Shown here piece by piece: positions 1 to 64,000 of a stretch of 64,000 bases of DNA (position 1 is its first letter; each line of letters starts with the position of its first letter). This stretch comes from Flavobacterium bernardetii (GTDB lineage Bacteria > Bacteroidota > Bacteroidia > Flavobacteriales > Flavobacteriaceae). The stretch is taken from contig NZ_JAANOQ010000002.1 in NCBI RefSeq assembly GCF_011305415.1, forward strand, positions 243,186-307,185. Reading direction: 5' to 3'. A program made the translations under genes and the position numbers. Under the pieces are notes generated by a model. It was not told the origin of the DNA and searched no databases. It worked only from the letters and a program-made list of their open reading frames with translations.

Positions 1-363
1 GTGCTCTGTTGCATTATCATCTTGAATCGTTTCCGTAACAATACAAATTGCTTTTTTTAGTTTTTCTAATTTGTTTTCAATGTTGGCTGTAGAAAAAACC
101 AAACGATATTCCATCCAAGCCCAATACCATGAAGATAAATATACTAAAAGTTTGTGTTTGTTTTCAAAATATCTATAAATAGAACTTTCATTAGACCCGA
201 TTTTTTCTCCTAACTTTTTAAAAGTGAATTCTTCGAAACCAATTTCATCAATTAATAAAATACTATTTTGAATGATTCTTTTACCTAAAGTTGAGGTTTC
301 TGGATCCTTAACATATGTTTTTGGGTTAACTTGAATTTTAATATTTGTTATTAGATTTTCCAT
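1..363 (-). CDS. TetR/AcrR family transcriptional regulator (C-terminal part outside window)
   Basis: The reverse strand reads from an ATG at 363 to the left edge without a stop, giving 121 residues. Residues about 45-75 (FTFKKLGEKIGSNESSIYRY, then FENK.KLL) are a typical TetR helix-turn-helix, in which the SSIYRYF helix contacts DNA. The ligand-binding half is cut off, so the inducer and targets cannot be inferred. The gene is transcribed leftward, away from gldC; its promoter must lie between 364 and about 440. The family call is secure from the HTH; the function is unknown. Confidence 0.8.
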   Translation of the reverse strand, partial: MENLITNIKIQVNPKTYVKDPETSTLGKRIIQNSILLIDEIGFEEFTFKKLGEKIGSNESSIYRYFENKHKLLVYLSSWYWAWMEYRLVFSTANIENKLEKLKKAICIVTETIQDDNATEH

Positions 364-444
364 ATGTGATAATTTATATCGCAAATATAATAGTAATACT
401 ATCAAAAGTTAATAGTTTAACTTTTATTTAATATTTGTTCATAA

Positions 445-472
445 AAAAAGCCATCAATTACGATGGCTTTTT
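445..472 (-). terminator. Rho-independent terminator after gldC
   Basis: Stem AAAAAGCCATC (445-455) and GATGGCTTTTT (462-472) with a 6-nt loop, 20 bp past the gldC stop on the minus strand. The A/T tracts on both sides give a U-run in either direction. Confidence 0.8.
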
Positions 473-491
473 ATAAATTTTTTATAAAGAT

Positions 492-824
492 TTATTCTTT
501 CTTTAATTCTAATTTTTCGGCAAAATAATCACAGAAATCTGTCATTGCTCCAGCCATTTTTTCATCGCCTGTAGCGCGTTGGAACGTGTCTGTCATCGCT
601 ACTAATGTTTGGTGAAAAAAGATTTTCATTTCATCCACTGGCATGTCTTTTGTCCATAAGTCAATACGAAGCGTTTCTTTCGCTTTCGCATCCCAAATAG
701 ATAATAAAACGGTTTTTGCTTCTTCATTATTTACACCACCATCTTGTGCAGACCAAGTTAATTTTTCTGGCACATTATTTTGATCTAATTCGATATTTAC
801 TTTAATTTCAGATGTTTTGCTCAT
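492..824 (-). CDS. gldC: Gliding motility protein GldC
   Basis: A 110-residue protein whose start (MSKTSEIKVNIELDQNNVPE) and whole length match GldC of gliding Bacteroidota. It has no signal peptide, membrane segment or Cys-rich motif, consistent with a soluble accessory component. In Flavobacterium johnsoniae GldC improves gliding but is not strictly essential (family knowledge). It lies downstream of gldB on the same strand, as in other flavobacteria; a 149-bp gap containing a heptamer array separates them. A terminator follows the stop. The call rests on sequence similarity remembered from the family plus synteny with gldB. Confidence 0.9.
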   Translation of the reverse strand: MSKTSEIKVNIELDQNNVPEKLTWSAQDGGVNNEEAKTVLLSIWDAKAKETLRIDLWTKDMPVDEMKIFFHQTLVAMTDTFQRATGDEKMAGAMTDFCDYFAEKLELKKE

Positions 825-921
825 ACTTATAAATATGTTACTCCGCTGGAGTAAATTACAGGTTAGTTTTTTGTTTTGTATTTTCTAGATGAATTACTTT
901 TTTTAATTTTTTTATTATTTC

Positions 922-970
922 AAATCGTACATCCCAAATCGTAAGTCGTAAATTGTAAGTCGTAAATCGA
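922..970. repeat. Heptamer tandem array between gldB and gldC (7 units)
   Basis: Seven consecutive 7-bp units with consensus AARTCGT (third unit AAATCGT, fourth AAGTCGT), the second unit diverged. The array ends 3 bp before the end of gldB. It lies in the transcribed spacer between two genes of the same operon. Confidence 0.85.
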
Positions 971-973
971 ATA

Positions 974-1933
974 CTACTTCTTAGGTTTATATCCAGATTT
1001 ATTAAATATAACTGTTGGTTCTGTTTTTAGAAGTTGTTCTAAAGTTACATCGTTATTTTCCATGTAGCTTTTTACAATTTGCCAACCCAACCATTGTCCA
1101 ACTCTACCAGGTGATTCTTTATCAATATCTAAGTAAAATTTAGTAAACGGCCCGTCTTCAATAAATCGTTGGTAATTTTTGATGTTATTATCGTATAATA
1201 ATTTCTCATTTACTAAATAACTCCACATTTGAGATTCATTTTCGATACAGAATTTTTCTTGCATTTCTGTATATCCTATTTTCTGATAATTAGGAGTTTC
1301 GGGAATCAATACGTCTTTTAAATAGTGTAATTTCCCAAAATAAATCATTTCACTAATTAATGTTTTATCTTGTGATGGTACAATTTTTCTAAAGGCAAAA
1401 TTCGTTACTAAATCGGGTAACATTTGATGTGTTTCTAAATTTGCTTTTTGATATTCTGCAAAAGGCTCATAAAATTTATGATTTTTTCCTAAATAAGTAT
1501 CTAAAGAAATTAAAATTAAATCGTTCGTGTAAAACGCTTTTTTGTCAATTAAAACTTCATTAACAAGTGTAATTACTCTTGGGTTTTTTTCTTCAGGAAA
1601 ATAATGTTTGATACGTGAAACCATCATTTCTAATCCTTCTTCAAATTTCTTATTATCTGGAAACTGTTTTTCAACTTCGGTATTTAATTCTTTAAAAATT
1701 GGGTCGCTTATTTTCGCATACCAAATAGAATCAGGGAATTGTGTAGGAAATAAAAAAGGATATTGGTTTTTTAAATCGGGTAACGTTTTTGGTGTAGCTG
1801 CTGCATATAATTTGTCAAAACGTTCTATATTTAAATCTACTGATTTTTTGACGTCTACCATTTCAACTGCATCATTTTTTTTGCATTGAAGGAAGAAACA
1901 TCCTGAAATTAGTAAAAAGATTAATTTTTTCAT
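974..1933 (-). CDS. gldB: Gliding motility lipoprotein GldB
   Basis: A 319-residue protein beginning with a lipoprotein signal; the lipobox FLQC places the lipidated cysteine at residue 17. The rest is a soluble helical domain typical of GldB, an envelope lipoprotein required for gliding in F. johnsoniae and conserved in non-gliding relatives (family knowledge). The motif region FDKLYAAATPKTLPDLKNQY near the N-terminus is characteristic. It is divergent from nadE (79 bp apart) and upstream of gldC, the usual flavobacterial neighbourhood. No truncation is seen. Confidence 0.92.
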   Translation of the reverse strand: MKKLIFLLISGCFFLQCKKNDAVEMVDVKKSVDLNIERFDKLYAAATPKTLPDLKNQYPFLFPTQFPDSIWYAKISDPIFKELNTEVEKQFPDNKKFEEGLEMMVSRIKHYFPEEKNPRVITLVNEVLIDKKAFYTNDLILISLDTYLGKNHKFYEPFAEYQKANLETHQMLPDLVTNFAFRKIVPSQDKTLISEMIYFGKLHYLKDVLIPETPNYQKIGYTEMQEKFCIENESQMWSYLVNEKLLYDNNIKNYQRFIEDGPFTKFYLDIDKESPGRVGQWLGWQIVKSYMENNDVTLEQLLKTEPTVIFNKSGYKPKK

Positions 1934-2012
1934 CGTTTGAAATTTACTATTTTTATCAAAAATTATTGAACTGCAAATATATAATTATATAGCTAAATTA
2001 TTTATTAAAATT

Positions 2013-2825
2013 ATGTCAAATAAAACAACGTTAAATTTAGAAGGAATTCACGGTCATATTGTCAATTGGTTGAAAACTTATGCAGAGAATTCTGGTGTAA
2101 AAGGTTTTGTAATTGGAATTTCTGGAGGAATTGATAGCGCATTAACTTCAACATTGTGTGCCCAAACAGGTTTTCCAGTTTTATGTGTGGAAATGCCAAT
2201 TCATCAAGCGGAAAGTCATGTCAATAGAGCAAATGAACATATTGACCAATTGAAAAAACGTTTTCCAAATGTTTTTAACGACAGAGTAGATTTAACGCCA
2301 AGTTTTGAAACGTTTAAAAATAGCGTGTCAACTTGTGAAAATGAAAAAGCTTTAAATTTGACTTTGGCAAACACTAGAGCACGTTTAAGAATGACAACTT
2401 TATATTATTTAGCAGGAATTCACGGTTTTTTAGTTGCTGGAACAGGTAATAAAGTAGAAGATTTTGGCGTTGGATTTTATACGAAATATGGTGATGGTGG
2501 AGTAGACGTGAGTCCAATTGCCGATTTAATGAAAAGTGAAGTGCGTCAACTTGCCAAATTTGTAAATGTGCCTGAAAGTATTTTAATAGCTAAGCCAACT
2601 GATGGTTTATTTGGTGATGATAGAAGTGATGAAGACCAATTAGGTGCAAGTTATGACGAATTAGAATGGGCTATGTTAGAAATGGAGAAGGGAAATATTC
2701 AAGAAAATTTTGAGGGAAGAAAAGCGGAAGTTTTCAGAATTTATAAGAGGTTAAACAGCATCAATCAGCATAAAATGCAGCCCATTCCGGTCTGTGAAAT
2801 TCCGAAAGAATTTATAATCAGATAA
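2013..2825 (+). CDS. nadE: NAD(+) synthetase, short ammonia-type form
   Basis: Makes NAD+ from nicotinate adenine dinucleotide, ATP and a nitrogen donor, the last step of NAD synthesis in the cytosol. At 270 residues it is the short form without an N-terminal glutaminase (nitrilase) domain, so ammonia is the expected donor. The N-type ATP pyrophosphatase loop SGGIDS is at residues 37-42, and the conserved GTGNKVEDFGVGFYTKYGDG segment follows in the middle. The ATG start sits at the end of an AT-rich divergent region shared with gldB. Next to gldB in other flavobacteria as well. Confidence 0.95.
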   Translation: MSNKTTLNLEGIHGHIVNWLKTYAENSGVKGFVIGISGGIDSALTSTLCAQTGFPVLCVEMPIHQAESHVNRANEHIDQLKKRFPNVFNDRVDLTPSFETFKNSVSTCENEKALNLTLANTRARLRMTTLYYLAGIHGFLVAGTGNKVEDFGVGFYTKYGDGGVDVSPIADLMKSEVRQLAKFVNVPESILIAKPTDGLFGDDRSDEDQLGASYDELEWAMLEMEKGNIQENFEGRKAEVFRIYKRLNSINQHKMQPIPVCEIPKEFIIR

Positions 2826-2900
2826 ATACCACGTTTTTTGATTTTTTTTTGTTAATTTTGTGTAATAAAATTATTGCTAACATTTAAAAAACAGAATGGT

Positions 2901-3530
2901 ATGATTACACTTTGTTTAGCAGATAATTCTCCAGTTGTTCACTTGGGAATTCAAACGTATTTTAAGAATAGTACTACGATAAAAATTGCAGAAGTAGTTT
3001 CGAGTTTTGATGAATTACAATCAGCAATCTCTTCTTCTTCAGTTGATTGTGTTGTTTTAGATGCCGAATTAAATGGTTTAAATAGTATTTTGAAAATTAA
3101 GAAATTATTACAGGAAAATCCAAAATTAAATGTAATTTTTTTCACCAATGTTTCAGATACTTTGTATGCGCCGCCAGCTATAAAATCTGGTGTAAAAGGA
3201 TATGTTTCAAAAACTATTGAATTAAGTGAGCTAGAAAACGCGATCATTAACGTAAATAATGGGGAATTAGTTTTCAGTTCTGAAGTTAAAAAGGCTATTG
3301 AAATTTTAAATAAAACGAAGAAATCTGACCGTTTATTTAAAAAATTATCTACAAGAGAAATTGAGGTATTGCGCTATTTTAGTGAAGGAAGAAAAAACAA
3401 AGAAGTTGCTAAGATTTTAGGTTTAGACGAAAAAACCATCAGTACGTATAAATTACGTTTGCTTCAAAAATTGAGCGTTACAAATTTGTTGGATTTAATC
3501 AACAAGGCGAAACAATTGGAGATTATCTAG
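2901..3530 (+). CDS. NarL/FixJ-type response regulator
   Basis: A receiver domain (residues 1-120) with Asp54 in VVLDAEL as likely phospho-acceptor, followed by a LuxR-type HTH (about 140-200, LSTREIEVLRYFSEGRKNKE). I chose ATG 2901 (209 aa, MITLCLADNSPVV) rather than the in-frame TTG at 2874, because receiver domains of this type begin directly with the first beta strand. A TAATTTTG box at 2853-2860 matches the -7 consensus of Bacteroidota promoters and would give a 5' leader of about 35 nt. No histidine kinase is adjacent, so the partner is unknown. The acidic pocket is reduced to a single Asp at position 8, so phosphorylation could be weak or absent. Confidence 0.88.
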   Translation: MITLCLADNSPVVHLGIQTYFKNSTTIKIAEVVSSFDELQSAISSSSVDCVVLDAELNGLNSILKIKKLLQENPKLNVIFFTNVSDTLYAPPAIKSGVKGYVSKTIELSELENAIINVNNGELVFSSEVKKAIEILNKTKKSDRLFKKLSTREIEVLRYFSEGRKNKEVAKILGLDEKTISTYKLRLLQKLSVTNLLDLINKAKQLEII

Positions 3531-3543
3531 AGAATTACTTTAT

Positions 3544-3581
3544 AGTCACGAATTTTAAATTTTTTTTTAAAATTCGTGACT
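3544..3581. terminator. Bidirectional terminator between convergent genes
   Basis: A perfect 16-bp inverted repeat, AGTCACGAATTTTAAA (3544-3559) and its complement (3566-3581), with a T-only loop and T-run after it. It lies in the 58-bp gap between the response regulator and dnaG, which are convergent. Confidence 0.85.
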
Positions 3582-3588
3582 TATTTTT

Positions 3589-5568
3589 TTAAAACCGAAC
3601 CATAACTCGACCTAAGTTCTTTGCAATAACTGTTGTTAAAGATAAATAGTCTTTTATAGTAGTTAAAATTTCGGTGTTATCAACTGTTACATCAGCGGTT
3701 ATGTTGTTTTTATTCTCTTCAATGACTTTGTTTAATAAATACCATCGGTAAGATAAAATGGTTTCAGTTACACTTTGTGCTAAATTGATGTTTTTTTTCT
3801 CTACTACGATTTTTCTATTTTCCCATTTGTGCAAAATATCGCGTTCTTCTAACATTAAAATAGAAGTGATTTTGTTTGCAATTTCAGGTGAAGTTTGAGA
3901 AATATATTTATCAATTTCAAATTCCAAATTCTGATTGTAGTAGTTTATGATATCTGTATAAATCGTTTTGAAAATCGGATTTGATAATTCAATTTCATCT
4001 TCTTGAAGTGCCAAATATATTTTTTCGTAAACTTTATAAGCGTTAGTTTCTTTAACATCTACTAAATTCCCGGTTTCATCTTCTGCTAAGAAAGTCTCAG
4101 TAAAATCTTCTGTTTCCGAACCGTTTACTAATAAGATTTCAATTATTTTTTGTTCTAATTCATATAAAATGTCAATTTTTGCAGGTTGCAAATTCTCATT
4201 GTTTTTATGAACTTCAAATGCTTTTTTCTCTTCTGTGAATTTTTTATTCGCATCAGAAACATCCTTTTTTTCTATTTGTGCTAGAGTACTACGAATTACT
4301 TCTTCCGTAATATCCATGATACGTGAACATTCCTTAATGTAAATTTCACGTTTAATGAAATCTGAAATTTTAGAAATACTGTTCACCATATCTCTAATTA
4401 ATTCGGCTTTTTTTATCGGATCGTTGTTGGCTTCTTTGACTAATAAATCGGCTTTAAACTGAATAAAATCTTTGGAATTTTCGTCTAAATATTGTTTTAA
4501 AACTTCGTACGAATTGTTCTTAGCAAAACTATCTGGATCTTCTCCATCAGGAAAACTACAAACTTTTACGTTCATTCCTGCTTCCAGAATTAAATCGATA
4601 CCTCTGATAGAAGCGCGTAAACCCGCTGCATCACCATCAAAAAGAACTGTAATATTGTTGGTTAAACGATGCACTAAACGAATTTGGTCTGGCGTTAAAG
4701 CCGTTCCAGAAGAAGCCACCACGTTTTCAATGCCACTTTGATTGAACTGAATCACATCGGTGTAACCTTCTACCAAATAACAATTGTCATGTTTGGCAAT
4801 AGATTGCTTTGCCTGAAAAATTCCGTATAAAACTTTACTTTTATGATAGATTTCGCTTTCTGGCGAGTTTAGATATTTGGCTGCTTTTTTATCGTTGGTT
4901 AAAATTCTTCCACCAAAACCTAAAACTCTACCGCTCATACTTTGAATAGGAAACATCACACGACCTTTAAATCGGTCAAATGTTTTACCGTCTTCTTGTT
5001 TTACAATAGTTAATCCGGTTTTTTTTAGATATTCTAATTTGTAGGCTTTTCCTAAGGCTTCTTTCGTAAAAGCATCCCAAGAATCTGGAGAATATCCTAA
5101 TTGAAATTTTTCAATCGTATCTTTTGTAAAACCACGTTCTTTAAAATACGATAAACCAATAGCTTGACCTTCATCTGTATTCAGCATCGTTTTATGAAAA
5201 TAATCTCGGGCAAATTCCGAAACCAAATACATGCTTTCTTTTTCGTTGGCTTGTTCTAAATCTTCATTGGTCACGATGGTTTCTTCCACTTCAATTCCGT
5301 ATTTGTTGGCCAAATATTTTATGGCTTCCGGATACGTAAAATGTTCGTGTTCCATTAAGAAAGTAACAGAATTTCCACCTTTTCCCGAGCTGAAATCTTT
5401 CCAAATTTGCTTCACTGGCGAAACCATAAACGACGGCGATTTTTCGTTTACAAACGGCGAAAGTCCTTTCATGTTACTTCCGGAACGTTTGAGTTGTACG
5501 AAATCGCCAATGACTTCCTCTACACGAGCTTGGTCAAATACTTTTTCTATGGTTTCTTTAGATATCAA
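3589..5568 (-). CDS. dnaG: DNA primase DnaG with degenerate zinc motif
   Basis: Synthesises RNA primers at the replication fork. Length 659 aa is normal. The N-terminal zinc-binding domain is recognisable (GLSPFVNEKSPSFMVSP then WKDFSSGKGG, residues 36-64), but all four zinc ligands of the usual C-x2-H...C-x2-C set are replaced: Ser37, Val40, Asp58, Ser61. The catalytic core follows: LVEGYTDVIQF with the toprim Glu, and LFDGDAAG plus PDGEDPDSF with the metal-binding Asp residues. The C-terminal helicase-interacting region is long and divergent. The same zinc-ligand loss is, from memory, common in Flavobacteriaceae DnaG, so this is probably clade-wide and not a defect. Convergent with the response regulator. 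Confidence 0.95.
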   Translation of the reverse strand: MISKETIEKVFDQARVEEVIGDFVQLKRSGSNMKGLSPFVNEKSPSFMVSPVKQIWKDFSSGKGGNSVTFLMEHEHFTYPEAIKYLANKYGIEVEETIVTNEDLEQANEKESMYLVSEFARDYFHKTMLNTDEGQAIGLSYFKERGFTKDTIEKFQLGYSPDSWDAFTKEALGKAYKLEYLKKTGLTIVKQEDGKTFDRFKGRVMFPIQSMSGRVLGFGGRILTNDKKAAKYLNSPESEIYHKSKVLYGIFQAKQSIAKHDNCYLVEGYTDVIQFNQSGIENVVASSGTALTPDQIRLVHRLTNNITVLFDGDAAGLRASIRGIDLILEAGMNVKVCSFPDGEDPDSFAKNNSYEVLKQYLDENSKDFIQFKADLLVKEANNDPIKKAELIRDMVNSISKISDFIKREIYIKECSRIMDITEEVIRSTLAQIEKKDVSDANKKFTEEKKAFEVHKNNENLQPAKIDILYELEQKIIEILLVNGSETEDFTETFLAEDETGNLVDVKETNAYKVYEKIYLALQEDEIELSNPIFKTIYTDIINYYNQNLEFEIDKYISQTSPEIANKITSILMLEERDILHKWENRKIVVEKKNINLAQSVTETILSYRWYLLNKVIEENKNNITADVTVDNTEILTTIKDYLSLTTVIAKNLGRVMVRF

Positions 5569-5618
5569 TTTGGAAATTGGGTTTTAGCTGGTAAAAATAC
5601 AATATTAAAAAACATAAA

Positions 5619-5651
5619 AAAAACCTACAAGAAAATTCCCTATAGGTTTTT
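5619..5651 (-). terminator. Terminator after the barrel-protein gene
   Basis: Stem AAAAACCTA (5619-5627) and TAGGTTTTT (5643-5651), loop 15 nt, located 45 bp past the stop of the outer-membrane protein gene and just upstream of dnaG. Confidence 0.6.
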
Positions 5652-5695
5652 AAAAAAGCGCATTGTATATAACTCAAAAAATGTAATTCTACTTT

Positions 5696-6733
5696 TTAAT
5701 TGATATCAAAACGTAATCCTAATGAAATGTTGTTTTGGTCAATTGGGTTGTTTTTAAACATCGGATTTAAATCGTATTTTAAATATAATGATGTGCTTTT
5801 GTGCCCAATGTAAGCGCTTAATCCGTAAGTGAAATCGTTTACATTGAAATCTCCTTTTTGTTTTTCAGAAATTTTATAATCATTTATTTCGTACGCAATA
5901 AATTGTTTTGAATTGGTGTTTATTCCAACAAATCCTCCAATTCCAAAACGAGCACCTTTGTGAGATTTGAATACTTTCTTATCATCCACTGTTTTTGTTT
6001 TAGAAAAATCAAATTCTAAATGCATTGGTACCACAAAATAAACGTTTTTAAAATAAGTTTTGCGTGCTTTTGTATCAACTCCAGCGTCTACTAAAATGGT
6101 TTGGTTGTCCACATCTGCAAAAACTCTGTTGTCTGTTGCGTGTAACATATTGTACATAAATCCTAAACCATATTTTAAATGTAAAAGATTACTGTTGTTA
6201 GATAAACGTGTGTTCCAAGTAAGACCCCATTCATAAAAAGTAGAACGACCATAACCAAATTGAGAGTTCGCTACTGCGCCATCAGTTACAACATTGTTAA
6301 ATCCTGTAGCAAATACAAACTGACTTGTAGTTCTGTTTTCCGATCTGTTTGGATTATTTTTTTTCGATTTAATATTGATTAAATTCGAAGTTCCATTATC
6401 CGTAGAATCTGTAGGTACTGTTTGTACTTGGTTGGTAATTAGTTCTCTTAAAGCCGTTTCATATTCAGCAGTTCTAGTTTCCATGTTTTTTGCACGTTCT
6501 TCTGCTGCTTTTGTCTTTGCTTTGTCAGCATCTTCTTTAGTGATTTTTCCTAATTCGACTTCTTTATCAATGGCTTCAATTTCTGCTTTTAAAGCTTTTT
6601 TCTCTTCTTCTGCAATGGTTTTAATATTGATTGCAATGTCTTTTGCTTTTTGTTCGAAAGTTTTTTCTTGAGCACTTACAGTATTTACTAAAGTCACTAA
6701 AGCAATACTGATGTATAAAATAATTTTTTGCAT
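5696..6733 (-). CDS. Predicted outer-membrane beta-barrel protein with N-terminal coiled coil
   Basis: Residues 1-22 are a signal peptide ending SAQ. Residues about 25-110 are Lys/Glu-rich and strongly coiled-coil-like. From about residue 135 to the end the sequence alternates aromatic and polar residues (FVFATGFNNVVTD, YGLGFMYNML, FGIGGFVGI) and closes with GLRFDIN, the pattern of a small 8-stranded outer-membrane barrel. No named family is recognised. It is the third gene behind an ECF sigma factor and its membrane partner, so it is probably a regulon member and may take part in envelope-stress sensing; that role is inference. The spacer to the anti-sigma-like gene is 80 bp. Confidence 0.7.
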   Translation of the reverse strand: MQKIILYISIALVTLVNTVSAQEKTFEQKAKDIAINIKTIAEEEKKALKAEIEAIDKEVELGKITKEDADKAKTKAAEERAKNMETRTAEYETALRELITNQVQTVPTDSTDNGTSNLINIKSKKNNPNRSENRTTSQFVFATGFNNVVTDGAVANSQFGYGRSTFYEWGLTWNTRLSNNSNLLHLKYGLGFMYNMLHATDNRVFADVDNQTILVDAGVDTKARKTYFKNVYFVVPMHLEFDFSKTKTVDDKKVFKSHKGARFGIGGFVGINTNSKQFIAYEINDYKISEKQKGDFNVNDFTYGLSAYIGHKSTSLYLKYDLNPMFKNNPIDQNNISLGLRFDIN

Positions 6734-6813
6734 GATTTCTAGGTTTTTTAAATTGTTTTTTTTGTTTTTAGATTTAACTTTTTGTTTTTAATGGTTGCTG
6801 AGGTTCTCGAAGC

Positions 6814-7533
6814 CTAATTATAGTTTCTATTTACGAATGCAGATTTTGCTTGTTTAAATTTAGTTAACGCTTTGTCTTTTAACGATTGATCGAGCTCTGA
6901 TTCAACCGAGTTAAGTAAGTCGTTAGGGTTTACTTTTAAAGTAGATTTGTGCGTAGTTGTATTTCCATCTGGCTTTTTATTACCTTGTACTTCGGCAAGT
7001 AAAGTTTCTGAATTTACGTTGGTATGCGTGTTTTTTTGATTGGTTTGTTCTTGATATTTATTATTGTTTTCGTTTTTGGTAATTGCTTCTTTTAGTTTTT
7101 CAGTTACAGCTAAATAAGAATCAAATTTAGATTTGTATTTCGAATTATCATTTTGTTTAGAAACTTTTTTTGTTGCTGAATTTGTTGCTTTTGGTGTGGC
7201 GATTGCTAATTCATTTTGGGTTTCTGGTAAAATTATAATTTCTGTATCATCACTATTTTCAACTTCATTTGTAGGTGTTTCTTTTGAAATAACTACTTCA
7301 TTTGTTGGTTGTAATGTTTCTGATTTCTGGTTTTGTTGAAAAAAAACGTAACCCATTCCTGTAAACAGTAAGAAAGAAGCAGCAATTTTTAACCAGAAAT
7401 AGTTTTTAGGTTGTTTTTTCTCTTCGGCAACAGTTAGCATAGCGTCTAATCTGTCCCAAGCTTGTGCAGAAGGTTCAATTTCGCGAGAATTGAATTTCTG
7501 TTGTATGTTATTATCGAAATTATTTGGTTCCAT
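6814..7533 (-). CDS. Putative anti-sigma factor, single-pass membrane protein
   Basis: 239 residues: a short N-terminal cytoplasmic part (1-43, with PSAQAWDRLDAML, a motif shared by many Bacteroidota proteins encoded behind ECF sigma genes), one membrane helix at about 45-65, and a low-complexity Asn/Thr/Lys-rich periplasmic part. It overlaps the sigma gene by 14 bp, which indicates translational coupling. Topology and position fit an anti-sigma factor, but no zinc-binding HxxxCxxC motif is present, so it is not the ZAS type. No domain beyond this is recognised. Confidence 0.65.
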   Translation of the reverse strand: MEPNNFDNNIQQKFNSREIEPSAQAWDRLDAMLTVAEEKKQPKNYFWLKIAASFLLFTGMGYVFFQQNQKSETLQPTNEVVISKETPTNEVENSDDTEIIILPETQNELAIATPKATNSATKKVSKQNDNSKYKSKFDSYLAVTEKLKEAITKNENNNKYQEQTNQKNTHTNVNSETLLAEVQGNKKPDGNTTTHKSTLKVNPNDLLNSVESELDQSLKDKALTKFKQAKSAFVNRNYN

Positions 7534-8092
7534 TGCTCTTGCTTTTTAATTCTGTAATTTGGGTTTGCAGTATTCTTTTTGCGTGTGACAATTGTGATTT
7601 TGAAGTGCCTTCAGAAATGTTTAATAACTCGGCAATCTCATTATGTTTATAGCCTTCAATGATATATAAATTGAAAACTGTTTTATATCCTTCTGGTAAA
7701 TTATCTATTAATAATTGAATGTCATCTATAGAAAAATCGCCTTCCATTTCGTAATTGTCTTCTTCTTCAGAATAAATTACATCGTCTATGTCTTTATGAT
7801 TAAAACTGTTTTTCTTAACTCTTAAATAATCAATGCATTCATGAATCATTATTCGTCTTATCCAACCTTCAAAACTTCCTTTGTTTTCGAATTTTTTCAA
7901 ATTGGTAAACATTTTCATGAAACCGGTAATCATTACATCTTCCGCATGGTGAATGTCTTTAATATATTGTCGACAAACACTTAACATTTTAGAAGCATAT
8001 TTTGAATACAACTGCTGTTGGGCTTGGCGATTATTTGCTATCGCTTCGCTAATGAGTTGTTGTTCGTTTTTATGTAATGCTATTACTTTCAT
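7520..8092 (-). CDS. ECF-type RNA polymerase sigma factor
   Basis: 190 residues with sigma region 2 (about 20-90: LYSKYASKMLSVCRQYIKD, then HAEDVMITGFMKMFTNL and GWIRRIMIHECIDYLR) and region 4 (about 130-180: LPEGYKTVFNLYIIEGYKHN followed by an EIAELL-type HTH). It directs RNA polymerase to a specific envelope or stress regulon. It is the first gene of a three-gene operon with a membrane partner and a barrel protein. Two AACC-N16-CGTCTA promoters lie 62 and 142 bp upstream, the pattern expected for autoregulation. Confidence 0.92.
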   Translation of the reverse strand: MKVIALHKNEQQLISEAIANNRQAQQQLYSKYASKMLSVCRQYIKDIHHAEDVMITGFMKMFTNLKKFENKGSFEGWIRRIMIHECIDYLRVKKNSFNHKDIDDVIYSEEEDNYEMEGDFSIDDIQLLIDNLPEGYKTVFNLYIIEGYKHNEIAELLNISEGTSKSQLSHAKRILQTQITELKSKSNGTK

Positions 8093-8153
8093 ATTTTAAT
8101 GTCAATGACAATTTCAATGTCAAAAAATCAAGTTTTATATGTTTCTATTAGTA

Positions 8154-8179
8154 TAGACGATTCTTGTTTTTAAATGGTT
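8154..8179 (-). promoter_or_regulatory. Proximal ECF-type promoter of the sigma operon
   Basis: On the minus strand AACC (8179-8176) is followed by 16 nt and CGTCTA (8159-8154). The AAC/CGTC pair with a 16-nt spacer is the classic ECF sigma recognition pattern. The start codon is 62 bp downstream. Confidence 0.7.
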
Positions 8180-8233
8180 GCATTGTTTTTTAAAAAACTT
8201 TCAAAAATCAAATTTTAAATGCTTCTATTATTA

Positions 8234-8259
8234 TAGACGAGAATGGTTTTAAAAAGGTT
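8234..8259 (-). promoter_or_regulatory. Distal ECF-type promoter of the sigma operon
   Basis: Same layout as the proximal site: AACC (8259-8256), 16-nt spacer, CGTCTA (8239-8234). It arose with the 80-bp duplication, and its transcript would read through the proximal promoter. Confidence 0.65.
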
Positions 8260-8292
8260 GTATAAAGTTTTAAAATTTAATCAAAATTAGAA

Positions 8293-9273
8293 TTAAATCT
8301 TTCTTTCAATCACGTAATTTACCATTAAAGTAAGTGAATCTTTATAAATAGAAGTAGGGAAGTCTTGGATAAGTAATAATGCTTCTTGTTGAAATTGCAT
8401 CATTTTTTGTTCTGCATATGTAAGTCCGCCGTTGTTTTTCACGAAGGCGATTACTTCTTTGACGCGTTTTTTATCTTTATTATGATTTTTTATCGAATTG
8501 ATAATCCAACTTTTTTCCTTTGAAGAACAATTGTTCAACGTATGAATTAAAGGCAAAGTCATTTTTTGTTCTTTGATGTCAATTCCAGTTGGTTTTCCGA
8601 TGGCGTCTTCGGTATAATCGAATAAATCATCTTTAATTTGAAATGCCATTCCGATTAATTCACCAAACTTTCGCATTTTTTCAACTACTTCTTTGTCTTC
8701 TGGAAGTACAGAACAAGCGCCAAGAGAACAACAAGCCGCAATAAGTGTAGCGGTTTTTTGACGGATGATTTCGTAATAAATATCTTCAGTGATGTCTAAT
8801 TTTCTGGCTTTTTCAATTTGTAATAATTCTCCTTCGCTCATTTCACGAACGGCAACTGAAATTATTTTTAACAAATCGAAATCGTTATTATCTATGGAAA
8901 GTAATAAGCCTTTTGAAAGCAAATAATCGCCAACTAAAACCGCAATTTTATTTTTCCAAAGTGCGTTTATTGAGAAAAAACCACGACGTTTATTACTATC
9001 GTCAACCACATCATCATGAACTAAAGTTGCTGTGTGAATTAGTTCAATAACTGAAGCTCCGCGATATGTTCTATCATTTACTTCTCCGCCCGAAACCATT
9101 TTCGCAGTAAGAAAAACAAACATTGGACGCATTTGTTTCCCTTTTCGATTTACAATATAATGTGTAATTCGATTCAGTAGCGCCACTTTAGAAGACATAG
9201 CTTCTTGAAACTTCTTTTCGAAAAGTTCCATTTCATGAAGTATGGGTTCTTTAATTTGCTCTGTGATTTTCAT
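8293..9273 (-). CDS. Polyprenyl diphosphate synthase
   Basis: Condenses isopentenyl diphosphate onto an allylic diphosphate to build the isoprenoid tail of the quinone, most likely menaquinone. 326 aa. The first Asp-rich motif is DDVVDD at 87-92 and the second is KDDLFDY near 217; GKQMRP at about 45-50 is the substrate-binding region. Product length cannot be fixed from sequence, so octaprenyl or similar is only likely. It sits 35 bp behind rlmN on the same strand, probably in one transcript. Confidence 0.9.
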   Translation of the reverse strand: MKITEQIKEPILHEMELFEKKFQEAMSSKVALLNRITHYIVNRKGKQMRPMFVFLTAKMVSGGEVNDRTYRGASVIELIHTATLVHDDVVDDSNKRRGFFSINALWKNKIAVLVGDYLLSKGLLLSIDNNDFDLLKIISVAVREMSEGELLQIEKARKLDITEDIYYEIIRQKTATLIAACCSLGACSVLPEDKEVVEKMRKFGELIGMAFQIKDDLFDYTEDAIGKPTGIDIKEQKMTLPLIHTLNNCSSKEKSWIINSIKNHNKDKKRVKEVIAFVKNNGGLTYAEQKMMQFQQEALLLIQDFPTSIYKDSLTLMVNYVIERKI

Positions 9274-9308
9274 AGTGTGTCAAAAGTAGCAATTTTCAAG
9301 TTAATTTA

Positions 9309-10349
9309 CTAACTCTTATTTGCCAATTGTCCACAAGCGGCATCAATATCTTTTCCACGGCTTTTTCGAACTTTAACTACAATATTATTTCTTTCTAAAG
9401 CAGTAATGTAATCTTTTGTAGCTTGTTCATCGGCTTGTTGAAAATCACCATCGTCAATGGCGTTGTATTCAATTAAGTTGACTTTACAAGGCACATGTTT
9501 ACAAAATTTAACCAATGCATCAATTGAAGCTTTATCGTCATTGATGTTTTTCCAAACTACGTATTCATAAGTGATTTTGCTTTTTGTTTTGGCGTACCAA
9601 TATTCTAAAGCTTCACGTAATTCTGGTAATGGAAAACTCTTGGTAAATGGCATAATTTCATTTCGAATCGCTTCAATCGCTGAGTGTAAAGAAACCGCTA
9701 AATTGAATTTCACCTCATCATCCGCCATTTTTTTAATCATTTTTGAAACACCAGAAGTTGAAACGGTAATACGTTTTGGTGACATGCCTAATCCTTCGTT
9801 TGACGTAATCATGTCAATTGCTTTCATTACGTTTGGGTAATTCATTAAAGGTTCGCCCATTCCCATGAAAACTATGTTAGAAAGTGGTCTGTCATAATAC
9901 AGTTTACTTTCATTATCAATCGCAACAACTTGGTCATAAATTTCACCAGGTGTCAAATTTCGCATACGTTTCAAACGAGCAGTTGCGCAAAAATTACAAT
10001 CTAAACTACAACCAACTTGACTAGAAACACAAGCTGTTGTTCTGGTTTTTGTTGGAATCAGCACACTTTCTACAATTAAATCATCGTGTAAACGAACGGC
10101 ATTTTTAACTGTTCCGTCTTCACTACGTTGCATGGTGTCGACTTTTACATGATTAATGACGAAGTTCGCTTCTAACATGGTACGAGTTTCCTTTGAAACG
10201 TTAGTCATATTTTCAAATGAATGTGCACTTTTGCTCCATAACCATTCGTAAATTTGATTCCCACGAAAGGCTTTGTCTCCGTTAGTTACGAAAAATTCTC
10301 TTAATTGCTCTTTTGATAAAGCTCTGATGTCTTTTTTGTCTGCTTGCAT
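9309..10349 (-). CDS. rlmN: 23S rRNA/tRNA adenine-C2 methyltransferase RlmN
   Basis: A radical-SAM enzyme that methylates A2503 of 23S rRNA and A37 of some tRNAs. The iron-sulfur motif CSLDCNFC has ligands at Cys114, 118 and 121, and the catalytic Cys is in the C-terminal DAACGQL. Length 346 aa is normal. The segment VFMGMGEPLMNY is a family hallmark. The first gene of a likely rlmN-polyprenyl synthase transcript; divergent from the O-methyltransferase. Confidence 0.96.
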   Translation of the reverse strand: MQADKKDIRALSKEQLREFFVTNGDKAFRGNQIYEWLWSKSAHSFENMTNVSKETRTMLEANFVINHVKVDTMQRSEDGTVKNAVRLHDDLIVESVLIPTKTRTTACVSSQVGCSLDCNFCATARLKRMRNLTPGEIYDQVVAIDNESKLYYDRPLSNIVFMGMGEPLMNYPNVMKAIDMITSNEGLGMSPKRITVSTSGVSKMIKKMADDEVKFNLAVSLHSAIEAIRNEIMPFTKSFPLPELREALEYWYAKTKSKITYEYVVWKNINDDKASIDALVKFCKHVPCKVNLIEYNAIDDGDFQQADEQATKDYITALERNNIVVKVRKSRGKDIDAACGQLANKS

Positions 10350-10370
10350 GGTGCAAAGATAGCATTAATG

Positions 10371-10402
10371 TGTCAATTTATCAATTTGTCAATATGCCGA
10401 TA
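10371..10402. repeat. Octamer tandem array upstream of rlmN (4 units)
   Basis: Four consecutive 8-bp units of the form TRTCAATT, the last two diverged (TGTCAATA, TGCCGATA), in the divergent gap between rlmN and the O-methyltransferase. Related in style to the 7-bp arrays elsewhere in the window. Confidence 0.6.
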
Positions 10403-10436
10403 TTATAATTGATCAATTGTTATTGGTTTTTGAAAT

Positions 10437-10465
10437 TGTCATTGCTATTGAAATTCGTACTTTTG
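10437..10465 (+). promoter_or_regulatory. Flavobacterial housekeeping promoter of the O-methyltransferase gene
   Basis: TTG at 10437-10439, an 18-bp spacer and TACTTTTG at 10458-10465 fit the Bacteroidota -33 TTG / -7 TAnnTTTG consensus. Transcription would begin near 10470, about 15 nt before the ATG. Confidence 0.6.
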
Positions 10466-10486
10466 TGCTTTGAAATTTAAATAATT

Positions 10487-11128
10487 ATGCACTTTATATC
10501 AGAAGATTTAGAAAATTACGTAGCCAATCATTCTCAACAAGAACCAGAATTATTGGTAAAGTTGAATAAAGAAACACATCAGAAAATTTTGCAACCAAGA
10601 ATGTTAAGTGGACATTTTCAAGGTCGAGTTTTGAGTATGTTATCTAAGATTATTCATCCGAAAACTATTTTAGAAATTGGCACTTACACGGGTTACGCGG
10701 CATTATGTTTGGCGGAAGGTTTGCAAGAAAACGGAACTTTGGATACGATTGATATAAATGAAGAATTAGAAGAAATTCAACAAAAATATTTTGATTTGTC
10801 TCCTTATTCGAATCAAATAAAACAACATATTGGTGATGCGATTGAAATTATTCCAACCTTAAATAAGAAATTCGATTTAGTGTTTATTGATGCAGATAAA
10901 GAAAATTACATCAATTATTTTCACTTAATTGTACCGTTGATGAATAAAGGTGGAATTATTTTGTCTGATAACGTATTGTGGAGCGGAAAGGTTTTGGAAG
11001 AAGTAAAAGCTAACGATAAAAGCACGCAAATTTTATTAGATTACAACAGAATCATCAATGAAGATGAACGAGTAGAAACCGTATTATTACCTATTCGTGA
11101 TGGGTTAACTGTTACTCGGGTGAAGTAG
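10487..11128 (+). CDS. Class I SAM-dependent O-methyltransferase (CCoAOMT-like)
   Basis: 213 residues matching the caffeoyl-CoA O-methyltransferase-like family of bacteria: LEIGTYTGYAALCLAEGL is the SAM-binding motif I (about 61-78), and FDLVFIDADKENY and LSDNVLWSGKV are the metal-binding Asp segments. Physiological substrate unknown; bacterial members act on catechol-type hydroxyls in vitro. It is a single gene with its own promoter. Its 3' end overlaps the convergent membrane-protein gene by 24 bp. Confidence 0.88.
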   Translation: MHFISEDLENYVANHSQQEPELLVKLNKETHQKILQPRMLSGHFQGRVLSMLSKIIHPKTILEIGTYTGYAALCLAEGLQENGTLDTIDINEELEEIQQKYFDLSPYSNQIKQHIGDAIEIIPTLNKKFDLVFIDADKENYINYFHLIVPLMNKGGIILSDNVLWSGKVLEEVKANDKSTQILLDYNRIINEDERVETVLLPIRDGLTVTRVK

Positions 11129-12382
11129 ATTTTTTTGAAATTCTTTTAATGCAAAACCAATTACAATCAATTGGAAAGGCATCATGTAGCGAGAAGAATT
11201 TACAGGTCCAGAAATCAAAAAATTATAAACAAACAATATGAATAAATACAAAATTAAATTACTGTATTTGTGTTTTGCTATGTGTTTAAAAAAATAAAAA
11301 TATTTAAAAATATTAATAAAGAATATTGGTATTAATAATATAATTATAATAATCATTTTGTCTTTAAAAAGAGATTGTATGGATTTATTTCCATTTAAAA
11401 TTTCTAAGAAACCTTGCTTTCCATCTTCTTTATCGAAAAAAGTCATTATGTCAAATCTTCCTGGATCAAAAACACCACGAATTGCAGTTTTTAAATGATA
11501 AAATGAATAACTAAAAAAGTTATTTTTAATTTCGTTAAAACCTACATTTTTTAAATAAATATTTTGTTCTTTAAAACTTTTATCAACATAATTTTTGTTC
11601 TCATAAACTTCTTTGTGCCATTTGTCAGCTTCCTTTTTTCCTAGTTTAGAAGCTTTGAAATAATATAAATTATAGTTTATTAAATTATAGTTTTCTATTG
11701 AAGAAAAATGTTTGAAACCAGATTTTTGTTCATTATGAAATAAGTATAATTGTAAAATTATAACAGGAAAAAATAACCAAAAGCTAAAAGTTTTATTTTT
11801 GAATAAATAGTAAGCAAAGAATAAAAAATTAATATAAATAAAAGGATAAAAAACAGGTTTTGTAAATGCTAAAAGAACGGTTATTACTTGAATAATTATA
11901 AAATTTCTTTTGCAAAATGGTTCTAATAAAACTAATGTTAAAATATTGATTAATAATAAAACTATCCATTCGGACATTATTAACTGAGAATAAATAAAAA
12001 TACTTGGAGTCAAAAATAAAATCACAACTAATAAATTTGAAATTTTTACTTCTAACTTTTTTAAAATTTTGAAAAATATAAAAACGCTAAAAAAACTAAT
12101 TATTGTCTGAATACCAATTATAAGAACAATTGGGAAGTTAACAAAAAAGGATAAGAAGAACGGGTAAACAAAAGGTCTTTTAGTGGTTAATTCAATCTCT
12201 GATGTGTTTTCAAAATAGCTTAAATTGTTGATTAATTTAGCAACTTCTAAATATTCGTGAGAATCTGCTAAAAAATAATTTCCAGATAAAATTCTAAAAA
12301 ACATGAACAAGAAATAGAATAAACCAATATAGGCTAAAACTCTTTTTTCTTGCTTTGAAAAACTGTTGCAATTAAAAAACAT
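11105..12382 (-). CDS. Multi-pass membrane protein, GT-C glycosyltransferase-like
   Basis: 425 residues with about ten hydrophobic helices and a charged loop between them. The first loop holds SHEYLEVAKLINN after YFLADS, which resembles the acidic catalytic loop of GT-C enzymes that use lipid-linked sugars, but the match is weak. It lies 4 bp behind an FAD oxidoreductase gene and near a PAP2 phosphatase, which supports an envelope-glycan role. Very AT-rich, as is common for such membrane genes. The substrate is unknown; the alternative is a plain hypothetical membrane protein. Confidence 0.5.
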   Translation of the reverse strand: MFFNCNSFSKQEKRVLAYIGLFYFLFMFFRILSGNYFLADSHEYLEVAKLINNLSYFENTSEIELTTKRPFVYPFFLSFFVNFPIVLIIGIQTIISFFSVFIFFKILKKLEVKISNLLVVILFLTPSIFIYSQLIMSEWIVLLLINILTLVLLEPFCKRNFIIIQVITVLLAFTKPVFYPFIYINFLFFAYYLFKNKTFSFWLFFPVIILQLYLFHNEQKSGFKHFSSIENYNLINYNLYYFKASKLGKKEADKWHKEVYENKNYVDKSFKEQNIYLKNVGFNEIKNNFFSYSFYHLKTAIRGVFDPGRFDIMTFFDKEDGKQGFLEILNGNKSIQSLFKDKMIIIIILLIPIFFINIFKYFYFFKHIAKHKYSNLILYLFILFVYNFLISGPVNSSRYMMPFQLIVIGFALKEFQKNLLHPSNS

Positions 12383-12386
12383 AAAT

Positions 12387-13934
12387 TTATTTTTCCTCGT
12401 GATATTCTTCTTCAGTGTTAATGCTCCAAATATTTGATTTATCTGTAATGTTGTTTTTTATGTTTTGAACCGCTTGCATTGCAGTAAGCATAGAATGGTC
12501 TTGGTTGTTATATTTGTGCATGCCATTTCTTCCGACTAAAAAAAGGTTTTCAATTGTATCAGTAAAATTTTGAATTTCATTAAACTCGGAATAACTTCCA
12601 AAATATGCTGGATAGGTTTTAGGAACTTTAATAACTTTTGAGTCTAATACATTTTCAAATGAATTAATGAAACCTAATTTAATCATTTCATTGGTGGCTA
12701 ATTTAATCATTTCTTCTTCGGAAAAATTCCAAATTTTATCAATATCATTGCAGAAATATTCTAAACCAACCCAAGTTTTAGAAGTGTCTGAAACCATGTG
12801 TGGGCTCCAATTGTTAAATATCTGTAATCGTCCAACTTTGACATACGATTCTTGAATATAAATCCAGTTGTCTTCTAATTTAAAGTTAATGTGGTTCAGA
12901 AGTAACCCAACAGTGATAAAATCTCTATACATTAAGCCATTTGCAACTTCTTTTGCTTTTTTAGGAACATCAGAACTTAAACTTTTTATTAATTCTTTTA
13001 TTGGCATTGTAGAAATGCAATAATCACATTCTATGGTTTCTTTATTTTTAGTTAAAATATTTTCGATAACAACACTTAAAACTTTATTGTTTACAATGTT
13101 TATTGCCGTAACTCTGTTGTTTTGTTTTAATATAGCTCCATCATTTTTTATTTTTTCGGCAACGGTCTCCCACATTTGACCAGGACCAAATTTTGGATAT
13201 AAAAAATATTCTATTAATGAGGTTTCTTTGTTTTTTTGACTTAAATCCTTCTTGTTGGTTTTAAAAAGAGTTGAGATAGCATTCGTTAGTGTTTTAGTAA
13301 TAGATAAACCTTTTATTCTTTGCGCACCCCATTCTGCACTGATTTCGGAACAAGGAACACCCCAAACTTTTTCAGTATAATCTTTGAAAAATGTTTTGTA
13401 TAATCTGTTTCCAAATCTATTTATAAAAAACTGTTCTAGAGTTTTAGGGTTTTTTATTGGGAAAAGCACTGATTTTGTATAGCTTAAGCCTATTAAAAAA
13501 GTATTAAAAAAACCAAGATTAAGTATTGTTTGAAGAGATAAGCTAATTGGATAATCGAAAAACTTATTGTTGAAAAAAATTCTAGATTTTCTTTTTCTGA
13601 CTAATAAAACATTGTCATTGTTAGATGTTGAATTGTTTTCAATTTGGAGTTCTTGTTTTTTGTTTTGATAAGTTAGTTCAACTTTTTGTTCTTCAGAATG
13701 AATAGGTAAAATTTCTTGCCACCAATTCATTACCACATCTGATTTTGAAAAAAAACGATGACCTCCAATATCAATTCTGTTACCATTATGGTTTTCAGTA
13801 CGAGAAATTCCGCCCCAAAATTCACTCATTTCTATAACGATTGGATTGATGTCAGTGCGTTTAGTAAATTCATAAGCTGCTGTTAATCCTGCAGGACCAC
13901 CACCAATTATTACTGCTGTTTTTTGGGTTTTCAA
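12387..13934 (-). CDS. FAD-dependent oxidoreductase, UDP-galactopyranose mutase/protoporphyrinogen oxidase-like
   Basis: 515 residues. A Rossmann dinucleotide motif [12 protein letters not shown] is at about 11-22 and an acidic residue follows ([10 protein letters not shown]). The segment [14 protein letters not shown] is typical of the NAD(P)/FAD-binding amine-oxidase group that is often encoded next to polysaccharide glycosyltransferases. The C-terminal [18 protein letters not shown] segment is also characteristic. It overlaps the PAP2 gene by 4 bp and precedes a GT-C-like protein, so a role in modifying a lipid-linked sugar is likely but unproven. UDP-galactopyranose mutase proper is usually shorter, near 370 aa. 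Confidence 0.8.
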
Positions 13935-14494
13935 GATGTAATGTATTTAGAAATAATTTTCAAATAAAGCCTATAAAACAAAATCCCTACTAAGGTTCCG
14001 AAAATATAACCAGAAATAATATCTAAAGGAAAGTGTAAGCCTAAATAAATTCGGCTATATGCAAAAATTAAAGGGTATAAAAAAATCAAATAGCTGTATT
14101 TGTAGTAACTTCTTAAAACTAAAAACACAAACATCATTGCGGCCATTGAATTAGCAGCATGACCTGAAAAATAACTAAAAGTTTCGCTGTCTTTTACAAT
14201 TCTAATTAAGCCAACTAATTCTTCATCATTACAAGGACGAATTCGTTGTACAGAGAATTTTATTAAATCGGTAATTTCGTTGGTGAAAGTGATTAATGCA
14301 GCAACTGTAAGTAATACAATTACTAATTGCTTAGTTCCTATTTTTTTGTAAAGAATTACTAAAAGTAAAAGGAAAAAAGGAATCCAATTGAATTGTTTGG
14401 TCACTAATAACCAAATACCATCAAAGGGTTCAGAACCTAAATTGTTTAAAAAAATAAATAATTTTTTATCTAAATTTATTACTTCTTCAAGCAT
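13931..14494 (-). CDS. PAP2-family membrane phosphatase
   Basis: 187 residues with five or six membrane helices and the full three-part PAP2 signature: K79-x6-RP, S110-G-H112, and S147-R-x5-H154-x3-D158. It probably dephosphorylates undecaprenyl diphosphate or another lipid phosphate on the periplasmic side. Translation is coupled at both ends: 1-bp overlap with the tatA stop and 4-bp overlap with the oxidoreductase gene. The exact substrate cannot be told from sequence. Confidence 0.9.
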
Positions 14495-14826
14495 TACATT
14501 TGACGTTTTATTGGTCCAGATAAGTTTTCAATATCTTCTTTAATTTCATTAATTGGATTGGCTAAGTCAATTGGATTAATAGATTTACTCATGCTTTCTT
14601 TAGCGCTTGCAATTTCATCTGAAATTCCGCCCGTTAAGCTTTTCATGTCTAAACCGTTATCTTCTGCACCTTTTTGAATTTCGTGTTTAATTTCATTGGT
14701 TGCATTTTTCAATTGCGCCATACCTTTTCCTAAAGTTCTAGCGATTTCTGGAATCTTATCTGATCCAAAAAGCATTAGAATAACAATTAATATAAAAAAT
14801 ATTTCGCCTCCGCCAATACCAAACAT
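14494..14826 (-). CDS. tatA: Twin-arginine translocase subunit TatA/TatE family
   Basis: A pore subunit of the Tat pathway for folded proteins. I chose the ATG at 14826 (110 aa, MFGIGGGEIFFILIVILMLF) because TatA proteins start right before the short membrane helix; an upstream in-frame ATG at 14871 would add 15 residues that do not fit. The helix is at about 5-22, then the conserved FGSDKIPEIARTLGK hinge and an amphipathic helix, then an acidic tail. First gene of a four-gene transcript with the PAP2, oxidoreductase and membrane-protein genes. No tatC is nearby. Confidence 0.92.
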   Translation of the reverse strand: MFGIGGGEIFFILIVILMLFGSDKIPEIARTLGKGMAQLKNATNEIKHEIQKGAEDNGLDMKSLTGGISDEIASAKESMSKSINPIDLANPINEIKEDIENLSGPIKRQM

Positions 14827-14882
14827 AGTTTTGATTTTTAAATTTTTAGCTAAAAAATAACCGAACTGCAAAGTTAGTAAAA

Positions 14883-14913
14883 GTTAGAAGTTAGAAGTTA
14901 GAAGTTAGAAGTT
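14883..14913. repeat. Perfect heptamer array (GTTAGAA x4)
   Basis: Four exact GTTAGAA units plus a partial GTT, and one diverged unit (GTTAGTA) just upstream. It lies between tatA and the M1 peptidase terminator. Confidence 0.9.
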
Positions 14914-14923
14914 TTTTTGTAAA

Positions 14924-14956
14924 AAAAAGCGAAGTTGAATATCAACTTCGCTTTTT
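14924..14956 (-). terminator. Terminator after the M1 peptidase gene
   Basis: Perfect 15-bp stem AAAAAGCGAAGTTGA (14924-14938) and its complement (14942-14956) with a 3-nt loop, 8 bp past the peptidase stop. Confidence 0.85.
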
Positions 14957-14964
14957 AAAATATT

Positions 14965-17235
14965 TTATTTTTTTTCGATTTCACTAAATTTATCAACAAC
15001 CTCTTCTTTTGGCCAAGTGTTATTAGTTACATCAATATCTGCTGTTTCTAATTTTGGGTCTAATTGAATTTTAACTACTTTTTTCTCAGTCGCAAAAACG
15101 CGTTTTGTAGTAGTGTTATTTCTTCTCCAAATTTGAACTGGGAATTTATGAATTTCTTTTGTTCCGTCTTCAAAATTTAATTCTGCGATAATTGGCATCA
15201 TTAAACTTCCTGGTTTTTCAAATTCTACTTCGTAAAAGTATTTTGGGTTTTTTAATTTAGCTCTTTCTTCAACAGTATAGTTTTTAGTTAAGAAATCGTT
15301 CAGAATAATAACTTTTTCTTTTTCTAAAGCTGCTTTTTGTTCAGGTTTCAATTCTGTGTTTTCACTATTTACGATATGTAAAAGCGGACCTGCATCTGCA
15401 ACTTTTCTTCCTCTTCTGTTAAAAGATGCTGTAGTTTCTTTAGTTGCGTTTTCAGTAACATAAAATTGTTTTACGTTTTTAATTCCTAAATCTACTACAT
15501 CAGTAGAGTAGAACCAACCTTTCCAAAACCAATCTAAATCTACAGCAGAAGCGTCTTCCATTGTTCTGAAGAAATCTTCTGGAGTTGGATGTTTAAATTT
15601 CCAACGATTTGCGTATGTTTTAAATGCATGGTCAAACAATTCGTGACCCATAATAGTTTCACGTAAAATATTTAACCCAGTTGCAGGCTTTCCGTAAGCA
15701 TTAGCGCCAAAATTATAAACCACGTCTCCGCTGCTCATAATTGGTTCTAAAAATTGTTGATTTCCTTTCATATAAGGAACAATTAATTTTGCAGGACCTC
15801 TATCTACTGGAAAGTCTTTTTCAAATTCTATTTCAGTTAAATATTCTAAGAAAGTATTTAAACCTTCATCCATCCAAGTCCATTGTCTTTCGTCAGAATT
15901 TACAATCATTGGAAAAAAGTTATGACCTACTTCATGAATAATTACACCTAACATTCCGTATTTTACACGGTCGCTAATTTTTCCGTTTTCGTCTGGACGA
16001 CCAAAATTCCAACAAATCATTGGGTATTCCATTCCTTGGTCTTCAGCAGAAACTGAAATCGCTTTTGGATAAGGATAATCAAAAGTATATTTTGAATACG
16101 TTTTTAAAGTATGTGCAACCGCTTTGGTAGATAAGTTTTCCCAAAGTGGATTTGCTTCTTTTGGATATAATGAAATTGCCATTGGTTTGTTGTTTCCAAC
16201 TTGAACAGCCATTGCGTCTAAAATAAATTTACGAGAAGTAGAAAAGGCGAAATCTCTAACGTTTTCTGCTTTTAAATGCCACGTTTTTTTAGCTGTAGAA
16301 AATCCTTTTTCTGCTGCAGTTGCTTCTTGTTGTGTAACAATTATAACTGGCTTGTCGAAAGAATTTTCAGCTAATTGCCATCTTTTTACTTGTTCTGCCG
16401 TGTATACTTCGTTTCTATTTTGTAAAACTCCAGTTCCGTCTAAGATGTGATCTGCTGGAACTGTGATTTTTACATCATAATTTCCAAAAGTTAAAGCGAA
16501 TTCACTTCTTCCCCAGAATTGCATATTTTGCCATCCTTCTACGTCATTGTAAACACACATTCTTGGATAAAATTGAGCAATAACATATAATTTATTTCCA
16601 TCAGGAAAAAGTTCATATCCAGAACGACCATTGCCGCCATCCTTCATGTAATCATTAATGTTATACCACCATTTGATTGAGAATACTACTTTTTCGCCTT
16701 TTTTCAACGCTTTTGGTAAATCAATACGCATCATTGTGTTGTTGATGGTGTATTTCATGGCGTTACCATTTTCATCTTTCACATATTCCAAATTGAAACC
16801 GCCATCAAAACTTTTACCCATATACGTTTTTGTAAAGTCTTCTGGTGAAGTTGACGATGGCATTATTTGAGAATCTATCAAAGGCGTTTGAGAATCTCTT
16901 TTAGCGATGTTTTGATCTAATTGAATCCATAAATAATCTAAAGATTCTGGTGCGTTATTATAGTAAGTTACCGTTTCACTACCATACATTTTTGATAGTT
17001 TATCGTCTAATTCTAGATTAATTTTATAATCAGCACGTTGCTGGTAATACGCAGGTCCGGGTGCTCCTGAAGCTGTACGAAACATGTTTGGCGTAGCCAT
17101 TTCGGCATACATCTGACTAAATTTGTTAATATCAGTATGACCTTGATCTTTTTTTGCTTCTTCTTTTTTTACTTCCTGTGCGAAAGAAGTAATAGATGTT
17201 AAAAATAAGAAAGCAATTGAAATTGACTTTTTCAT
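14965..17235 (-). CDS. Secreted M1-family zinc metallopeptidase
   Basis: 756 residues with a signal peptide (1-19, ending SFA). The gluzincin motif HEVGH is near residue 435, and the third zinc ligand Glu is in WMDEGLNTFLEYL about 18 residues later. The upstream GMEYPM segment corresponds to the M1 exopeptidase region. It probably trims peptides in the periplasm or outside the cell. Many Bacteroidota carry this long form. It is the last gene of a transcript with two small envelope genes and is followed by a strong terminator. Confidence 0.9.
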   Translation of the reverse strand: MKKSISIAFLFLTSITSFAQEVKKEEAKKDQGHTDINKFSQMYAEMATPNMFRTASGAPGPAYYQQRADYKINLELDDKLSKMYGSETVTYYNNAPESLDYLWIQLDQNIAKRDSQTPLIDSQIMPSSTSPEDFTKTYMGKSFDGGFNLEYVKDENGNAMKYTINNTMMRIDLPKALKKGEKVVFSIKWWYNINDYMKDGGNGRSGYELFPDGNKLYVIAQFYPRMCVYNDVEGWQNMQFWGRSEFALTFGNYDVKITVPADHILDGTGVLQNRNEVYTAEQVKRWQLAENSFDKPVIIVTQQEATAAEKGFSTAKKTWHLKAENVRDFAFSTSRKFILDAMAVQVGNNKPMAISLYPKEANPLWENLSTKAVAHTLKTYSKYTFDYPYPKAISVSAEDQGMEYPMICWNFGRPDENGKISDRVKYGMLGVIIHEVGHNFFPMIVNSDERQWTWMDEGLNTFLEYLTEIEFEKDFPVDRGPAKLIVPYMKGNQQFLEPIMSSGDVVYNFGANAYGKPATGLNILRETIMGHELFDHAFKTYANRWKFKHPTPEDFFRTMEDASAVDLDWFWKGWFYSTDVVDLGIKNVKQFYVTENATKETTASFNRRGRKVADAGPLLHIVNSENTELKPEQKAALEKEKVIILNDFLTKNYTVEERAKLKNPKYFYEVEFEKPGSLMMPIIAELNFEDGTKEIHKFPVQIWRRNNTTTKRVFATEKKVVKIQLDPKLETADIDVTNNTWPKEEVVDKFSEIEKK

Positions 17236-17243
17236 ATAATGTA

Positions 17244-17747
17244 TTATTTATATTTCAGTTTTTGGTTGGTTTCTGTATTAGTAAACAAAATTGTTTTTTT
17301 GTTACCATTAATGTTTAAATGTACTAAATTTTGTTGTTCGCTAAAAATATCAGACAAAACATTGTTTGTAATATCTAATTCTTTTATGTTGTCTTTAAAA
17401 TTAATTTTAAAATAGCAAATTACAATGTTTTCTTCCTGCTCTTTGCTTAAAAATTGAATAGTTTGAATTTTATTATTGATTTTAATTTTAAATTTTTCTT
17501 CTAAATATTTTGCAATATAACTATTTGCATCGGGAACTTCATCCTTAGTTGTAATGTAAAAATGTTTGTTGTGTTTTTTGTATAATGCTTTTTCTAAGTC
17601 GTCAATAAATAATCGGGCCGTAATTTGTACTGCTTTTTTTTCTTTAAAATAATCCACTTGAAAAACCCCAACATAAAATTTATGAAAAGTGAAAGCGCTT
17701 GTAAGTACAAAAAGCGTTACTAATAAACTTATCTTAATCTTATTCAT
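17244..17747 (-). CDS. DUF6702-like secreted protein
   Basis: 167 residues with a signal peptide (1-19, ...TSAFTFHKF). The FHKFYVGVFQVDY start and ITARLFIDDLEKAL segment are typical of the DUF6702 family of Bacteroidota, function unknown. It is 8 bp upstream of the M1 peptidase gene and overlaps the preceding gene by 8 bp, so the three are co-expressed; in other flavobacteria this protein also tends to sit by an M1 peptidase (from memory). Confidence 0.75.
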   Translation of the reverse strand: MNKIKISLLVTLFVLTSAFTFHKFYVGVFQVDYFKEKKAVQITARLFIDDLEKALYKKHNKHFYITTKDEVPDANSYIAKYLEEKFKIKINNKIQTIQFLSKEQEENIVICYFKINFKDNIKELDITNNVLSDIFSEQQNLVHLNINGNKKTILFTNTETNQKLKYK

Positions 17748-18531
17748 CTTTTTTTGGTTCTATTTCTGGTTTTGAAATGGTTGTGTCTTCTGTTTTTACT
17801 TCAATTTTTTCTTCTACTACTGGTTTCGGGTAATAAGGTTGTAAGTTTTTTAGTTTTAAATAATCTACTGCTAAAGCACTCATTCTAAAGTTTATTAGCG
17901 TTTTGTTTTTTGCTTTTGCTGCAGCTTTTAATTCGGCATCTTCAACAATGTAAAAAACATATCCTTCAACGTATTCTTCAGGAATGTGTAATTGATTTGT
18001 AATAAATTCAGAATCAAAGTTTGAGATAATTTTATTTTGTAAATATTCTTTTCGTTCTACTTCTAATTCAGCTTTTAATTGTTTAGTTCTTCCTGAAATC
18101 GCGTTAAAAATTGGGTCAATACTAAAAGCAGTATTTAATCCAAATTGCCCATCAAAAGCGCCGGCTGTTTTTAAACGGCGTTCTGCAGGTGTGTATTTTC
18201 TTTGTCCTTTCGGAACTAAACCTAATGATTCAGCGCTTATGTCATCGGCATTAGTGACCATAATTTCTTTAATATGACGAGTGTAAATATCTAACTTTAT
18301 GAAAAGTAAATCTTTACCAAAATCTTTTTTTGTAACAATATGTTTTTTGCCAACTAAATGAATAGCGCTAAACATAATGGTGTCATTTACTTTAGCTTTT
18401 ATTTTAAAATATCCGCCATTTCCGGAAATTGTATTAGTTTTGTTTGAAATATTTACAATAGTAATTCCGTCATTATCGTTGGTTTCAATAATGATTTTAC
18501 CCTTAATTATAGAGTCGTTTTGCGACATCAC
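17740..18531 (-). CDS. Carboxypeptidase-regulatory-like domain protein, start uncertain
   Basis: 263 residues from GTG 18531. Residues 8-90 form a CarboxypepD_reg/CNA-B-like beta sandwich (IIKGKIIIETNDNDGITIVN), the rest is helical and ends in an acidic Lys/Glu tail. The frame stays open upstream, and the 16 codons before the GTG (18579-18532) encode a hydrophobic signal-like stretch (TYLQILFLVLSQFVMSQ) but contain no ATG, GTG or TTG; the first plausible initiators are ATT at 18579 or 18576. The true protein is thus probably secreted and starts at a non-canonical codon. Downstream genes overlap or abut. Confidence 0.65.
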   Translation of the reverse strand: MMSQNDSIIKGKIIIETNDNDGITIVNISNKTNTISGNGGYFKIKAKVNDTIMFSAIHLVGKKHIVTKKDFGKDLLFIKLDIYTRHIKEIMVTNADDISAESLGLVPKGQRKYTPAERRLKTAGAFDGQFGLNTAFSIDPIFNAISGRTKQLKAELEVERKEYLQNKIISNFDSEFITNQLHIPEEYVEGYVFYIVEDAELKAAAKAKNKTLINFRMSALAVDYLKLKNLQPYYPKPVVEEKIEVKTEDTTISKPEIEPKKDE

Positions 18532-18667
18532 AAATTGAGAGAGTACTAGGAATAGTATTTGTAAGTAGGTTTTAATAATACAAAAATTAATTTTTTGTAA
18601 AAATATAAGAACAAAATCACAATCAATATAAAATTTTGTTAAGAATAGCGTAAAATTTTTAGAATTT

Positions 18668-19375
18668 ATGAAAAAAGTTATTATTGCAAGTACATCAACC
18701 GTTTTTGGTGGAACTTATTTAGATTATTTGCTGCCAACATTAGCAACGCATTTTGCAACTGTTTCTAATTTGGTTTTTATTCCATTTGCGAGACCTGGCG
18801 GAATTTCTCATGAGGATTATACAGAAAAAGTGAAACCCTTTTTTAAGCAATTAAATATTGAAGTTAAAGGAATTCACGAGTTTGAAAACCCAATTGAAGC
18901 CATTAATAATGCCGAAGCTATTTTTACTGGCGGTGGAAATACATTTGTTTTGGTGAGTATGTTGTATAAATTTAATTTGTTAGATGCGATTCAGAATGCG
19001 GTTGAAAACGGGACACCTTATTTAGGAACAAGTGCAGGAAGTAACATCTGCGGTTTAACAATGGGAACTACGAATGATATGCCAATTGCGTACCCACCAA
19101 GTTTTAGAACTTTAGGTTTGGTTTCTTTTAATTTGAATCCGCATTATTTAGATCCAATTGAAGGTTCACAGCATATGGGTGAAACAAGAGAAACGAGAAT
19201 TGGTGAATTCCATCATTATAATCCGCAATCGGTTTTAGGATTAAGAGAAGGAAGTTGGCTAGAAGTTTTAGGGAAAACAATTACTTTAAAAGGGAATTTA
19301 CCTGCAAGATTATTTCAACAAGGCAAAGAACCAATTGAATTGGAAACAGGAAGCGATTTAAGTAATTTGAGATAA
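18668..19375 (+). CDS. pepE: Dipeptidase E (alpha-aspartyl dipeptidase)
   Basis: Peptidase family S51; hydrolyses N-terminal Asp-Xaa dipeptides in the cytosol. 235 aa. The nucleophile elbow GTSAGSN holds the catalytic Ser near residue 124, with FTGGGNTF upstream (oxyanion region) and NLNPHYLDP after it supplying the His. Length matches PepE rather than cyanophycinase. Divergent from the preceding gene across 136 bp. Confidence 0.92.
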   Translation: MKKVIIASTSTVFGGTYLDYLLPTLATHFATVSNLVFIPFARPGGISHEDYTEKVKPFFKQLNIEVKGIHEFENPIEAINNAEAIFTGGGNTFVLVSMLYKFNLLDAIQNAVENGTPYLGTSAGSNICGLTMGTTNDMPIAYPPSFRTLGLVSFNLNPHYLDPIEGSQHMGETRETRIGEFHHYNPQSVLGLREGSWLEVLGKTITLKGNLPARLFQQGKEPIELETGSDLSNLR

Positions 19376-19384
19376 ACACAAAAA

Positions 19385-19412
19385 AAAAGCCTCAAAATAA
19401 TTTGAGGCTTTT
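19385..19412. terminator. Bidirectional terminator between pepE and tRNA-Gly
   Basis: Stem AAAAGCCTCAAA (19385-19396) and TTTGAGGCTTTT (19401-19412), 4-nt loop, perfect pairing. It serves pepE on the plus strand and the tRNA pair on the minus strand. Confidence 0.85.
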
Positions 19413-19413
19413 G

Positions 19414-19486
19414 AGCGAAAGACGAGGGTCGAACTCGCGACATTCAGCTTGGAAGGCTGACGCTCTACCAACTGAGCTACTTTCGC
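19414..19486 (-). tRNA. tRNA-Gly (anticodon TCC)
   Basis: A 73-nt cloverleaf: acceptor GCGAAAG/CTTTCGC with discriminator T, anticodon stem TCAGC/GCTGA around the loop CTTCCAA, T-loop GTTCGAC. CCA is not encoded. Second of two identical copies in transcription order. Confidence 0.97.
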
Positions 19487-19518
19487 ATGGTAGAATTTTG
19501 TAATTCAATAAATTTTAG

Positions 19519-19591
19519 AGCGAAAGACGAGGGTCGAACTCGCGACATTCAGCTTGGAAGGCTGACGCTCTACCAACTGAGCTACTTTCGC
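19519..19591 (-). tRNA. tRNA-Gly (anticodon TCC), second identical copy
   Basis: Identical in sequence to the copy at 19414-19486, offset by exactly 105 bp. It is the promoter-proximal copy on the minus strand; a 32-bp spacer separates the two. Confidence 0.97.
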
Positions 19592-19704
19592 ATTTTTTTG
19601 TTTTGGTGAGTGCAAATATAGTATGAAAAACTGGTTAAATGCAAGTTTTTTTATCAAAAAAATATAATTTTTTTAAAATTAAGTTGTAATTTATTAATTT
19701 ATAA

Positions 19705-20160
19705 ATGGTTATGAATAAAATAAAAGTAAAAAAAATTACATTTCTAGACACTTTTCCTGTTAGAAGTGCTGTTTTACGACAAGGAAAACCAATTGAAACT
19801 TGCTTTTTTTTAGGTGATGATGATGCTGAGACAACTCATTTTGGATTATTTAATGATAATAATCTAATTGGTGTGGCTTCTGTTTTTAAAGTTCAAAACG
19901 AAAATATCGAAAAAAACAATCAATTTCAACTGCGTGGAATGGCTGTGTTAAGCGAGTGTCAAGGTAAGGGTTTTGGTAATGTATTATTGGAAGAAATTTG
20001 TAAGTTTGCAATAGCAAAAAATGCGGAAGTTTTATGGTTTAATGCCAGAGAAAATGCGGTGAAATTTTATCAGAATTCTGGGTTTTCTGAGTTGGGAGAT
20101 TCATTTGAAATTCCTGAAATTGGCACACATTTTGTAATGTTTAAGTATTTTGTCGTTTAA
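19705..20160 (+). CDS. GNAT-family N-acetyltransferase
   Basis: 151 residues. The acetyl-CoA-binding motif A is at about 85-105 (QLRGMAVLSECQGKGFGNVL, with the Q/R-x-x-G-x-G/A loop QGKGFG), and motif B is FYQNSGFSELGD. The substrate cannot be predicted. Start ATG 19705 is followed closely by another in-frame ATG at 19711. It is a single gene 57 bp upstream of the L,D-transpeptidase gene. Confidence 0.88.
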   Translation: MVMNKIKVKKITFLDTFPVRSAVLRQGKPIETCFFLGDDDAETTHFGLFNDNNLIGVASVFKVQNENIEKNNQFQLRGMAVLSECQGKGFGNVLLEEICKFAIAKNAEVLWFNARENAVKFYQNSGFSELGDSFEIPEIGTHFVMFKYFVV

Positions 20161-20216
20161 AGAAGTATTTTGGCGATAAAATTTATTATGCACGCATATT
20201 TTGTTAAATTTGTTAT

Positions 20217-21956
20217 ATGATGAAAAAGTTTTGCTTATTTGTAGTTTTACTATTCGTTGTTTTTATGTCATGTAAGAACAGCAAAAAAGAAGTTTTTGAA
20301 GAAAGTGAAGACTATTTCGACACCATCAGAAAAGTTACAATTCATGCCATTCCTGAAGATTTATTAGCGGATAAATCAGACAGTATAAGAAGTTACTACA
20401 AGTTGTTTGAAAACCATGAAATTTGGGTGGACCGAGAAAATAGAGAAGATTTAATTTCCCAAATTGAGAAAACTAAAGATGAAGGTTTAAATCCTGAAGA
20501 ATATAATATCAATAAAATTTTTCGTTTAGAATTAAGAATGGATTCTTTACAAGTAGAAGAAAAATTAGCCTACGATATTTTACTAACACAAACCTATGAA
20601 AAGCTTTGTAATCATTACTATAGAGGAAAATTAAATCCAGATGAAGTTTATGATAATTGGGATTTATTCGATAAAAAACTCTCTATCGCTAAGTTATTGA
20701 AAGAAGCAATTGATACAAAAAAAATTGCGCCTTCCATTAAAGGTTTATTGCCAACACATCCTATATATTTATCTTTAAAAGGGGCTTTAGTTGAAGTTGA
20801 TAAATTGCCTGCGAGTAAATTTGATTCTATCGATATTAACCTCAAAATTAAATTTAATGATAATTCAGAAGTAATAAAAAAAATAAAACAACGCTTAGTT
20901 TATTGGAAAGATTTAAAACAAGAAGATACTTTATATACGAATAAATTTGACGCTAAAATGCTCAATGCTGTTAAGAAATTTCAAGCCAGACATGGTTTGT
21001 TCGCTGATGGCGTAATTGGTATTGGAACGATTAAAGCTTTAAACTACAATAAAGAAACCCGAAAAGGGCAAATTCTAGCAAATTTAGAACGATGGAGATG
21101 GTTTTCTAGAAATTTAGGTGATCAGTATATTTTGATTAATCTACCAGATTATGAATTAGATTATGTAAAAGATAAAGATACCATTGCAACTCATAAAATT
21201 GTGTGTGGAAGACCTGAAAGAATGACTCCAATTTTATCTTCGAAGTTGTCTAATTTTGTATTTAATCCAACTTGGACCGTTCCGCCAACAATTATAAAAG
21301 AAGATCTAACGGTTGAAGCTACAGCAAATAGAAATTATTTTACTAGAAATAGAATTACAATTTATAAAGGAACTAACACGGTTGTTTCTCCAAGTGAATG
21401 GAATCCGGAAAAAGCCGAAAGTTACAGATATGTACAAACTCCAGGTTATAATAATTCATTAGGAGTGGTAAAATTTAATTTTCCGAATCATCATTCTGTT
21501 TATTTACACGATACAAATCACAGAGATTATTTCGAATATAAATATAGAGCTTTAAGTTCTGGTTGTGTTCGAGTGGAAAATCCTGTTTCTTTAGCAAAAA
21601 AAGTGTTGGATGGTCAAGATAATGGCCGTTGGAAAAGTTTAGAAGTAATTAGAAAAGAAAGAGCAGAAAAAGAAGCTAAATTAAAACTGAACAAAAACTA
21701 TAAGCCTGTAAAATTATCTCCAGAAGAATTAGAAGCAAAACAAAAAATGCTTACTGAAGAACAAGATGCTATTGATAAAATTATTGCTGCTAAGGAAACG
21801 TACTATATTAAAGTAAAACAACCCATTTATATCCATCAACTGTATTGGACAAGTTGGTCAGATAAAAATGGGTTGCAATTTAGAGATGATATCTATAATT
21901 TAGATAAAATCTTATATAATAAACTGGGGGGAATAGGTGATAATATAAATGACTAA
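20217..21956 (+). CDS. L,D-transpeptidase lipoprotein (YcbB/LdtD-like)
   Basis: 579 residues. It begins with a lipoprotein signal whose lipobox FMSC puts Cys at about residue 19. A scaffold domain is followed by a peptidoglycan-binding domain (about 238-282, MLNAVKKFQARHGLFADGVIG) and the YkuD catalytic domain with HDTN and SSGCVRVENP, catalytic Cys near 450. It forms 3-3 crosslinks or attaches proteins to peptidoglycan in the periplasm. A TAAATTTG box at 20205-20212 would start transcription almost at the ATG, so the mRNA may be nearly leaderless. Convergent with a second, unrelated L,D-transpeptidase gene 19 bp away. Confidence 0.9.
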   Translation: MMKKFCLFVVLLFVVFMSCKNSKKEVFEESEDYFDTIRKVTIHAIPEDLLADKSDSIRSYYKLFENHEIWVDRENREDLISQIEKTKDEGLNPEEYNINKIFRLELRMDSLQVEEKLAYDILLTQTYEKLCNHYYRGKLNPDEVYDNWDLFDKKLSIAKLLKEAIDTKKIAPSIKGLLPTHPIYLSLKGALVEVDKLPASKFDSIDINLKIKFNDNSEVIKKIKQRLVYWKDLKQEDTLYTNKFDAKMLNAVKKFQARHGLFADGVIGIGTIKALNYNKETRKGQILANLERWRWFSRNLGDQYILINLPDYELDYVKDKDTIATHKIVCGRPERMTPILSSKLSNFVFNPTWTVPPTIIKEDLTVEATANRNYFTRNRITIYKGTNTVVSPSEWNPEKAESYRYVQTPGYNNSLGVVKFNFPNHHSVYLHDTNHRDYFEYKYRALSSGCVRVENPVSLAKKVLDGQDNGRWKSLEVIRKERAEKEAKLKLNKNYKPVKLSPEELEAKQKMLTEEQDAIDKIIAAKETYYIKVKQPIYIHQLYWTSWSDKNGLQFRDDIYNLDKILYNKLGGIGDNIND

Positions 21957-21975
21957 TAAAATATAAAGTTTACAT

Positions 21976-22725
21976 TTATGAAACTAATCTCGATTTACTT
22001 ACATACATTCTTGTTGGATGATAAATAAATAAAACTGATTTGTTTTTTATAGTGTTGATTAATTTTGAAGCAACTTCTGGAGCCACAGCTGGACAACCTT
22101 GACTTCTTCCAATATAACCTTGTCTGTTAGCTAGTCTTTTAGAAACATAATCTGCACCATGAACAACAACAGCTCTTTCTCTAGCATTGTCGTTTAATCC
22201 GTATTCTTGACCGTCTAATTTTAAAGAAATCCCGTGTTTTCCTGTATAAGTTTCACCAGTAATAAAAAAACCTAAGCTACTTTTAAATGATTCGTTTTGG
22301 TTAGAAAATGTTTTTGCAAATTCTTTACCAGAATTCATTCCATGAGAAACTAAAGTTTGTAAAACTATTTTTTTGTTTTCCATGTCAATTACCCACATTC
22401 TCTCTTTAGTTGAAGAAAAGCTAAAATCAACAATAGTTAAAATAGAGTTTTTTACTTTCCCTTGGATTTCTAAAGCAGAATATCCTTCATATGCTTTAAT
22501 GAAAGTTTCTAAATTTGGTAATGTATATTGTCCAGCTTCAATTCCGTTATATAGTAGTTCTGTTTTTTCTTCAAAACTTAAAACTTTATTTTCTGCTAAT
22601 TTTGCTGGCTTTGCTGCTTCAGTTTTCACTGAATCTGATTTATATATACTCTTAGATGTAGTTTTGGTAGTAGGAAAATTTAAAATAAATCCTAAAAAAA
22701 CTAAAGGTAAAAATCTGTAAGTCAT
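21976..22725 (-). CDS. Murein L,D-transpeptidase catalytic-domain protein (YkuD-like)
   Basis: 249 residues with an N-terminal signal-type helix (1-20). The domain ends with VVVHGADYVS and IGRSQGCPAVAPE, catalytic Cys near 210 and His 15-20 residues before it, as in the L,D-transpeptidase catalytic-domain family found in Bacteroidota. It lacks the peptidoglycan-binding domain of its convergent neighbour. A role in 3-3 crosslinking or peptidoglycan carboxypeptidation is inferred from family. The upstream 288-bp gap contains a pair of 14-bp direct repeats. Confidence 0.88.
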   Translation of the reverse strand: MTYRFLPLVFLGFILNFPTTKTTSKSIYKSDSVKTEAAKPAKLAENKVLSFEEKTELLYNGIEAGQYTLPNLETFIKAYEGYSALEIQGKVKNSILTIVDFSFSSTKERMWVIDMENKKIVLQTLVSHGMNSGKEFAKTFSNQNESFKSSLGFFITGETYTGKHGISLKLDGQEYGLNDNARERAVVVHGADYVSKRLANRQGYIGRSQGCPAVAPEVASKLINTIKNKSVLFIYHPTRMYVSKSRLVS

Positions 22726-22818
22726 TGTTGTTCTTGTTGTTAGTTGGTTTGTTGATATCGCAAATATATAAGTTATTTCGAATAAAAAAAATTTTAAAGT
22801 GTTTTTTAACGATTATTA

Positions 22819-22851
22819 TTTGCATTTCGTCGATTATTTTGCATTTCGTCG
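22819..22851. promoter_or_regulatory. Pair of 14-bp direct repeats (candidate regulator site)
   Basis: TTTGCATTTCGTCG occurs at 22819-22832 and again at 22838-22851, 19 bp apart start to start, in the divergent gap (22726-23013) between the L,D-transpeptidase and DUF5916 genes. Direct repeats at about two helical turns are the arrangement used by LytTR-type regulators, but the bound protein is unknown. The rest of this gap shows only AT-rich sequence. Confidence 0.55.
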
Positions 22852-23013
22852 GATTTTTGAATTTAGAATCGTCTGTGAAATGGGTATGTTTCATATTTAC
22901 AACAAGTTGAGCGTTTTTTGTAAAATATTTTTTTGATTTAAAATTTAACATTTTTTTTAGAAACAAAATCTGGCATACTCATACTAACAATTTTATTATA
23001 TAAAATCACATTT

Positions 23014-25449
23014 ATGGATTTAGTCAAAATAGTTAGTGGTCTAGCGTTATTTTCACAGTTTTCAATTGCACAAGCAGTTGATCCTGTGATTGAAGTTGAA
23101 AAAAGAAAAATTGGTACCACAAAAATTGGCAAATCAATAAAAATTGATGGTGTACTAAATGAAACAGATTGGGATAATGTTCCAGTAGCTAAAGATTTTA
23201 TTATGTTGGAACCAGATAACGGTAAACCAGAACCCAATGAACGTAAAACAGAAGTAAAAGTCCTATACGATGATGACGCTATTTATATTGGTGCCATTTT
23301 ATATGATAATGAACCTAATGCCATTCTAAAAGAAATTACAGAAAGAGATAAAGATGGAACTTCAGATTATTTTGGAGTGTTTATAAACGGGTTTAATGAC
23401 GGACAACAGAGCTACTGTTTTTATGTTGGTCCAACCAATTGTCAGTCGGATTGTATTCAAAGTGCACAAGGTCCTGAGGATTATTCTTGGGATTCCATTT
23501 GGGCAAGTGAAACCAAACTAACTGATAAAGGTTGGGTGGTTGAAATGAAAATTCCGTATGCCGCTTTGCGTTTTTCAAATGAAGAAAAGCAAACATGGGG
23601 AATTAATTTCTTTAGAGAAGTTAGAAAACTACGTCATTCATTTACATGGAATAAAGTAGATAATAAAGCAGGAACTTTCACACAACAATCTGGTATTTTA
23701 GAAGGAATTGAAAAAATCAATACGCCAACTCGTTTGTTTCTTATTCCTTATGCTTCTTATTATTTAAATAGCTTAGGAAAAGATAAAGCCTTTGGAACTT
23801 TAAAAGGTGGTTTAGATTTAAAATACGGATTAACAGATGCTTTTACTCTAGACATGGTGTTAATTCCAGATTTTGGCCAAACCAAATTTGATAATAAAAT
23901 TTTAAATCTTGGGCCGTTTGAACAAGTATTAAACGAAAATCGCCCTTTTTTTACAGAAGGAACCGATTTGTTTAACAAAGGAGACTTATTTTATTCCAGA
24001 AGAATAGGCGGTAAACCAACTCAAAAACTCAAAATGAGCGACGATGAAGAGATAGTTGAATCGCCAAGCGCTGTAGGTTTATTAAATGCAACAAAAATTT
24101 CAGGAAGAACAAAAAACGGATTAGGAATTGGATTTCTAAATGCAATAACCGAAAAAACAAACGTAGTAATTCGAGATACTATAACTAAAAATAACAGAAT
24201 AGAGACTATTGAGCCATTAGCTAATTATAATATTTTAGTTTTAGATCAGCGTTTTAATGGAAATTCCTCAGTCTCCTTAATTAATACAAATGTTACTAGA
24301 AATGGCGAGTTCCGTGATTCAAATGTTTCAGCTGCAGTTTTTAATTTAAATACGAAGAAAAACACGTATAATGCAAATGGAGCTTTTAGATACAGTTATG
24401 TAAATAGCTATGAAAATTTAGATAACAAAAAAGGAATTTCAACAAATTTAAATTTAGCAGAAACGGCTGGTAAAATAAGGTATTCAATTGGAGGGCAATA
24501 TGTTTCAGATAAATATGATAATAATGATTTAGGAGTTAATTTTCAAACCAATTATTTTTCTTTAAGCAGTAATGTAAATTATAGAATTTTAAATTCAACA
24601 GATAAATTAAATTCATTTCGTATAAATCTTAATGCGTTTGTACAATATGATAATAGTACACATTATTTACAAGAACAAAACTTTAATGTAAATTTAAATT
24701 TCACTAATAAAAAGAACCATTCAGCAGGAATAGGATTTAACGTGAATCCGTTTGAAAGATATAATTTTTACAACCCTAAAATGAAAGGAAGATATGTTGT
24801 TTTTCCTAAAAATTATGGTACATGGATGTGGATATCCAGTAATTATAATAATAAATTCGCGTTTGATATAGAACCAAACATTGGTATTGCTGAAGCAAAA
24901 GGCTGGTGGTATTGGGGTTTGATGGTGAAGCCTAGATATCGCTTTAGCGATAGATTTTCTTTAATTTATACAAGTAATTTCTATAACGAATACCAAGATT
25001 TAGGAAGAGTGGATCAAGTTGGTGATGATATTGTTTTTGCTAAAAGAGATAATAAAACAATAGAAAACAGTTTAGAAGGTAAGTTTTCTATATCATCTAA
25101 AATGAATTTTGGATTAAATGTTAGACAGTATTGGTCATTTTCGGAAAATAATTCATACCATAAATTATTAGAAAATGGGTATGTGGAAGAATATGCTTAT
25201 GCTGATAATGCAAATGAGAATTATAGTTCTTGGAACTATGATTTAACCTATAGTTGGTGGTTTGCGCCAGGAAGTCAAATGACCGTTTTATATCGTAATA
25301 ATGCTGAGTTTGAAAGTGATATTATTGATAAAAAATTCAATAAAAATTTAAAATCAGTATTTAATAATGAACAACTAAATCATACTTTTTCTATTAGTAT
25401 TCGTTATTTTATTGATTACAATCAAGCAAAAAACGTGTTTAAATCGTAA
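23014..25449 (+). CDS. DUF5916 protein: CBM9-like domain plus outer-membrane barrel
   Basis: 811 residues. Signal peptide 1-20 (ending IAQA). Residues about 35-210 are a carbohydrate-binding-module-9-like beta sandwich (SIKIDGVLNETDWDNVPVAK; YDDDAIYIGAILYDNEP; VVEMKIPYAALRF). From about 240 the sequence is a DUF5916 region with amphipathic beta strands ending in ISIRYFIDYNQ, typical of a large outer-membrane barrel. Function is unknown; the family is widespread in Bacteroidota, sometimes near peptidases or TonB systems. It stands alone here. Confidence 0.85.
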   Translation: MDLVKIVSGLALFSQFSIAQAVDPVIEVEKRKIGTTKIGKSIKIDGVLNETDWDNVPVAKDFIMLEPDNGKPEPNERKTEVKVLYDDDAIYIGAILYDNEPNAILKEITERDKDGTSDYFGVFINGFNDGQQSYCFYVGPTNCQSDCIQSAQGPEDYSWDSIWASETKLTDKGWVVEMKIPYAALRFSNEEKQTWGINFFREVRKLRHSFTWNKVDNKAGTFTQQSGILEGIEKINTPTRLFLIPYASYYLNSLGKDKAFGTLKGGLDLKYGLTDAFTLDMVLIPDFGQTKFDNKILNLGPFEQVLNENRPFFTEGTDLFNKGDLFYSRRIGGKPTQKLKMSDDEEIVESPSAVGLLNATKISGRTKNGLGIGFLNAITEKTNVVIRDTITKNNRIETIEPLANYNILVLDQRFNGNSSVSLINTNVTRNGEFRDSNVSAAVFNLNTKKNTYNANGAFRYSYVNSYENLDNKKGISTNLNLAETAGKIRYSIGGQYVSDKYDNNDLGVNFQTNYFSLSSNVNYRILNSTDKLNSFRINLNAFVQYDNSTHYLQEQNFNVNLNFTNKKNHSAGIGFNVNPFERYNFYNPKMKGRYVVFPKNYGTWMWISSNYNNKFAFDIEPNIGIAEAKGWWYWGLMVKPRYRFSDRFSLIYTSNFYNEYQDLGRVDQVGDDIVFAKRDNKTIENSLEGKFSISSKMNFGLNVRQYWSFSENNSYHKLLENGYVEEYAYADNANENYSSWNYDLTYSWWFAPGSQMTVLYRNNAEFESDIIDKKFNKNLKSVFNNEQLNHTFSISIRYFIDYNQAKNVFKS

Positions 25450-25469
25450 GGTTAAAATTTGTTATAATG

Positions 25470-25508
25470 AAGCACGAAGAGTCTAAATTTTTAGCTAAAT
25501 TCGTGCTT
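25470..25508. terminator. Inverted repeat between DUF5916 gene and gpmI
   Basis: Perfect 9-bp arms AAGCACGAA (25470-25478) and TTCGTGCTT (25500-25508), with an inner CTAAA/TTTAG stem. It starts 21 bp after the DUF5916 stop and ends 12 bp before the gpmI ATG, so it may terminate the first gene or act in the gpmI leader. Confidence 0.5.
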
Positions 25509-25520
25509 TAAACTTTTATC

Positions 25521-27044
25521 ATGAATAAAAAAGTAATTTTAATGATTTTGGATGGTTGGGGACATTCTCCAGACCCGAAAGTTTCAGCAATTGATAATGC
25601 CAATACGCCATTTATAGATGCACTTTATAAAAATTTTCCGAATGCAGAATTAAGAACTGACGGACTTCATGTAGGTTTGCCAGAAGGTCAAATGGGAAAT
25701 TCGGAAGTCGGCCACATGAATTTAGGCGCTGGCCGAATTGTTTATCAAGATTTAGCTAAAATAAATTTAGCGGTTCAAAATCATACTTTAAAAAACGAAT
25801 TGCCATTAATTTCTGCTTTCAATTATGCAAAAGTTAATGATAAAAAAGTGCACTTTTTAGGTTTGGTTTCAGATGGTGGTGTGCATTCTCATACGTCACA
25901 CTTACGTGGATTAATTGAAGCTGCGGAAGAAAATGGTGTAAAAAACACATTCGTTCATGCTTTCACTGACGGAAGAGATGTAGATCCAAAATCAGGAAAA
26001 AAATACATTCAAAATTTACAAGATTTTTTATCGAATACGAATGCCCAATTAGCTTCTGTTGTGGGAAGATATTATGCAATGGACAGAGACAGACGTTGGG
26101 AACGTGTAAAAATTGCTTACGATTTATTAGTAAAAGGAGTTGGTGAAAAAACCACTAATTTAGTAGAAAGTATTCAAAAAAGTTATGATGAAAATATAAC
26201 CGATGAATTCATCAATCCATTAGTTTCTGTTGACCCTTTTGGAAATCCATTAGCAACCATTCAGGAAGATGATGTGGTGATTTTCTTTAATTTTCGTACA
26301 GATAGAGGTAGAGAATTGACAGAAGTACTTTCACAAATGGATTGCCACGAAGAAAACATGCATAAATTACCTTTGTATTTTGTCACACTTACCAATTACG
26401 ACAACACGTACACGAATGTTCATGTTGTTTACGATAAAGATAATATTACCGAAACTTTAGGTGAAGTGCTTTCTAAAGCTGGAAAAAAACAAATCAGAAT
26501 TGCCGAAACAGAAAAATATCCTCACGTGACATTTTTCTTTTCTGGCGGAAGAGAAGAGCCTTTTGAAGGTGAAACTCGAATCTTAAAAAACTCTCCAAAA
26601 GTAGCTACTTACGATTTACAACCTGAAATGAGTGCGTTCGAATTAAAAGACGCTTTAGTTCCAGAATTACAAAAAGGTGAAGTGGATTTCGTTTGTTTAA
26701 ATTTTGCCAATGGCGATATGGTTGGACACACAGGTAGTATGCCAGCTGCCATAAAAGCTTGCGAAGCCGTTGATGTTTGTGTGAAAGAAATCATTGAAAC
26801 TGCTTTGGCAAATAATTATACTACAATTGTCATCGCTGATCACGGAAACTGTGAAACGATGATAAACTCTGATGGTTCACCAAATACGGCACATACCACA
26901 AACCCAGTTCCAGTAATTTTAGTCGATAACGATAAAATACACATTCATTCAGGTGTTTTAGGCGATATCGCGCCAACTATTTTAGATTTAATGGGAATTG
27001 CACAATCAGAAGCCATGACGCAGCATTCGTTGTTGTTGAGGTAA
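25521..27044 (+). CDS. gpmI: 2,3-bisphosphoglycerate-independent phosphoglycerate mutase
   Basis: Interconverts 3- and 2-phosphoglycerate in glycolysis without cofactor, using two manganese ions. 507 aa, the normal length. The N-terminal metal Asp is in LMILDGWG (Asp11), the phosphorylated Ser is Ser61 in GQMGNSEVGHMN, and the C-terminal metal ligands are in VIADHGNCE and NTAHTTNPVP. A strong terminator follows. Confidence 0.97.
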   Translation: MNKKVILMILDGWGHSPDPKVSAIDNANTPFIDALYKNFPNAELRTDGLHVGLPEGQMGNSEVGHMNLGAGRIVYQDLAKINLAVQNHTLKNELPLISAFNYAKVNDKKVHFLGLVSDGGVHSHTSHLRGLIEAAEENGVKNTFVHAFTDGRDVDPKSGKKYIQNLQDFLSNTNAQLASVVGRYYAMDRDRRWERVKIAYDLLVKGVGEKTTNLVESIQKSYDENITDEFINPLVSVDPFGNPLATIQEDDVVIFFNFRTDRGRELTEVLSQMDCHEENMHKLPLYFVTLTNYDNTYTNVHVVYDKDNITETLGEVLSKAGKKQIRIAETEKYPHVTFFFSGGREEPFEGETRILKNSPKVATYDLQPEMSAFELKDALVPELQKGEVDFVCLNFANGDMVGHTGSMPAAIKACEAVDVCVKEIIETALANNYTTIVIADHGNCETMINSDGSPNTAHTTNPVPVILVDNDKIHIHSGVLGDIAPTILDLMGIAQSEAMTQHSLLLR

Positions 27045-27064
27045 ATAAATTCAAAAAAATCATA

Positions 27065-27093
27065 AAAAAAACTCCCAATTTGGGAGTTTTTTT
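27065..27093. terminator. Terminator after gpmI
   Basis: Stem AAAAAAACTCCCA (27065-27077) and TGGGAGTTTTTTT (27081-27093), 3-nt loop. It also lies behind engB on the opposite strand, so it can act both ways. Confidence 0.85.
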
Positions 27094-27147
27094 ATAATAA
27101 ATATCCAGAATTAAATCTGTTTAAATCTGCAAAATCCGTGTGCCTAT

Positions 27148-27765
27148 TTAAAAATCAGAACCCGTAAATAAACTCTGATTCACTTCGTCAATATAAGTCA
27201 AAATTTCTTCTTTACCCAAAGTGCTTTCGGCAGAAGTTACAAAATATTGAGGCATTTCTGCCCAATCATTTGCTAGTAAATTTTTCTTATATGCTTCCAC
27301 ATGTTTGTGAATATGCGTTTTTCCTAACTTGTCCGCTTTCGTAAAAACAATACAAAACGGAATTTCGCTTTCTCCTAAATATTCAATAAACTCGGTGTCA
27401 ATTTTTTGTGGTTCATGTCTAATATCGACTAAAACAAACGCACAAATTAATTGTTCTCTCGTTTCAAAATAGTCCGTAATAAATTGCTGAAATTTCGCTT
27501 TTGTCGTTTTCGAAACTTTCGCATAACCATAACCAGGTAAGTCGACTAAATGCCAGTTTTTGTTAATTAAAAAATGATTAATTAACTGTGTTTTTCCGGG
27601 TCTTCCAGAAGTTTTAGCTAGGTTTTTATGGTTGGTAATCATGTTAATTAACGACGATTTTCCAACATTAGATCTTCCAATAAAAGCATATTCCGGAATT
27701 CTGTCTTTCGGACATTTTTCCACTTCGGAATTACTAATTACAAATTCTGCGGTATTAATTTTCAT
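27148..27765 (-). CDS. engB: Ribosome-biogenesis GTPase EngB/YsxC/YihA
   Basis: A small GTPase needed for 50S ribosome assembly. I start it at ATG 27765 (205 aa, MKINTAEFVISN), the usual beginning, instead of the in-frame ATG at 27789 that adds 8 unrelated residues. G1 is GRSNVGKSS, G2 is in SGRPGKTQL, G3 is DLPGYG and G4 is TKADKL. Convergent with gpmI; upstream lies the hydrolase gene on the same strand, separated by about 100 bp with a REP-like element. Confidence 0.95.
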   Translation of the reverse strand: MKINTAEFVISNSEVEKCPKDRIPEYAFIGRSNVGKSSLINMITNHKNLAKTSGRPGKTQLINHFLINKNWHLVDLPGYGYAKVSKTTKAKFQQFITDYFETREQLICAFVLVDIRHEPQKIDTEFIEYLGESEIPFCIVFTKADKLGKTHIHKHVEAYKKNLLANDWAEMPQYFVTSAESTLGKEEILTYIDEVNQSLFTGSDF

Positions 27766-27831
27766 ATGTTTTAAAAAATTTAAAGCCACTCCAGAAGAAT
27801 GACTTTAATTATTATATTTTTTTTTCCTCTT

Positions 27832-27864
27832 GCTCTCTCTCTTTTGGAGAGGGTTGGGGTGAGG
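27832..27864. repeat. REP-like GC-richer element
   Basis: A short CT-run, the hairpin CTCTC/GAGAG, then GGGTTGGGGTGAGG, directly abutting the hydrolase stop codon at 27865. On the minus strand it reads CCTCACCCC-AACCCTCTCC, a motif I recognise as an interspersed repeat in many bacterial genomes, probably of the REP/RAYT type. GC content is above its surroundings. Confidence 0.6.
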
Positions 27865-28620
27865 CTATAATTTCTTTTCAGTTAACCATCCGTATAACAA
27901 TTCGTTAAATTGGTCTGGTTTTTCCATCATCGCTGCATGTCCACATTTGTCAATCCAGTATAAACTAGAATTCGGAAGCAATTTTTTAAATTCATCTGCC
28001 ACTTCTGGCGGTGTTACTTTATCTTGTTTTCCCCAAATAATACAAGTTGGTGCGTGCATTTTTGGTAAATCTTTTGCCATATTATGACGAATTGCACTTT
28101 TAGCAATCGTTAACGTTTTCAAAAGTTTAATTCTGTCGTTTACTGTAGCAAATACTTCGTCTATGATTTCTTTTGTTGCAATTTTCGGATCGTAAAATAC
28201 ATCTTCAGCTTTCTTTCTAATGTATTCATAATCACCACGTTTTGGGTAACTTTCACCCATCGCACTTTCATATAATCCTGAACTTCCAGTAATTACTAAA
28301 CCTCTAACCAATTCTGGATATTGTTTCGTAAAATACAAACCAATATGTCCTCCTAAAGAATTTCCAACTAAAATAACGCGTTCATACCCTTTAAAAGTGA
28401 TAAAATCTTTTACATATCTCGCAAATGCTTTCACATTTGTTTTTAATAAACTTTGCGTGTAAATAGGTAATTCCGGAATAATAACTTTGTATCCTTTTGA
28501 AGGAAAAAAATCAGCCACCCCATCAAAATTACTTAAACCACCCATTAATCCATGTAAAACAACTATCGGAGTGCCTTCTCCTGCTTCAAAATAGGTGTAT
28601 TTTTTCTCTTTCTTTATCAT
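27865..28620 (-). CDS. Alpha/beta hydrolase
   Basis: 251 residues, cytosolic. Oxyanion region LHGLMGG near 22-28, nucleophile elbow GNSLGG with Ser88, acidic residue in WGKQDKVTPP near 198 and His in KCGHAAMMEKP near 230: a full catalytic triad. It resembles the proline iminopeptidase/MhpC-like group, but the substrate cannot be predicted. Located upstream of engB on the same strand and divergent from mraZ. Confidence 0.85.
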   Translation of the reverse strand: MIKKEKKYTYFEAGEGTPIVVLHGLMGGLSNFDGVADFFPSKGYKVIIPELPIYTQSLLKTNVKAFARYVKDFITFKGYERVILVGNSLGGHIGLYFTKQYPELVRGLVITGSSGLYESAMGESYPKRGDYEYIRKKAEDVFYDPKIATKEIIDEVFATVNDRIKLLKTLTIAKSAIRHNMAKDLPKMHAPTCIIWGKQDKVTPPEVADEFKKLLPNSSLYWIDKCGHAAMMEKPDQFNELLYGWLTEKKL

Positions 28621-28875
28621 AAATGCTGTATCGTGTTCAAATATTCAATATTTACAAAAATACACAAATTTTTCACATTTGTTTCATATCACGCATTATT
28701 AAATTGTTTAACGGCTAAATGCCTTATGTTCAATTTGTTTCCGATATAAACAATATAATTTACATGGTTTTTCTAATCAAATAAAAATTAGTTAAAAACT
28801 TCTAATCTTCGTTAATAAGTGTGTTTTCTGATGCTAAGTGGGATTTATGTCTTTTTTGAGCAAAAACTTATTAAC

Positions 28876-28905
28876 AAAGTGGTAGTTTGTGGTAAAAAGT
28901 GGTAA
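28876..28905 (+). promoter_or_regulatory. MraZ operator: three tandem 10-bp repeats
   Basis: GTGGTA recurs at 28879, 28889 and 28899, exactly 10 bp apart, each preceded by an A/T triplet. E. coli MraZ binds TGGGA-type boxes separated by 5 nt (10-bp period), and Mycoplasma MraZ binds AAAGTG repeats; this array fits both. It overlaps the -33 region of the mraZ promoter, so autorepression is expected. Confidence 0.7.
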
Positions 28906-28914
28906 AATATTTTT

Positions 28915-28922
28915 TAAATTTG
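28915..28922 (+). promoter_or_regulatory. -7 box of the dcw promoter
   Basis: TAAATTTG matches TAnnTTTG. A TTTG at 28886-28889 could be the -33 element, with a longish 25-bp spacer that lies inside the MraZ repeats. Transcription would start near 28929, 20 nt before the mraZ start chosen here. Confidence 0.5.
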
Positions 28923-28948
28923 TCTCATTATTAATTCATTCAAAAAAG

Positions 28949-29419
28949 TTGAATACATTTTTAGGAACATACGAGTGTAAAGTCGATGCAAAAGGAAGGC
29001 TAATGGTGCCTGCGCCTCTCAAGAAGCAATTGGGCAATCTTGAGGAAGGTTTTGTGTTGAAGCGTTCTGTATTTCAACCTTGCTTGGAATTGTATCCAAT
29101 GAGCGAATGGAATAAAGTCATGCAAAAGATTAACAAGCTAAACCGATTTGTAAAAAAGAACAACGATTTCATCAGAGCCTTTACTGCTGGTGTGAAAATG
29201 GTTGAAATTGATGCAACTGGTAGGTTGTTAATTCCAAAAGATTTAGTGCTGTTTTCTAAAATAGATAAAGATATTGTGTTGTCCTCTGCGGTTTCAATTA
29301 TTGAAATTTGGGATAAAAATTTATACGAATCAGCTTTAGATAATGCAATGGTAGATTTCGCAGATTTGGCGGAAGAAGTAATGGGTAATCAAAATGAAGA
29401 CGAAGATGGAATATCATAA
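28949..29419 (+). CDS. mraZ: Transcriptional regulator MraZ
   Basis: Two SpoVT/AbrB-like DNA-binding repeats: GTYECKVDAKGRLMVPAPLK near the N-terminus and GVKMVEIDATGRLLIPKDL in the second half. I start it at TTG 28949 (156 aa), which aligns with the family start (NTFLGTYECKVD). An in-frame GTG at 28889 would lie inside the operator repeats and upstream of the promoter. MraZ represses the dcw operon in other bacteria. rsmH overlaps its 3' end. Confidence 0.93.
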   Translation: MNTFLGTYECKVDAKGRLMVPAPLKKQLGNLEEGFVLKRSVFQPCLELYPMSEWNKVMQKINKLNRFVKKNNDFIRAFTAGVKMVEIDATGRLLIPKDLVLFSKIDKDIVLSSAVSIIEIWDKNLYESALDNAMVDFADLAEEVMGNQNEDEDGIS

Positions 29420-30302
29420 TCCTGTACTTTTAAAAGAAACGGTGGAAGGTTTAAATATTAAGCCTGACGGAATATATGTAGATGTAACTTTCGGTGGCGG
29501 AGGACATTCACGAGAAATAATGAAACATTTAGGGCCAAACGGAAAATTGTTTGGTTTTGATCAAGATAAAGATGCATTAGCCAATACAATTGACGATGAA
29601 AGATTTGTTTTAATCAATGAAAATTTCCGATTCATAAAAAGATTTTTACGCTTTTATGGTGTAAAACAAGTGGATGGTATTTTAGGAGATTTCGGTGTTT
29701 CTTCTCATCAATTTGATGTGGCTGATAGAGGTTTTTCTACACGTTTTGACGGTGCTTTGGATATGAGAATGAATCAAAATGATACACTTTCAGCATTTGA
29801 AGTAATTAATGATTACGAAGAAAAAGAACTAAAACGTGTTTTTCTAGATTACGGAGAATTGAAAAATGGTGGTGCAATGGCAAATGTTATTGTTGCAGCC
29901 AGAGCCGATAAAAAAATCAAAAGTTCAGAAGAATTAAAAGAAGTTTTAGCGAGATTTTTACCTGGACATAAAGCCAATAAGATTTTAGCACAAATTTACC
30001 AAGCGATTCGTATTGAAGTAAATCAAGAAATTGAAGTACTAAAAGAATTTTTAACGCAAACTGAAGAATTATTAGTTTCTGGCGGAAGATTAAGCGTGAT
30101 TTCTTATCATTCTTTGGAAGACAGATTAGTAAAAAGATTCATTAGAAACGGAATGTTTGAAGGGGAACCAGAACGCGATTTCTTCGGAAATTTTGAAGTA
30201 CCTTTTAAAATTATCGAGAAATTAATTGTGCCTTCAGCTGCAGAAATAGAAATCAACAACAGAGCAAGAAGTGCAAAATTGCGTGTAGCTGAAAAAAAAT
30301 AA
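29406..30302 (+). CDS. rsmH: 16S rRNA m4C1402 methyltransferase RsmH
   Basis: Methylates N4 of C1402 in the ribosomal decoding centre. SAM motif VDVTFGGGGHS near residue 27 and the C-terminal SYHSLEDRLVKRF are diagnostic. I prefer ATG 29406 (298 aa, MEYHNPVLLKE) over ATG 29394, which adds four residues; either overlaps mraZ, so the two are translationally coupled. Ends at the start of ftsL with overlapping codons. Confidence 0.95.
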   Translation: MEYHNPVLLKETVEGLNIKPDGIYVDVTFGGGGHSREIMKHLGPNGKLFGFDQDKDALANTIDDERFVLINENFRFIKRFLRFYGVKQVDGILGDFGVSSHQFDVADRGFSTRFDGALDMRMNQNDTLSAFEVINDYEEKELKRVFLDYGELKNGGAMANVIVAARADKKIKSSEELKEVLARFLPGHKANKILAQIYQAIRIEVNQEIEVLKEFLTQTEELLVSGGRLSVISYHSLEDRLVKRFIRNGMFEGEPERDFFGNFEVPFKIIEKLIVPSAAEIEINNRARSAKLRVAEKK

Positions 30303-30661
30303 TGACAAAAGAAAGCAGTATATATAGTCTTTTAAAAGCGAAATTCTTAATTGATGATGACGCGCTTAAAACTTGGAAATTCATTATTTTCTTGTTTTCA
30401 TTGGCTATGTTAATGATTTATTTTAACCACAATTACGACGAAAAAAATTATAAAATCACAAGATTAACCAATGAAGTAAAAGAGTTGCGTTCCCGATTTG
30501 TAGATACGCGTTCCGAGTTAATGAAACTCAAAATGGAATCTACAATTTCTAAAAAAATGGAAGAAAGACAAATTTTACCTTCATCAGTTCCTCCAAAAAA
30601 AATCGTAATACATAAACCAGAAGAAAAAAGCTTTTTCGATAAATTAAAAATATGGCAGTAA
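30302..30661 (+). CDS. ftsL: FtsL-like cell-division protein
   Basis: 119 residues with one membrane helix at about 26-45 and a following heptad-rich coiled coil (DEKNYKITRLTNEVKELRSR), the FtsL layout. Sequence conservation in this family is low, so the call rests on topology and on its place between rsmH and the PBP gene. It should bridge FtsQ-like and PBP3 proteins at the septum. Overlaps both neighbours by 1 and 10 bp. Confidence 0.82.
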   Translation: MTKESSIYSLLKAKFLIDDDALKTWKFIIFLFSLAMLMIYFNHNYDEKNYKITRLTNEVKELRSRFVDTRSELMKLKMESTISKKMEERQILPSSVPPKKIVIHKPEEKSFFDKLKIWQ

Positions 30662-32643
30662 AAAAAGATAACATCATTTCATATAGACTCACTCTTGTAG
30701 TAGTCTGTGTTTTTGCGTTTTCTCTTGCCATTGCTGTAAAATTGTTCAATATCCAATGGGTTGGAGGAGATTATTACAGAAATTTAGCGAAACAACGAAC
30801 GGTTAAAAACTTCGATATTCCTGCTAATAAAGGAAATATTTATTCGTCTGACGGAAGTTTGTTAGCCACCTCTATTCCGGAATATACCATTCGTTTTGAT
30901 GCTGTTGCGCCTTCAGATGAAAATTTTGAAAAAAATTATGTTGCTCTATCGGATTCGTTAGCAAGACTTTTAGGAAAACCTTCTGGGGAATTTCAAAGAG
31001 AGTTGAGAAAAGCGAAAAACACAAAAAACAGATATTTTTTAGTCGCTAGAAAATTGAGCTTCACAGAATATATGCGAATTAAAAAATTCCCATTATTCAA
31101 ATTAGGCGCGAATAAAGGCGGAATCATCACGGAGCAACAAACGGTGCGTAAACATCCAGTCGGATTAATTGCCAACAGAACAATTGGATACGAACGCGAT
31201 GGGAATCAGGGAAAAGGTTTAGAATACGCCTTTCGTAAATATTTAAACGGAACAAACGGTCATCATTGGATGCAAAAAATTGCAAAAAATCAGTGGAAAC
31301 CTATTTCTGATGTCAATGAATTAGATCCAGTTGATGGTTATGATATTATTTCAACTATTGATGTTTTTATTCAAGATATTGCACATCATGCTTTATTAAA
31401 ACAATTAGAATTATACGAAGCAGATCACGGTTGTGTAGTGGTTATGGAAACTAAAACAGGAGAAGTAAAAGCGATTTCCAATTTAGGTAGAGCAGAAGAT
31501 GGTTCGTATTTTGAAACGCAAAATTATGCGGTTGCCGAATCTCATGAACCAGGTTCAACTTTCAAATTATTAGATTTAATAGCACTTCTTGATGATAAAA
31601 AAGTAGATACTTCTAAAGTGTATAATACTAATGGTGGAATTATCACTATCAGAAATAGAAAAGTAAAAGATTCACATGATGGCGGTTACGGAAGTATTTC
31701 TTTAGCACGTGGATTTGAAGTGTCTTCTAACACGGTTTTAGTACAAGCGGTTCAAGAAAATTATAAAAATAATCCAAAGCAATTTACTGACAGATTAAGC
31801 AGTTACGGATTAAATGGGAAAATCGGAATTCAATTATTAGGAGAAGGAAAATCATACATTCCACAACCTGGAACCGATAATTGGAACGCACTTTCATTGC
31901 CTTGGATGGCTTATGGTTATGGAGTTTCAATGACGCCATTACAAACTTTAACTATTTATAACGGAATCGCGAATAACGGAAAAATGATTAAACCGATTTT
32001 CGTTAAAGAAATTAAAGAATGGAATAAAACGATTAAAAAATACGAAGCTGAGGTTATTAACGAAAAAATGTGTTCAGATGAAGCATTGGCTAAAGTGAAA
32101 GCAGTTTTAGCAAATGTGGTAAAAAAAGGAACGGGAAGTAAATTGTATTCTAAAGATTTTTCAATGGCTGGTAAAACCGGAACGGCTCAAGTAAATTACA
32201 GTAAAGGAAAAGAACACATGTATTATGCTTCTTCATTTGTAGGCTATTTTCCAGCTGATAATCCTAAATATTCTTGCATCATTGTGGTTCATAAACCCAA
32301 TACGTCATTGAATAATTATTACGGAGCAGATGTGGCCGGACCAGTTTTTAAACGTATCGCACAAAAAATATTTACAGATGTTCCCAACACAAACAAGTTT
32401 AAAAGCATCAAATTAAAAAATGCAAAGCAAGATGTTTTGTATGCAGAATATGAAAAAAAATCGCAAGGAAATACTAATAAAATTCCCAATGTAAAAGGAA
32501 TGGCGGGAATGGATGCCGTTTCCTTATTAGAGAATTTAGGATTGAAAGTGAAGTTTATTGGTGTGGGAAAAGTGAAAAAACAATCTATCAATCCAGGTGA
32601 AATTTTTAAGAAAAATCAAACTATAACTATAGAATTATCGTGA
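30652..32643 (+). CDS. ftsI: Division-specific penicillin-binding protein (transpeptidase) with PASTA domain
   Basis: Septal class B PBP, 663 aa. Short cytoplasmic tail, one membrane helix (about 13-33), dimerisation domain, then the transpeptidase: SxxK in EPGSTFKLLD, SxN in SSNTVLVQ, and KTGTAQV. The last 60 residues (NKIPNVKGMAGMDAVSLLEN onward) are a PASTA domain, more usual in Gram-positive division PBPs but common in Bacteroidota. Overlaps ftsL by 10 bp and murE by 4 bp. Confidence 0.95.
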   Translation: MAVKKDNIISYRLTLVVVCVFAFSLAIAVKLFNIQWVGGDYYRNLAKQRTVKNFDIPANKGNIYSSDGSLLATSIPEYTIRFDAVAPSDENFEKNYVALSDSLARLLGKPSGEFQRELRKAKNTKNRYFLVARKLSFTEYMRIKKFPLFKLGANKGGIITEQQTVRKHPVGLIANRTIGYERDGNQGKGLEYAFRKYLNGTNGHHWMQKIAKNQWKPISDVNELDPVDGYDIISTIDVFIQDIAHHALLKQLELYEADHGCVVVMETKTGEVKAISNLGRAEDGSYFETQNYAVAESHEPGSTFKLLDLIALLDDKKVDTSKVYNTNGGIITIRNRKVKDSHDGGYGSISLARGFEVSSNTVLVQAVQENYKNNPKQFTDRLSSYGLNGKIGIQLLGEGKSYIPQPGTDNWNALSLPWMAYGYGVSMTPLQTLTIYNGIANNGKMIKPIFVKEIKEWNKTIKKYEAEVINEKMCSDEALAKVKAVLANVVKKGTGSKLYSKDFSMAGKTGTAQVNYSKGKEHMYYASSFVGYFPADNPKYSCIIVVHKPNTSLNNYYGADVAGPVFKRIAQKIFTDVPNTNKFKSIKLKNAKQDVLYAEYEKKSQGNTNKIPNVKGMAGMDAVSLLENLGLKVKFIGVGKVKKQSINPGEIFKKNQTITIELS

Positions 32644-34103
32644 ACATATTAAAAGACATATTATATAAAGTTACGATTGAAGCGGTTCACGGTTCAACGG
32701 ATTTGCCTATTGAAAAAATCGAGTTCGATTCTAGAAAAGTTTCCAACAACGATGTTTTTGTAGCGATAAAAGGTTCGCTTTCTGATGGTCATCAATTTAT
32801 TGATAAAGCGATTTCATTAGGAGCTTCAGTTGTGGTTTGTGAAGATTTACCAGCAACATTATTAGAAAATATCACGTATGTAAAAGTGCAAAATTCTAAT
32901 CAAGCCTTATCGTTTTTAGCGGCGAATTATTACAATAATCCATCGCAAAAATTAAAATTAATCGGAATTACAGGAACAAATGGAAAAACAACAATTGCTT
33001 CGTTACTGTATCAAATGTTTAAAAAAGCAGGTTATAAAGTAGGCTTATTGTCGACCGTAAAAATTATGGTGGATGAAGTAGAATATAAGGCCACACATAC
33101 AACTCCAGATTCGTTAACGATCAATCAGTATTTGGATGAAATGGTGGAAGTTGGGTGCGAATTCTGTTTTATGGAAGTTTCTTCACACGGGATTCACCAA
33201 AAACGCACCGAATCTTTACATTTTGAAGGTGGTGTGTTTACGAATTTATCGCACGATCATTTAGATTATCACGATACGTTTGCAGAATATAGAGATGTAA
33301 AAAAATCGTTTTTCGATAGTTTGCCAAAATCAGCTTTCGCTATAACGAATGTTGATGACAAAAACGGAATAGTCATGCTTCAAAATACGGTTGCCAGAAA
33401 AAGGACGTATGCCTTGAAAACGTATGCCGATTTTAAAGCACAAGTTTTAGAAAATCAATTATCAGGATTGGTTTTAAAAATTAATAACGATGAGGTTTGG
33501 ACGAAATTAATCGGTTCCTTCAATGCCTATAATTTATTAGCCATTTATGGCGTGGCGCTAGAATTAGGAATAGAAAGTAATGAAGCGTTACGCTTATTGT
33601 CAGAATTAGAAAGTGTTTCTGGACGTTTTCAATTTATCATTTCTGAATCTAAAATCACAGCAATTGTCGATTATGCTCATACACCAGATGCTTTAGAAAA
33701 TGTTCTAAAAACGATTGAAGACATTCGTACCAAAAACGAACAATTAATAACAATTGTAGGTTGCGGTGGCGATAGAGATAAAACAAAACGACCAATTATG
33801 GCCAACATCGCAGCTTCATTAAGCGACAAAGCTATTTTTACAGCAGACAATCCAAGAACTGAAAATCCTCAAACGATTATCGAAGAAATGGAAGCTGGAG
33901 TGGAAGGTCAGAATTTCAAAAAAACAATATCAATTCTTGATAGAAAGCAAGCAATAAAAACGGCTTGTCAAATGGCAAATCCAGGCGATATTATTTTAAT
34001 TGCAGGAAAAGGCCACGAAACCTATCAAGAAATAAACGGGGTGCGTCACGATTTTGATGACATGCAAATCGTACAAGAATTATTAAAACAATTAGAAAAA
34101 TAG
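32640..34103 (+). CDS. murE: UDP-MurNAc-tripeptide synthetase MurE
   Basis: Adds the third amino acid to UDP-MurNAc-L-Ala-D-Glu. 487 aa. P-loop GITGTNGKTT near 110. The motif DNPR (TADNPRTENP) is the signature of enzymes that add meso-diaminopimelate. GTG start at 32640 shares bases with the PBP stop (GTGA). The stop codon is the first part of a heptamer array. Confidence 0.95.
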   Translation: MNILKDILYKVTIEAVHGSTDLPIEKIEFDSRKVSNNDVFVAIKGSLSDGHQFIDKAISLGASVVVCEDLPATLLENITYVKVQNSNQALSFLAANYYNNPSQKLKLIGITGTNGKTTIASLLYQMFKKAGYKVGLLSTVKIMVDEVEYKATHTTPDSLTINQYLDEMVEVGCEFCFMEVSSHGIHQKRTESLHFEGGVFTNLSHDHLDYHDTFAEYRDVKKSFFDSLPKSAFAITNVDDKNGIVMLQNTVARKRTYALKTYADFKAQVLENQLSGLVLKINNDEVWTKLIGSFNAYNLLAIYGVALELGIESNEALRLLSELESVSGRFQFIISESKITAIVDYAHTPDALENVLKTIEDIRTKNEQLITIVGCGGDRDKTKRPIMANIAASLSDKAIFTADNPRTENPQTIIEEMEAGVEGQNFKKTISILDRKQAIKTACQMANPGDIILIAGKGHETYQEINGVRHDFDDMQIVQELLKQLEK

Positions 34104-34140
34104 TAAATAGTAAATAGTAAAGAGTGAATAGTAAAGAGTG
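34102..34140. repeat. Heptamer array overlapping the murE stop (5.5 units)
   Basis: Five full units of AGTRAAK plus a partial one, starting inside the TAG stop codon of murE. Downstream, 34161-34203 holds looser ACCTTTTAA-type repeats of 7-9 bp, so nearly the whole 108-bp murE-mraY gap is repetitive. Confidence 0.85.
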
Positions 34141-34211
34141 TAATTGATGCGGGTAAACTTACCTAAAACCTTTTAAACCTATAAACTTTTAACCTTTTAA
34201 ACCCAAAAATT

Positions 34212-35432
34212 ATGTTATACTACATCTTTAAATACTTAGACGAAGCGTACAATTTGCCAGGAGCGGGTCTGTTTCAATATATTACTTTCCGTTCAGGAAT
34301 GGCTGTGATTTTATCGTTGCTAATTTCTACCATTTACGGGAAAAGAATTATTGGTTATTTAAGAAACAAACAAGTTGGTGAAACAGTTCGCGAGCTTGGT
34401 TTAGATGGTCAAGTACAAAAAGCAGGAACACCAACAATGGGTGGATTAATTATTATTTTGGCAACGCTAGTTCCTGTTTTATTATTAGCAAAGTTGGATA
34501 ATATTTACATCATTCTACTTTTAGTGACTACAGTATGGATGGGAAGTATTGGTTTCTTAGACGATTATATAAAAATTTTCAAAAAAGATAAAGATGGTTT
34601 AAAAGGACGTTTCAAAGTTATTGGTCAAATTGGTTTAGGAATTATTGTGGGTGCGACATTATACTTTCATCCAAGTGTTACTATTAAAGATGACGTAGTT
34701 CTTAAAAAACAAGGAATTGAAACGGTAATAAAATCGACTTCTCCAGAAGTAAAATCAATGGAAACAACCATTCCGTTTGTAAAAAATAATACGTTTGATT
34801 ACGCAGAAGTATTATCATTTATGGGTGATGATTATCAAAAATGGGCTTGGTTGATTTTTATTCCAGTTGTAATTTTTATTATTACAGCTGTTTCAAATGG
34901 TGCCAATTTAACGGACGGAATTGACGGTTTAGCCGCAGGAACTTCTGCCATTTCAGTGTTAGTTTTAGGGATTTTTACTTTCGTTTCGGGTAACATTATT
35001 TTTTCTAATTATTTGAATATTATGTACATCCCAAATTCGGGAGAAATGACCATTTATATTGCAGCTTTCGTAGGAGCATTAATCGGTTTCTTGTGGTACA
35101 ACACGTATCCAGCAACTGTTTTTATGGGCGATACAGGAAGTTTAACCATTGGTGGAATTATAGCAGTAATCGCTATTGCGGTTCGTAAGGAATTAATGAT
35201 TCCGGTTTTATGTGGAATTTTCTTAGCGGAAAACTTCTCCGTGGTTTTACAAGTGGCCTATTTTAAATACACAAAAAAGAAATTCGGCGAAGGACGTCGC
35301 ATTTTCTTAATGTCGCCGTTGCATCATCATTACCAGAAAAAAGGATATCATGAAAGTAAAATCGTAACACGTTTCTGGATTGTAGCTATCATATTGGCCA
35401 TTTTCTCATTAGTATCATTAAAGCTACGTTAA
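34212..35432 (+). CDS. mraY: Phospho-N-acetylmuramoyl-pentapeptide transferase MraY
   Basis: Integral-membrane enzyme that makes lipid I. 406 aa with about ten helices, DDYIKIFKK and LTDGIDGLA as the catalytic Asp motifs, and [14 protein letters not shown] near the end. A loop of about 55 residues (roughly 158-215, [17 protein letters not shown]...) is longer than in E. coli (360 aa); such an insertion is typical of Bacteroidota MraY. Confidence 0.96.
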
Positions 35433-35437
35433 TGGAA

Positions 35438-35479
35438 GTCATTAATCGTAAATCATTAATCGTAAATCGTAAATAGAAA
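35438..35479. repeat. Heptamer array between mraY and murD (6 units)
   Basis: Six 7-bp units of the type ATCRTWA fill 35438-35479, from 6 bp after the mraY stop exactly up to the murD ATG at 35480, replacing the normal leader sequence. Confidence 0.85.
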
Positions 35480-36814
35480 ATGAGATTAGTAATATTAGGC
35501 GGTGGAGAAAGTGGTGTTGGAACCGCAATTCTCGGAAAGAAAAAAGGATATGATGTTTTTGTGTCTGATTTTGGAAAAATTAAAGAAAATTATAAAGAAG
35601 TTCTTACTATAAATAAAATTGCTTTTGAAGATGAAAAGCATACAGAGGAATTAATTCTGAATGCTGATGTAGTAATGAAAAGTCCAGGAATTCCTGAGAA
35701 ATCGCCAATCGTAAAAAAGTTGTTAGAAAAAAATATTCCAGTGATTTCAGAAATTGAATTTGCAGCGCCTTTTACATCTGCTACAACAATTGGAATTACA
35801 GGAAGTAACGGCAAAACAACTACAACTTTATTAACGTATCATTTGCTAAAACAAGGTGGTTTAAATGTAGGTTTAGCCGGAAATATCGGTAAAAGTTTTG
35901 CATGGCAAGTGGCCGAAAATAAACACGATTGCTATGTGTTAGAATTAAGCAGTTTTCAATTAGACGGCATCATAAATTACAAGCCGGATATTGCTGTTTT
36001 ATTGAACATAAGTCCTGATCACTTAGACCGATATAATTACGATTACAATTTATATATCGATTCCAAGTTTAGAATAACCATGAATCAAAATGAAGATGAT
36101 TATTTAATTTATGATCAAGATGACGAAGCCATAACAAATTGGTTAGCCAATAATAAAATTAAAGCAAACAAATTGCCTTTTTCACTTACGAAAAAAATTG
36201 AAGAAGGCGGAAGTATTACAGAAAACAACGAAATCAATATCAACCTAAACGACGAAAATTTTATTATGCCAATCAACAAACTTGCTTTAGAAGGAAAACA
36301 TAATGTTAAAAACACTATGGCTGCAACAACAGTTGCGCAATTAATGAACATTAGAAAAGCAACTATCAGAGAAAGCTTATCTAATTTTCAAGGTGCGGAG
36401 CATAGATTAGAAAAAGTATTGAAAATTAACAACGTTCAGTATATCAACGATTCAAAAGCTACGAATGTAAATGCTACATTTTTTGCTTTAGATAGTATGA
36501 ATACACCAACAGTTTGGATTGTTGGAGGTGTGGATAAAGGAAATGATTACGATGAATTAATGTCATTAGTCCGAGAAAAAGTAAAAGGAATTATCTGTTT
36601 AGGGGTTGATAATAAAAAATTAGCAGATAAATTCGAAGGTTTAGTGGAGATGTTTGTAGAAACAACTTCTATGTCTGAAGCCGTAAAAATCGCTAACAAA
36701 ATGGCTGAAAAAGGTGATACGGTTTTACTTTCTCCAGCTTGCGCCAGTTTCGATTTGTTTGAAAATTATGAAGACAGAGGAAAACAATTCAAACAAGCGG
36801 TACAAAATTTATAA
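35480..36814 (+). CDS. murD: UDP-MurNAc-L-alanine:D-glutamate ligase MurD
   Basis: Second amino-acid ligase of the cytosolic peptidoglycan pathway. 444 aa. P-loop GITGSNGKTTTT near 110, then LNISPDHLDRYN with the metal-binding His, and HRLEKVLKINNVQYINDSKATN. The ATG directly follows a heptamer array, so the ribosome-binding region is the array itself. Confidence 0.96.
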   Translation: MRLVILGGGESGVGTAILGKKKGYDVFVSDFGKIKENYKEVLTINKIAFEDEKHTEELILNADVVMKSPGIPEKSPIVKKLLEKNIPVISEIEFAAPFTSATTIGITGSNGKTTTTLLTYHLLKQGGLNVGLAGNIGKSFAWQVAENKHDCYVLELSSFQLDGIINYKPDIAVLLNISPDHLDRYNYDYNLYIDSKFRITMNQNEDDYLIYDQDDEAITNWLANNKIKANKLPFSLTKKIEEGGSITENNEININLNDENFIMPINKLALEGKHNVKNTMAATTVAQLMNIRKATIRESLSNFQGAEHRLEKVLKINNVQYINDSKATNVNATFFALDSMNTPTVWIVGGVDKGNDYDELMSLVREKVKGIICLGVDNKKLADKFEGLVEMFVETTSMSEAVKIANKMAEKGDTVLLSPACASFDLFENYEDRGKQFKQAVQNL

Positions 36815-36858
36815 GAAATATAATAATCTTGATTCTATAGGAGTCAAACATTAATAAG

Positions 36859-38241
36859 ATGAACAAACTAAAGTATCTTAAAGGAGACAAAACAATATGG
36901 GCAGTAATTTTTTTACTAGCCATGGCGTCTTTCTTGCCAGTATATAGTGCCGCTACAAATTTAGTGTACACTGTTGGTAATGGAACGGGTTCTACTTTTA
37001 TGCTTTTAATGAAACATTTTACGCATCTTTCTATTGGAATGGTTATAGTGTATTTTGTACATAAATTACCTTTCGAAAGGTTTAAAAAATATTCCATTTT
37101 TGCTATTTGGTTAATTATTCCTGCTTTGCTTTTTACATTATTGCAAGGAAAAACAATTGGTGGAGCGAATGCGAGTCGTTGGTTAACCATTCCTTTCGTG
37201 AATTTTTCCTTTCAGCCATCAACATTAGCATTTACAATTTTAATGGTTTATGTAGCGAGAACGCTAACAAAATTAAATGAAGGAACTTATACGTTCCAAG
37301 ATTCATTTGTGAAAATATGGATACCTGTTGGTGCCGTTTTGGTTTGTGTGTTACCATCTAACTTTTCAACCACAGCATTAATGTTTGCCATGGTTTGTAT
37401 GTTGCTATTTATCGGACAATATCCATTAAAATATTTAGCTATAATATTAGCTAGCGGATTTGCATTTTTGGCTTTGTTTTTTTTATTAGCAAAAGCATTT
37501 CCAGAGAAAAAAGCATTTAGCCGTGTAAATACTTGGGTAAGCCGTATTGAAAATTTCACAACTGATAAACCGGACGAGGATAAATACCAAATTGAAAACG
37601 CAAAAATAGCCATAGCTGTTGGAAAAATAAATGGGGTTGGACCAGGGAAAAGTATTCAGAAAAATTTTTTACCGCAATCTTCTTCCGATTTTATTTTTGC
37701 TATTATCATTGAAGAATACGGCTTAATTGGTGGTTATCTTTTGGTGTTTTTTTACATGTTGTTGTTTTTTAGGTTTCTAATTAGAGCAAACAAAACAACC
37801 AATATGTTTGGAAAATTACTCATCATTGGGCTCGGTTTCCCAATAATTATTCAAGCCTTAATTAATATGGGTGTTGCGGTGGAATTACTTCCAGTAACAG
37901 GTCAGCCTTTGCCATTAATTAGTAGTGGGGGAACTTCTGTTTGGATGACATGTTTGTCTTTAGGGATTATTTTAAGTGTAACGAAAAAAGAGGATGAAAT
38001 TGCTGAAGACTTAAAAGATTTACAAGATAGAGAAGCCGCATTACAACGAATTATTGACAGAGAAGTTTCTGTAATGAATGAAGAAAATACTTCTGAATCT
38101 ACTTCGGAAGAAGAACAAAAAATTAACGATATGAAATATTCTATTCGTGAATCATTAAAACAAGAAAACGAATTGGATAATCAAGGAGATAGTTTAGTAA
38201 ATGGGCAAAACCCAATGAATGCTGTTTTAAATAAAAAGTAA
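36859..38241 (+). CDS. ftsW: Septal peptidoglycan polymerase FtsW
   Basis: SEDS-family glycosyltransferase acting with the septal PBP. 460 aa with ten membrane helices; [15 protein letters not shown] near 352 is the family signature. The C-terminal cytoplasmic tail (about 380-460) is long, charged and partly coiled coil, longer than in E. coli. The stop overlaps the murG start. Confidence 0.95.
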
Positions 38242-39326
38242 TGGGAAAACGATTTATAATTAGTGGAGGCGGAACAGGCGGACATATTTATCCTGCTATT
38301 GCTATTGCAAACGAATTGAAAGCGCAATTTCCTGATGCGGAATTTTTATTTGTTGGTGCAAAAGATAAAATGGAAATGCAAAAAGTACCGCAAGCAGGAT
38401 ATGAAATTCAAGGACTTTGGATTTCAGGAATACACAGAAAATTGACTCTTCAAAACGCTATGTTTCCAGTTAAATTGATTTCTAGCTTAATGAAGTCGTA
38501 TTCTATTTTACGAAAATTTAAACCAGACGTTGTTATCGGAACAGGTGGTTTTGCTAGTGGAGCTGTACTGAAAGTTGCGGCTATGTTAAATATTCCTACT
38601 GTAATTCAAGAACAAAATTCATTTCCTGGAATTACTAATAAATTATTAGCAAAAAAAGCCAATGTCATTTGTGTGGCTTATGAAAATTTGGAAAGGTTTT
38701 TTCCGAAAAATAAAATACGATTTACAGGAAATCCAGTTCGTCAAGATTTAATTGATGTTACAAGTAAAAAGTCTGAAGCGATTTCGCATTTTAAATTAGA
38801 TGCGAATAAAAAAACACTTTTAATTTTAGGTGGTAGTTTAGGTGCTAGAAGATTGAATCAATTAATTGAGAAAAATTTAGACTTTATAACAGGACTAGGT
38901 TTTCAAATTATTTGGCAATGTGGGAAACATTATTTAATTGATTATTCAAAATATAACGAAAAAGAAAACGTTCAAGTTACGGCTTTTATTGATAGAATGG
39001 ATTTAGTTTATGCTGCTGCAGATATTGTAATTTCTCGTTCAGGAGCTTCTTCTGTTTCCGAATTATGTATCGTGGGAAAACCAACAATTTTTATTCCATC
39101 ACCAAATGTTTCTGAAGATCATCAAACTAAAAATGCTAAAGCAATTGTAGATAAAGGTGGCGCAGTTCTAATCAAAGAATCTGACTTAGAATCGGAATTT
39201 AATTTGGTTTTTGAAGCTTTGGTAAAAGACCAAGGGAAACAAGAAAGTTTAATAGAAAATATCAAAAAGTTAGCCTTGCCAAATGCTACCAAAGATATTG
39301 TAGAAGAAATTAAAAAGTTAATTTAA
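38241..39326 (+). CDS. murG: UDP-GlcNAc:lipid I GlcNAc transferase MurG
   Basis: Converts lipid I to lipid II at the inner face of the membrane. 361 aa. N-terminal [11 protein letters not shown] loop, HEQN-like IQEQNSFPG, and C-terminal [12 protein letters not shown] sugar-nucleotide motif are all intact. Overlaps ftsW by 1 bp. Confidence 0.96.
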
Positions 39327-39328
39327 TT

Positions 39329-39356
39329 GTTTAAGGTTTCGAGTTTCAAGTTGGAT
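39329..39356. repeat. Heptamer array between murG and murC (4 units)
   Basis: Four units of the form GTTKNNA starting 3 bp after the murG stop; further on, ACTTTAA is repeated twice in tandem at 39374-39387. The gap before murC is 74 bp and mostly made of such units. Confidence 0.7.
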
Positions 39357-39400
39357 AAACTGAAACAAAAACAACTTTAAACTTTAAACAAAAAATAAAA

Positions 39401-40750
39401 ATGAATCTAAATCAAATACATAACGTTTATTTTATTGGCATCGGAGGAATCGGGATGAGTGCATTAGCGCGTTATTTTCAATTCATTGGAAAAAATGTGG
39501 CGGGTTACGATAAAACCGAAACACAATTAACCAACGAGTTACAAGAAAATGGCATAAAAATTCATTTTGAAGATGATGTGAATTTGATTGACGAGTGTTT
39601 TAAAAATACAGAAAATACATTAGTAGTTATTACGCCTGCCGTTCCAAAACAGCATTCTGAATGGAATTACTTTTTAGAAAATGGTTTCACGGTTAAAAAA
39701 CGTGCTGAAGTTTTAGGAATCATTACAAAAGACACGTTTTGTTTCGCCGTTGCAGGAACACACGGAAAAACTACAACGTCAAGTATTTTAGGTCATGTTT
39801 TGTATGAAAGTGGTGTAGATGTTACGGCTTTTTTAGGCGGAATTGTAGAAGGTTATAATACGAATTTGATCGGTTCAGGAAAAACAGTAACGGTTGTTGA
39901 AGCAGACGAATTTGACCGTTCGTTTTTGCATTTACATCCCAACTTATCTTGTGTAACGTCTATGGATGCGGATCATTTAGATATTTATGGCGACGTAGCA
40001 GCAATTGAAGAATCGTTCAGAGAATTTGCGCATAAAGTACCAGCTGAAAATTTATTTATCATCAAAGGTTTGCCTTTAGAAGGAAATACTATTGCCGTAA
40101 ATGTTGGTGCCGATTATGTAGCTCAAAATATCAGAATTGAAAATGGTTTTTATGTTTTCGATGTCAAAACAAAAGAGGAACTAATTGAGAATATAAAATT
40201 CGGATTACCGGGTCATCATAATTTAACGAATGCATTATTGGCTTTCGCAATGGCGAAATCTTATGGTGTGGAAAATGAAAAAATTAAAAAGGCATTGGCT
40301 ACTTTCAAAGGAGTTCGTCGCCGTTTTTCATTTCAAATTAGAGAAGAAAATTTAGTATATATTGATGATTACGCACATCATCCAACAGAAATAAATGCCG
40401 TGCATCAAGCGGTTAGAGAATTGTACCCAAATAAAAAAATAATCGCATGTTTTCAACCCCATTTATTCAGTAGAACAAAAGATTTTATTGACGGTTTTGC
40501 AGAAAGTTTATCGCAATTTGATGAGATACTTTTATTAGAAATTTATCCCGCTCGCGAATTGCCAATGGAAGGAGTAAATTCTACTTGGTTGTTGAGTAAA
40601 ATAAAAAATGAAAATAAACGTTTGGTAACTAAAGAAGAGTTATTAACAAGCTTTAAAAATTCAGACGCAAATGTGTTTGTAACCATCGGTGCAGGTGATA
40701 TTGGCGAAATAGTAAAAGACATAAAAAAAATACTAAATGAAAAAGTTTAA
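39401..40750 (+). CDS. murC: UDP-MurNAc:L-alanine ligase MurC
   Basis: First amino-acid ligase of peptidoglycan synthesis. 449 aa. N-terminal GIGGIGMSALA nucleotide motif, P-loop VAGTHGKTTTSS near 120, and DDYAHHPTEI in the C-terminal domain are conserved. Overlaps ftsQ by 14 bp. No murB or ddl lies between murC and ftsQ, in contrast to proteobacterial clusters. Confidence 0.96.
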   Translation: MNLNQIHNVYFIGIGGIGMSALARYFQFIGKNVAGYDKTETQLTNELQENGIKIHFEDDVNLIDECFKNTENTLVVITPAVPKQHSEWNYFLENGFTVKKRAEVLGIITKDTFCFAVAGTHGKTTTSSILGHVLYESGVDVTAFLGGIVEGYNTNLIGSGKTVTVVEADEFDRSFLHLHPNLSCVTSMDADHLDIYGDVAAIEESFREFAHKVPAENLFIIKGLPLEGNTIAVNVGADYVAQNIRIENGFYVFDVKTKEELIENIKFGLPGHHNLTNALLAFAMAKSYGVENEKIKKALATFKGVRRRFSFQIREENLVYIDDYAHHPTEINAVHQAVRELYPNKKIIACFQPHLFSRTKDFIDGFAESLSQFDEILLLEIYPARELPMEGVNSTWLLSKIKNENKRLVTKEELLTSFKNSDANVFVTIGAGDIGEIVKDIKKILNEKV

Positions 40751-41459
40751 TTGGCAAAATATTCGTCTAGTATTGATGCTTTTCTTAGTAGTATTTTTGT
40801 ATTCTTTTACACAGAGTAGAAACGAGAAGAGGAAGATAAGTAAGGTGCAAGTTGAATTTCAGGGCGATAACAAAATGTTTTTAACAAATGAAATGGTTAA
40901 TAACTTGTTAATACAAAATTTGGGAGGCACTTCTTCAATCCAAAAAGAAAAAGTAGATTTGAAAGATTTGGAAAGTGTCTTAAAGAGACAGCCTTTTATC
41001 GAGAACGCAGAGGTTTTTACTTCTGAAGACGGAGTGTTAATAACTAAAGTTTTACAAAAGTCCCCTGTAGCAAGAGTTGTTAATAAAAACCGTAATTTTT
41101 ACGTAGATAAAAACGGCAGTATTTTTCAATTGTCAAATAATTTTTCATCAAGAGTTCCTATTGTTCAAGGAGATATTGAAGGAGAATTCAAAAAGGGTTT
41201 CATTGAAACTTTTAGCGCTATTGAAAAAGATGATTTTTTAAAAAAGAATATCATCGCAATCACAATTCAGAAAAACGGAAGTATGACAATGCTTTCAAGA
41301 GAATATGATTACGAAATAAATTTTGGCAAACCCGTTTCAATTGAAAAAAAGTTTAAGAATTATAAAGCTTTTTATCAATACGCATCGAAAGATTCGTTAA
41401 TCGGGAAGTACAAATCAATAAATTTAATTTTCACACAGCAGGTAGTGTGTTCAAAATAA
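40737..41459 (+). CDS. ftsQ: Cell-division protein FtsQ
   Basis: 240 residues: short cytoplasmic N-terminus, one membrane helix (about 8-26), and a periplasmic POTRA-like part (VQVEFQGDNKMFLTNEMVNN) followed by the beta domain. Sequence conservation is low; identity rests on topology and position between murC and ftsA. Expected to recruit FtsL and the septal synthases. Confidence 0.88.
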   Translation: MKKFNWQNIRLVLMLFLVVFLYSFTQSRNEKRKISKVQVEFQGDNKMFLTNEMVNNLLIQNLGGTSSIQKEKVDLKDLESVLKRQPFIENAEVFTSEDGVLITKVLQKSPVARVVNKNRNFYVDKNGSIFQLSNNFSSRVPIVQGDIEGEFKKGFIETFSAIEKDDFLKKNIIAITIQKNGSMTMLSREYDYEINFGKPVSIEKKFKNYKAFYQYASKDSLIGKYKSINLIFTQQVVCSK

Positions 41460-41466
41460 GGAATAG

Positions 41467-42846
41467 ATGATGAACAAAGAAAGTATTGGAGTAGGATTAG
41501 ACATTGGTACAACCAAGATTGTAGCAATGATCGGAAAGAAAAATGAGTACGGGAAATTAGAAATTCTAGGTGTAGGAAAATCTAAGAGTTTGGGCGTGCA
41601 TAGAGGTGTGGTAAATAATATCACGCAAACTATTCAATCTATTCAACAAGCAATTTTAGAAGCAGAAAACAATTCAGGTTACAAAATAAATGATGTAGTA
41701 GTTGGTATTGCAGGACAACACATTCGTAGCATTCAACACAGCGATTACATCAGTAGAAAAAAACCAGAAGAAGTAATTGGTGATTATGATATTGAACAAT
41801 TAACTTGTCAAGTTCAAAATTTATCAATGCTTCCAGGAGAAGAAATTATTCACGCCTTACCACAAGAATTTAAAATCGACGGACAATCGGAAATTTTAGA
41901 ACCAGTGGGTATGTATGGTGCTAGAGTAGAATCTAGTTTTCATATCGTAGTTGGTCAAGCAGCATCTATTAGAAATTTAGGTCGTTGTGTGAAAAATGCA
42001 GGTTTAGAATTAACAGGATTAACTTTAGAGCCATTAGCTTCATCAGATGCGGTTTTAAGTGAAGAAGAAAAAGAAGCTGGAGTGGCACTTATCGATATCG
42101 GTGGTGGAACTACAGATTTAGCGGTTTTCAAAAACGGAGTAATTCGTCATACAGCAGTAATTCCTTTCGGAGGAAATGTTATTACTGAAGATATTAAAGA
42201 AGGTTGTTCCATTATCGAAAAACAAGCGGAATTATTAAAAACACGTTTCGGATCAGCTTGGCCAGGTGAAAATAAAGACAATGAAATTGTTTCTATTCCT
42301 GGATTAAGAGGTCGTGAACCAAAAGAAATTTCGTTAAAAAACTTATCGAAAATTATTCACGCAAGAGTTGTGGAAATTATCGAGCAAGTATATGCTGAAA
42401 TTAAATTATACGGACACGACGAGTCAAAGAAAAAATTAATTGCAGGAATTGTTTTAACAGGTGGTGGTTCGCAACTACAACACATTAAACAATTAGTAGA
42501 ATATATCACAGGAATGGATACCAGAATTGGTTATCCAAACGAGCATTTAGCAGGAAATTCTAGCGAAGAATTATCAAGCCCGTTATATGCAACTTCTGTA
42601 GGTTTAGTAATGGAAAGTTTACGTAATCAAACGAATAGCGCAACGCCATTTGTTGAAATGAAAACGCCAGAACCTGTAGCAGTAATTGCTCCGGAGCCTG
42701 TAATAGTAGAAAAAGTTATTGAACCTGTTGTAGAAGAAGTAAAACCAACGCCAACAGTTTCAAAAGAAACACAAGAAAGAAAAAAGAAATACGACTTTAA
42801 TAACCTTTTAGGGAAAATTAAAGAGTTTTTAGATAATGTAGAATAA
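41467..42846 (+). CDS. ftsA: Cell-division actin homologue FtsA
   Basis: Tethers FtsZ to the membrane. 459 aa with actin-fold motifs GLDIGTTKI (phosphate 1), ALIDIGGGTTDLAVF (phosphate 2) and GIVLTGGGSQL (adenosine). A Pro/Val/Glu-rich linker (about 388-435) precedes the C-terminal amphipathic membrane helix (FNNLLGKIKEFLDNVE). Confidence 0.97.
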   Translation: MMNKESIGVGLDIGTTKIVAMIGKKNEYGKLEILGVGKSKSLGVHRGVVNNITQTIQSIQQAILEAENNSGYKINDVVVGIAGQHIRSIQHSDYISRKKPEEVIGDYDIEQLTCQVQNLSMLPGEEIIHALPQEFKIDGQSEILEPVGMYGARVESSFHIVVGQAASIRNLGRCVKNAGLELTGLTLEPLASSDAVLSEEEKEAGVALIDIGGGTTDLAVFKNGVIRHTAVIPFGGNVITEDIKEGCSIIEKQAELLKTRFGSAWPGENKDNEIVSIPGLRGREPKEISLKNLSKIIHARVVEIIEQVYAEIKLYGHDESKKKLIAGIVLTGGGSQLQHIKQLVEYITGMDTRIGYPNEHLAGNSSEELSSPLYATSVGLVMESLRNQTNSATPFVEMKTPEPVAVIAPEPVIVEKVIEPVVEEVKPTPTVSKETQERKKKYDFNNLLGKIKEFLDNVE

Positions 42847-42890
42847 GTGTTATTAGTAGCAAGTAACACAAAATAAAAAAAGCCAAATAT

Positions 42891-44966
42891 ATGGAGAGCA
42901 ACAACGAATTTGGAAATATTACTTTTGATTTACCAAAAAATCAATCAAACGTAATAAAAGTTATTGGAGTTGGAGGCGGCGGAAGCAATGCCATCAACCA
43001 CATGTTTAGACAAGGAATTGCAGGTGTAGATTTCGTAGTTTGTAATACTGATTCTCAGGCATTGCAAACAAGTCCTGTGCCAAATAAAATTCAGTTAGGT
43101 GTAAATCTTACGGAAGGATTAGGTGCTGGGGCAAAACCAGAAGTTGGACAACAAGCCGCTTTAGAAAGTATCGAGGAAATTGAAAAAATGCTTGATGCGA
43201 ATACTAAAATGGTCTTTATTACTGCCGGAATGGGTGGTGGTACAGGAACTGGTGCTGCGCCAGTAATCGCACAATTAGCTAAAGAAAGAGGTATTTTAAC
43301 AGTTGGTATTGTTACTATCCCATTTCAGTTCGAAGGAAAAAATCGTTCAGAACAAGCTATGGAAGGTGTCGAAAGATTAAGAAAACAAGTAGATTCATTA
43401 ATTGTTATCAATAATAACAAATTAAGAGAAGTATACGGAAATCTTGGTTTCAAAGCAGGTTTCTCTAAAGCCGATGAAGTGTTAGCTACAGCTTCAAAAG
43501 GTATTGCGGAAGTGATTACCAATCACTTAACCATGAATATCGACCTTAAAGATGCGAAAACAGTTTTAAGTGATAGCGGAACAGCTATAATGGGATCTTT
43601 TGTTGCTTCAGGTGTGGATAGAGCTAAAATAGCTATCCAATCTGCATTAGATTCTCCGTTATTAAATGATAATAAAATTACTGGTGCTAAAAACGTATTG
43701 TTGCTTATCACGTTTGGTTCAGATGAAATTACTATCGATGAAATTAGTGAGATTAACGAATACATTCAAAACGAAGCAGGTCACAACGCCAACATCATTA
43801 TGGGTATTGGTGAAGATGATAAGCTAGAAGAATCTATTTCAGTAACTGTTATTGCTACAGGTTTCAACATAGAACAACAAAAAGAAATTATAAATGCAGA
43901 ACCTCAAAAGATTATTCATTCTTTAGATGGTGAGCAAAAAATTCAACACAATTTAACGCCAAATGCAGTTTCTACTCCAGTAGTTTCTGTAAATGAGCCA
44001 ATTGTGAATGCTGTAACTTTTGAAGCAGAAGCACCAAAGGAAGTAGTAGCTGAAACAGCAGCAAAAATTGTTTTCGAATTAAATGATTTCGAAGTGGAAC
44101 AACCACAAGCGATTCAAGCGCCTGTTTCAGATTTAATTCCAACATCGGATTATATTAAAAATTTAGATGTATTTTTTGAAAACGTTTCAGAACAAGTTAA
44201 ACAACCAGTTGCCGTAGTGGAACAACCTACTTTTACAGTAGAAACTCCAGTACAATCGATTCAATATACGGAACCAGTTGCACAAGTTGCTCCGCCAGTT
44301 TTTGAAGTTGTTAAACCTGTTCAAGAATTTGAAATTATCTCTAATTCAGTTAGAGAAATTGAAGTTATAGAGCCAGAATTTGTTGTAGCAAATGACGATT
44401 TCAGCTTTTCTTTAGATTTATTCGAAACCAAAGCAGAAACAACTCAAAATACAATTGTTTTTGAATTAAGCGAAGAAACAAAAGAGATTAAAGTTAACGA
44501 AGCTGTTCAATTTTTCCCAGTGACAGAATTAGGTCAAGAAGGAATTATTAAATATACGTTAGAAGAAGAAATTGAAGAAACTTTTGAACCAGCTGCAACT
44601 ATTATGCAAGCTGCCGAGCCAATTGATGAAGAAGTAAATTTCACAGTAAAGGCTGTTGCAACTAATGTAACTTCTGAAAACAACTTCAGTTTTGATGCTG
44701 CTACACCAGTAGAAATGTCTATTGAGGAAATTTTAAAATCAAGAGCAGAAGAAAGAAAAAATAAATTAAAAAGTTTCAATCACAAGTTCAACAATCCAAA
44801 CAGAATTGACGATTTAGAAAAAGAACCAGCTTTTCGTCGTCAAGGATTAGATGTAACAAGTATGCCAAACCAAAATAATCAATCACGCATGTCATTAGGA
44901 ATGGACAGTAACGACGACATTCAGTTGCGTTCAAACAATTCTTTTTTACATGACAATGTAGATTAA
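42891..44966 (+). CDS. ftsZ: Cell-division tubulin homologue FtsZ with extra-long C-terminal linker
   Basis: 691 aa. The GTPase core (about 15-330) is standard, with GMGGGTGTGAAP as tubulin signature and NNDxL-type NNNKLRE loop. After it comes an acidic Glu/Val/Pro-rich linker of over 300 residues, then the C-terminal peptide near DDIQLRSNNSFLHDN. E. coli FtsZ has 383 aa; long linkers are known in flavobacteria. Separated from ftsA by 44 bp and followed by a strong terminator. Confidence 0.97.
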   Translation: MESNNEFGNITFDLPKNQSNVIKVIGVGGGGSNAINHMFRQGIAGVDFVVCNTDSQALQTSPVPNKIQLGVNLTEGLGAGAKPEVGQQAALESIEEIEKMLDANTKMVFITAGMGGGTGTGAAPVIAQLAKERGILTVGIVTIPFQFEGKNRSEQAMEGVERLRKQVDSLIVINNNKLREVYGNLGFKAGFSKADEVLATASKGIAEVITNHLTMNIDLKDAKTVLSDSGTAIMGSFVASGVDRAKIAIQSALDSPLLNDNKITGAKNVLLLITFGSDEITIDEISEINEYIQNEAGHNANIIMGIGEDDKLEESISVTVIATGFNIEQQKEIINAEPQKIIHSLDGEQKIQHNLTPNAVSTPVVSVNEPIVNAVTFEAEAPKEVVAETAAKIVFELNDFEVEQPQAIQAPVSDLIPTSDYIKNLDVFFENVSEQVKQPVAVVEQPTFTVETPVQSIQYTEPVAQVAPPVFEVVKPVQEFEIISNSVREIEVIEPEFVVANDDFSFSLDLFETKAETTQNTIVFELSEETKEIKVNEAVQFFPVTELGQEGIIKYTLEEEIEETFEPAATIMQAAEPIDEEVNFTVKAVATNVTSENNFSFDAATPVEMSIEEILKSRAEERKNKLKSFNHKFNNPNRIDDLEKEPAFRRQGLDVTSMPNQNNQSRMSLGMDSNDDIQLRSNNSFLHDNVD

Positions 44967-44992
44967 GCATAAAATAAACTAACCAATACTTT

Positions 44993-45028
44993 AAATCCCG
45001 ACTTGTGATAAACAAATCGGGATTTTTT
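44993..45028 (+). terminator. Terminator of the dcw cluster
   Basis: Arms AAATCCCGA (44993-45001) and TCGGGATTT (45017-45025) with an inner TTGT/ACAA stem, then a T-run. It starts 26 bp after the ftsZ stop. Confidence 0.85.
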
Positions 45029-45030
45029 AT

Positions 45031-45038
45031 TACTTTTG
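45031..45038 (+). promoter_or_regulatory. Promoter -7 box downstream of ftsZ
   Basis: TACTTTTG matches TAnnTTTG right after the terminator T-run. The -33 element is not clear (nearest TTG is 25 bp away). It would transcribe the inverted-repeat element at 45051 and then the gatB/yqeY-domain gene. Confidence 0.4.
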
Positions 45039-45050
45039 TTTTTGATTTTT

Positions 45051-45163
45051 TTAGCACCTATTCCAGCTATTCGCTATATCTTTTTTTGTCACAAATTTTT
45101 TAGTTTTAAACAAATATAAAATAACAAAAAAAGGATGCCGCTACTATCTGGGGTGAACCCTAA
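45051..45163. ncRNA. Imperfect long inverted repeat, candidate structured RNA or MITE-like repeat
   Basis: The left arm (45054-45087) and right arm (45126-45155) are imperfect reverse complements, sharing the blocks CACC, CCAG, TA, GC and CTTTTTTT in order, around a 38-nt AT-rich centre. I recognise this pair of arms (a CTATATC block facing a GGATGCCGCT block) as a repeat frequent in Flavobacterium intergenic DNA. Whether it is an RNA or a DNA repeat is open. Confidence 0.5.
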
Positions 45164-45207
45164 ATTTCAAACAACATTACATTAATAAATACTTAAAATC
45201 AAAATAT

Positions 45208-45657
45208 ATGAGCTTATCTACACAAATTATGGATAGCATGAAAGAAGCAATGAGAGCCAAAGATACTGTGGCTTTAGAAGCTTTAAGAGCTATTAAATCA
45301 GAAATATTATTAGCACAAACTGCCTCAGGTTCTAAAGAAGAAATTACAGAAGCTGACGAAATTAAAATTTTACAAAAATTAGTAAAAATGCGTAAAGACA
45401 GCGCGTCTATTTTTACAGAACAAAACCGTGCCGATTTAGCAGAACCAGAATTAGCGCAAATCGCAGTTATCGAAAAATTCTTACCAGCACAATTATCAGA
45501 AGAAGAAGTAGAAGCAATCATCGCTAAAATCATTGAAGAAACAGGCGCGTCTGGAATTGCTTCAATGGGTAAAGTGATGGGCTTAGCATCTGCACAAATT
45601 GGTGGACAAGCTGAAGGAAAAACTATTTCTACTATCGTTAAAAAACTTTTAGTTTAA
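45208..45657 (+). CDS. GatB/YqeY domain-containing protein
   Basis: 149 residues matching the stand-alone YqeY family (LSTQIMDSMKEAMRAKDTVA; ASMGKVMGLASAQIGGQAEG near the end), which corresponds to the tRNA-binding tail of GatB. Cytosolic; the role is not established, though a tRNA-dependent amidation link is proposed. A common neighbour of ftsZ in Bacteroidota. Confidence 0.93.
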   Translation: MSLSTQIMDSMKEAMRAKDTVALEALRAIKSEILLAQTASGSKEEITEADEIKILQKLVKMRKDSASIFTEQNRADLAEPELAQIAVIEKFLPAQLSEEEVEAIIAKIIEETGASGIASMGKVMGLASAQIGGQAEGKTISTIVKKLLV

Positions 45658-45660
45658 TAA

Positions 45661-45720
45661 AGTTAGAAGTGGGAAGTTGGAAGCACGAAGTTTAGTCTTC
45701 CAGCTTCCCACTTCCAGCTT
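45661..45720. repeat. Heptamer array folded into a long hairpin
   Basis: Five 7-bp units (AGTTAGA-like, AGTTGGA, AGCACGA) at 45661-45695 are followed by an inverted set. The arms 45666-45683 and 45697-45714 pair over 18 bp with one G-U. It starts 3 bp after the YqeY-domain stop and ends 5 bp before tRNA-Arg; it could terminate the gene. Confidence 0.75.
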
Positions 45721-45725
45721 CAAAT

Positions 45726-45799
45726 GGCTTCGTAGTTCAACTGGATAGAATGACGGATTTCGGCTCCGTTGGTTGCAGGTTCGAACCCTGCCGAGGTCA
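45726..45799 (+). tRNA. tRNA-Arg (anticodon TCG)
   Basis: 74-nt cloverleaf: acceptor GGCTTCG/CGAGGTC with discriminator A, anticodon stem ACGGA/TCCGT around loop TTTCGGC, T-loop GGTTCGAACC. CCA is not encoded. It marks the junction between core genes and the minus-strand accessory block, a typical integration target. Confidence 0.95.
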
Positions 45800-45941
45800 C
45801 TTTCAAAGCATATTTATAAGGCTTAACGTTATTTTTAGTCAACATTTAGTCAACCGATATATAAAAATATAGTTTTCTACATTAAAAATGTTTTAACTAA
45901 AATGATGTTTAATATTAGATTGCTGAATAAATTAAGCAAAA

Positions 45942-45971
45942 AAAATCCTATCAGTTATTTGATAGGATTTT
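45942..45971 (+). terminator. Hairpin downstream of tRNA-Arg
   Basis: Perfect 12-bp stem AAAATCCTATCA (45942-45953) and its complement (45960-45971), 6-nt loop, with a GC-TTTTT tail. Suitable as a terminator on the plus strand; it could also be the end of a lost gene. Confidence 0.65.
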
Positions 45972-46114
45972 GCTTTTTATATAAAGGCAACAGAATAAAA
46001 TTTTTTGTTTTTAATACATTGCAAAAACTATTAAACAAGCATTGCAAAATTATAATTAAAACTTTGTTACAGTCATTGCCTTTAATAACTGGGTTGTAAT
46101 ATCATAAAATATAA

Positions 46115-46148
46115 GCTTTGCAACAACAATTTTCTATTTTTGCAAAGC
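46115..46148. repeat. Inverted repeat GCTTTGCAA/TTGCAAAGC
   Basis: Perfect 9-bp arms at 46115-46123 and 46140-46148, 22 bp past the primase stop. The right arm recurs exactly at 55724-55732, on the other side of the replication/restriction block. May be a terminator or part of a recombination site. Confidence 0.5.
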
Positions 46149-46169
46149 AATTGAAATAATTTATTTATG

Positions 46170-47201
46170 TTAAATTACTTTTCTTATTTCGTTCCAGTTG
46201 CAATCTACTAAACCAAACGTTTCAATTAGATTCCAAATTTCGGGTGTGTGTGTTTCAAATTCGTTAATAATATTTTCGGTGTCGGTATAAATAATTTCAT
46301 GTTTTTTATTTTTTTCAGCTTCTTTTTTTTCAATAAGTAATACATCTGCAAAATCTGTTCCTGCTTCAAAATTCGTATTTTCGAGCCAATCATTAACAAT
46401 TATATCAAAACCTAAGATATTGAGTTCGGTGGCTTTTTTAAACCAATCTGCATACTCGCTTTTATCAGGAAATGCAATAATTTTATATTGCTTAATTGGT
46501 TTCAGATTTTCATATTTAAAACCTTGTTTACTTCCTGTGGCTAACCAAATATATTGAGGTTTAAATATACTCATCATAATTGCTGTTTTTTCTCCCTCAA
46601 CAAGTGCAATGGTTTTGGCATTACTTTCATTTATTAGGTGCAAACCGAATAAGCATTGATTAAGATTATAATCATTGATTGTTTTGGTTCGTTTTAAAAT
46701 ACTATGTACCCAATCTATTAAACTTTTGCCGTCTTCGTTTTTGTGTCGTTTGCCAGTTTTTGAAACATATTGTAAAATTTTACCAGCGTGAACCTTTTGC
46801 AAATTATCAATTTGCCAAAATATTGTAGCACCATTCCAACGCTTTGATGTTCCTATCAAATATTTTAGTATTGCTTCTTTTACTTCAGTTTCTGTAAAAA
46901 TGGTTTTTAAGAACTGGATAAAATTATTTTCTTTGTAATTCCTACCACTTTGACTTACTAAATCGAAATTATGAAAACTTGGTTTTGGTTTCGGAATATT
47001 AACCACTTCAAAAGGATTATTAAACTCGCCTGTTGGTGTGTTATGAAAACCACAATTTGTTTCACGGTCGCAACGTCCAAAATCTTCATTCAAATAGTTT
47101 CCTGTTTCCGTTTCTTTATATTTTACAAGGGTTCGTTTGTTGCATTTTGGACAAACAAACTTTTTACTGCTTTTATCTAAATTGTATTTGTATTGTTTCA
47201 T
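46170..47201 (-). CDS. Toprim-type primase of a mobile element (DUF6371-like)
   Basis: 343 residues from ATG 47201. An N-terminal zinc ribbon is visible (CPKCNKRT ... GRCDRETNCGF, residues about 17-50), and a toprim-like half follows with IALVEGEKTAIM (acidic Glu) and IIAFPDKSEY. Proteins of this layout replicate plasmids and mobilizable elements in Bacteroidota, often with a RepA-like ATPase, as here. I prefer 47201 over ATG 47243: the extra 14 residues would be encoded by the palindromic array 47219-47272. Downstream are no further element genes before tRNA-Arg. Confidence 0.75.
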   Translation of the reverse strand: MKQYKYNLDKSSKKFVCPKCNKRTLVKYKETETGNYLNEDFGRCDRETNCGFHNTPTGEFNNPFEVVNIPKPKPSFHNFDLVSQSGRNYKENNFIQFLKTIFTETEVKEAILKYLIGTSKRWNGATIFWQIDNLQKVHAGKILQYVSKTGKRHKNEDGKSLIDWVHSILKRTKTINDYNLNQCLFGLHLINESNAKTIALVEGEKTAIMMSIFKPQYIWLATGSKQGFKYENLKPIKQYKIIAFPDKSEYADWFKKATELNILGFDIIVNDWLENTNFEAGTDFADVLLIEKKEAEKNKKHEIIYTDTENIINEFETHTPEIWNLIETFGLVDCNWNEIRKVI

Positions 47202-47218
47202 CGCATTTAAATTTTTAC

Positions 47219-47272
47219 TGTTCACGGTGTTCATACTGTTCACACTGTGAACACCGTGAACAGAATGAACAC
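47219..47272. repeat. Symmetric 9-bp iteron-like array (3 direct + 3 inverted)
   Basis: Three 9-bp units TGTTCANNN (47219, 47228, 47237) are followed by three inverted units NNTGAACAN (47246, 47255, 47264). The outer part forms a perfect 16-bp inverted repeat, CTGTTCACGGTGTTCA at 47218-47233 against 47248-47263. It fills the gap between the helicase stop (47274) and the primase ATG (47201). Confidence 0.8.
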
Positions 47273-47273
47273 T

Positions 47274-48305
47274 TTACAACTTTAAATATTTATTTACAGT
47301 CCCAACTGACACACCCAATTGAGTAGCAATTTGCCTTTGGCTTTTTCCTTGTATGTTTAATTCCTTTACTTTTTCAATGTTTGTTTCACGGTCTTTATCA
47401 GTATATTGTTTTAGGTGTTCACGTTCATTACCATAACCAATAAACTCAAATTGTAAAAAATTATATTCTTTATTTATATGACAAATACAAACATTATCTG
47501 TATCAAATACTTGCTCACAATTACGTTGTTTAATTTGTTTGATATATCTTATTTGCTTGTCTTGGTTACTTTCTCCAATAGCAAAGGAACTATCACAAAA
47601 ATTCATAAGCATTTTGCTTCCTGACAAATCATTTCTTGTAATTGGCTTTGATAAATCTCTTTTTGGCGTGTGTGCTAAAATCAAAATTGAAAGTGAGTAC
47701 TTGCTTTTTAATTCTTTAAGTTTTTTCATTAATGGTAAAGCTTCTTTTGCTTTTTCATTATCGGTTTTTAAGTAGGTGAGATTGTCAATAATCAAAACCT
47801 TTGAATTAGATTTTAAAAGACTTTGCTCGATTGACAAGATAAGAAAGTCATCAAAATTTTGATTAATTGGTAAATCAGCATCGGTATTGATTTCTATTCT
47901 TAAAAAATTATTGTCAAAGTTGTAATTTTCGGTATAATCTTTTGAATATCTATTTTGAAATTGCTTATCCGACAATTCAAAATCAAAGTAAAGAACAGAC
48001 TGTTTTTGAGTTTCAATTTTGAACCCAATTATATGTTCTGACTTACTTATGCTGTTGCCAATTTGAACTGCTAAAATTGATTTCCCTAAATTGGTATCAG
48101 CAAACAAAATACATATTTCACCCTCATACCATAGTTGACTAAAAAGCATCTTCGGTATTGGTCGGTTCTTTGCTTCCTCCATCCACTCATTAGCTGTTTT
48201 TATCAAAAATAAACCATTTTCTGTTGTCTTAACTTCGCATTGCATTGCTTTGTCAATTACATTGCTAAAATCGGTTAAACCAATTGCCTGTTTATCTTTA
48301 TCCAT
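47274..48305 (-). CDS. RepA-like AAA ATPase/helicase with C-terminal HTH
   Basis: 343 residues. Walker A is in FADTNLGKSILAVQ (about 72-80), Walker B in KVLIIDNLTYL, and LILAHTPKRD supplies a sensor-type motif; this is the RepA/KaiC-like hexameric ATPase family of plasmids and phages. The last 35 residues form an HTH (GKSQRQIATQLGVSVGTVNK), which could read the adjacent 9-bp array. It probably loads at or opens an origin for the primase encoded next. Start is 4 bp behind the HTH gene. Confidence 0.8.
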   Translation of the reverse strand: MDKDKQAIGLTDFSNVIDKAMQCEVKTTENGLFLIKTANEWMEEAKNRPIPKMLFSQLWYEGEICILFADTNLGKSILAVQIGNSISKSEHIIGFKIETQKQSVLYFDFELSDKQFQNRYSKDYTENYNFDNNFLRIEINTDADLPINQNFDDFLILSIEQSLLKSNSKVLIIDNLTYLKTDNEKAKEALPLMKKLKELKSKYSLSILILAHTPKRDLSKPITRNDLSGSKMLMNFCDSSFAIGESNQDKQIRYIKQIKQRNCEQVFDTDNVCICHINKEYNFLQFEFIGYGNEREHLKQYTDKDRETNIEKVKELNIQGKSQRQIATQLGVSVGTVNKYLKL

Positions 48306-48309
48306 ATTG

Positions 48310-48576
48310 CTATGAATTAATTGACTTAACCGCTTCTAAAACTTGTTTTCTGCTATAATACACCCTGTTTCCTATTCCACTACTTAATAGTTTACCACTA
48401 CGAGTATGTTTCCATAAAGTCGTGAAATTTATACTCAAAAGAGTACAAACTTCTTTTCGGGTCATTAAATCGTTTTCGGGTTGTTGTGATTCTTTTGTTG
48501 CTTGAGGTTGCAACAATGGTTTAAGTGCTTCGGCTAATTGTTCAATTGTGATGCCGTTTAATAAAATTTGATTCAT
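48310..48576 (-). CDS. Excisionase-like helix-turn-helix protein
   Basis: 88 residues; the C-terminal half (LMTRKEVCTLLSINFTTLWK, then GIGNRVYYSRKQVLEAV) is the MerR/excisionase-type HTH with wing found in small DNA-binding proteins of Bacteroidota mobile elements. The N-terminal part is a Gln-rich helix. Likely roles are control of the replication operon or assistance of excision; neither is proven and no integrase is visible. An 8-bp dyad lies 36-63 bp upstream of its start. Confidence 0.75.
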   Translation of the reverse strand: MNQILLNGITIEQLAEALKPLLQPQATKESQQPENDLMTRKEVCTLLSINFTTLWKHTRSGKLLSSGIGNRVYYSRKQVLEAVKSINS

Positions 48577-48611
48577 TTTTCTTATTTTTTAATTAATAAG
48601 AGCAAATGAAC

Positions 48612-48639
48612 TTTAGGTTTATTTTGGGTTTAACCTAAA
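48612..48639. promoter_or_regulatory. Dyad upstream of the HTH gene
   Basis: TTTAGGTT (48612-48619) and AACCTAAA (48632-48639), centres 20 bp apart, partly overlapping the end of the upstream gene. Spacing of two helical turns fits an operator for a dimeric HTH protein, possibly the downstream one. Confidence 0.4.
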
Positions 48640-49201
48640 TCGTTTCTTTTAAATTTATTCCAATTCGGATTAATTCTTTTTCTACTTTTTCAACAGCCTT
48701 TAATGAGTTCATTGGGTTGTTCGTTTGCGAAACAGAATTATTGACAATAGGATTAATCATTGGATAAATAGATGATGTTTTTATTCCAGTAATACCAGAT
48801 AAAAAAGATGCTAAACTATGTGTGTTTGTATTAAATGGTGTTTTTGTTCTTAAAAAATCAATTATTCCCATTTTTTGCAAATAAATTATTTTTTCTCTAC
48901 CATTAGTTTCACTTAAATCAATTTCTACTTCATCAACTTCTGTTTTTCCATATTTGCATTGTGCAATTTTCACCCGAATAAAAGCAATAACTTCTTGAAA
49001 TTTATCCATATTCACAACAGTTCCACCGTAAAGTTCTCCTTCAAAATCTTGATGGCTTACAACATGAGCATTATTATAAATTTCTAATTGATATTCAAAA
49101 AAGTCTAATTCTGTTTTTGCGGTCGCTAAAATAAATTCATTCAGTAAATATTGAAAAGTACTTTTATATTCTTCAACGGTAAAGCAAATTGATTCGTTCA
49201 T
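48635..49201 (-). CDS. Unknown protein, 188 aa
   Basis: No family recognised. The N-terminal 100 residues look alpha-helical with several aromatic residues (FTVEEYKSTFQYLL; FFEYQLEIYNN), the middle holds a predicted helical bundle, and the C-terminal 60 residues are Asn/Ser-rich and end in an amphipathic helix. It is soluble with no signal peptide. Position at the end of the restriction operon and just upstream of the excisionase-like gene leaves open which module it belongs to. Base composition is as AT-rich as its neighbours. Confidence 0.55.
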   Translation of the reverse strand: MNESICFTVEEYKSTFQYLLNEFILATAKTELDFFEYQLEIYNNAHVVSHQDFEGELYGGTVVNMDKFQEVIAFIRVKIAQCKYGKTEVDEVEIDLSETNGREKIIYLQKMGIIDFLRTKTPFNTNTHSLASFLSGITGIKTSSIYPMINPIVNNSVSQTNNPMNSLKAVEKVEKELIRIGINLKETI

Positions 49202-49228
49202 ATTATGGATATATTCTACTTATAATTA

Positions 49229-49957
49229 TTATTTTCTAATCATTTTTCTCTTTGGCAATTTTATACTTTTCATTTCATTTATAGGATTTTTTACAATTTT
49301 CTCTTCAAAAAAACTAAATAATTTTTCTTGATGTAATTTATAAATTGTTAATGGAGTTACATTTTTATAAATATAATCATATAATTTTTTTGTATCATTT
49401 ACAGAATACTTTATATAAAAATTTTCTGTCTTAGTATGTTTGTTAGTATTAATATTTCTTTTTGTTAAACCTATTTTATTCAATTGTTTTTCTAAATCTA
49501 AAATAAATTCAAAAGAGCATGATGAAAAAGCAGAAGCAATAGCATTTTTACTTAAAGCTATTGAACCACTTCCTGCCCATAATCCTCTTATGAAATGAGG
49601 ATATAATTCATCAGGTAAATATGGGAATTTAATATTTGAATTTTTTTTCTCACACATTCCAAATTCAATTAATTCATCAATTATGTCTTCATTTGAAATA
49701 TGCAAATAATAAAAGCCACCTTGCTTAATGCCGTTATACTCTCTTTCTTTGACATAGTGAATTTCTAAATTTGATTTTAATATATCTCTACAATTTTCTA
49801 TAAGATACTTATTCTTATTAATTATCCTGATAAATTGTTTCCCTGTATTAGAATATTCATATAATGAACCATCAGTAAATATCATTCCTAATAAGAAAGC
49901 TGTATCACAATCAAAATCATCAAAAACATCGAAATCATAATAAATAAATTCTTTCAT
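49229..49957 (-). CDS. Free-standing LAGLIDADG-type protein with one altered acidic site
   Basis: 242 residues with two LAGLIDADG-like motifs: AFLLGMIFTDGSLY (about 19-32) and HFIRGLWAGSGSIAL (about 125-139). In motif 1 the catalytic Asp of TDG is present; in motif 2 the equivalent position is Ser (AGSGS). Single-chain LAGLIDADG nucleases need both acids, so this copy may nick only or serve as a DNA-binding protein. It does not lie in an intron or intein. Very AT-rich. Confidence 0.65.
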   Translation of the reverse strand: MKEFIYYDFDVFDDFDCDTAFLLGMIFTDGSLYEYSNTGKQFIRIINKNKYLIENCRDILKSNLEIHYVKEREYNGIKQGGFYYLHISNEDIIDELIEFGMCEKKNSNIKFPYLPDELYPHFIRGLWAGSGSIALSKNAIASAFSSCSFEFILDLEKQLNKIGLTKRNINTNKHTKTENFYIKYSVNDTKKLYDYIYKNVTPLTIYKLHQEKLFSFFEEKIVKNPINEMKSIKLPKRKMIRK

Positions 49958-49995
49958 CTATTATTATAAATTAATATTGGTGGTACAAATTTCAT

Positions 49996-50322
49996 TTATT
50001 TTCTTTTTAATCCATCAAATGCTTTAGAATCGTTAGAACGCAAATAAAATTTAATCCTTTCATTACTTGGTATAATTGCTAAATTAAATTGCCTTTTAAA
50101 TATCATTCCATATTTGAGCCTCAACTCAATACTTTCTTTTATTTCTTGAATTTTTATATTTTGAATTTCCTTTTTTGAAAGTTTTTTATTTGTAGAATTA
50201 TCCAAAATTGATTCTTTTGATAAAACAATTCCTTGATTTAATTTATTCAAAATCAATTCTTGTGTTTCTAATATTTTATCAACTTTAGCTGATAATTCAT
50301 CAAGTTTCTTTTCAAGCTCCAT
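49996..50322 (-). CDS. Small coiled-coil protein, unknown
   Basis: 108 residues. Residues 1-35 are a heptad coiled coil (LEKKLDELSAKVDKILETQE), the rest is basic and helical. No family recognised. Soluble, no signal peptide. It follows dinD by 24 bp and precedes the LAGLIDADG gene by 38 bp, so it is probably co-transcribed with the restriction operon. Confidence 0.55.
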   Translation of the reverse strand: MELEKKLDELSAKVDKILETQELILNKLNQGIVLSKESILDNSTNKKLSKKEIQNIKIQEIKESIELRLKYGMIFKRQFNLAIIPSNERIKFYLRSNDSKAFDGLKRK

Positions 50323-50346
50323 GTCAATTAGCCCTTTCTTTAATCT

Positions 50347-51192
50347 TTATTTTTCATTCAATTTATCAGGATTTTTAAGTGCCTTTTTTTCGTCACTTAC
50401 TAATCTCCTTTCGATTTTACTAATATCCTCTTCGGGTGCCAAATTTTCAGGTACTATACCTCTTGAAAGCAAAGTACTTCTTACTGATTTGTTATTTGTA
50501 ATGTGTTCTTTCGAAATCTGATTTTCGGATTTCATTTTATGCTGTTTGGCATTGAAAATAGTTATTTCGGTTGCAAAATCTTTTGCTTTTAATAAAATAG
50601 TAGGCATATGGTCTGCCAAGGGTTTTGTACTTGCCAAGCCCCATTTTACTTTCATTTGTTGCGTGGTTCTGTTAAACAATGCAGCATCTCCTTTGCTTCT
50701 AATTAAAGCAAAATTTTGATTGCCACCTGTTTGTTCAAAAATAACTTGCGAAAGTTCCTTCTCGGTTACTTTGAGTTTGTTTCTGGCTTGAACTCGCTCA
50801 TATTCCAATATTTTTTGTTCAATTAACTCTGCTTTTCGGGTTTGAATAGCAAAATAGCGTTGTGCAAAAGCTATGGATTCTTTGCGTGAATCTCCATTTT
50901 GTGCAATAAGATAACAGGCGTAACGTGTAAGCATTATGTCTTGAATTTCTTTTTCAGCACCTGAGCCAATTGATACCATTTTCCCGACGTCGGCAAAATG
51001 GTCTTCAATACTTTCTCCTGATATTTCACAAGCAGATTTTGCTTTAGAAATAACGCTAACAAAATTATCCCATTTGGTATATCCCAAAAGGTGTTGTAAA
51101 TCTCTTGCTAACCAAAACTCGATTCCTTCTTCGGTTTGGTTGGCGTGCGATTCAAAATTATTGGTTAACGTATGTATAATTTCATTTTTCAT
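50347..51192 (-). CDS. dinD: DNA damage-inducible protein D
   Basis: 281 residues matching DinD over the whole length: a BRO-N-like N-terminal domain (GIEFWLARDLQHLLGY near 24-39), ADVGKMVSIGSGAEKEI, ARNKLKVTEKELSQVIFEQT and ALFNRTTQQMKVKWGL in the middle. E. coli DinD inhibits RecA-mediated strand exchange and is SOS-induced. Here it is the third gene after a type IIG enzyme, which suggests a role in dealing with damage caused by, or detected by, the restriction system. No LexA-type box was looked for conclusively. Confidence 0.92.
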   Translation of the reverse strand: MKNEIIHTLTNNFESHANQTEEGIEFWLARDLQHLLGYTKWDNFVSVISKAKSACEISGESIEDHFADVGKMVSIGSGAEKEIQDIMLTRYACYLIAQNGDSRKESIAFAQRYFAIQTRKAELIEQKILEYERVQARNKLKVTEKELSQVIFEQTGGNQNFALIRSKGDAALFNRTTQQMKVKWGLASTKPLADHMPTILLKAKDFATEITIFNAKQHKMKSENQISKEHITNNKSVRSTLLSRGIVPENLAPEEDISKIERRLVSDEKKALKNPDKLNEK

Positions 51193-51202
51193 AATATTTT
51201 TT

Positions 51203-52462
51203 TTATTTTAATTTATCAAATATTCCACCAGGTAATGTTGGGGAAGAATCCTCTTTTAAAAGTCCTGTGTCAGTTCTACTAAATAAAGATTGTAAAATCA
51301 TTTTTCTGTCTTCTTCATTTACTTCAGTATCTTTTAACAATGCTAAATAAAAGAAAGTTAAAGTATGTCTTTCTTCTGCATCTCTTGCTAAATGATATGA
51401 ACTAAACATATACTTCGTTAAAGCTCTAACTGCATAAACTATTAATGAAATCAATGTTAAAAATACAATTGACCATCTTACAATACTAACTTCATTACCT
51501 TTAAATACTTTTTGAAAAATCCAATCAGGAGAAATAACTAATACAATACCTAAGAAAATTGAAGATCCAATTACAACTTTTATTAGTACTTCTTTAGCTT
51601 TATTTCCTTGTGTATAGTATTTATCCGATTTAATCTGCCAATATCTTGCTGGTTTTTGAAGTTTTAAATTGGTTTCATAAGTTTTTTCAAGTCTTAATAA
51701 GGTTTCTATTTTATCATCGTACCATTTTTGCCATTGCTCAGTTTTTGTGTCTTCAAACCATTCGTTAAAAATAGTTTCTTTGTTGTCTTTTATTTTTTCA
51801 ACATCTTCAAGATGCTCCGCATAATTTTGCTCTGTTTTATTAAAAAAATCACTTAAATCTTTTTCAGATTCTGAAAGTTTCTTGTTAAAATCATTTCTAA
51901 GTTGACTTAAACTTTTTTTCTCTGAATTTAATTTTGAGTTGTTTTTAATTATCCCTTGTTTAACATATTCTCTTGCTAATAATATTCCTTCAAAATATTC
52001 ATTATTCGAATTTCCTAAACTTATATTTTGCTTTGAAATATAACTAAACGCACCAATGAAAGTATTTTTACCAAATTCAGTGTTTACTTGCTGTAAAAAA
52101 TCTAATTCAGGAACTTCACAAGGATAAATTATTGTTGAATAAGATTGTAAATAAGAATTTACATGCTGATTTAAATAATATAATGTATTGTCAAAATTTG
52201 GTCTATCATTCAGATATGAAATAATTTGATTAACTTGTTCAAATGCTTTTTTGAAAAAATCATATGATGTGTTTAATTCACTAATTTGGCTGTTATCTTT
52301 CCAAAAATCCCATTGTTTCTGAAAGTATTCATAAATTGAGGAATAACCTTTAAGATTAACTTCATAATTGAGATGTTCAATTTTAATTATTACTTCGATA
52401 TTATTTAGCTCCTCAGCAAAATCTGATTTTGCAATTTCTTTTCTTAAATCAGTTAATTTCAT
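51203..52462 (-). CDS. DUF6161-like two-helix membrane protein
   Basis: 419 residues. A long N-terminal soluble part, a strongly coiled-coil segment at about 180-280 rich in Lys, Asp and Glu, then two membrane helices at about 295-315 and 328-345. The C-terminal tail (SYHLARDAEERHTLTFFYLA, DRKMILQSLFSR) is the conserved part of DUF6161. Function unknown. It is 10-11 bp from both neighbours, so tightly coupled to the IIG enzyme and DinD, a layout often seen for membrane effectors of defence systems. Confidence 0.65.
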   Translation of the reverse strand: MKLTDLRKEIAKSDFAEELNNIEVIIKIEHLNYEVNLKGYSSIYEYFQKQWDFWKDNSQISELNTSYDFFKKAFEQVNQIISYLNDRPNFDNTLYYLNQHVNSYLQSYSTIIYPCEVPELDFLQQVNTEFGKNTFIGAFSYISKQNISLGNSNNEYFEGILLAREYVKQGIIKNNSKLNSEKKSLSQLRNDFNKKLSESEKDLSDFFNKTEQNYAEHLEDVEKIKDNKETIFNEWFEDTKTEQWQKWYDDKIETLLRLEKTYETNLKLQKPARYWQIKSDKYYTQGNKAKEVLIKVVIGSSIFLGIVLVISPDWIFQKVFKGNEVSIVRWSIVFLTLISLIVYAVRALTKYMFSSYHLARDAEERHTLTFFYLALLKDTEVNEEDRKMILQSLFSRTDTGLLKEDSSPTLPGGIFDKLK

Positions 52463-52473
52463 AGTGATTATTT

Positions 52474-55400
52474 TTAACTATTCTCTACAATTTCTATTTC
52501 TTCCTCACTCAATCCATACAACTCATATACCATTACATCAATTTGTTTATCTGTTGCAATGATTTGATTTTTTGTTGCAATGGCTTGTTTTTGGTAGGTT
52601 TCAAAATACTCTTGTACTTCATCTTTTTGTATTGCTGACAATACTATTTTTGCTTTTAACAACTCAGCAAAAAAGCTTTGCAAAGGCAACTCATACCAAG
52701 TTTCCAATTTTTTAGTTGGCTTTTCTAAACCATAATCCCTTTGCAACATATTTATAACTTTTGATTGTTGCTTTTGCAAAGCTTGATTTAGTGATAGCAT
52801 TGCTTCTGCTTTTTCTTTGAAAGGTTTTTGTTGTTCAGTTGATGCCTTTTTAATTGGAAACTCTTTAATATCTTTTGGGTTTAATTTTGGGAATGTTTTT
52901 TTAGAAAAATTTGAACATTTTTGAGAAGCATACCAACTAATTAATTTTGAATTCACTATTGATAAAATATAGAAAATGTCATATTCAGAATTATTTAATA
53001 AGAAAGGAGTAATACTATGTCCATAATAAGATTTTTCATCTGTATAAACAGCTTGAATTCTTTTATTTTGTCCTGGAATTTCCCTAAATAATATTCTTGG
53101 CGTTTCAAAAAATCTTGGTTCTCTTGGTGCTGCTAACCAATCACCATATTTTAACCACTCATCACCTTCTGTTAGAAAATATCTGTTTAAATGTTTTCCA
53201 TCTAACCATTTACCACATGAATCATCAATTTTTTCTTTAAAATGATAGGCTCTACTTTTAATTATTTCCTGAGATTGACCTCTATAACTATCATAAGCAG
53301 TCAAGCCCTGTATACAATCTCCTAATTTTCCTAAAAAACATGTATCTGAAATGATATTCTCAATTATGAAATTAATATCATCTGAAACTTCATATTCTAA
53401 AATATAATTTTCTGCCTCTTTCCATCTTTTCATCAAAAAGGCAACAGAATTATCATTTTCGTATATGATTCTTACATAGTCATCATTAGTAATTTGTTTT
53501 TTTAAAGTGAATACGACGGAATTAACTTTGACATCAGCAAAAACATTTTCACCACAGAATTTTACTTCCAATATATTGGAGTTTTCCAGTAATAATTTTC
53601 TAATGTTTTCTGATTTTTCGAGTCTTAAAAATAATTCTGGCGTAATGAAAGATAAATAACCATTATCTTTTAAAATATTAATTCCTTTTTCATAAAAGTA
53701 TAAATAACTTTCAAATTTATATTGATAAGAAAAATAATTGTCTTTAATGAAATTTTTCTCAAGGTTATTAAAACTTGCTCCATAAGGCGGATTTCCAATA
53801 ATCACATCAAAACCACCTTTTGCAAAAACTTTTTCAAAGCTTTGTTGCCAGTTAAAAGCTTTATCGCCAGCAACCGCAATATCAACAATTAATGAGTTCC
53901 CACATTGTATATTACTACTTAAATCGTTTAGTTTTCGGTTGGGTTGTGCTGTACGTAACCAAAGGGAAAGCTTTGCAATCTCTACACTTTCCTCGTTTAA
54001 ATCAACACCAAAAAGATTGTTTTCTAAAATACTGGTTTCTACATCGCTTAATACAAAAGTATCTCCAAATAATTTGGCTTTTAGTTCGTCAATATATTGG
54101 TGTTCCGCAATTAAAAAATCTAACGCTTGGTTAAGAAACGCACCACTACCACAAGCAGGGTCGCAAATGGTTAGTTGCAATAACCAACTTCTGTAAGCTT
54201 CTACTTTGTCAATTAAGGCTTGTAAGGTTTTCTTTTGTCGTTTTTTATCAGTTGTATAATTTTCATCTATCAATTGCAATTCGGTTTTCTTCTCCTCACA
54301 TAATTTACCAATTGTGTTTTCTACAATGTATTTGGTGATATATTTAGGTGTATAAAAAACGCCGTCTTTTTTACGTTTGGTTTTAGTTTTATCAATTGTT
54401 CCACCCTCTAATTGTGCTTTTATTTCGTCCAATTCATTTAATGAATTTTCAAAAATATGCCCTAAAATATTCACATCGACTTCGCTGGCAAAGTCGTAAT
54501 TACTTAAATTTTCGGTGTGTTTAAATAAAACGGCATCGTCAATTTTAATATTGTCTAAAATATCGTCAGCTTTAAACAATCCGCCATTATAGGCAAAAAT
54601 TTGGTGTTCTTCCGTAACGTTTGATGTTGTTTGCGAAAAGGCTGGCAAAACCACTTTTGCACCACTATTTAAGTCGTTAAAATATATTTTGTATCGTTCG
54701 TATAAAGACACTTCAATACGCATAGAGCGTAAGTTTTGCCATTCTTTATTGATACGAAAAATTAAATTTGTAGGTAATAAGTTTCGGTCTTCTGCAAAGA
54801 AAATAAACAAAAATCTATCTAATAACTTTTGTGATTTTTTAAAGAGTTCAATAGGTTCATATTGCGGATTTAAAGCCACTAAATTTTGATGCAACTCTCT
54901 TTTAAAAAGCGAATAATCTTTATATAATTTTTTGGTAATAACGTCTTCTTGGCTTACCGATTCATCTTTAATTGTTTTTGCAATGCCTTTCGAAAGGTTA
55001 TCATAAGCTAAACACAAATACAACAATTCAAATTCGGTTTGCGTTAATTGAAACAAATTAAACTCTAAAAATTCAATAGCATTATCAATATAAAATCTGA
55101 TTTTTTCAAAGTTGGAAGTTATCACATAAACGCAATCGGGTTGATTGTTTTTATACCCAAAAGCTTGTGCTTCAATTTTATTTAAATCGGTTGTATTTGT
55201 GCCTTTTAATTCAATTACTGCTTTTACTTTTTCATTAATAATAATTGCTCCGTCAGCTTTTTTGCTGTCTTTTACGTTTTTGTATTCGGTAGTAAGATTA
55301 AATTTTGTTTCCGTTGAAGATGCTGGCTTGGTGTAGCCTAATATTTTAACAAACAAGTCTTCTAAAAACTCACCTTGATATTGTTCTTCTTTTAGACTTT

Positions 55401-55524
55401 TAATATCTTCTTGAACTTTTAAATTTAGGAAGTGGTTTTTATAGGCTTCCCATTTTTGCAAAAGCAAAGTTGAGTTTTGGTTTTTTAAGTATTTGGAAAC
55501 TACGGAATTTTGAAATAATGGCAT
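52474..55524 (-). CDS. Type IIG restriction-modification enzyme (Eco57I-class)
   Basis: 1016 residues in one chain. N-terminal nuclease: PD-(D/E)xK pattern with Asp91 (KKADGAI) and Glu105-Leu-Lys107 (VIELKGT). Central methylase: SAM motif CDPACGSGAF near 455, GVDLNEESVEIAKLSLWL, and the N6-adenine motif NPPYG near 577. A C-terminal target-recognition region follows (about 700-1000), including FPKLNPKDIKEFPI. Such enzymes both methylate one strand and cut at a distance from an asymmetric site. No separate methylase or specificity gene is present. First gene of a six-gene operon with the DUF6161 protein and DinD. Confidence 0.9.
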   Translation of the reverse strand: MPLFQNSVVSKYLKNQNSTLLLQKWEAYKNHFLNLKVQEDIKSLKEEQYQGEFLEDLFVKILGYTKPASSTETKFNLTTEYKNVKDSKKADGAIIINEKVKAVIELKGTNTTDLNKIEAQAFGYKNNQPDCVYVITSNFEKIRFYIDNAIEFLEFNLFQLTQTEFELLYLCLAYDNLSKGIAKTIKDESVSQEDVITKKLYKDYSLFKRELHQNLVALNPQYEPIELFKKSQKLLDRFLFIFFAEDRNLLPTNLIFRINKEWQNLRSMRIEVSLYERYKIYFNDLNSGAKVVLPAFSQTTSNVTEEHQIFAYNGGLFKADDILDNIKIDDAVLFKHTENLSNYDFASEVDVNILGHIFENSLNELDEIKAQLEGGTIDKTKTKRKKDGVFYTPKYITKYIVENTIGKLCEEKKTELQLIDENYTTDKKRQKKTLQALIDKVEAYRSWLLQLTICDPACGSGAFLNQALDFLIAEHQYIDELKAKLFGDTFVLSDVETSILENNLFGVDLNEESVEIAKLSLWLRTAQPNRKLNDLSSNIQCGNSLIVDIAVAGDKAFNWQQSFEKVFAKGGFDVIIGNPPYGASFNNLEKNFIKDNYFSYQYKFESYLYFYEKGINILKDNGYLSFITPELFLRLEKSENIRKLLLENSNILEVKFCGENVFADVKVNSVVFTLKKQITNDDYVRIIYENDNSVAFLMKRWKEAENYILEYEVSDDINFIIENIISDTCFLGKLGDCIQGLTAYDSYRGQSQEIIKSRAYHFKEKIDDSCGKWLDGKHLNRYFLTEGDEWLKYGDWLAAPREPRFFETPRILFREIPGQNKRIQAVYTDEKSYYGHSITPFLLNNSEYDIFYILSIVNSKLISWYASQKCSNFSKKTFPKLNPKDIKEFPIKKASTEQQKPFKEKAEAMLSLNQALQKQQSKVINMLQRDYGLEKPTKKLETWYELPLQSFFAELLKAKIVLSAIQKDEVQEYFETYQKQAIATKNQIIATDKQIDVMVYELYGLSEEEIEIVENS

Positions 55525-55602
55525 TTTTATAAGTTACTTAATTGAGTGTACAATTTATAAAAATTTAATTGTTAAGTAAAATATACTTATTAACAAACCA
55601 AC

Positions 55603-55732
55603 CATTGCAAAAACGTTGAAAAAGCATTGCAAACGTATGTTTTAGTGCGTTTTATAGATGGTAAATGTTGAAATGTCCGCTAATTGTTTTGCAATGGAAA
55701 AGCTTATTTATTTGAAAATGCATTGCAAAGCA
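55603..55732. repeat. Cluster of CATTGCAA words upstream of the restriction operon
   Basis: CATTGCAA occurs at 55603, 55625 and 55721 and inverted at 55689, within the 242-bp gap between the IIG gene and the P-type ATPase gene. The same word occurs twice at 46017 and 46040, at the far end of the block. No other feature was seen in this gap apart from AT-rich promoter-like sequence. Confidence 0.55.
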
Positions 55733-55766
55733 GTTTAAATACTAAGTTTCTATTTAATCAAATGAA

Positions 55767-57758
55767 CTAAAACTTCATCCTCTGTATTCTAACCGCATTT
55801 AAAATAGCTAATAACGCAACACCTACATCTGCAAAAACGGCTTCCCACATTGTAGCTAAACCACCTGCTCCGAGAATTAAAACAATTGCTTTTACTGTAA
55901 ATGCAAGTATAATATTTTGCCAAACAATCTTTTTCGTTTGTTTACCTATGTTGATAGCCATTGCAATTTTACTTGGTTTATCATCTTGAATAACAACATC
56001 AGCGGTTTCTATTGTGGCATCGCTTCCTAAACCACCCATTGCAATACCTACGTTACTTAAAGCAACCACAGGCGCATCATTTACTCCATCGCCAACAAAA
56101 GCTACTGTTTTGTTTTTAGCAATGATTTCTTTTACTTTATTTACTTTATCTTCAGGAAGTAAATCTCCGAAAGCATTTGCAATTCCAAGTTTTTGAGCAA
56201 CAAATTGAACTACTGTATTTTTATCGCCACTTAACATTGTGGTTTTTATTCCTAAAGCTTTTAGTTTATCAATGGTGATTTGTGCATCTTCTTTTATACT
56301 GTCTGCAATAGTTAAATAACCCACAAATTTTTTATCGTACGCTACTGCAATTAATGTGTAAACAATACTTGTCGGGTCAATATCATAAGCTATAGAATAT
56401 TTATCCATTAGTTTGAAATTTCCAACTAACAATTCTTTTCCGTTTACATTGGCTTTTAATCCGTGTCCCGATATTTCTTCTACATCTTTTAAAACTATTG
56501 CACTATCAATTTTACCAACAAATTGATGAATGGCGGTTGCTACTGGATGTGTACTTTGACTTTCTAAAGCATTAACCAGTTGCAAAATATCGGCTGCATT
56601 GAAATCGGAATTAAAAACAACTTCTTGAACTTTAAAAACTCCTTCGGTCATTGTTCCAGTTTTGTCCATTACAACATTTTGAACCGTAGCCATAACATCA
56701 AGGAAGTTACTTCCTTTAAATAGAATTCCGTTTTTTGAAGCTGCGCCAATTCCTCCAAAATATCCTAAAGGAATACTAATAACTAATGCACAAGGACAGG
56801 AAATAACTAAGAAAATTAAAGCTCGATATAACCAATCATTAAACTGATAATTTTCTACAAAAAACATTGGTAACACACATATTGCAACGGCTAAAGCAAC
56901 AACAATTGGGGTGTAAATTTTTGCAAATTTTCTAATAAATAACTCGGTTGGTGCTTTTTTAGCTGTTGCATCTTGCACCATTACAAGAATTTTTGATAAT
57001 TTACTATCCGTATAAGCAACGGTTACTTTTACTTGACAAACCGAATTTAAGTTTATCATTCCTGCTAAAACTGTTTCCCCTTTTGCTTTTGTGTCTGGTT
57101 TACTTTCGCCTGTTAATGCAGCAGTATTGAAAGAAGCTGTATCAGAAAGTAATTCACCATCTAAACCTAATTTTTCACCTGCTTTAAGTTGGATTATATC
57201 TCCAATTTTTGCGGTTGAAGCTTTGATTGTTTTAGCTACATTATTTTCCAAAACAGTAACTTCGTCTGGTCGTTGGTCGAGTAATGTTTTGATATTTGCT
57301 TTTGCTCTTTGAACAGCTAATGTTTGAAATATTTCTCCAATTGCATAAAATAACATAACAGCTACACCTTCAGGAAATTCGGCAATTGCAAAAGCTCCAA
57401 TTGTAGCTATTGATATTAACAGAAACTCTGAAAACACATCACCTTTTCTAATACTTTCAAATGCTTCTTTAACAACAGGAATTCCAACAGGAATATAAGC
57501 TACAACATACCAAGCTATTCTTATCCAACCTGTAAACCAAGATTGTGTAAAATAATTATCAAAACCAATTGCAATCAATAATAAAACAAAACTTATTATT
57601 GCTGGTAAAAACATTTGAAACGTTGATTTTTCCTCGCTTGAATGGTCGTGGTCGTGTCCGTCATCATCAGAATGATGTTCGGTTTTTTTATTTATTTTTT
57701 CTTCTAATGAGCAACAAATTTGTTTTCCTTGCTTGTCGTAAATGTGCTGATGTTCCAT
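55767..57758 (-). CDS. P1B-type heavy-metal-exporting ATPase (Zn/Cd/Co class)
   Basis: 663 residues. A His-rich N-terminal stretch (DGHDHDHSSE, about 34-43) and a Cys pair (ICC, 14-16) replace the usual HMA domain. About eight membrane helices; the CPC motif is in SCPCALVIS near 321, phosphorylation Asp in DKTGTMTEG near 364, then MLSGDKNTVV and VGDGVNDAPVVAL. It pumps soft divalent metals into the periplasm. It is the last gene of the metal operon; a separate secreted HMA protein is encoded two genes earlier. Confidence 0.93.
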   Translation of the reverse strand: MEHQHIYDKQGKQICCSLEEKINKKTEHHSDDDGHDHDHSSEEKSTFQMFLPAIISFVLLLIAIGFDNYFTQSWFTGWIRIAWYVVAYIPVGIPVVKEAFESIRKGDVFSEFLLISIATIGAFAIAEFPEGVAVMLFYAIGEIFQTLAVQRAKANIKTLLDQRPDEVTVLENNVAKTIKASTAKIGDIIQLKAGEKLGLDGELLSDTASFNTAALTGESKPDTKAKGETVLAGMINLNSVCQVKVTVAYTDSKLSKILVMVQDATAKKAPTELFIRKFAKIYTPIVVALAVAICVLPMFFVENYQFNDWLYRALIFLVISCPCALVISIPLGYFGGIGAASKNGILFKGSNFLDVMATVQNVVMDKTGTMTEGVFKVQEVVFNSDFNAADILQLVNALESQSTHPVATAIHQFVGKIDSAIVLKDVEEISGHGLKANVNGKELLVGNFKLMDKYSIAYDIDPTSIVYTLIAVAYDKKFVGYLTIADSIKEDAQITIDKLKALGIKTTMLSGDKNTVVQFVAQKLGIANAFGDLLPEDKVNKVKEIIAKNKTVAFVGDGVNDAPVVALSNVGIAMGGLGSDATIETADVVIQDDKPSKIAMAINIGKQTKKIVWQNIILAFTVKAIVLILGAGGLATMWEAVFADVGVALLAILNAVRIQRMKF

Positions 57759-57768
57759 AATATAATTG

Positions 57769-58134
57769 TTATGAATTCGAATTTAAAATTTCTTTAATAT
57801 CTTCAGGTATTTCCATTACTTTTAAAGGTGGTACATTTGCACCACCTGTATTACCTACTGGAATATGACCAACAAATGATTTTACACCACCTACCAATAA
57901 TCGTGGAATTTGACCAATAATTTCTTTTGAACTTTTTATCTTAATACCAAACTGCAACATTTTCCAATGTACAAATGTGTGTTCATAAGGATGTTTTTGC
58001 CCAATAATATGGGCACGCTCCAAATGATACCAAGCAGTTTGTAAATTATCTTGCTTTAAATTATCCTTAACGGCTTCTAACTCTTTTTGATAAAAAGGAA
58101 TTAGTTTATTTGGCATTTTGATATTAAACTTCAT
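57769..58134 (-). CDS. DUF3703 protein of the metal operon
   Basis: 121 residues, soluble. The N-terminal half with ELEAVKDNLKQ and AWYHLERAHIIGQKHPYEHT holds several His residues and matches DUF3703, which is regularly found beside metal-efflux genes; its role is unknown. It is 2 bp behind the HMA gene and 10 bp ahead of the ATPase gene. An alternative start six residues in (MPNKLIPF) is possible. Confidence 0.75.
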   Translation of the reverse strand: MKFNIKMPNKLIPFYQKELEAVKDNLKQDNLQTAWYHLERAHIIGQKHPYEHTFVHWKMLQFGIKIKSSKEIIGQIPRLLVGGVKSFVGHIPVGNTGGANVPPLKVMEIPEDIKEILNSNS

Positions 58135-58136
58135 AC

Positions 58137-58493
58137 CTATGCTTTACAACAACCATCTAAACTTTCATAAGCTTCTGTGTCAGCTTTTACTTCATCTGCA
58201 TCATATCCTAATTTAGAAATACCTTCTTTAATTGCTTGTAAAGTGGTTTTCTTTGAATTATAATAAATTGTAAAAGTCATTGCTTTATCATCTAATTCAT
58301 ACATCTTAACACCTTTTATTTTAAGTATTTCTGTTTTGAATTTTTGACCGCAGGTTTCACATTCCTTACAATGATCACAATGTAAAAAAGTTTTGATTAC
58401 AGCTTTTTGGGTTGTTTTTTGAGCTGAAACAAAATTTGAAAAGAAAAATAATGATACAACTAATACGATTAATTTTAAAACTGAATTTTTCAT
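58137..58493 (-). CDS. Secreted HMA-domain (MerP-like) metal-binding protein
   Basis: 118 residues. Signal peptide 1-24 (ending VSAQ). The HMA fold carries an expanded Cys/His motif HCDHCKECETCGQ in place of the usual GMxCxxC, and ends with CCKA, so it may bind more than one metal ion. It probably buffers metal in the periplasm and hands it to CzcB/CzcA or the ATPase pathway. Located between the His-rich lipoprotein and DUF3703 genes. Confidence 0.85.
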   Translation of the reverse strand: MKNSVLKLIVLVVSLFFFSNFVSAQKTTQKAVIKTFLHCDHCKECETCGQKFKTEILKIKGVKMYELDDKAMTFTIYYNSKKTTLQAIKEGISKLGYDADEVKADTEAYESLDGCCKA

Positions 58494-58509
58494 ATTTTAT
58501 TTTTTTAAA

Positions 58510-58827
58510 TTAATGATTATGTCCGTCGTGGTTTTCTTTTGAATGGTCATGTCCTTCATGATTTTCAGTTGCATGGTCGTGCCCTTCGTGATTATCTGCT
58601 TTGGCTTCAATTAATTCCATTTTACAAACTGGACAAGTTCCTTTTTTATCATAGGTTTTACCTTTTTCACAATCCATCGGGCATTCATAAGTTACTTTAT
58701 GAGCTTCTCCTTCTTTGTGATTATGACCTTCGTGTTCTGTTGTAACTTCTGTTTTTTCATTTTTATTACAAGAAACTACACTTAATGTTGCAATGGCAAA
58801 AGCCAAAATTAAAATTGATTTTTTCAT
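58510..58827 (-). CDS. His-rich heavy-metal-binding lipoprotein
   Basis: 105 residues. Lipoprotein signal with Cys at residue 20 (VVSC). A small metal-binding zinc-ribbon-like domain follows (YECPMDCEKGKTY then CPVCKMELIE), flanked on both sides by repeats of NHEGHDH type. It likely sequesters metal at the membrane surface. 16 bp ahead of the HMA gene and 40 bp behind czcB. Confidence 0.85.
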   Translation of the reverse strand: MKKSILILAFAIATLSVVSCNKNEKTEVTTEHEGHNHKEGEAHKVTYECPMDCEKGKTYDKKGTCPVCKMELIEAKADNHEGHDHATENHEGHDHSKENHDGHNH

Positions 58828-58867
58828 GATAATTTTATTTATTTAGATGAATTATTGTTGAATATTA

Positions 58868-60157
58868 TTAATGTGCGTGTCCGCCACCGCCTTCACTTTT
58901 TAGTAAATGACTTTGTACATAATACGCTCCTTTTAGTACAATTTTTGCATTAGGTTCTATTTTTTGAAGTAATGTTACTTGTGTATATCCTAATTGTGAT
59001 GTACCTGTTTTTACTTCAATACGTTGGAAATGGAAAGTTTTTCCTTCAGCTTCTTCGTGCTTGTCACCATCTTCGTGATTATGTCCTTCTTTTTCATCGT
59101 GTGCTACTTCTTCTTTATGACCTTCTTCTAAAACAAAAATAAATTCTCTACCATCTGCTTTTATTATTGCTTCCGTAGGTAAAGCTTTAACAGTATTTGC
59201 TCCTGCATCAATAAGTGCATTTACATACATTCCTGGTATTAATTTTTGTTGATTATTCGAAATGTCAGCGTGTACTGCAACTGATTTTGTTTCGTTTTCA
59301 AAAGATTTACCAACGCTAAATATTTTTCCATTAATTTCGGTATTATCTTGATTGGTCAAAATAAAGCGAACATTTTGACCTTGTTTTACTTTAAATAAAT
59401 CTTTTTCATACACTAATAAATCTACGTGTAATTTAGAATTATCAACTATATTCATTAATGGTTTACCAGTTTCTACATTACTACCAATTTTAATATAAAT
59501 CTCTGTAATATTTCCTGAAATTGGCGCAAGTACTGGCACTGTAGCCGTAGTATTTCCATTGCCACTAATGTGCAAAGTATTTAGTTGTTTTTGCAATGAA
59601 TTGAACCTTGCTCTTTCAATTTCATAATCTGATTTAGTTTTTTGAAAAACTTTTTTAGAATTTACTTCTTCATCACTTAATGTTTTTTGTCTTTCAAATT
59701 CTAATTTTAAATACTCTAAATTACTTTTTGAAGTTAAATAAGCTTCTTGAATTTTGGTAAACTCAGGACTTTCAATTGTTGCAATAGTTTGTCCTTTGCT
59801 AACTCTTTGTCCTTCCATTACATTTATTGTTTTTACAATTCCTGTAGTGAAAACTGATACATCAGCTTGATTTTGTGGTGGCAACTTCGTATATCCATTT
59901 GCCTTAATTACTTCGCTTAAATTTTTATCTGAAAAAGTACCTAATTCTATACTTGATGCTTTAAACTGAGCTTCATTTAATTCCACTTCTTTAATTGTTG
60001 TTGGCTCTTTTTCGTCCGAATGACTTTCTTCCGTATGAGCTTCGCCATCTGTATGTACATGTCCATCACCTTCAGTATGACGCAAAGAAAAATATAAAAT
60101 AATAGCAAGAATTATTGCTCCTACTATTGATGCGTATATGATATTTGATTTTTTCAT
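58868..60157 (-). CDS. czcB: RND efflux periplasmic adaptor, CzcB/CusB family
   Basis: 429 residues. One N-terminal membrane helix (about 6-24), then a His-rich stretch, a coiled-coil hairpin (about 130-195), a lipoyl/barrel-sandwich domain (IATIESPEFTKIQEAYLT; APISGNITEIYIKIGSNVE) and the beta-barrel domain. The insert near 355-375 (HKEEVAHDEKEGHNHEDGD) and the C-terminal GGGHAH add His residues. It joins the inner-membrane pump and outer-membrane channel. 10 bp behind the CzcA-CzcC gene. Metal choice (Zn/Co/Cd versus Cu/Ag) cannot be settled from sequence. Confidence 0.9.
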   Translation of the reverse strand: MKKSNIIYASIVGAIILAIILYFSLRHTEGDGHVHTDGEAHTEESHSDEKEPTTIKEVELNEAQFKASSIELGTFSDKNLSEVIKANGYTKLPPQNQADVSVFTTGIVKTINVMEGQRVSKGQTIATIESPEFTKIQEAYLTSKSNLEYLKLEFERQKTLSDEEVNSKKVFQKTKSDYEIERARFNSLQKQLNTLHISGNGNTTATVPVLAPISGNITEIYIKIGSNVETGKPLMNIVDNSKLHVDLLVYEKDLFKVKQGQNVRFILTNQDNTEINGKIFSVGKSFENETKSVAVHADISNNQQKLIPGMYVNALIDAGANTVKALPTEAIIKADGREFIFVLEEGHKEEVAHDEKEGHNHEDGDKHEEAEGKTFHFQRIEVKTGTSQLGYTQVTLLQKIEPNAKIVLKGAYYVQSHLLKSEGGGGHAH

Positions 60158-60167
60158 TTTATTTTTA

Positions 60168-63100
60168 TTATTGATTGATACTATATTGAATTGTAATTAT
60201 AGTTTGATTATAATTATAAATCGCTTCGTTATAATTTAGCTGAATTTGACTTGCAGTTTCTATACTCTGAACATATTCTACATAAGAAATATCTCCGTTT
60301 TGATACCCTTTTGTTGCATTTTTGATTATTAAATTTGCATTTGGTAATGCTGTGTTTTTATAATAATCAATTAACGAACTATATGTAATTAATTGTTCGG
60401 ATTGTTGTTCTAAATGGCTTTTAAATTGCTGATTTATATAGTCAGCATTTTTCTGTTCACGTTCAATATTAGTTTTTGCAGCTTTCGCTCTTGCAATATT
60501 ACTTCCTGCAAATAACGGAACTGCAATACCAACTGAAAATCCTTGAAATTGTGGTGAATTATTATAATAGGTTGATGTTCCTTTTACATCTTGATTACCT
60601 GTTATAGACTGTAAAAAATAACCAACTGAAAAGTCTGGATATAATGCAGATTTTTCTACTTTATGGCTTGCCTGTGCTATTTGAACTTGTTGATTTGCTA
60701 ATTGAACTATTGGGTTTTGTTTTACCATTGTAGTATCAACTTTTGCAATAGCGGGATATGGCACAAATGAAGTATCTATTGCCATAAAATCAGTTTTTAG
60801 GTCTAAAATTACTTTTAGCTTTGATTTTTCAATTGCAATTTGTGTTTTATTTTGCTTTATTTTTTGTTCTAATTCTTGTTGCTTTGCCAATGCAATTGTT
60901 TTTTCTAAAGCATTTGTTTCACCTGTTTGAAACTTTAAATTAGCAGACTTCACAAATTTTTGCATTACTATATTTTGCTTTTCTAAAACGGTATTTTGTT
61001 TTTCGTAAAATAATAAGGTATTCCAAGATTGACGAATTGAATAGGTTATTTCTTGCTTTGAAACCCCTAATTTAGTTGCACTGGCATTGCTATATGCTGC
61101 AAGCAAGGTTCTTTTAGCACTTATTTGAAAAGGATTAAAACTTTGACTAATTTGAAAGTTTTTATCTTGAGCTTGCGAATTTATTTGCCCAAAAGTACCT
61201 AACAATTCCGTTTTAGGAAGTTCAAATGCTGTTTTTTGCATTTGTGATTGCATTTTTACTTCTAATTCTGAAGCTTGAATATTTTGATTGTTTTTTAATC
61301 CAATTTCAATTGCTTGCTTTACATCAAGTTTTTGAGTTTCTTGTGCAGTTACAGTAAATGAACCCAATAAAAAAGCTATTACTAAAGCCGAATTATTCAT
61401 AGTTTTTCTTTTGATTTTTATTCCTTTTTCAAAATATAAATACAGAATAGGTAAAACTATTAATGTTAGTAAAGTAGCCGTTATTAATCCACCAATTACA
61501 ACAGTTGCTAATGGTTTTTGAACTTCAGCACCAGCACTACTACTTATTGCCATTGGTAAAAACCCAAGTGAAGCAACGGCAGCTGTTAATATAACAGGTC
61601 TTAATCTTACTTTTGTTCCTTCTTTTATTCTGTCATATACATTATCCATACCTTGTTTTTTAAGTTCATTAAAATACCCTATTAAAACAATTCCGTTTAA
61701 TACGGCTACACCAAAAAGGGCAATAAATCCAACACCTGCGGAAATACTAAACGGCATATCTCGTAGCCATAAAGCTACAATACCACCAATGGCAGATAAT
61801 GGAATAGCTGTAAATATTAATAACGATTGTTTAATTGATTTGAATGTAAAATAAAGTAGCACTAAAATTAAACCTAAAGCAACTGGCACAGCAACAGAAA
61901 GTCGTTTGTTAGCTTCAATAAGATTTTCAAATTGACCACCATAAGTAGTATAATAACCTTCAGGTAATTTTAGTTTTTCGTCTAATTTAGCTTGAATAGT
62001 TTCTACAACCGTTTTTACATCAGCACCACGAACATTGAAACCTACAACAATTCTACGTTTTCCGTTTTCACGAGAAATTTGCATTGGTCCATCTTCATAT
62101 TTTACATCAGCAATTTGTTCTAAGGGTATTTGACTTCCAGACGATAAGGTTACGAATAGAGCTTTCAAATTTTCAATATCTTTTCTGCTATCATTGTCTA
62201 ATCGCACTACTAAATCGAAACGTTTTTCTCCTTCATAAACAACACCAGCCGTTTCGCCTGCAAATCCCATTCGAACAACTCTGTTTAAGTCGCCAATCTT
62301 TAATCCGTAAAGTGCTAATTTGTCTTTATTATAACGAATTGTTATTTGTGGCAAGCCAGCAACTCGTTCTGCTTTAGCATCTGAAACACCTTCAATACCA
62401 TTAATTAACTTTACAACCTCTTCACCTTTGCTAACTAACATATCAATATCGTCACCAAAAATTTTAACTGCAACGTCACTTCTTACACCAGTCATTAACT
62501 CATTAAAACGCATTTGAATAGGCTGAGAAAACTCGGTAAATGCACCTGGAATATCAGACAAAGCATGTTCCATTTTTTCCATTAATTCTTCTTTGGTTTC
62601 TGCTGAAGTCCACTCGCTTTTATCCTTTAAGAGAATAATCATATCTCCAGCTTCAATAGGCATTGGGTCTGTAGGAATTTCAGCCGAACCGATTTTGGTT
62701 ACAATCATTTTAATTTCTGGAAACTTATCTCTTAAAATTTGTTCTGCTTTTGTAGTTGCTTCCACTTCTTGAGATAATGAACTACCCGAAGCAATGATTA
62801 AATGGGTTGCAATATCACCTTCATCAAGTGTGGGAATGAACTCACCACCTAATGTATTAAATAAAAATAATGAGCCTATAAATAAGGCAATAGCTACACC
62901 AATAATTGCTTCTTTAACTCGTAATGCTTTTTCTAAAATAGGTGTATAGAAATTGTAAATTGCATCTATTATTTTATCGCTAAAATTCTTTTTATGTCCT
63001 GTTTGTTTTTTTAATGCCAAAGCTGACATCATTGGAACATAAGTTAATGACAATATAAATGCTCCTAATATGGCAAAAGATACTGTTTGTGCCATTGGTC

Positions 63101-64000
63101 CAAACATTTTTCCTTCGATACCTACTAATGCTAAAATAGGTAGATATACAATTAAGATTATTATTTCACCAAAAGCCGCACTACTTCTAATTTTTGCAGA
63201 TGCTTTATACACTTCATCATTCATTTCTTGAGTGGTGAGTTTTCCTTTATTACTGACTTGGAGTCGATGTATAATCGCTTCAACAATAATAACAGCACCA
63301 TCTACAATTAACCCAAAGTCGATTGCTCCTAAACTCATTAAATTACCACTAACTCCAAAAAGTTTCATCATTGAAATGGCAAATAATAAGGCTAATGGAA
63401 TAACTGAAGCTACTACTAAACCAGCTCTCCAATTACCTAACAATAATACTAAAATGAAAATCACGATTAAAGCACCTTCAATAAGATTGGTTTGAACCGT
63501 AGTAATAGCTTTGTCAACTAAAACTGTTCTATCCATAAACGCCTCAATTTCTACACCTTCTGGAAGTGATTTTTTGATTTGTTCCATCTTTTCTTTCACA
63601 ACCTTAACAACTTCGCCACTGTTTTCGCCTTTAAGCATCATAACCATTCCTGATACTTCTTCGCCTTTTCCATCTTTTGTAACCGCACCATATCTGATAC
63701 TACTACCTATTTGGACATTGGCTACATCACGAATAAGTATTGGTATTCCGTTTTGATTTTTAACTACAATTTTATTGATGTCGTCAATACTACTAACCAT
63801 TCCCACACCTCTAATAAAATAAGCATAAGGTTTTTTATCTATGTATGCACCACCTGTATTTTCGTTGTTATTTTCTAACGCATCAAAAATTTCTGTAATT
63901 GTAGTGTTCATACTTTTCAGCTTATCAGGCTGAACAGCTATTTCATATTGCTTTAGATTTCCACCTAAAGTATTTACTTCGGCAACACCTTTTGTACCGA
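60168..64000 (-). CDS. czcA: CzcA-CzcC fusion: heavy-metal RND pump joined to TolC-like channel (N-terminus outside window)
   Basis: The frame is open to the right edge, giving 1277 residues; the piece before Met 63911 (GTKGVAEVNTLGGNLKQYE) is also CzcA-like, so the gene continues and about 150-170 residues are missing. The pump half has RND helices and the heavy-metal signature SLGAIDFGLIVDGAVIIVE. After the last pump helix the chain runs straight into a second protein: an internal Met at 61400 begins MNNSALVIAFLLGSFTVTAQ, an intact signal peptide, then an outer-membrane efflux domain of about 390 residues. Both cation export steps are thus encoded in one frame. Such fusions occur in other Bacteroidota. 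Confidence 0.88.
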   Translation of the reverse strand, partial: GTKGVAEVNTLGGNLKQYEIAVQPDKLKSMNTTITEIFDALENNNENTGGAYIDKKPYAYFIRGVGMVSSIDDINKIVVKNQNGIPILIRDVANVQIGSSIRYGAVTKDGKGEEVSGMVMMLKGENSGEVVKVVKEKMEQIKKSLPEGVEIEAFMDRTVLVDKAITTVQTNLIEGALIVIFILVLLLGNWRAGLVVASVIPLALLFAISMMKLFGVSGNLMSLGAIDFGLIVDGAVIIVEAIIHRLQVSNKGKLTTQEMNDEVYKASAKIRSSAAFGEIIILIVYLPILALVGIEGKMFGPMAQTVSFAILGAFILSLTYVPMMSALALKKQTGHKKNFSDKIIDAIYNFYTPILEKALRVKEAIIGVAIALFIGSLFLFNTLGGEFIPTLDEGDIATHLIIASGSSLSQEVEATTKAEQILRDKFPEIKMIVTKIGSAEIPTDPMPIEAGDMIILLKDKSEWTSAETKEELMEKMEHALSDIPGAFTEFSQPIQMRFNELMTGVRSDVAVKIFGDDIDMLVSKGEEVVKLINGIEGVSDAKAERVAGLPQITIRYNKDKLALYGLKIGDLNRVVRMGFAGETAGVVYEGEKRFDLVVRLDNDSRKDIENLKALFVTLSSGSQIPLEQIADVKYEDGPMQISRENGKRRIVVGFNVRGADVKTVVETIQAKLDEKLKLPEGYYTTYGGQFENLIEANKRLSVAVPVALGLILVLLYFTFKSIKQSLLIFTAIPLSAIGGIVALWLRDMPFSISAGVGFIALFGVAVLNGIVLIGYFNELKKQGMDNVYDRIKEGTKVRLRPVILTAAVASLGFLPMAISSSAGAEVQKPLATVVIGGLITATLLTLIVLPILYLYFEKGIKIKRKTMNNSALVIAFLLGSFTVTAQETQKLDVKQAIEIGLKNNQNIQASELEVKMQSQMQKTAFELPKTELLGTFGQINSQAQDKNFQISQSFNPFQISAKRTLLAAYSNASATKLGVSKQEITYSIRQSWNTLLFYEKQNTVLEKQNIVMQKFVKSANLKFQTGETNALEKTIALAKQQELEQKIKQNKTQIAIEKSKLKVILDLKTDFMAIDTSFVPYPAIAKVDTTMVKQNPIVQLANQQVQIAQASHKVEKSALYPDFSVGYFLQSITGNQDVKGTSTYYNNSPQFQGFSVGIAVPLFAGSNIARAKAAKTNIEREQKNADYINQQFKSHLEQQSEQLITYSSLIDYYKNTALPNANLIIKNATKGYQNGDISYVEYVQSIETASQIQLNYNEAIYNYNQTIITIQYSINQ

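Follow-up and report, generated by a model that had tools for sequence, protein, structure and literature searches.

Between the gene of a helicase-like ATPase and that of a putative primase, Flavobacterium bernardetii carries a short palindromic array of repeats. What is this array for, and which protein reads it? The original prediction, made on the 64,000 nucleotides analysed here (the window), placed three possibilities side by side: an origin of replication, an operator or an RNA hairpin controlling translation of the primase. The helix-turn-helix (HTH) of the ATPase itself was suspected to be involved.

Layout of the array

The array and the genes next to it are located as follows (window coordinates):

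46170..47201, minus strand: putative primase, Zn_ribbon_16 + DUF6371 (Pfam; activity suggested by the annotation of relatives)
47219..47272, no strand: putative origin or ATPase-HTH binding site, a palindromic 3+3 array of units at 9-bp pitch (TGTTCA three times, then TGAACA three times)
47274..48305, minus strand: RecA-type (AAA_25) helicase-like ATPase, 343 aa, with a C-terminal helix-turn-helix (Pfam AAA_25, E 4.2e-16)
47277..47399, minus strand: HTH of the ATPase, residues 303-343 (structure model, and covariation with the unit word)
48310..48576, minus strand: HTH_17 excisionase-like protein (Pfam), upstream of the ATPase

The units at 47219-47272 read TGTTCACGG TGTTCATAC TGTTCACAC TGTGAACAC CGTGAACAG AATGAACAC, three units against three inverted units. 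The start coordinates (TGTTCA at 47219, 47228 and 47237; TGAACA at 47248, 47257 and 47266) bear out the predicted arrangement of three direct TGTTCA-type units facing three inverted ones. The 'strict 9-bp period' holds within either arm but not across the centre, where the innermost two hexamers start 11 bp apart, and is therefore to be limited to the arms. Similarly, the array does sit in the gap between ATPase and primase, but that it 'exactly fills' this gap is slightly overstated, since it covers 54 of the 72 bp that separate the stop codon of the ATPase (47274-47276) from the ATG of the primase (47199-47201), with 17 nt left ahead of the ATG. For the primase a GTG at 47243 is also listed as start, which would fall within the array; the ATG at 47201 is supported by the start of the Zn-ribbon match and by the starts of relatives.

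Several short direct repeats at a regular pitch (three units per arm, 9 bp) are what iteron-type origins have. Chance repeats are ruled out as an explanation by pattern counts in window and genome and by the scores of shuffles and control stretches. The mismatch-free pair TGTTCANNNTGTTCA occurs four times in the 64-kb window, every time inside the array, and the mismatch-free three-unit pattern is found nowhere in the 3.39-Mb genome but in the array's own two arms (allowing as many as 3 mismatches gives 27 occurrences, against 19 for the reversed control pattern). Our de novo detector gives the window array a score of 36, whereas 10 dinucleotide shuffles and two control stretches from the locus all score 0.

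The ATPase and the element that encodes it

That the ATPase carries its own HTH is confirmed by a C-terminal HTH both in the Pfam matches and in the structure model. Below the cut-off, Pfam matches the protein to DnaB_C, Sigma70_r4_2 and HTH_24; neither DUF927 nor a D5 family is found at E 0.001, so by Pfam it does not belong to the SaPI Rep/Cch family. The model, built from a 57-row alignment (pLDDT 85), comprises a RecA-like core and a three-helix HTH with helices at residues 303-318, 323-330 and 334-342, the last being the recognition helix (VGTVNKYLK). In fold alignment the core reaches a Z of about 20 with T7 gp4 helicase, KaiC, RadA, Twinkle and RSF1010 RepA. The modelled fold is thus that of the RecA-type ring ATPases, which include hexameric helicases but equally KaiC and RadA, and the helicase role is a prediction. 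A profile of the ATPase has one sequence match in the PDB, 8vd6, which covers the HTH region only; for the window primase the PDB yields no sequence relatives at E 0.1.

The array lies in an integrated element of about 20.7 kb, with the ATPase-primase pair at one end. As is typical of integrated mobile elements, it has an integrase, and direct repeats flank it beside a tRNA gene:

45726..45800, plus strand: tRNA-Arg beside the integration site, 33 bp from the left repeat
45834..45854, plus strand: left 21-bp direct repeat of the element (right copy at 66566-66586, beyond the window)
65231-66529, minus strand: integrase ORF, 432 aa, at the far end of the element next to the right repeat

As cargo the element encodes a type IIG-like restriction enzyme, a DUF6161/AbiZ-like protein and efflux genes (E1-E2 ATPase, HlyD/CusB-like, AcrB-like). 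No relaxase is found among the window proteins scanned with Pfam. A LAGLIDADG homing-endonuclease-like ORF at 49229-49957 is probably a small passenger of the element.

The array across relatives of the ATPase

Loci with relatives of the ATPase were gathered from genome contigs (of the 275 relatives found in the profile scan the best 80 were used), plasmids, phage-labelled records, IMG/VR and genomes, which together gave 93 non-redundant loci. Removed before counting were four remote loci (L015, L016, L116, L117), one at a contig end (L094) and five duplicates (L031, L044, L049, L083, L084). A single-protein scan of viral contigs yielded no relatives. Genome searches, with the own genome included each time, found relatives in 7 of 150, at least 14 of 395 and at least 22 of 395 genomes; at a stricter E-value the outcome was 1/22, 1/395 and 1/7, the sole match being the centre genome itself. 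In the searches of 395 genomes no more than five candidates were scored per genome.

A palindromic array is present within -200 to +400 nt of the ATPase stop in 88 of the 93 loci. The search for the array beside other ATPase-primase pairs, which had been proposed as a check, is thereby answered positively for these ATPase relatives, and the arrangement, which had seemed unfamiliar for elements of Bacteroidota, turns out to be common there. An earlier run of the detector covered 91 loci, among them duplicates and two remote ones, and found the array in 82; in control stretches of that run it was positive in 1/91 inside the ATPase gene and in 0/89 at 500-860 nt past the stop. Shuffles scored above zero in 12/91 loci (scores 21-26). 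Nine 2+2 arrays of the earlier run score 22-24, within the range of the best shuffles, and a lone short array is therefore weak evidence.

The commonest form is 3+3 (45/88), and six units in total are seen in 46/88 loci, seven in 22/88 and sixteen in 2/88. Steps between units are 9 bp in 321 of 396 cases, and about 5-7 bp of each unit are conserved, the remainder being free. The array starts at most 30 nt from the ATPase stop in 79/88 loci and begins ahead of the end of the stop codon in 40/88. By unit word the 88 loci fall into the classes GTAAC (35), GTTCA (29), CGTAC (14), CGTAA (5), GTCC (4) and CGCAC (1). These class names are coarse: GTAAC includes more than one HTH type, and the HTH of L105 (GTCC) differs from those of L017, L018 and L025. 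Eleven of the 88 arrays have no match to the primase, meaning no tblastn match to the window primase alone; in seven of these at least 2.9 kb of sequence lies downstream.

Several loci show variants of this layout. Two arrays have expanded to 16 units, 9+7 in L102 (in a MAG labelled Acidobacteria) and 3+13 in L057. The CGTAA loci (L013, L014, L091, L100, L101) have a small extra ORF between ATPase and array, which still adjoins the primase. The GTCC arrays of L017, L018 and L025 lie within the 3' coding end of the ATPase, and for this reason are translated within a C-terminal tail.

The five loci without an array near the stop contain clusters of the word expected from their HTH, either in the gap or within about 3.5 kb. 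TGTTCA-type clusters that fit the own HTH occur in L065 (2.6 kb upstream and 3.4 kb downstream) and L066 (one long cluster), and two CGTAC arrays, again fitting the own HTH, about 2.0-2.2 kb upstream in L103; for these three loci the clusters come from a targeted count of five words with no chance control. The gap of L069 holds an irregular GTTCAC cluster and L090 has irregular ACGTAACA words. Related elements with the two genes but without the array, which would speak against the original prediction, are thus not seen among the 93 nearer relatives (88 with the array near the stop, five with word clusters). Judged on the ATPase alone, they do exist among several remote relatives (about 40-50% identity): L137, L140, L145, L146 and L157, at about 41-50% identity, have no array by detector or by eye.

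The unit word and the HTH

The recognition helix differs in kind between the classes: VNKY goes with GTTCA, [IV]RK[WY] with CGTAC, M[KQN]V and relatives with GTAAC, and TVR[NIY] with CGTAA. Scored on the same 88 loci on which the motifs were chosen post hoc, [VI]N[KNR]Y is present in 29/29 GTTCA loci and 0/59 others, the CGTAC-class motif (which allowed X for L093, with one stop in frame) in 14/14 and 0/74, the GTAAC-class motif in 33/35 (two fail) and 0/53, and the CGTAA-class motif in 5/5 and 0/83.

Trees give a measure that is independent of the motifs. Across the HTH tree, built from 42 columns, 6 class changes are counted (5 is the least possible), against 24 on the tree of the helicase core (26 on a first core tree) and 26-32 on five slices of the core of about HTH length. 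Similarly, when neighbours with a core identity of 0.8 or more are excluded, the nearest neighbour predicts the right class for 82.5 of 88 loci by HTH and for 43.5 by core; stricter cuts give 61.2 against 26.6 of 88 (at 0.7) and 45.0 against 15.8 (at 0.65). A rival reading is that the covariation merely reflects shared ancestry of whole loci. The core tree has strong support on only 16 of its 89 inner branches, which leaves some room for this explanation, and the independent concordant pairs on strongly supported branches (GTTCA 4/4, CGTAC 2/2) are too few for p<0.05. As the class changes 24 times on the core tree and 6 times on that of the HTH, and as pairs at 89-92% core identity differ in class, we nonetheless attach next to no credence to it.

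Two such pairs show where the change takes place. L063 and L107 are 89% identical in the core and 29% in the HTH, and their words differ; identity of the DNA is 73-88% at -964 to -184 (ATPase), 31-46% at -129 to +50, and 56-85% over most of the primase gene beyond the array. L058 and L077 (core 92%, HTH 47%) have a DNA identity of 30-58% over HTH and array and of 40-95% (mostly above 70%) after it. In both pairs the flanks on either side of HTH and array are 71-95% identical in most 60-nt windows. In these two closest pairs HTH and array are therefore swapped, or diversify, as one block of about 200 bp. A third pair, L089/L058, loses identity at this position too, without recovery after the array. 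Overall, the sequence comparisons strongly support a link between HTH and array, in which the unit word follows the HTH of the ATPase rather than its helicase core.

Predictions on new loci

Class predictions were fixed from the motifs before new loci were fetched. The 30 new genome loci (L132-L161) include three that are incomplete and four that are 100% copies of training proteins (all four fit the prediction, but are excluded from the count), so that 23 are left. These are mostly remote; the detector is positive in 11 of them and five bore a prediction. Three predictions were right (L151, L153, L155), none was contradicted, and two concern loci without a scored array of a class: L139 is degenerate and was scored as 'other' though GTACGA units are present, and L134 has 11 scattered GTAAC words in the gap and no regular array. 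The prediction was also right for L171, from IMG/VR (a source not named beforehand), whose ATPase is 60% identical to the nearest training protein. Of the remaining IMG/VR extras, L168 is a copy of L069 and was left uncounted, and L172, L173 and L176 bore no prediction. Further words, such as GGCAC and GGAAC, are seen in remote loci (partly by eye).

Hairpin, operator or origin

The hairpin reading holds that the transcribed palindrome controls translation of the primase or ends transcription. Folded as RNA, the window sequence reaches -31.7 kcal/mol (z -5.7), its spacers taking part in a 16-bp stem, and the GTTCA class, to which it belongs, has the highest spacer pairing of the four larger classes (43/96 positions). 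Nonetheless, any 3+3 palindrome folds. Over all 88 arrays, facing spacers are complementary at 81/254 positions and non-facing spacers at 127/380 (between-locus mean 0.344, sd 0.028); within the 29 arrays of the GTTCA class the counts are 43/96 and 76/192, and between-locus shuffles reach that level in 295 of 1000 cases. Arrays are also seen away from the primase and in the 11 of 88 loci where it has no match (seven with at least 2.9 kb downstream). Chance-level pairing of the spacers and arrays without a primase match are explained by recognition of the units as DNA, not by pairing of RNA. Spacer complementarity, over all 88 arrays as well as by class, rejects the hairpin as main reading, and we regard it as very improbable. 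From the trio of possibilities first put forward the hairpin is therefore dropped, its spacers pairing at chance level, whereas the suspected role of the ATPase HTH is upheld by the covariation.

A second possibility is that the HTH of the ATPase, bound to the array, controls transcription of the operon or its passage into the primase gene, with no role in an origin. The array does lie within a row of genes (in the window 17 nt ahead of the primase ATG), iteron proteins often autoregulate, and the covariation would suit any pair of HTH and site. Its position is less fitting for an operator: it follows the ATPase gene, beginning before the end of the stop codon in 40/88 loci, instead of preceding the gene row; it occurs in the 11/88 loci where the window primase finds no match; and the arrays of L065 and L103 are 2-3 kb or more away. 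We consider such a purely regulatory site unlikely, though the least unlikely of the alternatives. An origin is favoured over an operator because the reader is a helicase-type ATPase that adjoins a primase-like gene.

Based on the sequence evidence, we therefore read the array as a set of iterons. It is probably the cognate site to which the neighbouring ATPase binds through its C-terminal HTH, and most likely serves the mobile element as replication origin; it would work much as the iterons of SaPI Rep or of phage P4 alpha do. After excision, subunits of the ATPase would bind the inward-facing units through their HTHs, as the covariation suggests. Six units in a 3+3 arrangement would suit one six-membered ring or two opposed half-rings, considering the modal unit count and the hexameric relatives. 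The helicase might then open the DNA and load at the array, and the DUF6371 primase encoded by the next gene might prime synthesis.

Arrays away from the ATPase

An array-first search for minimal 2+2 patterns in IMG/VR matched 86 stretches (CGTAC 5, GTTCA 22, GTAAC 59). In nine of these an ATPase is present whose 3' end lies -3 to 21 nt from the array; eight were already known and only the L176 contig is new. The HTH motif of the class is found in seven of the nine and is absent from L176 and L252 (VRKQ, QQAKR). Inspected by eye, the other 77 stretches include many coding repeats and most seem unrelated, so that the minimal 2+2 pattern is not specific, but four are full 3+3 arrays in phage-like contigs, all without an ATPase match:

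L182:4234-4286: GTTCA class, 16 bp before TerL
L226:1184-1236: GTAAC class, directly after TerL
L230:3918-3970: GTAAC class, directly after TerL
L223:1337-1389: GTAAC class, in a phage-like contig with a ParB-like gene

The phages L226 and L230 are related, and their arrays are identical to each other. The array-bearing phage-like records may be fragments. Class-matching HTHs were sought in the two longer phage contigs, where the profile gives nothing below E 0.25 and the motif a lone match in a 648-aa ORF. Two array queries against named phages returned no other match covering 80% of the query, and the matches look like chance. A candidate array in MT835953 turned out to be a coding repeat.

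A link to packaging or to a helper phage is possible for these phage-contig arrays. It might be argued that the array in general serves packaging, excision or transfer, with terminase or recombination proteins recognising it as a mark on DNA to be transferred: four IMG/VR contigs carry it in full 3+3 form without the ATPase, and three of them have it directly after TerL (L226, L230) or 16 bp before it (L182). The two longer phage contigs offer no convincing class-matching HTH. Moreover, the unit word follows the HTH of the ATPase in 88 loci, most of which come from bacterial genome contigs, so that as a general account we judge this to be quite unlikely, somewhat more so than the operator.

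Gaps upstream of DUF6371 genes with other upstream gene families (L019-L024, which are outside the 93- and 88-locus counts) were inspected as well. With the detector widened to a pitch of 7-12 and no chance control, inverted repeats are found in three of five (L019, L021, L022; negative in L020 and L023), and the words in the gaps of L019-L023 are TTTCAGT, TGTCG and TTGCAG. The upstream gene is annotated as DUF3987 in L019 and L020 and carries no annotation in L021-L023. In L024 (phage csAssE-Sib) no array was seen by eye.

Comparison with known systems

According to PMC7581432, SaPI Rep uses its C-terminal domain to bind iterons that lie immediately downstream of its own gene, and SCCmec Cch2 recognises direct repeats located downstream of the operon that encodes it. 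The window system resembles SaPI Rep as described there, an initiator helicase whose C-terminal domain reads short repeats downstream, in an integrated element that also encodes a primase. The same features are found here: a helicase-type core by fold, a C-terminal DNA-binding domain in the form of the HTH, and repeats downstream, with the array at the stop in 79/88 loci. The domains differ, however, since DUF927 is given for Cch and SaPIBov1 Rep and Primase_Cterm (D5-like) for Cch2 and SaPI5 Rep (PMC7581432). Compared with SaPI Rep and Cch2, the window has a RecA-type AAA_25 ATPase with an HTH, a 3+3 palindrome at 9-bp pitch and a DUF6371 primase-like protein.

The alpha protein of P4 has a C-terminal winged helix. 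In PMC4234260 it is described as binding the origin repeats through the winged helix, after which it unwinds and primes. P4 alpha is a single polypeptide, unlike the separate ATPase and primase-like proteins of the window. Eight of 11 inspected P4 ori type 1 repeats (16 are annotated) are TGTTCACC, the same heptamer as in the window unit, which may be coincidence. The P4 repeats (X51522, L118) lie at 4314-4330 and 9310-9413 and two annotated crr repeats are at 9-bp pitch; in neither P4 ori nor crr does the detector find a regular palindromic array.

As in RSF1010, helicase and primase are separate proteins, and the core aligns with RSF1010 RepA (1olo, Z 19.7, rmsd 3.5, 219 aligned), a Z that is tied with those of KaiC, RadA and T7 gp4. 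In RSF1010 a separate protein, RepC, reads the iterons (PMC4234260), whereas the presumed iteron reader is here fused to the ATPase. For SGI1, plasmid-like replication has been reported (PMC7826253).

Among the closest known systems are also Bacteroides cfxA elements, which combine an ATPase-DUF6371 pair with a GTCCC-type array. The element in question is a circular record of 10 kb that carries cfxA together with an integrase, an excisionase and a mobilization gene, and that is probably Tn4555-like. Unlike in the window, its ATPase is distant (44% identity), the unit word is another one and the array is inside the 3' end of the ATPase gene. On the circular cfxA record L119 (CP103131), at 307-561, the annotation shows no more of the primase homologue than a short PG0870-related protein, and it is apparently broken.

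Overall, three features set the window system apart from the SaPI Rep, Cch2 and P4 precedents: the RecA-type core to which an HTH is fused, the 3+3 palindrome and the exchangeable cassette. A literature search of titles and abstract openings, with most subscription journals outside its reach, found no description of this array among those listed.

Implications

Because the code for the HTH and the array adjoin, a single recombination event can swap both. Such a swap would give an element a new origin specificity, with helicase and primase retained. As a serious but still tentative possibility, we therefore consider a widespread family of Bacteroidota mobile elements with a swappable 'origin specificity cassette' of about 200 bp, made up of the code for the recognition HTH of the helicase and, directly behind it, the six-unit array that this HTH would read. 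Exchange of the cassette would shift the compatibility group in one step. Some phages have the same arrays by their terminase genes, perhaps borrowing the replication machinery of the element or being exploited by it.

The loci also form a natural data set in which the recognition helix and its DNA word have changed jointly on many occasions, the remaining protein often being 50-90% identical, which is of use for the DNA-recognition code as well as for orthogonal replicons. In genome scans the array allows such modules to be found without a known Rep name. For these elements of Bacteroidota, the site (54 bp) and the reader protein are both defined, which makes the question of their replication testable.
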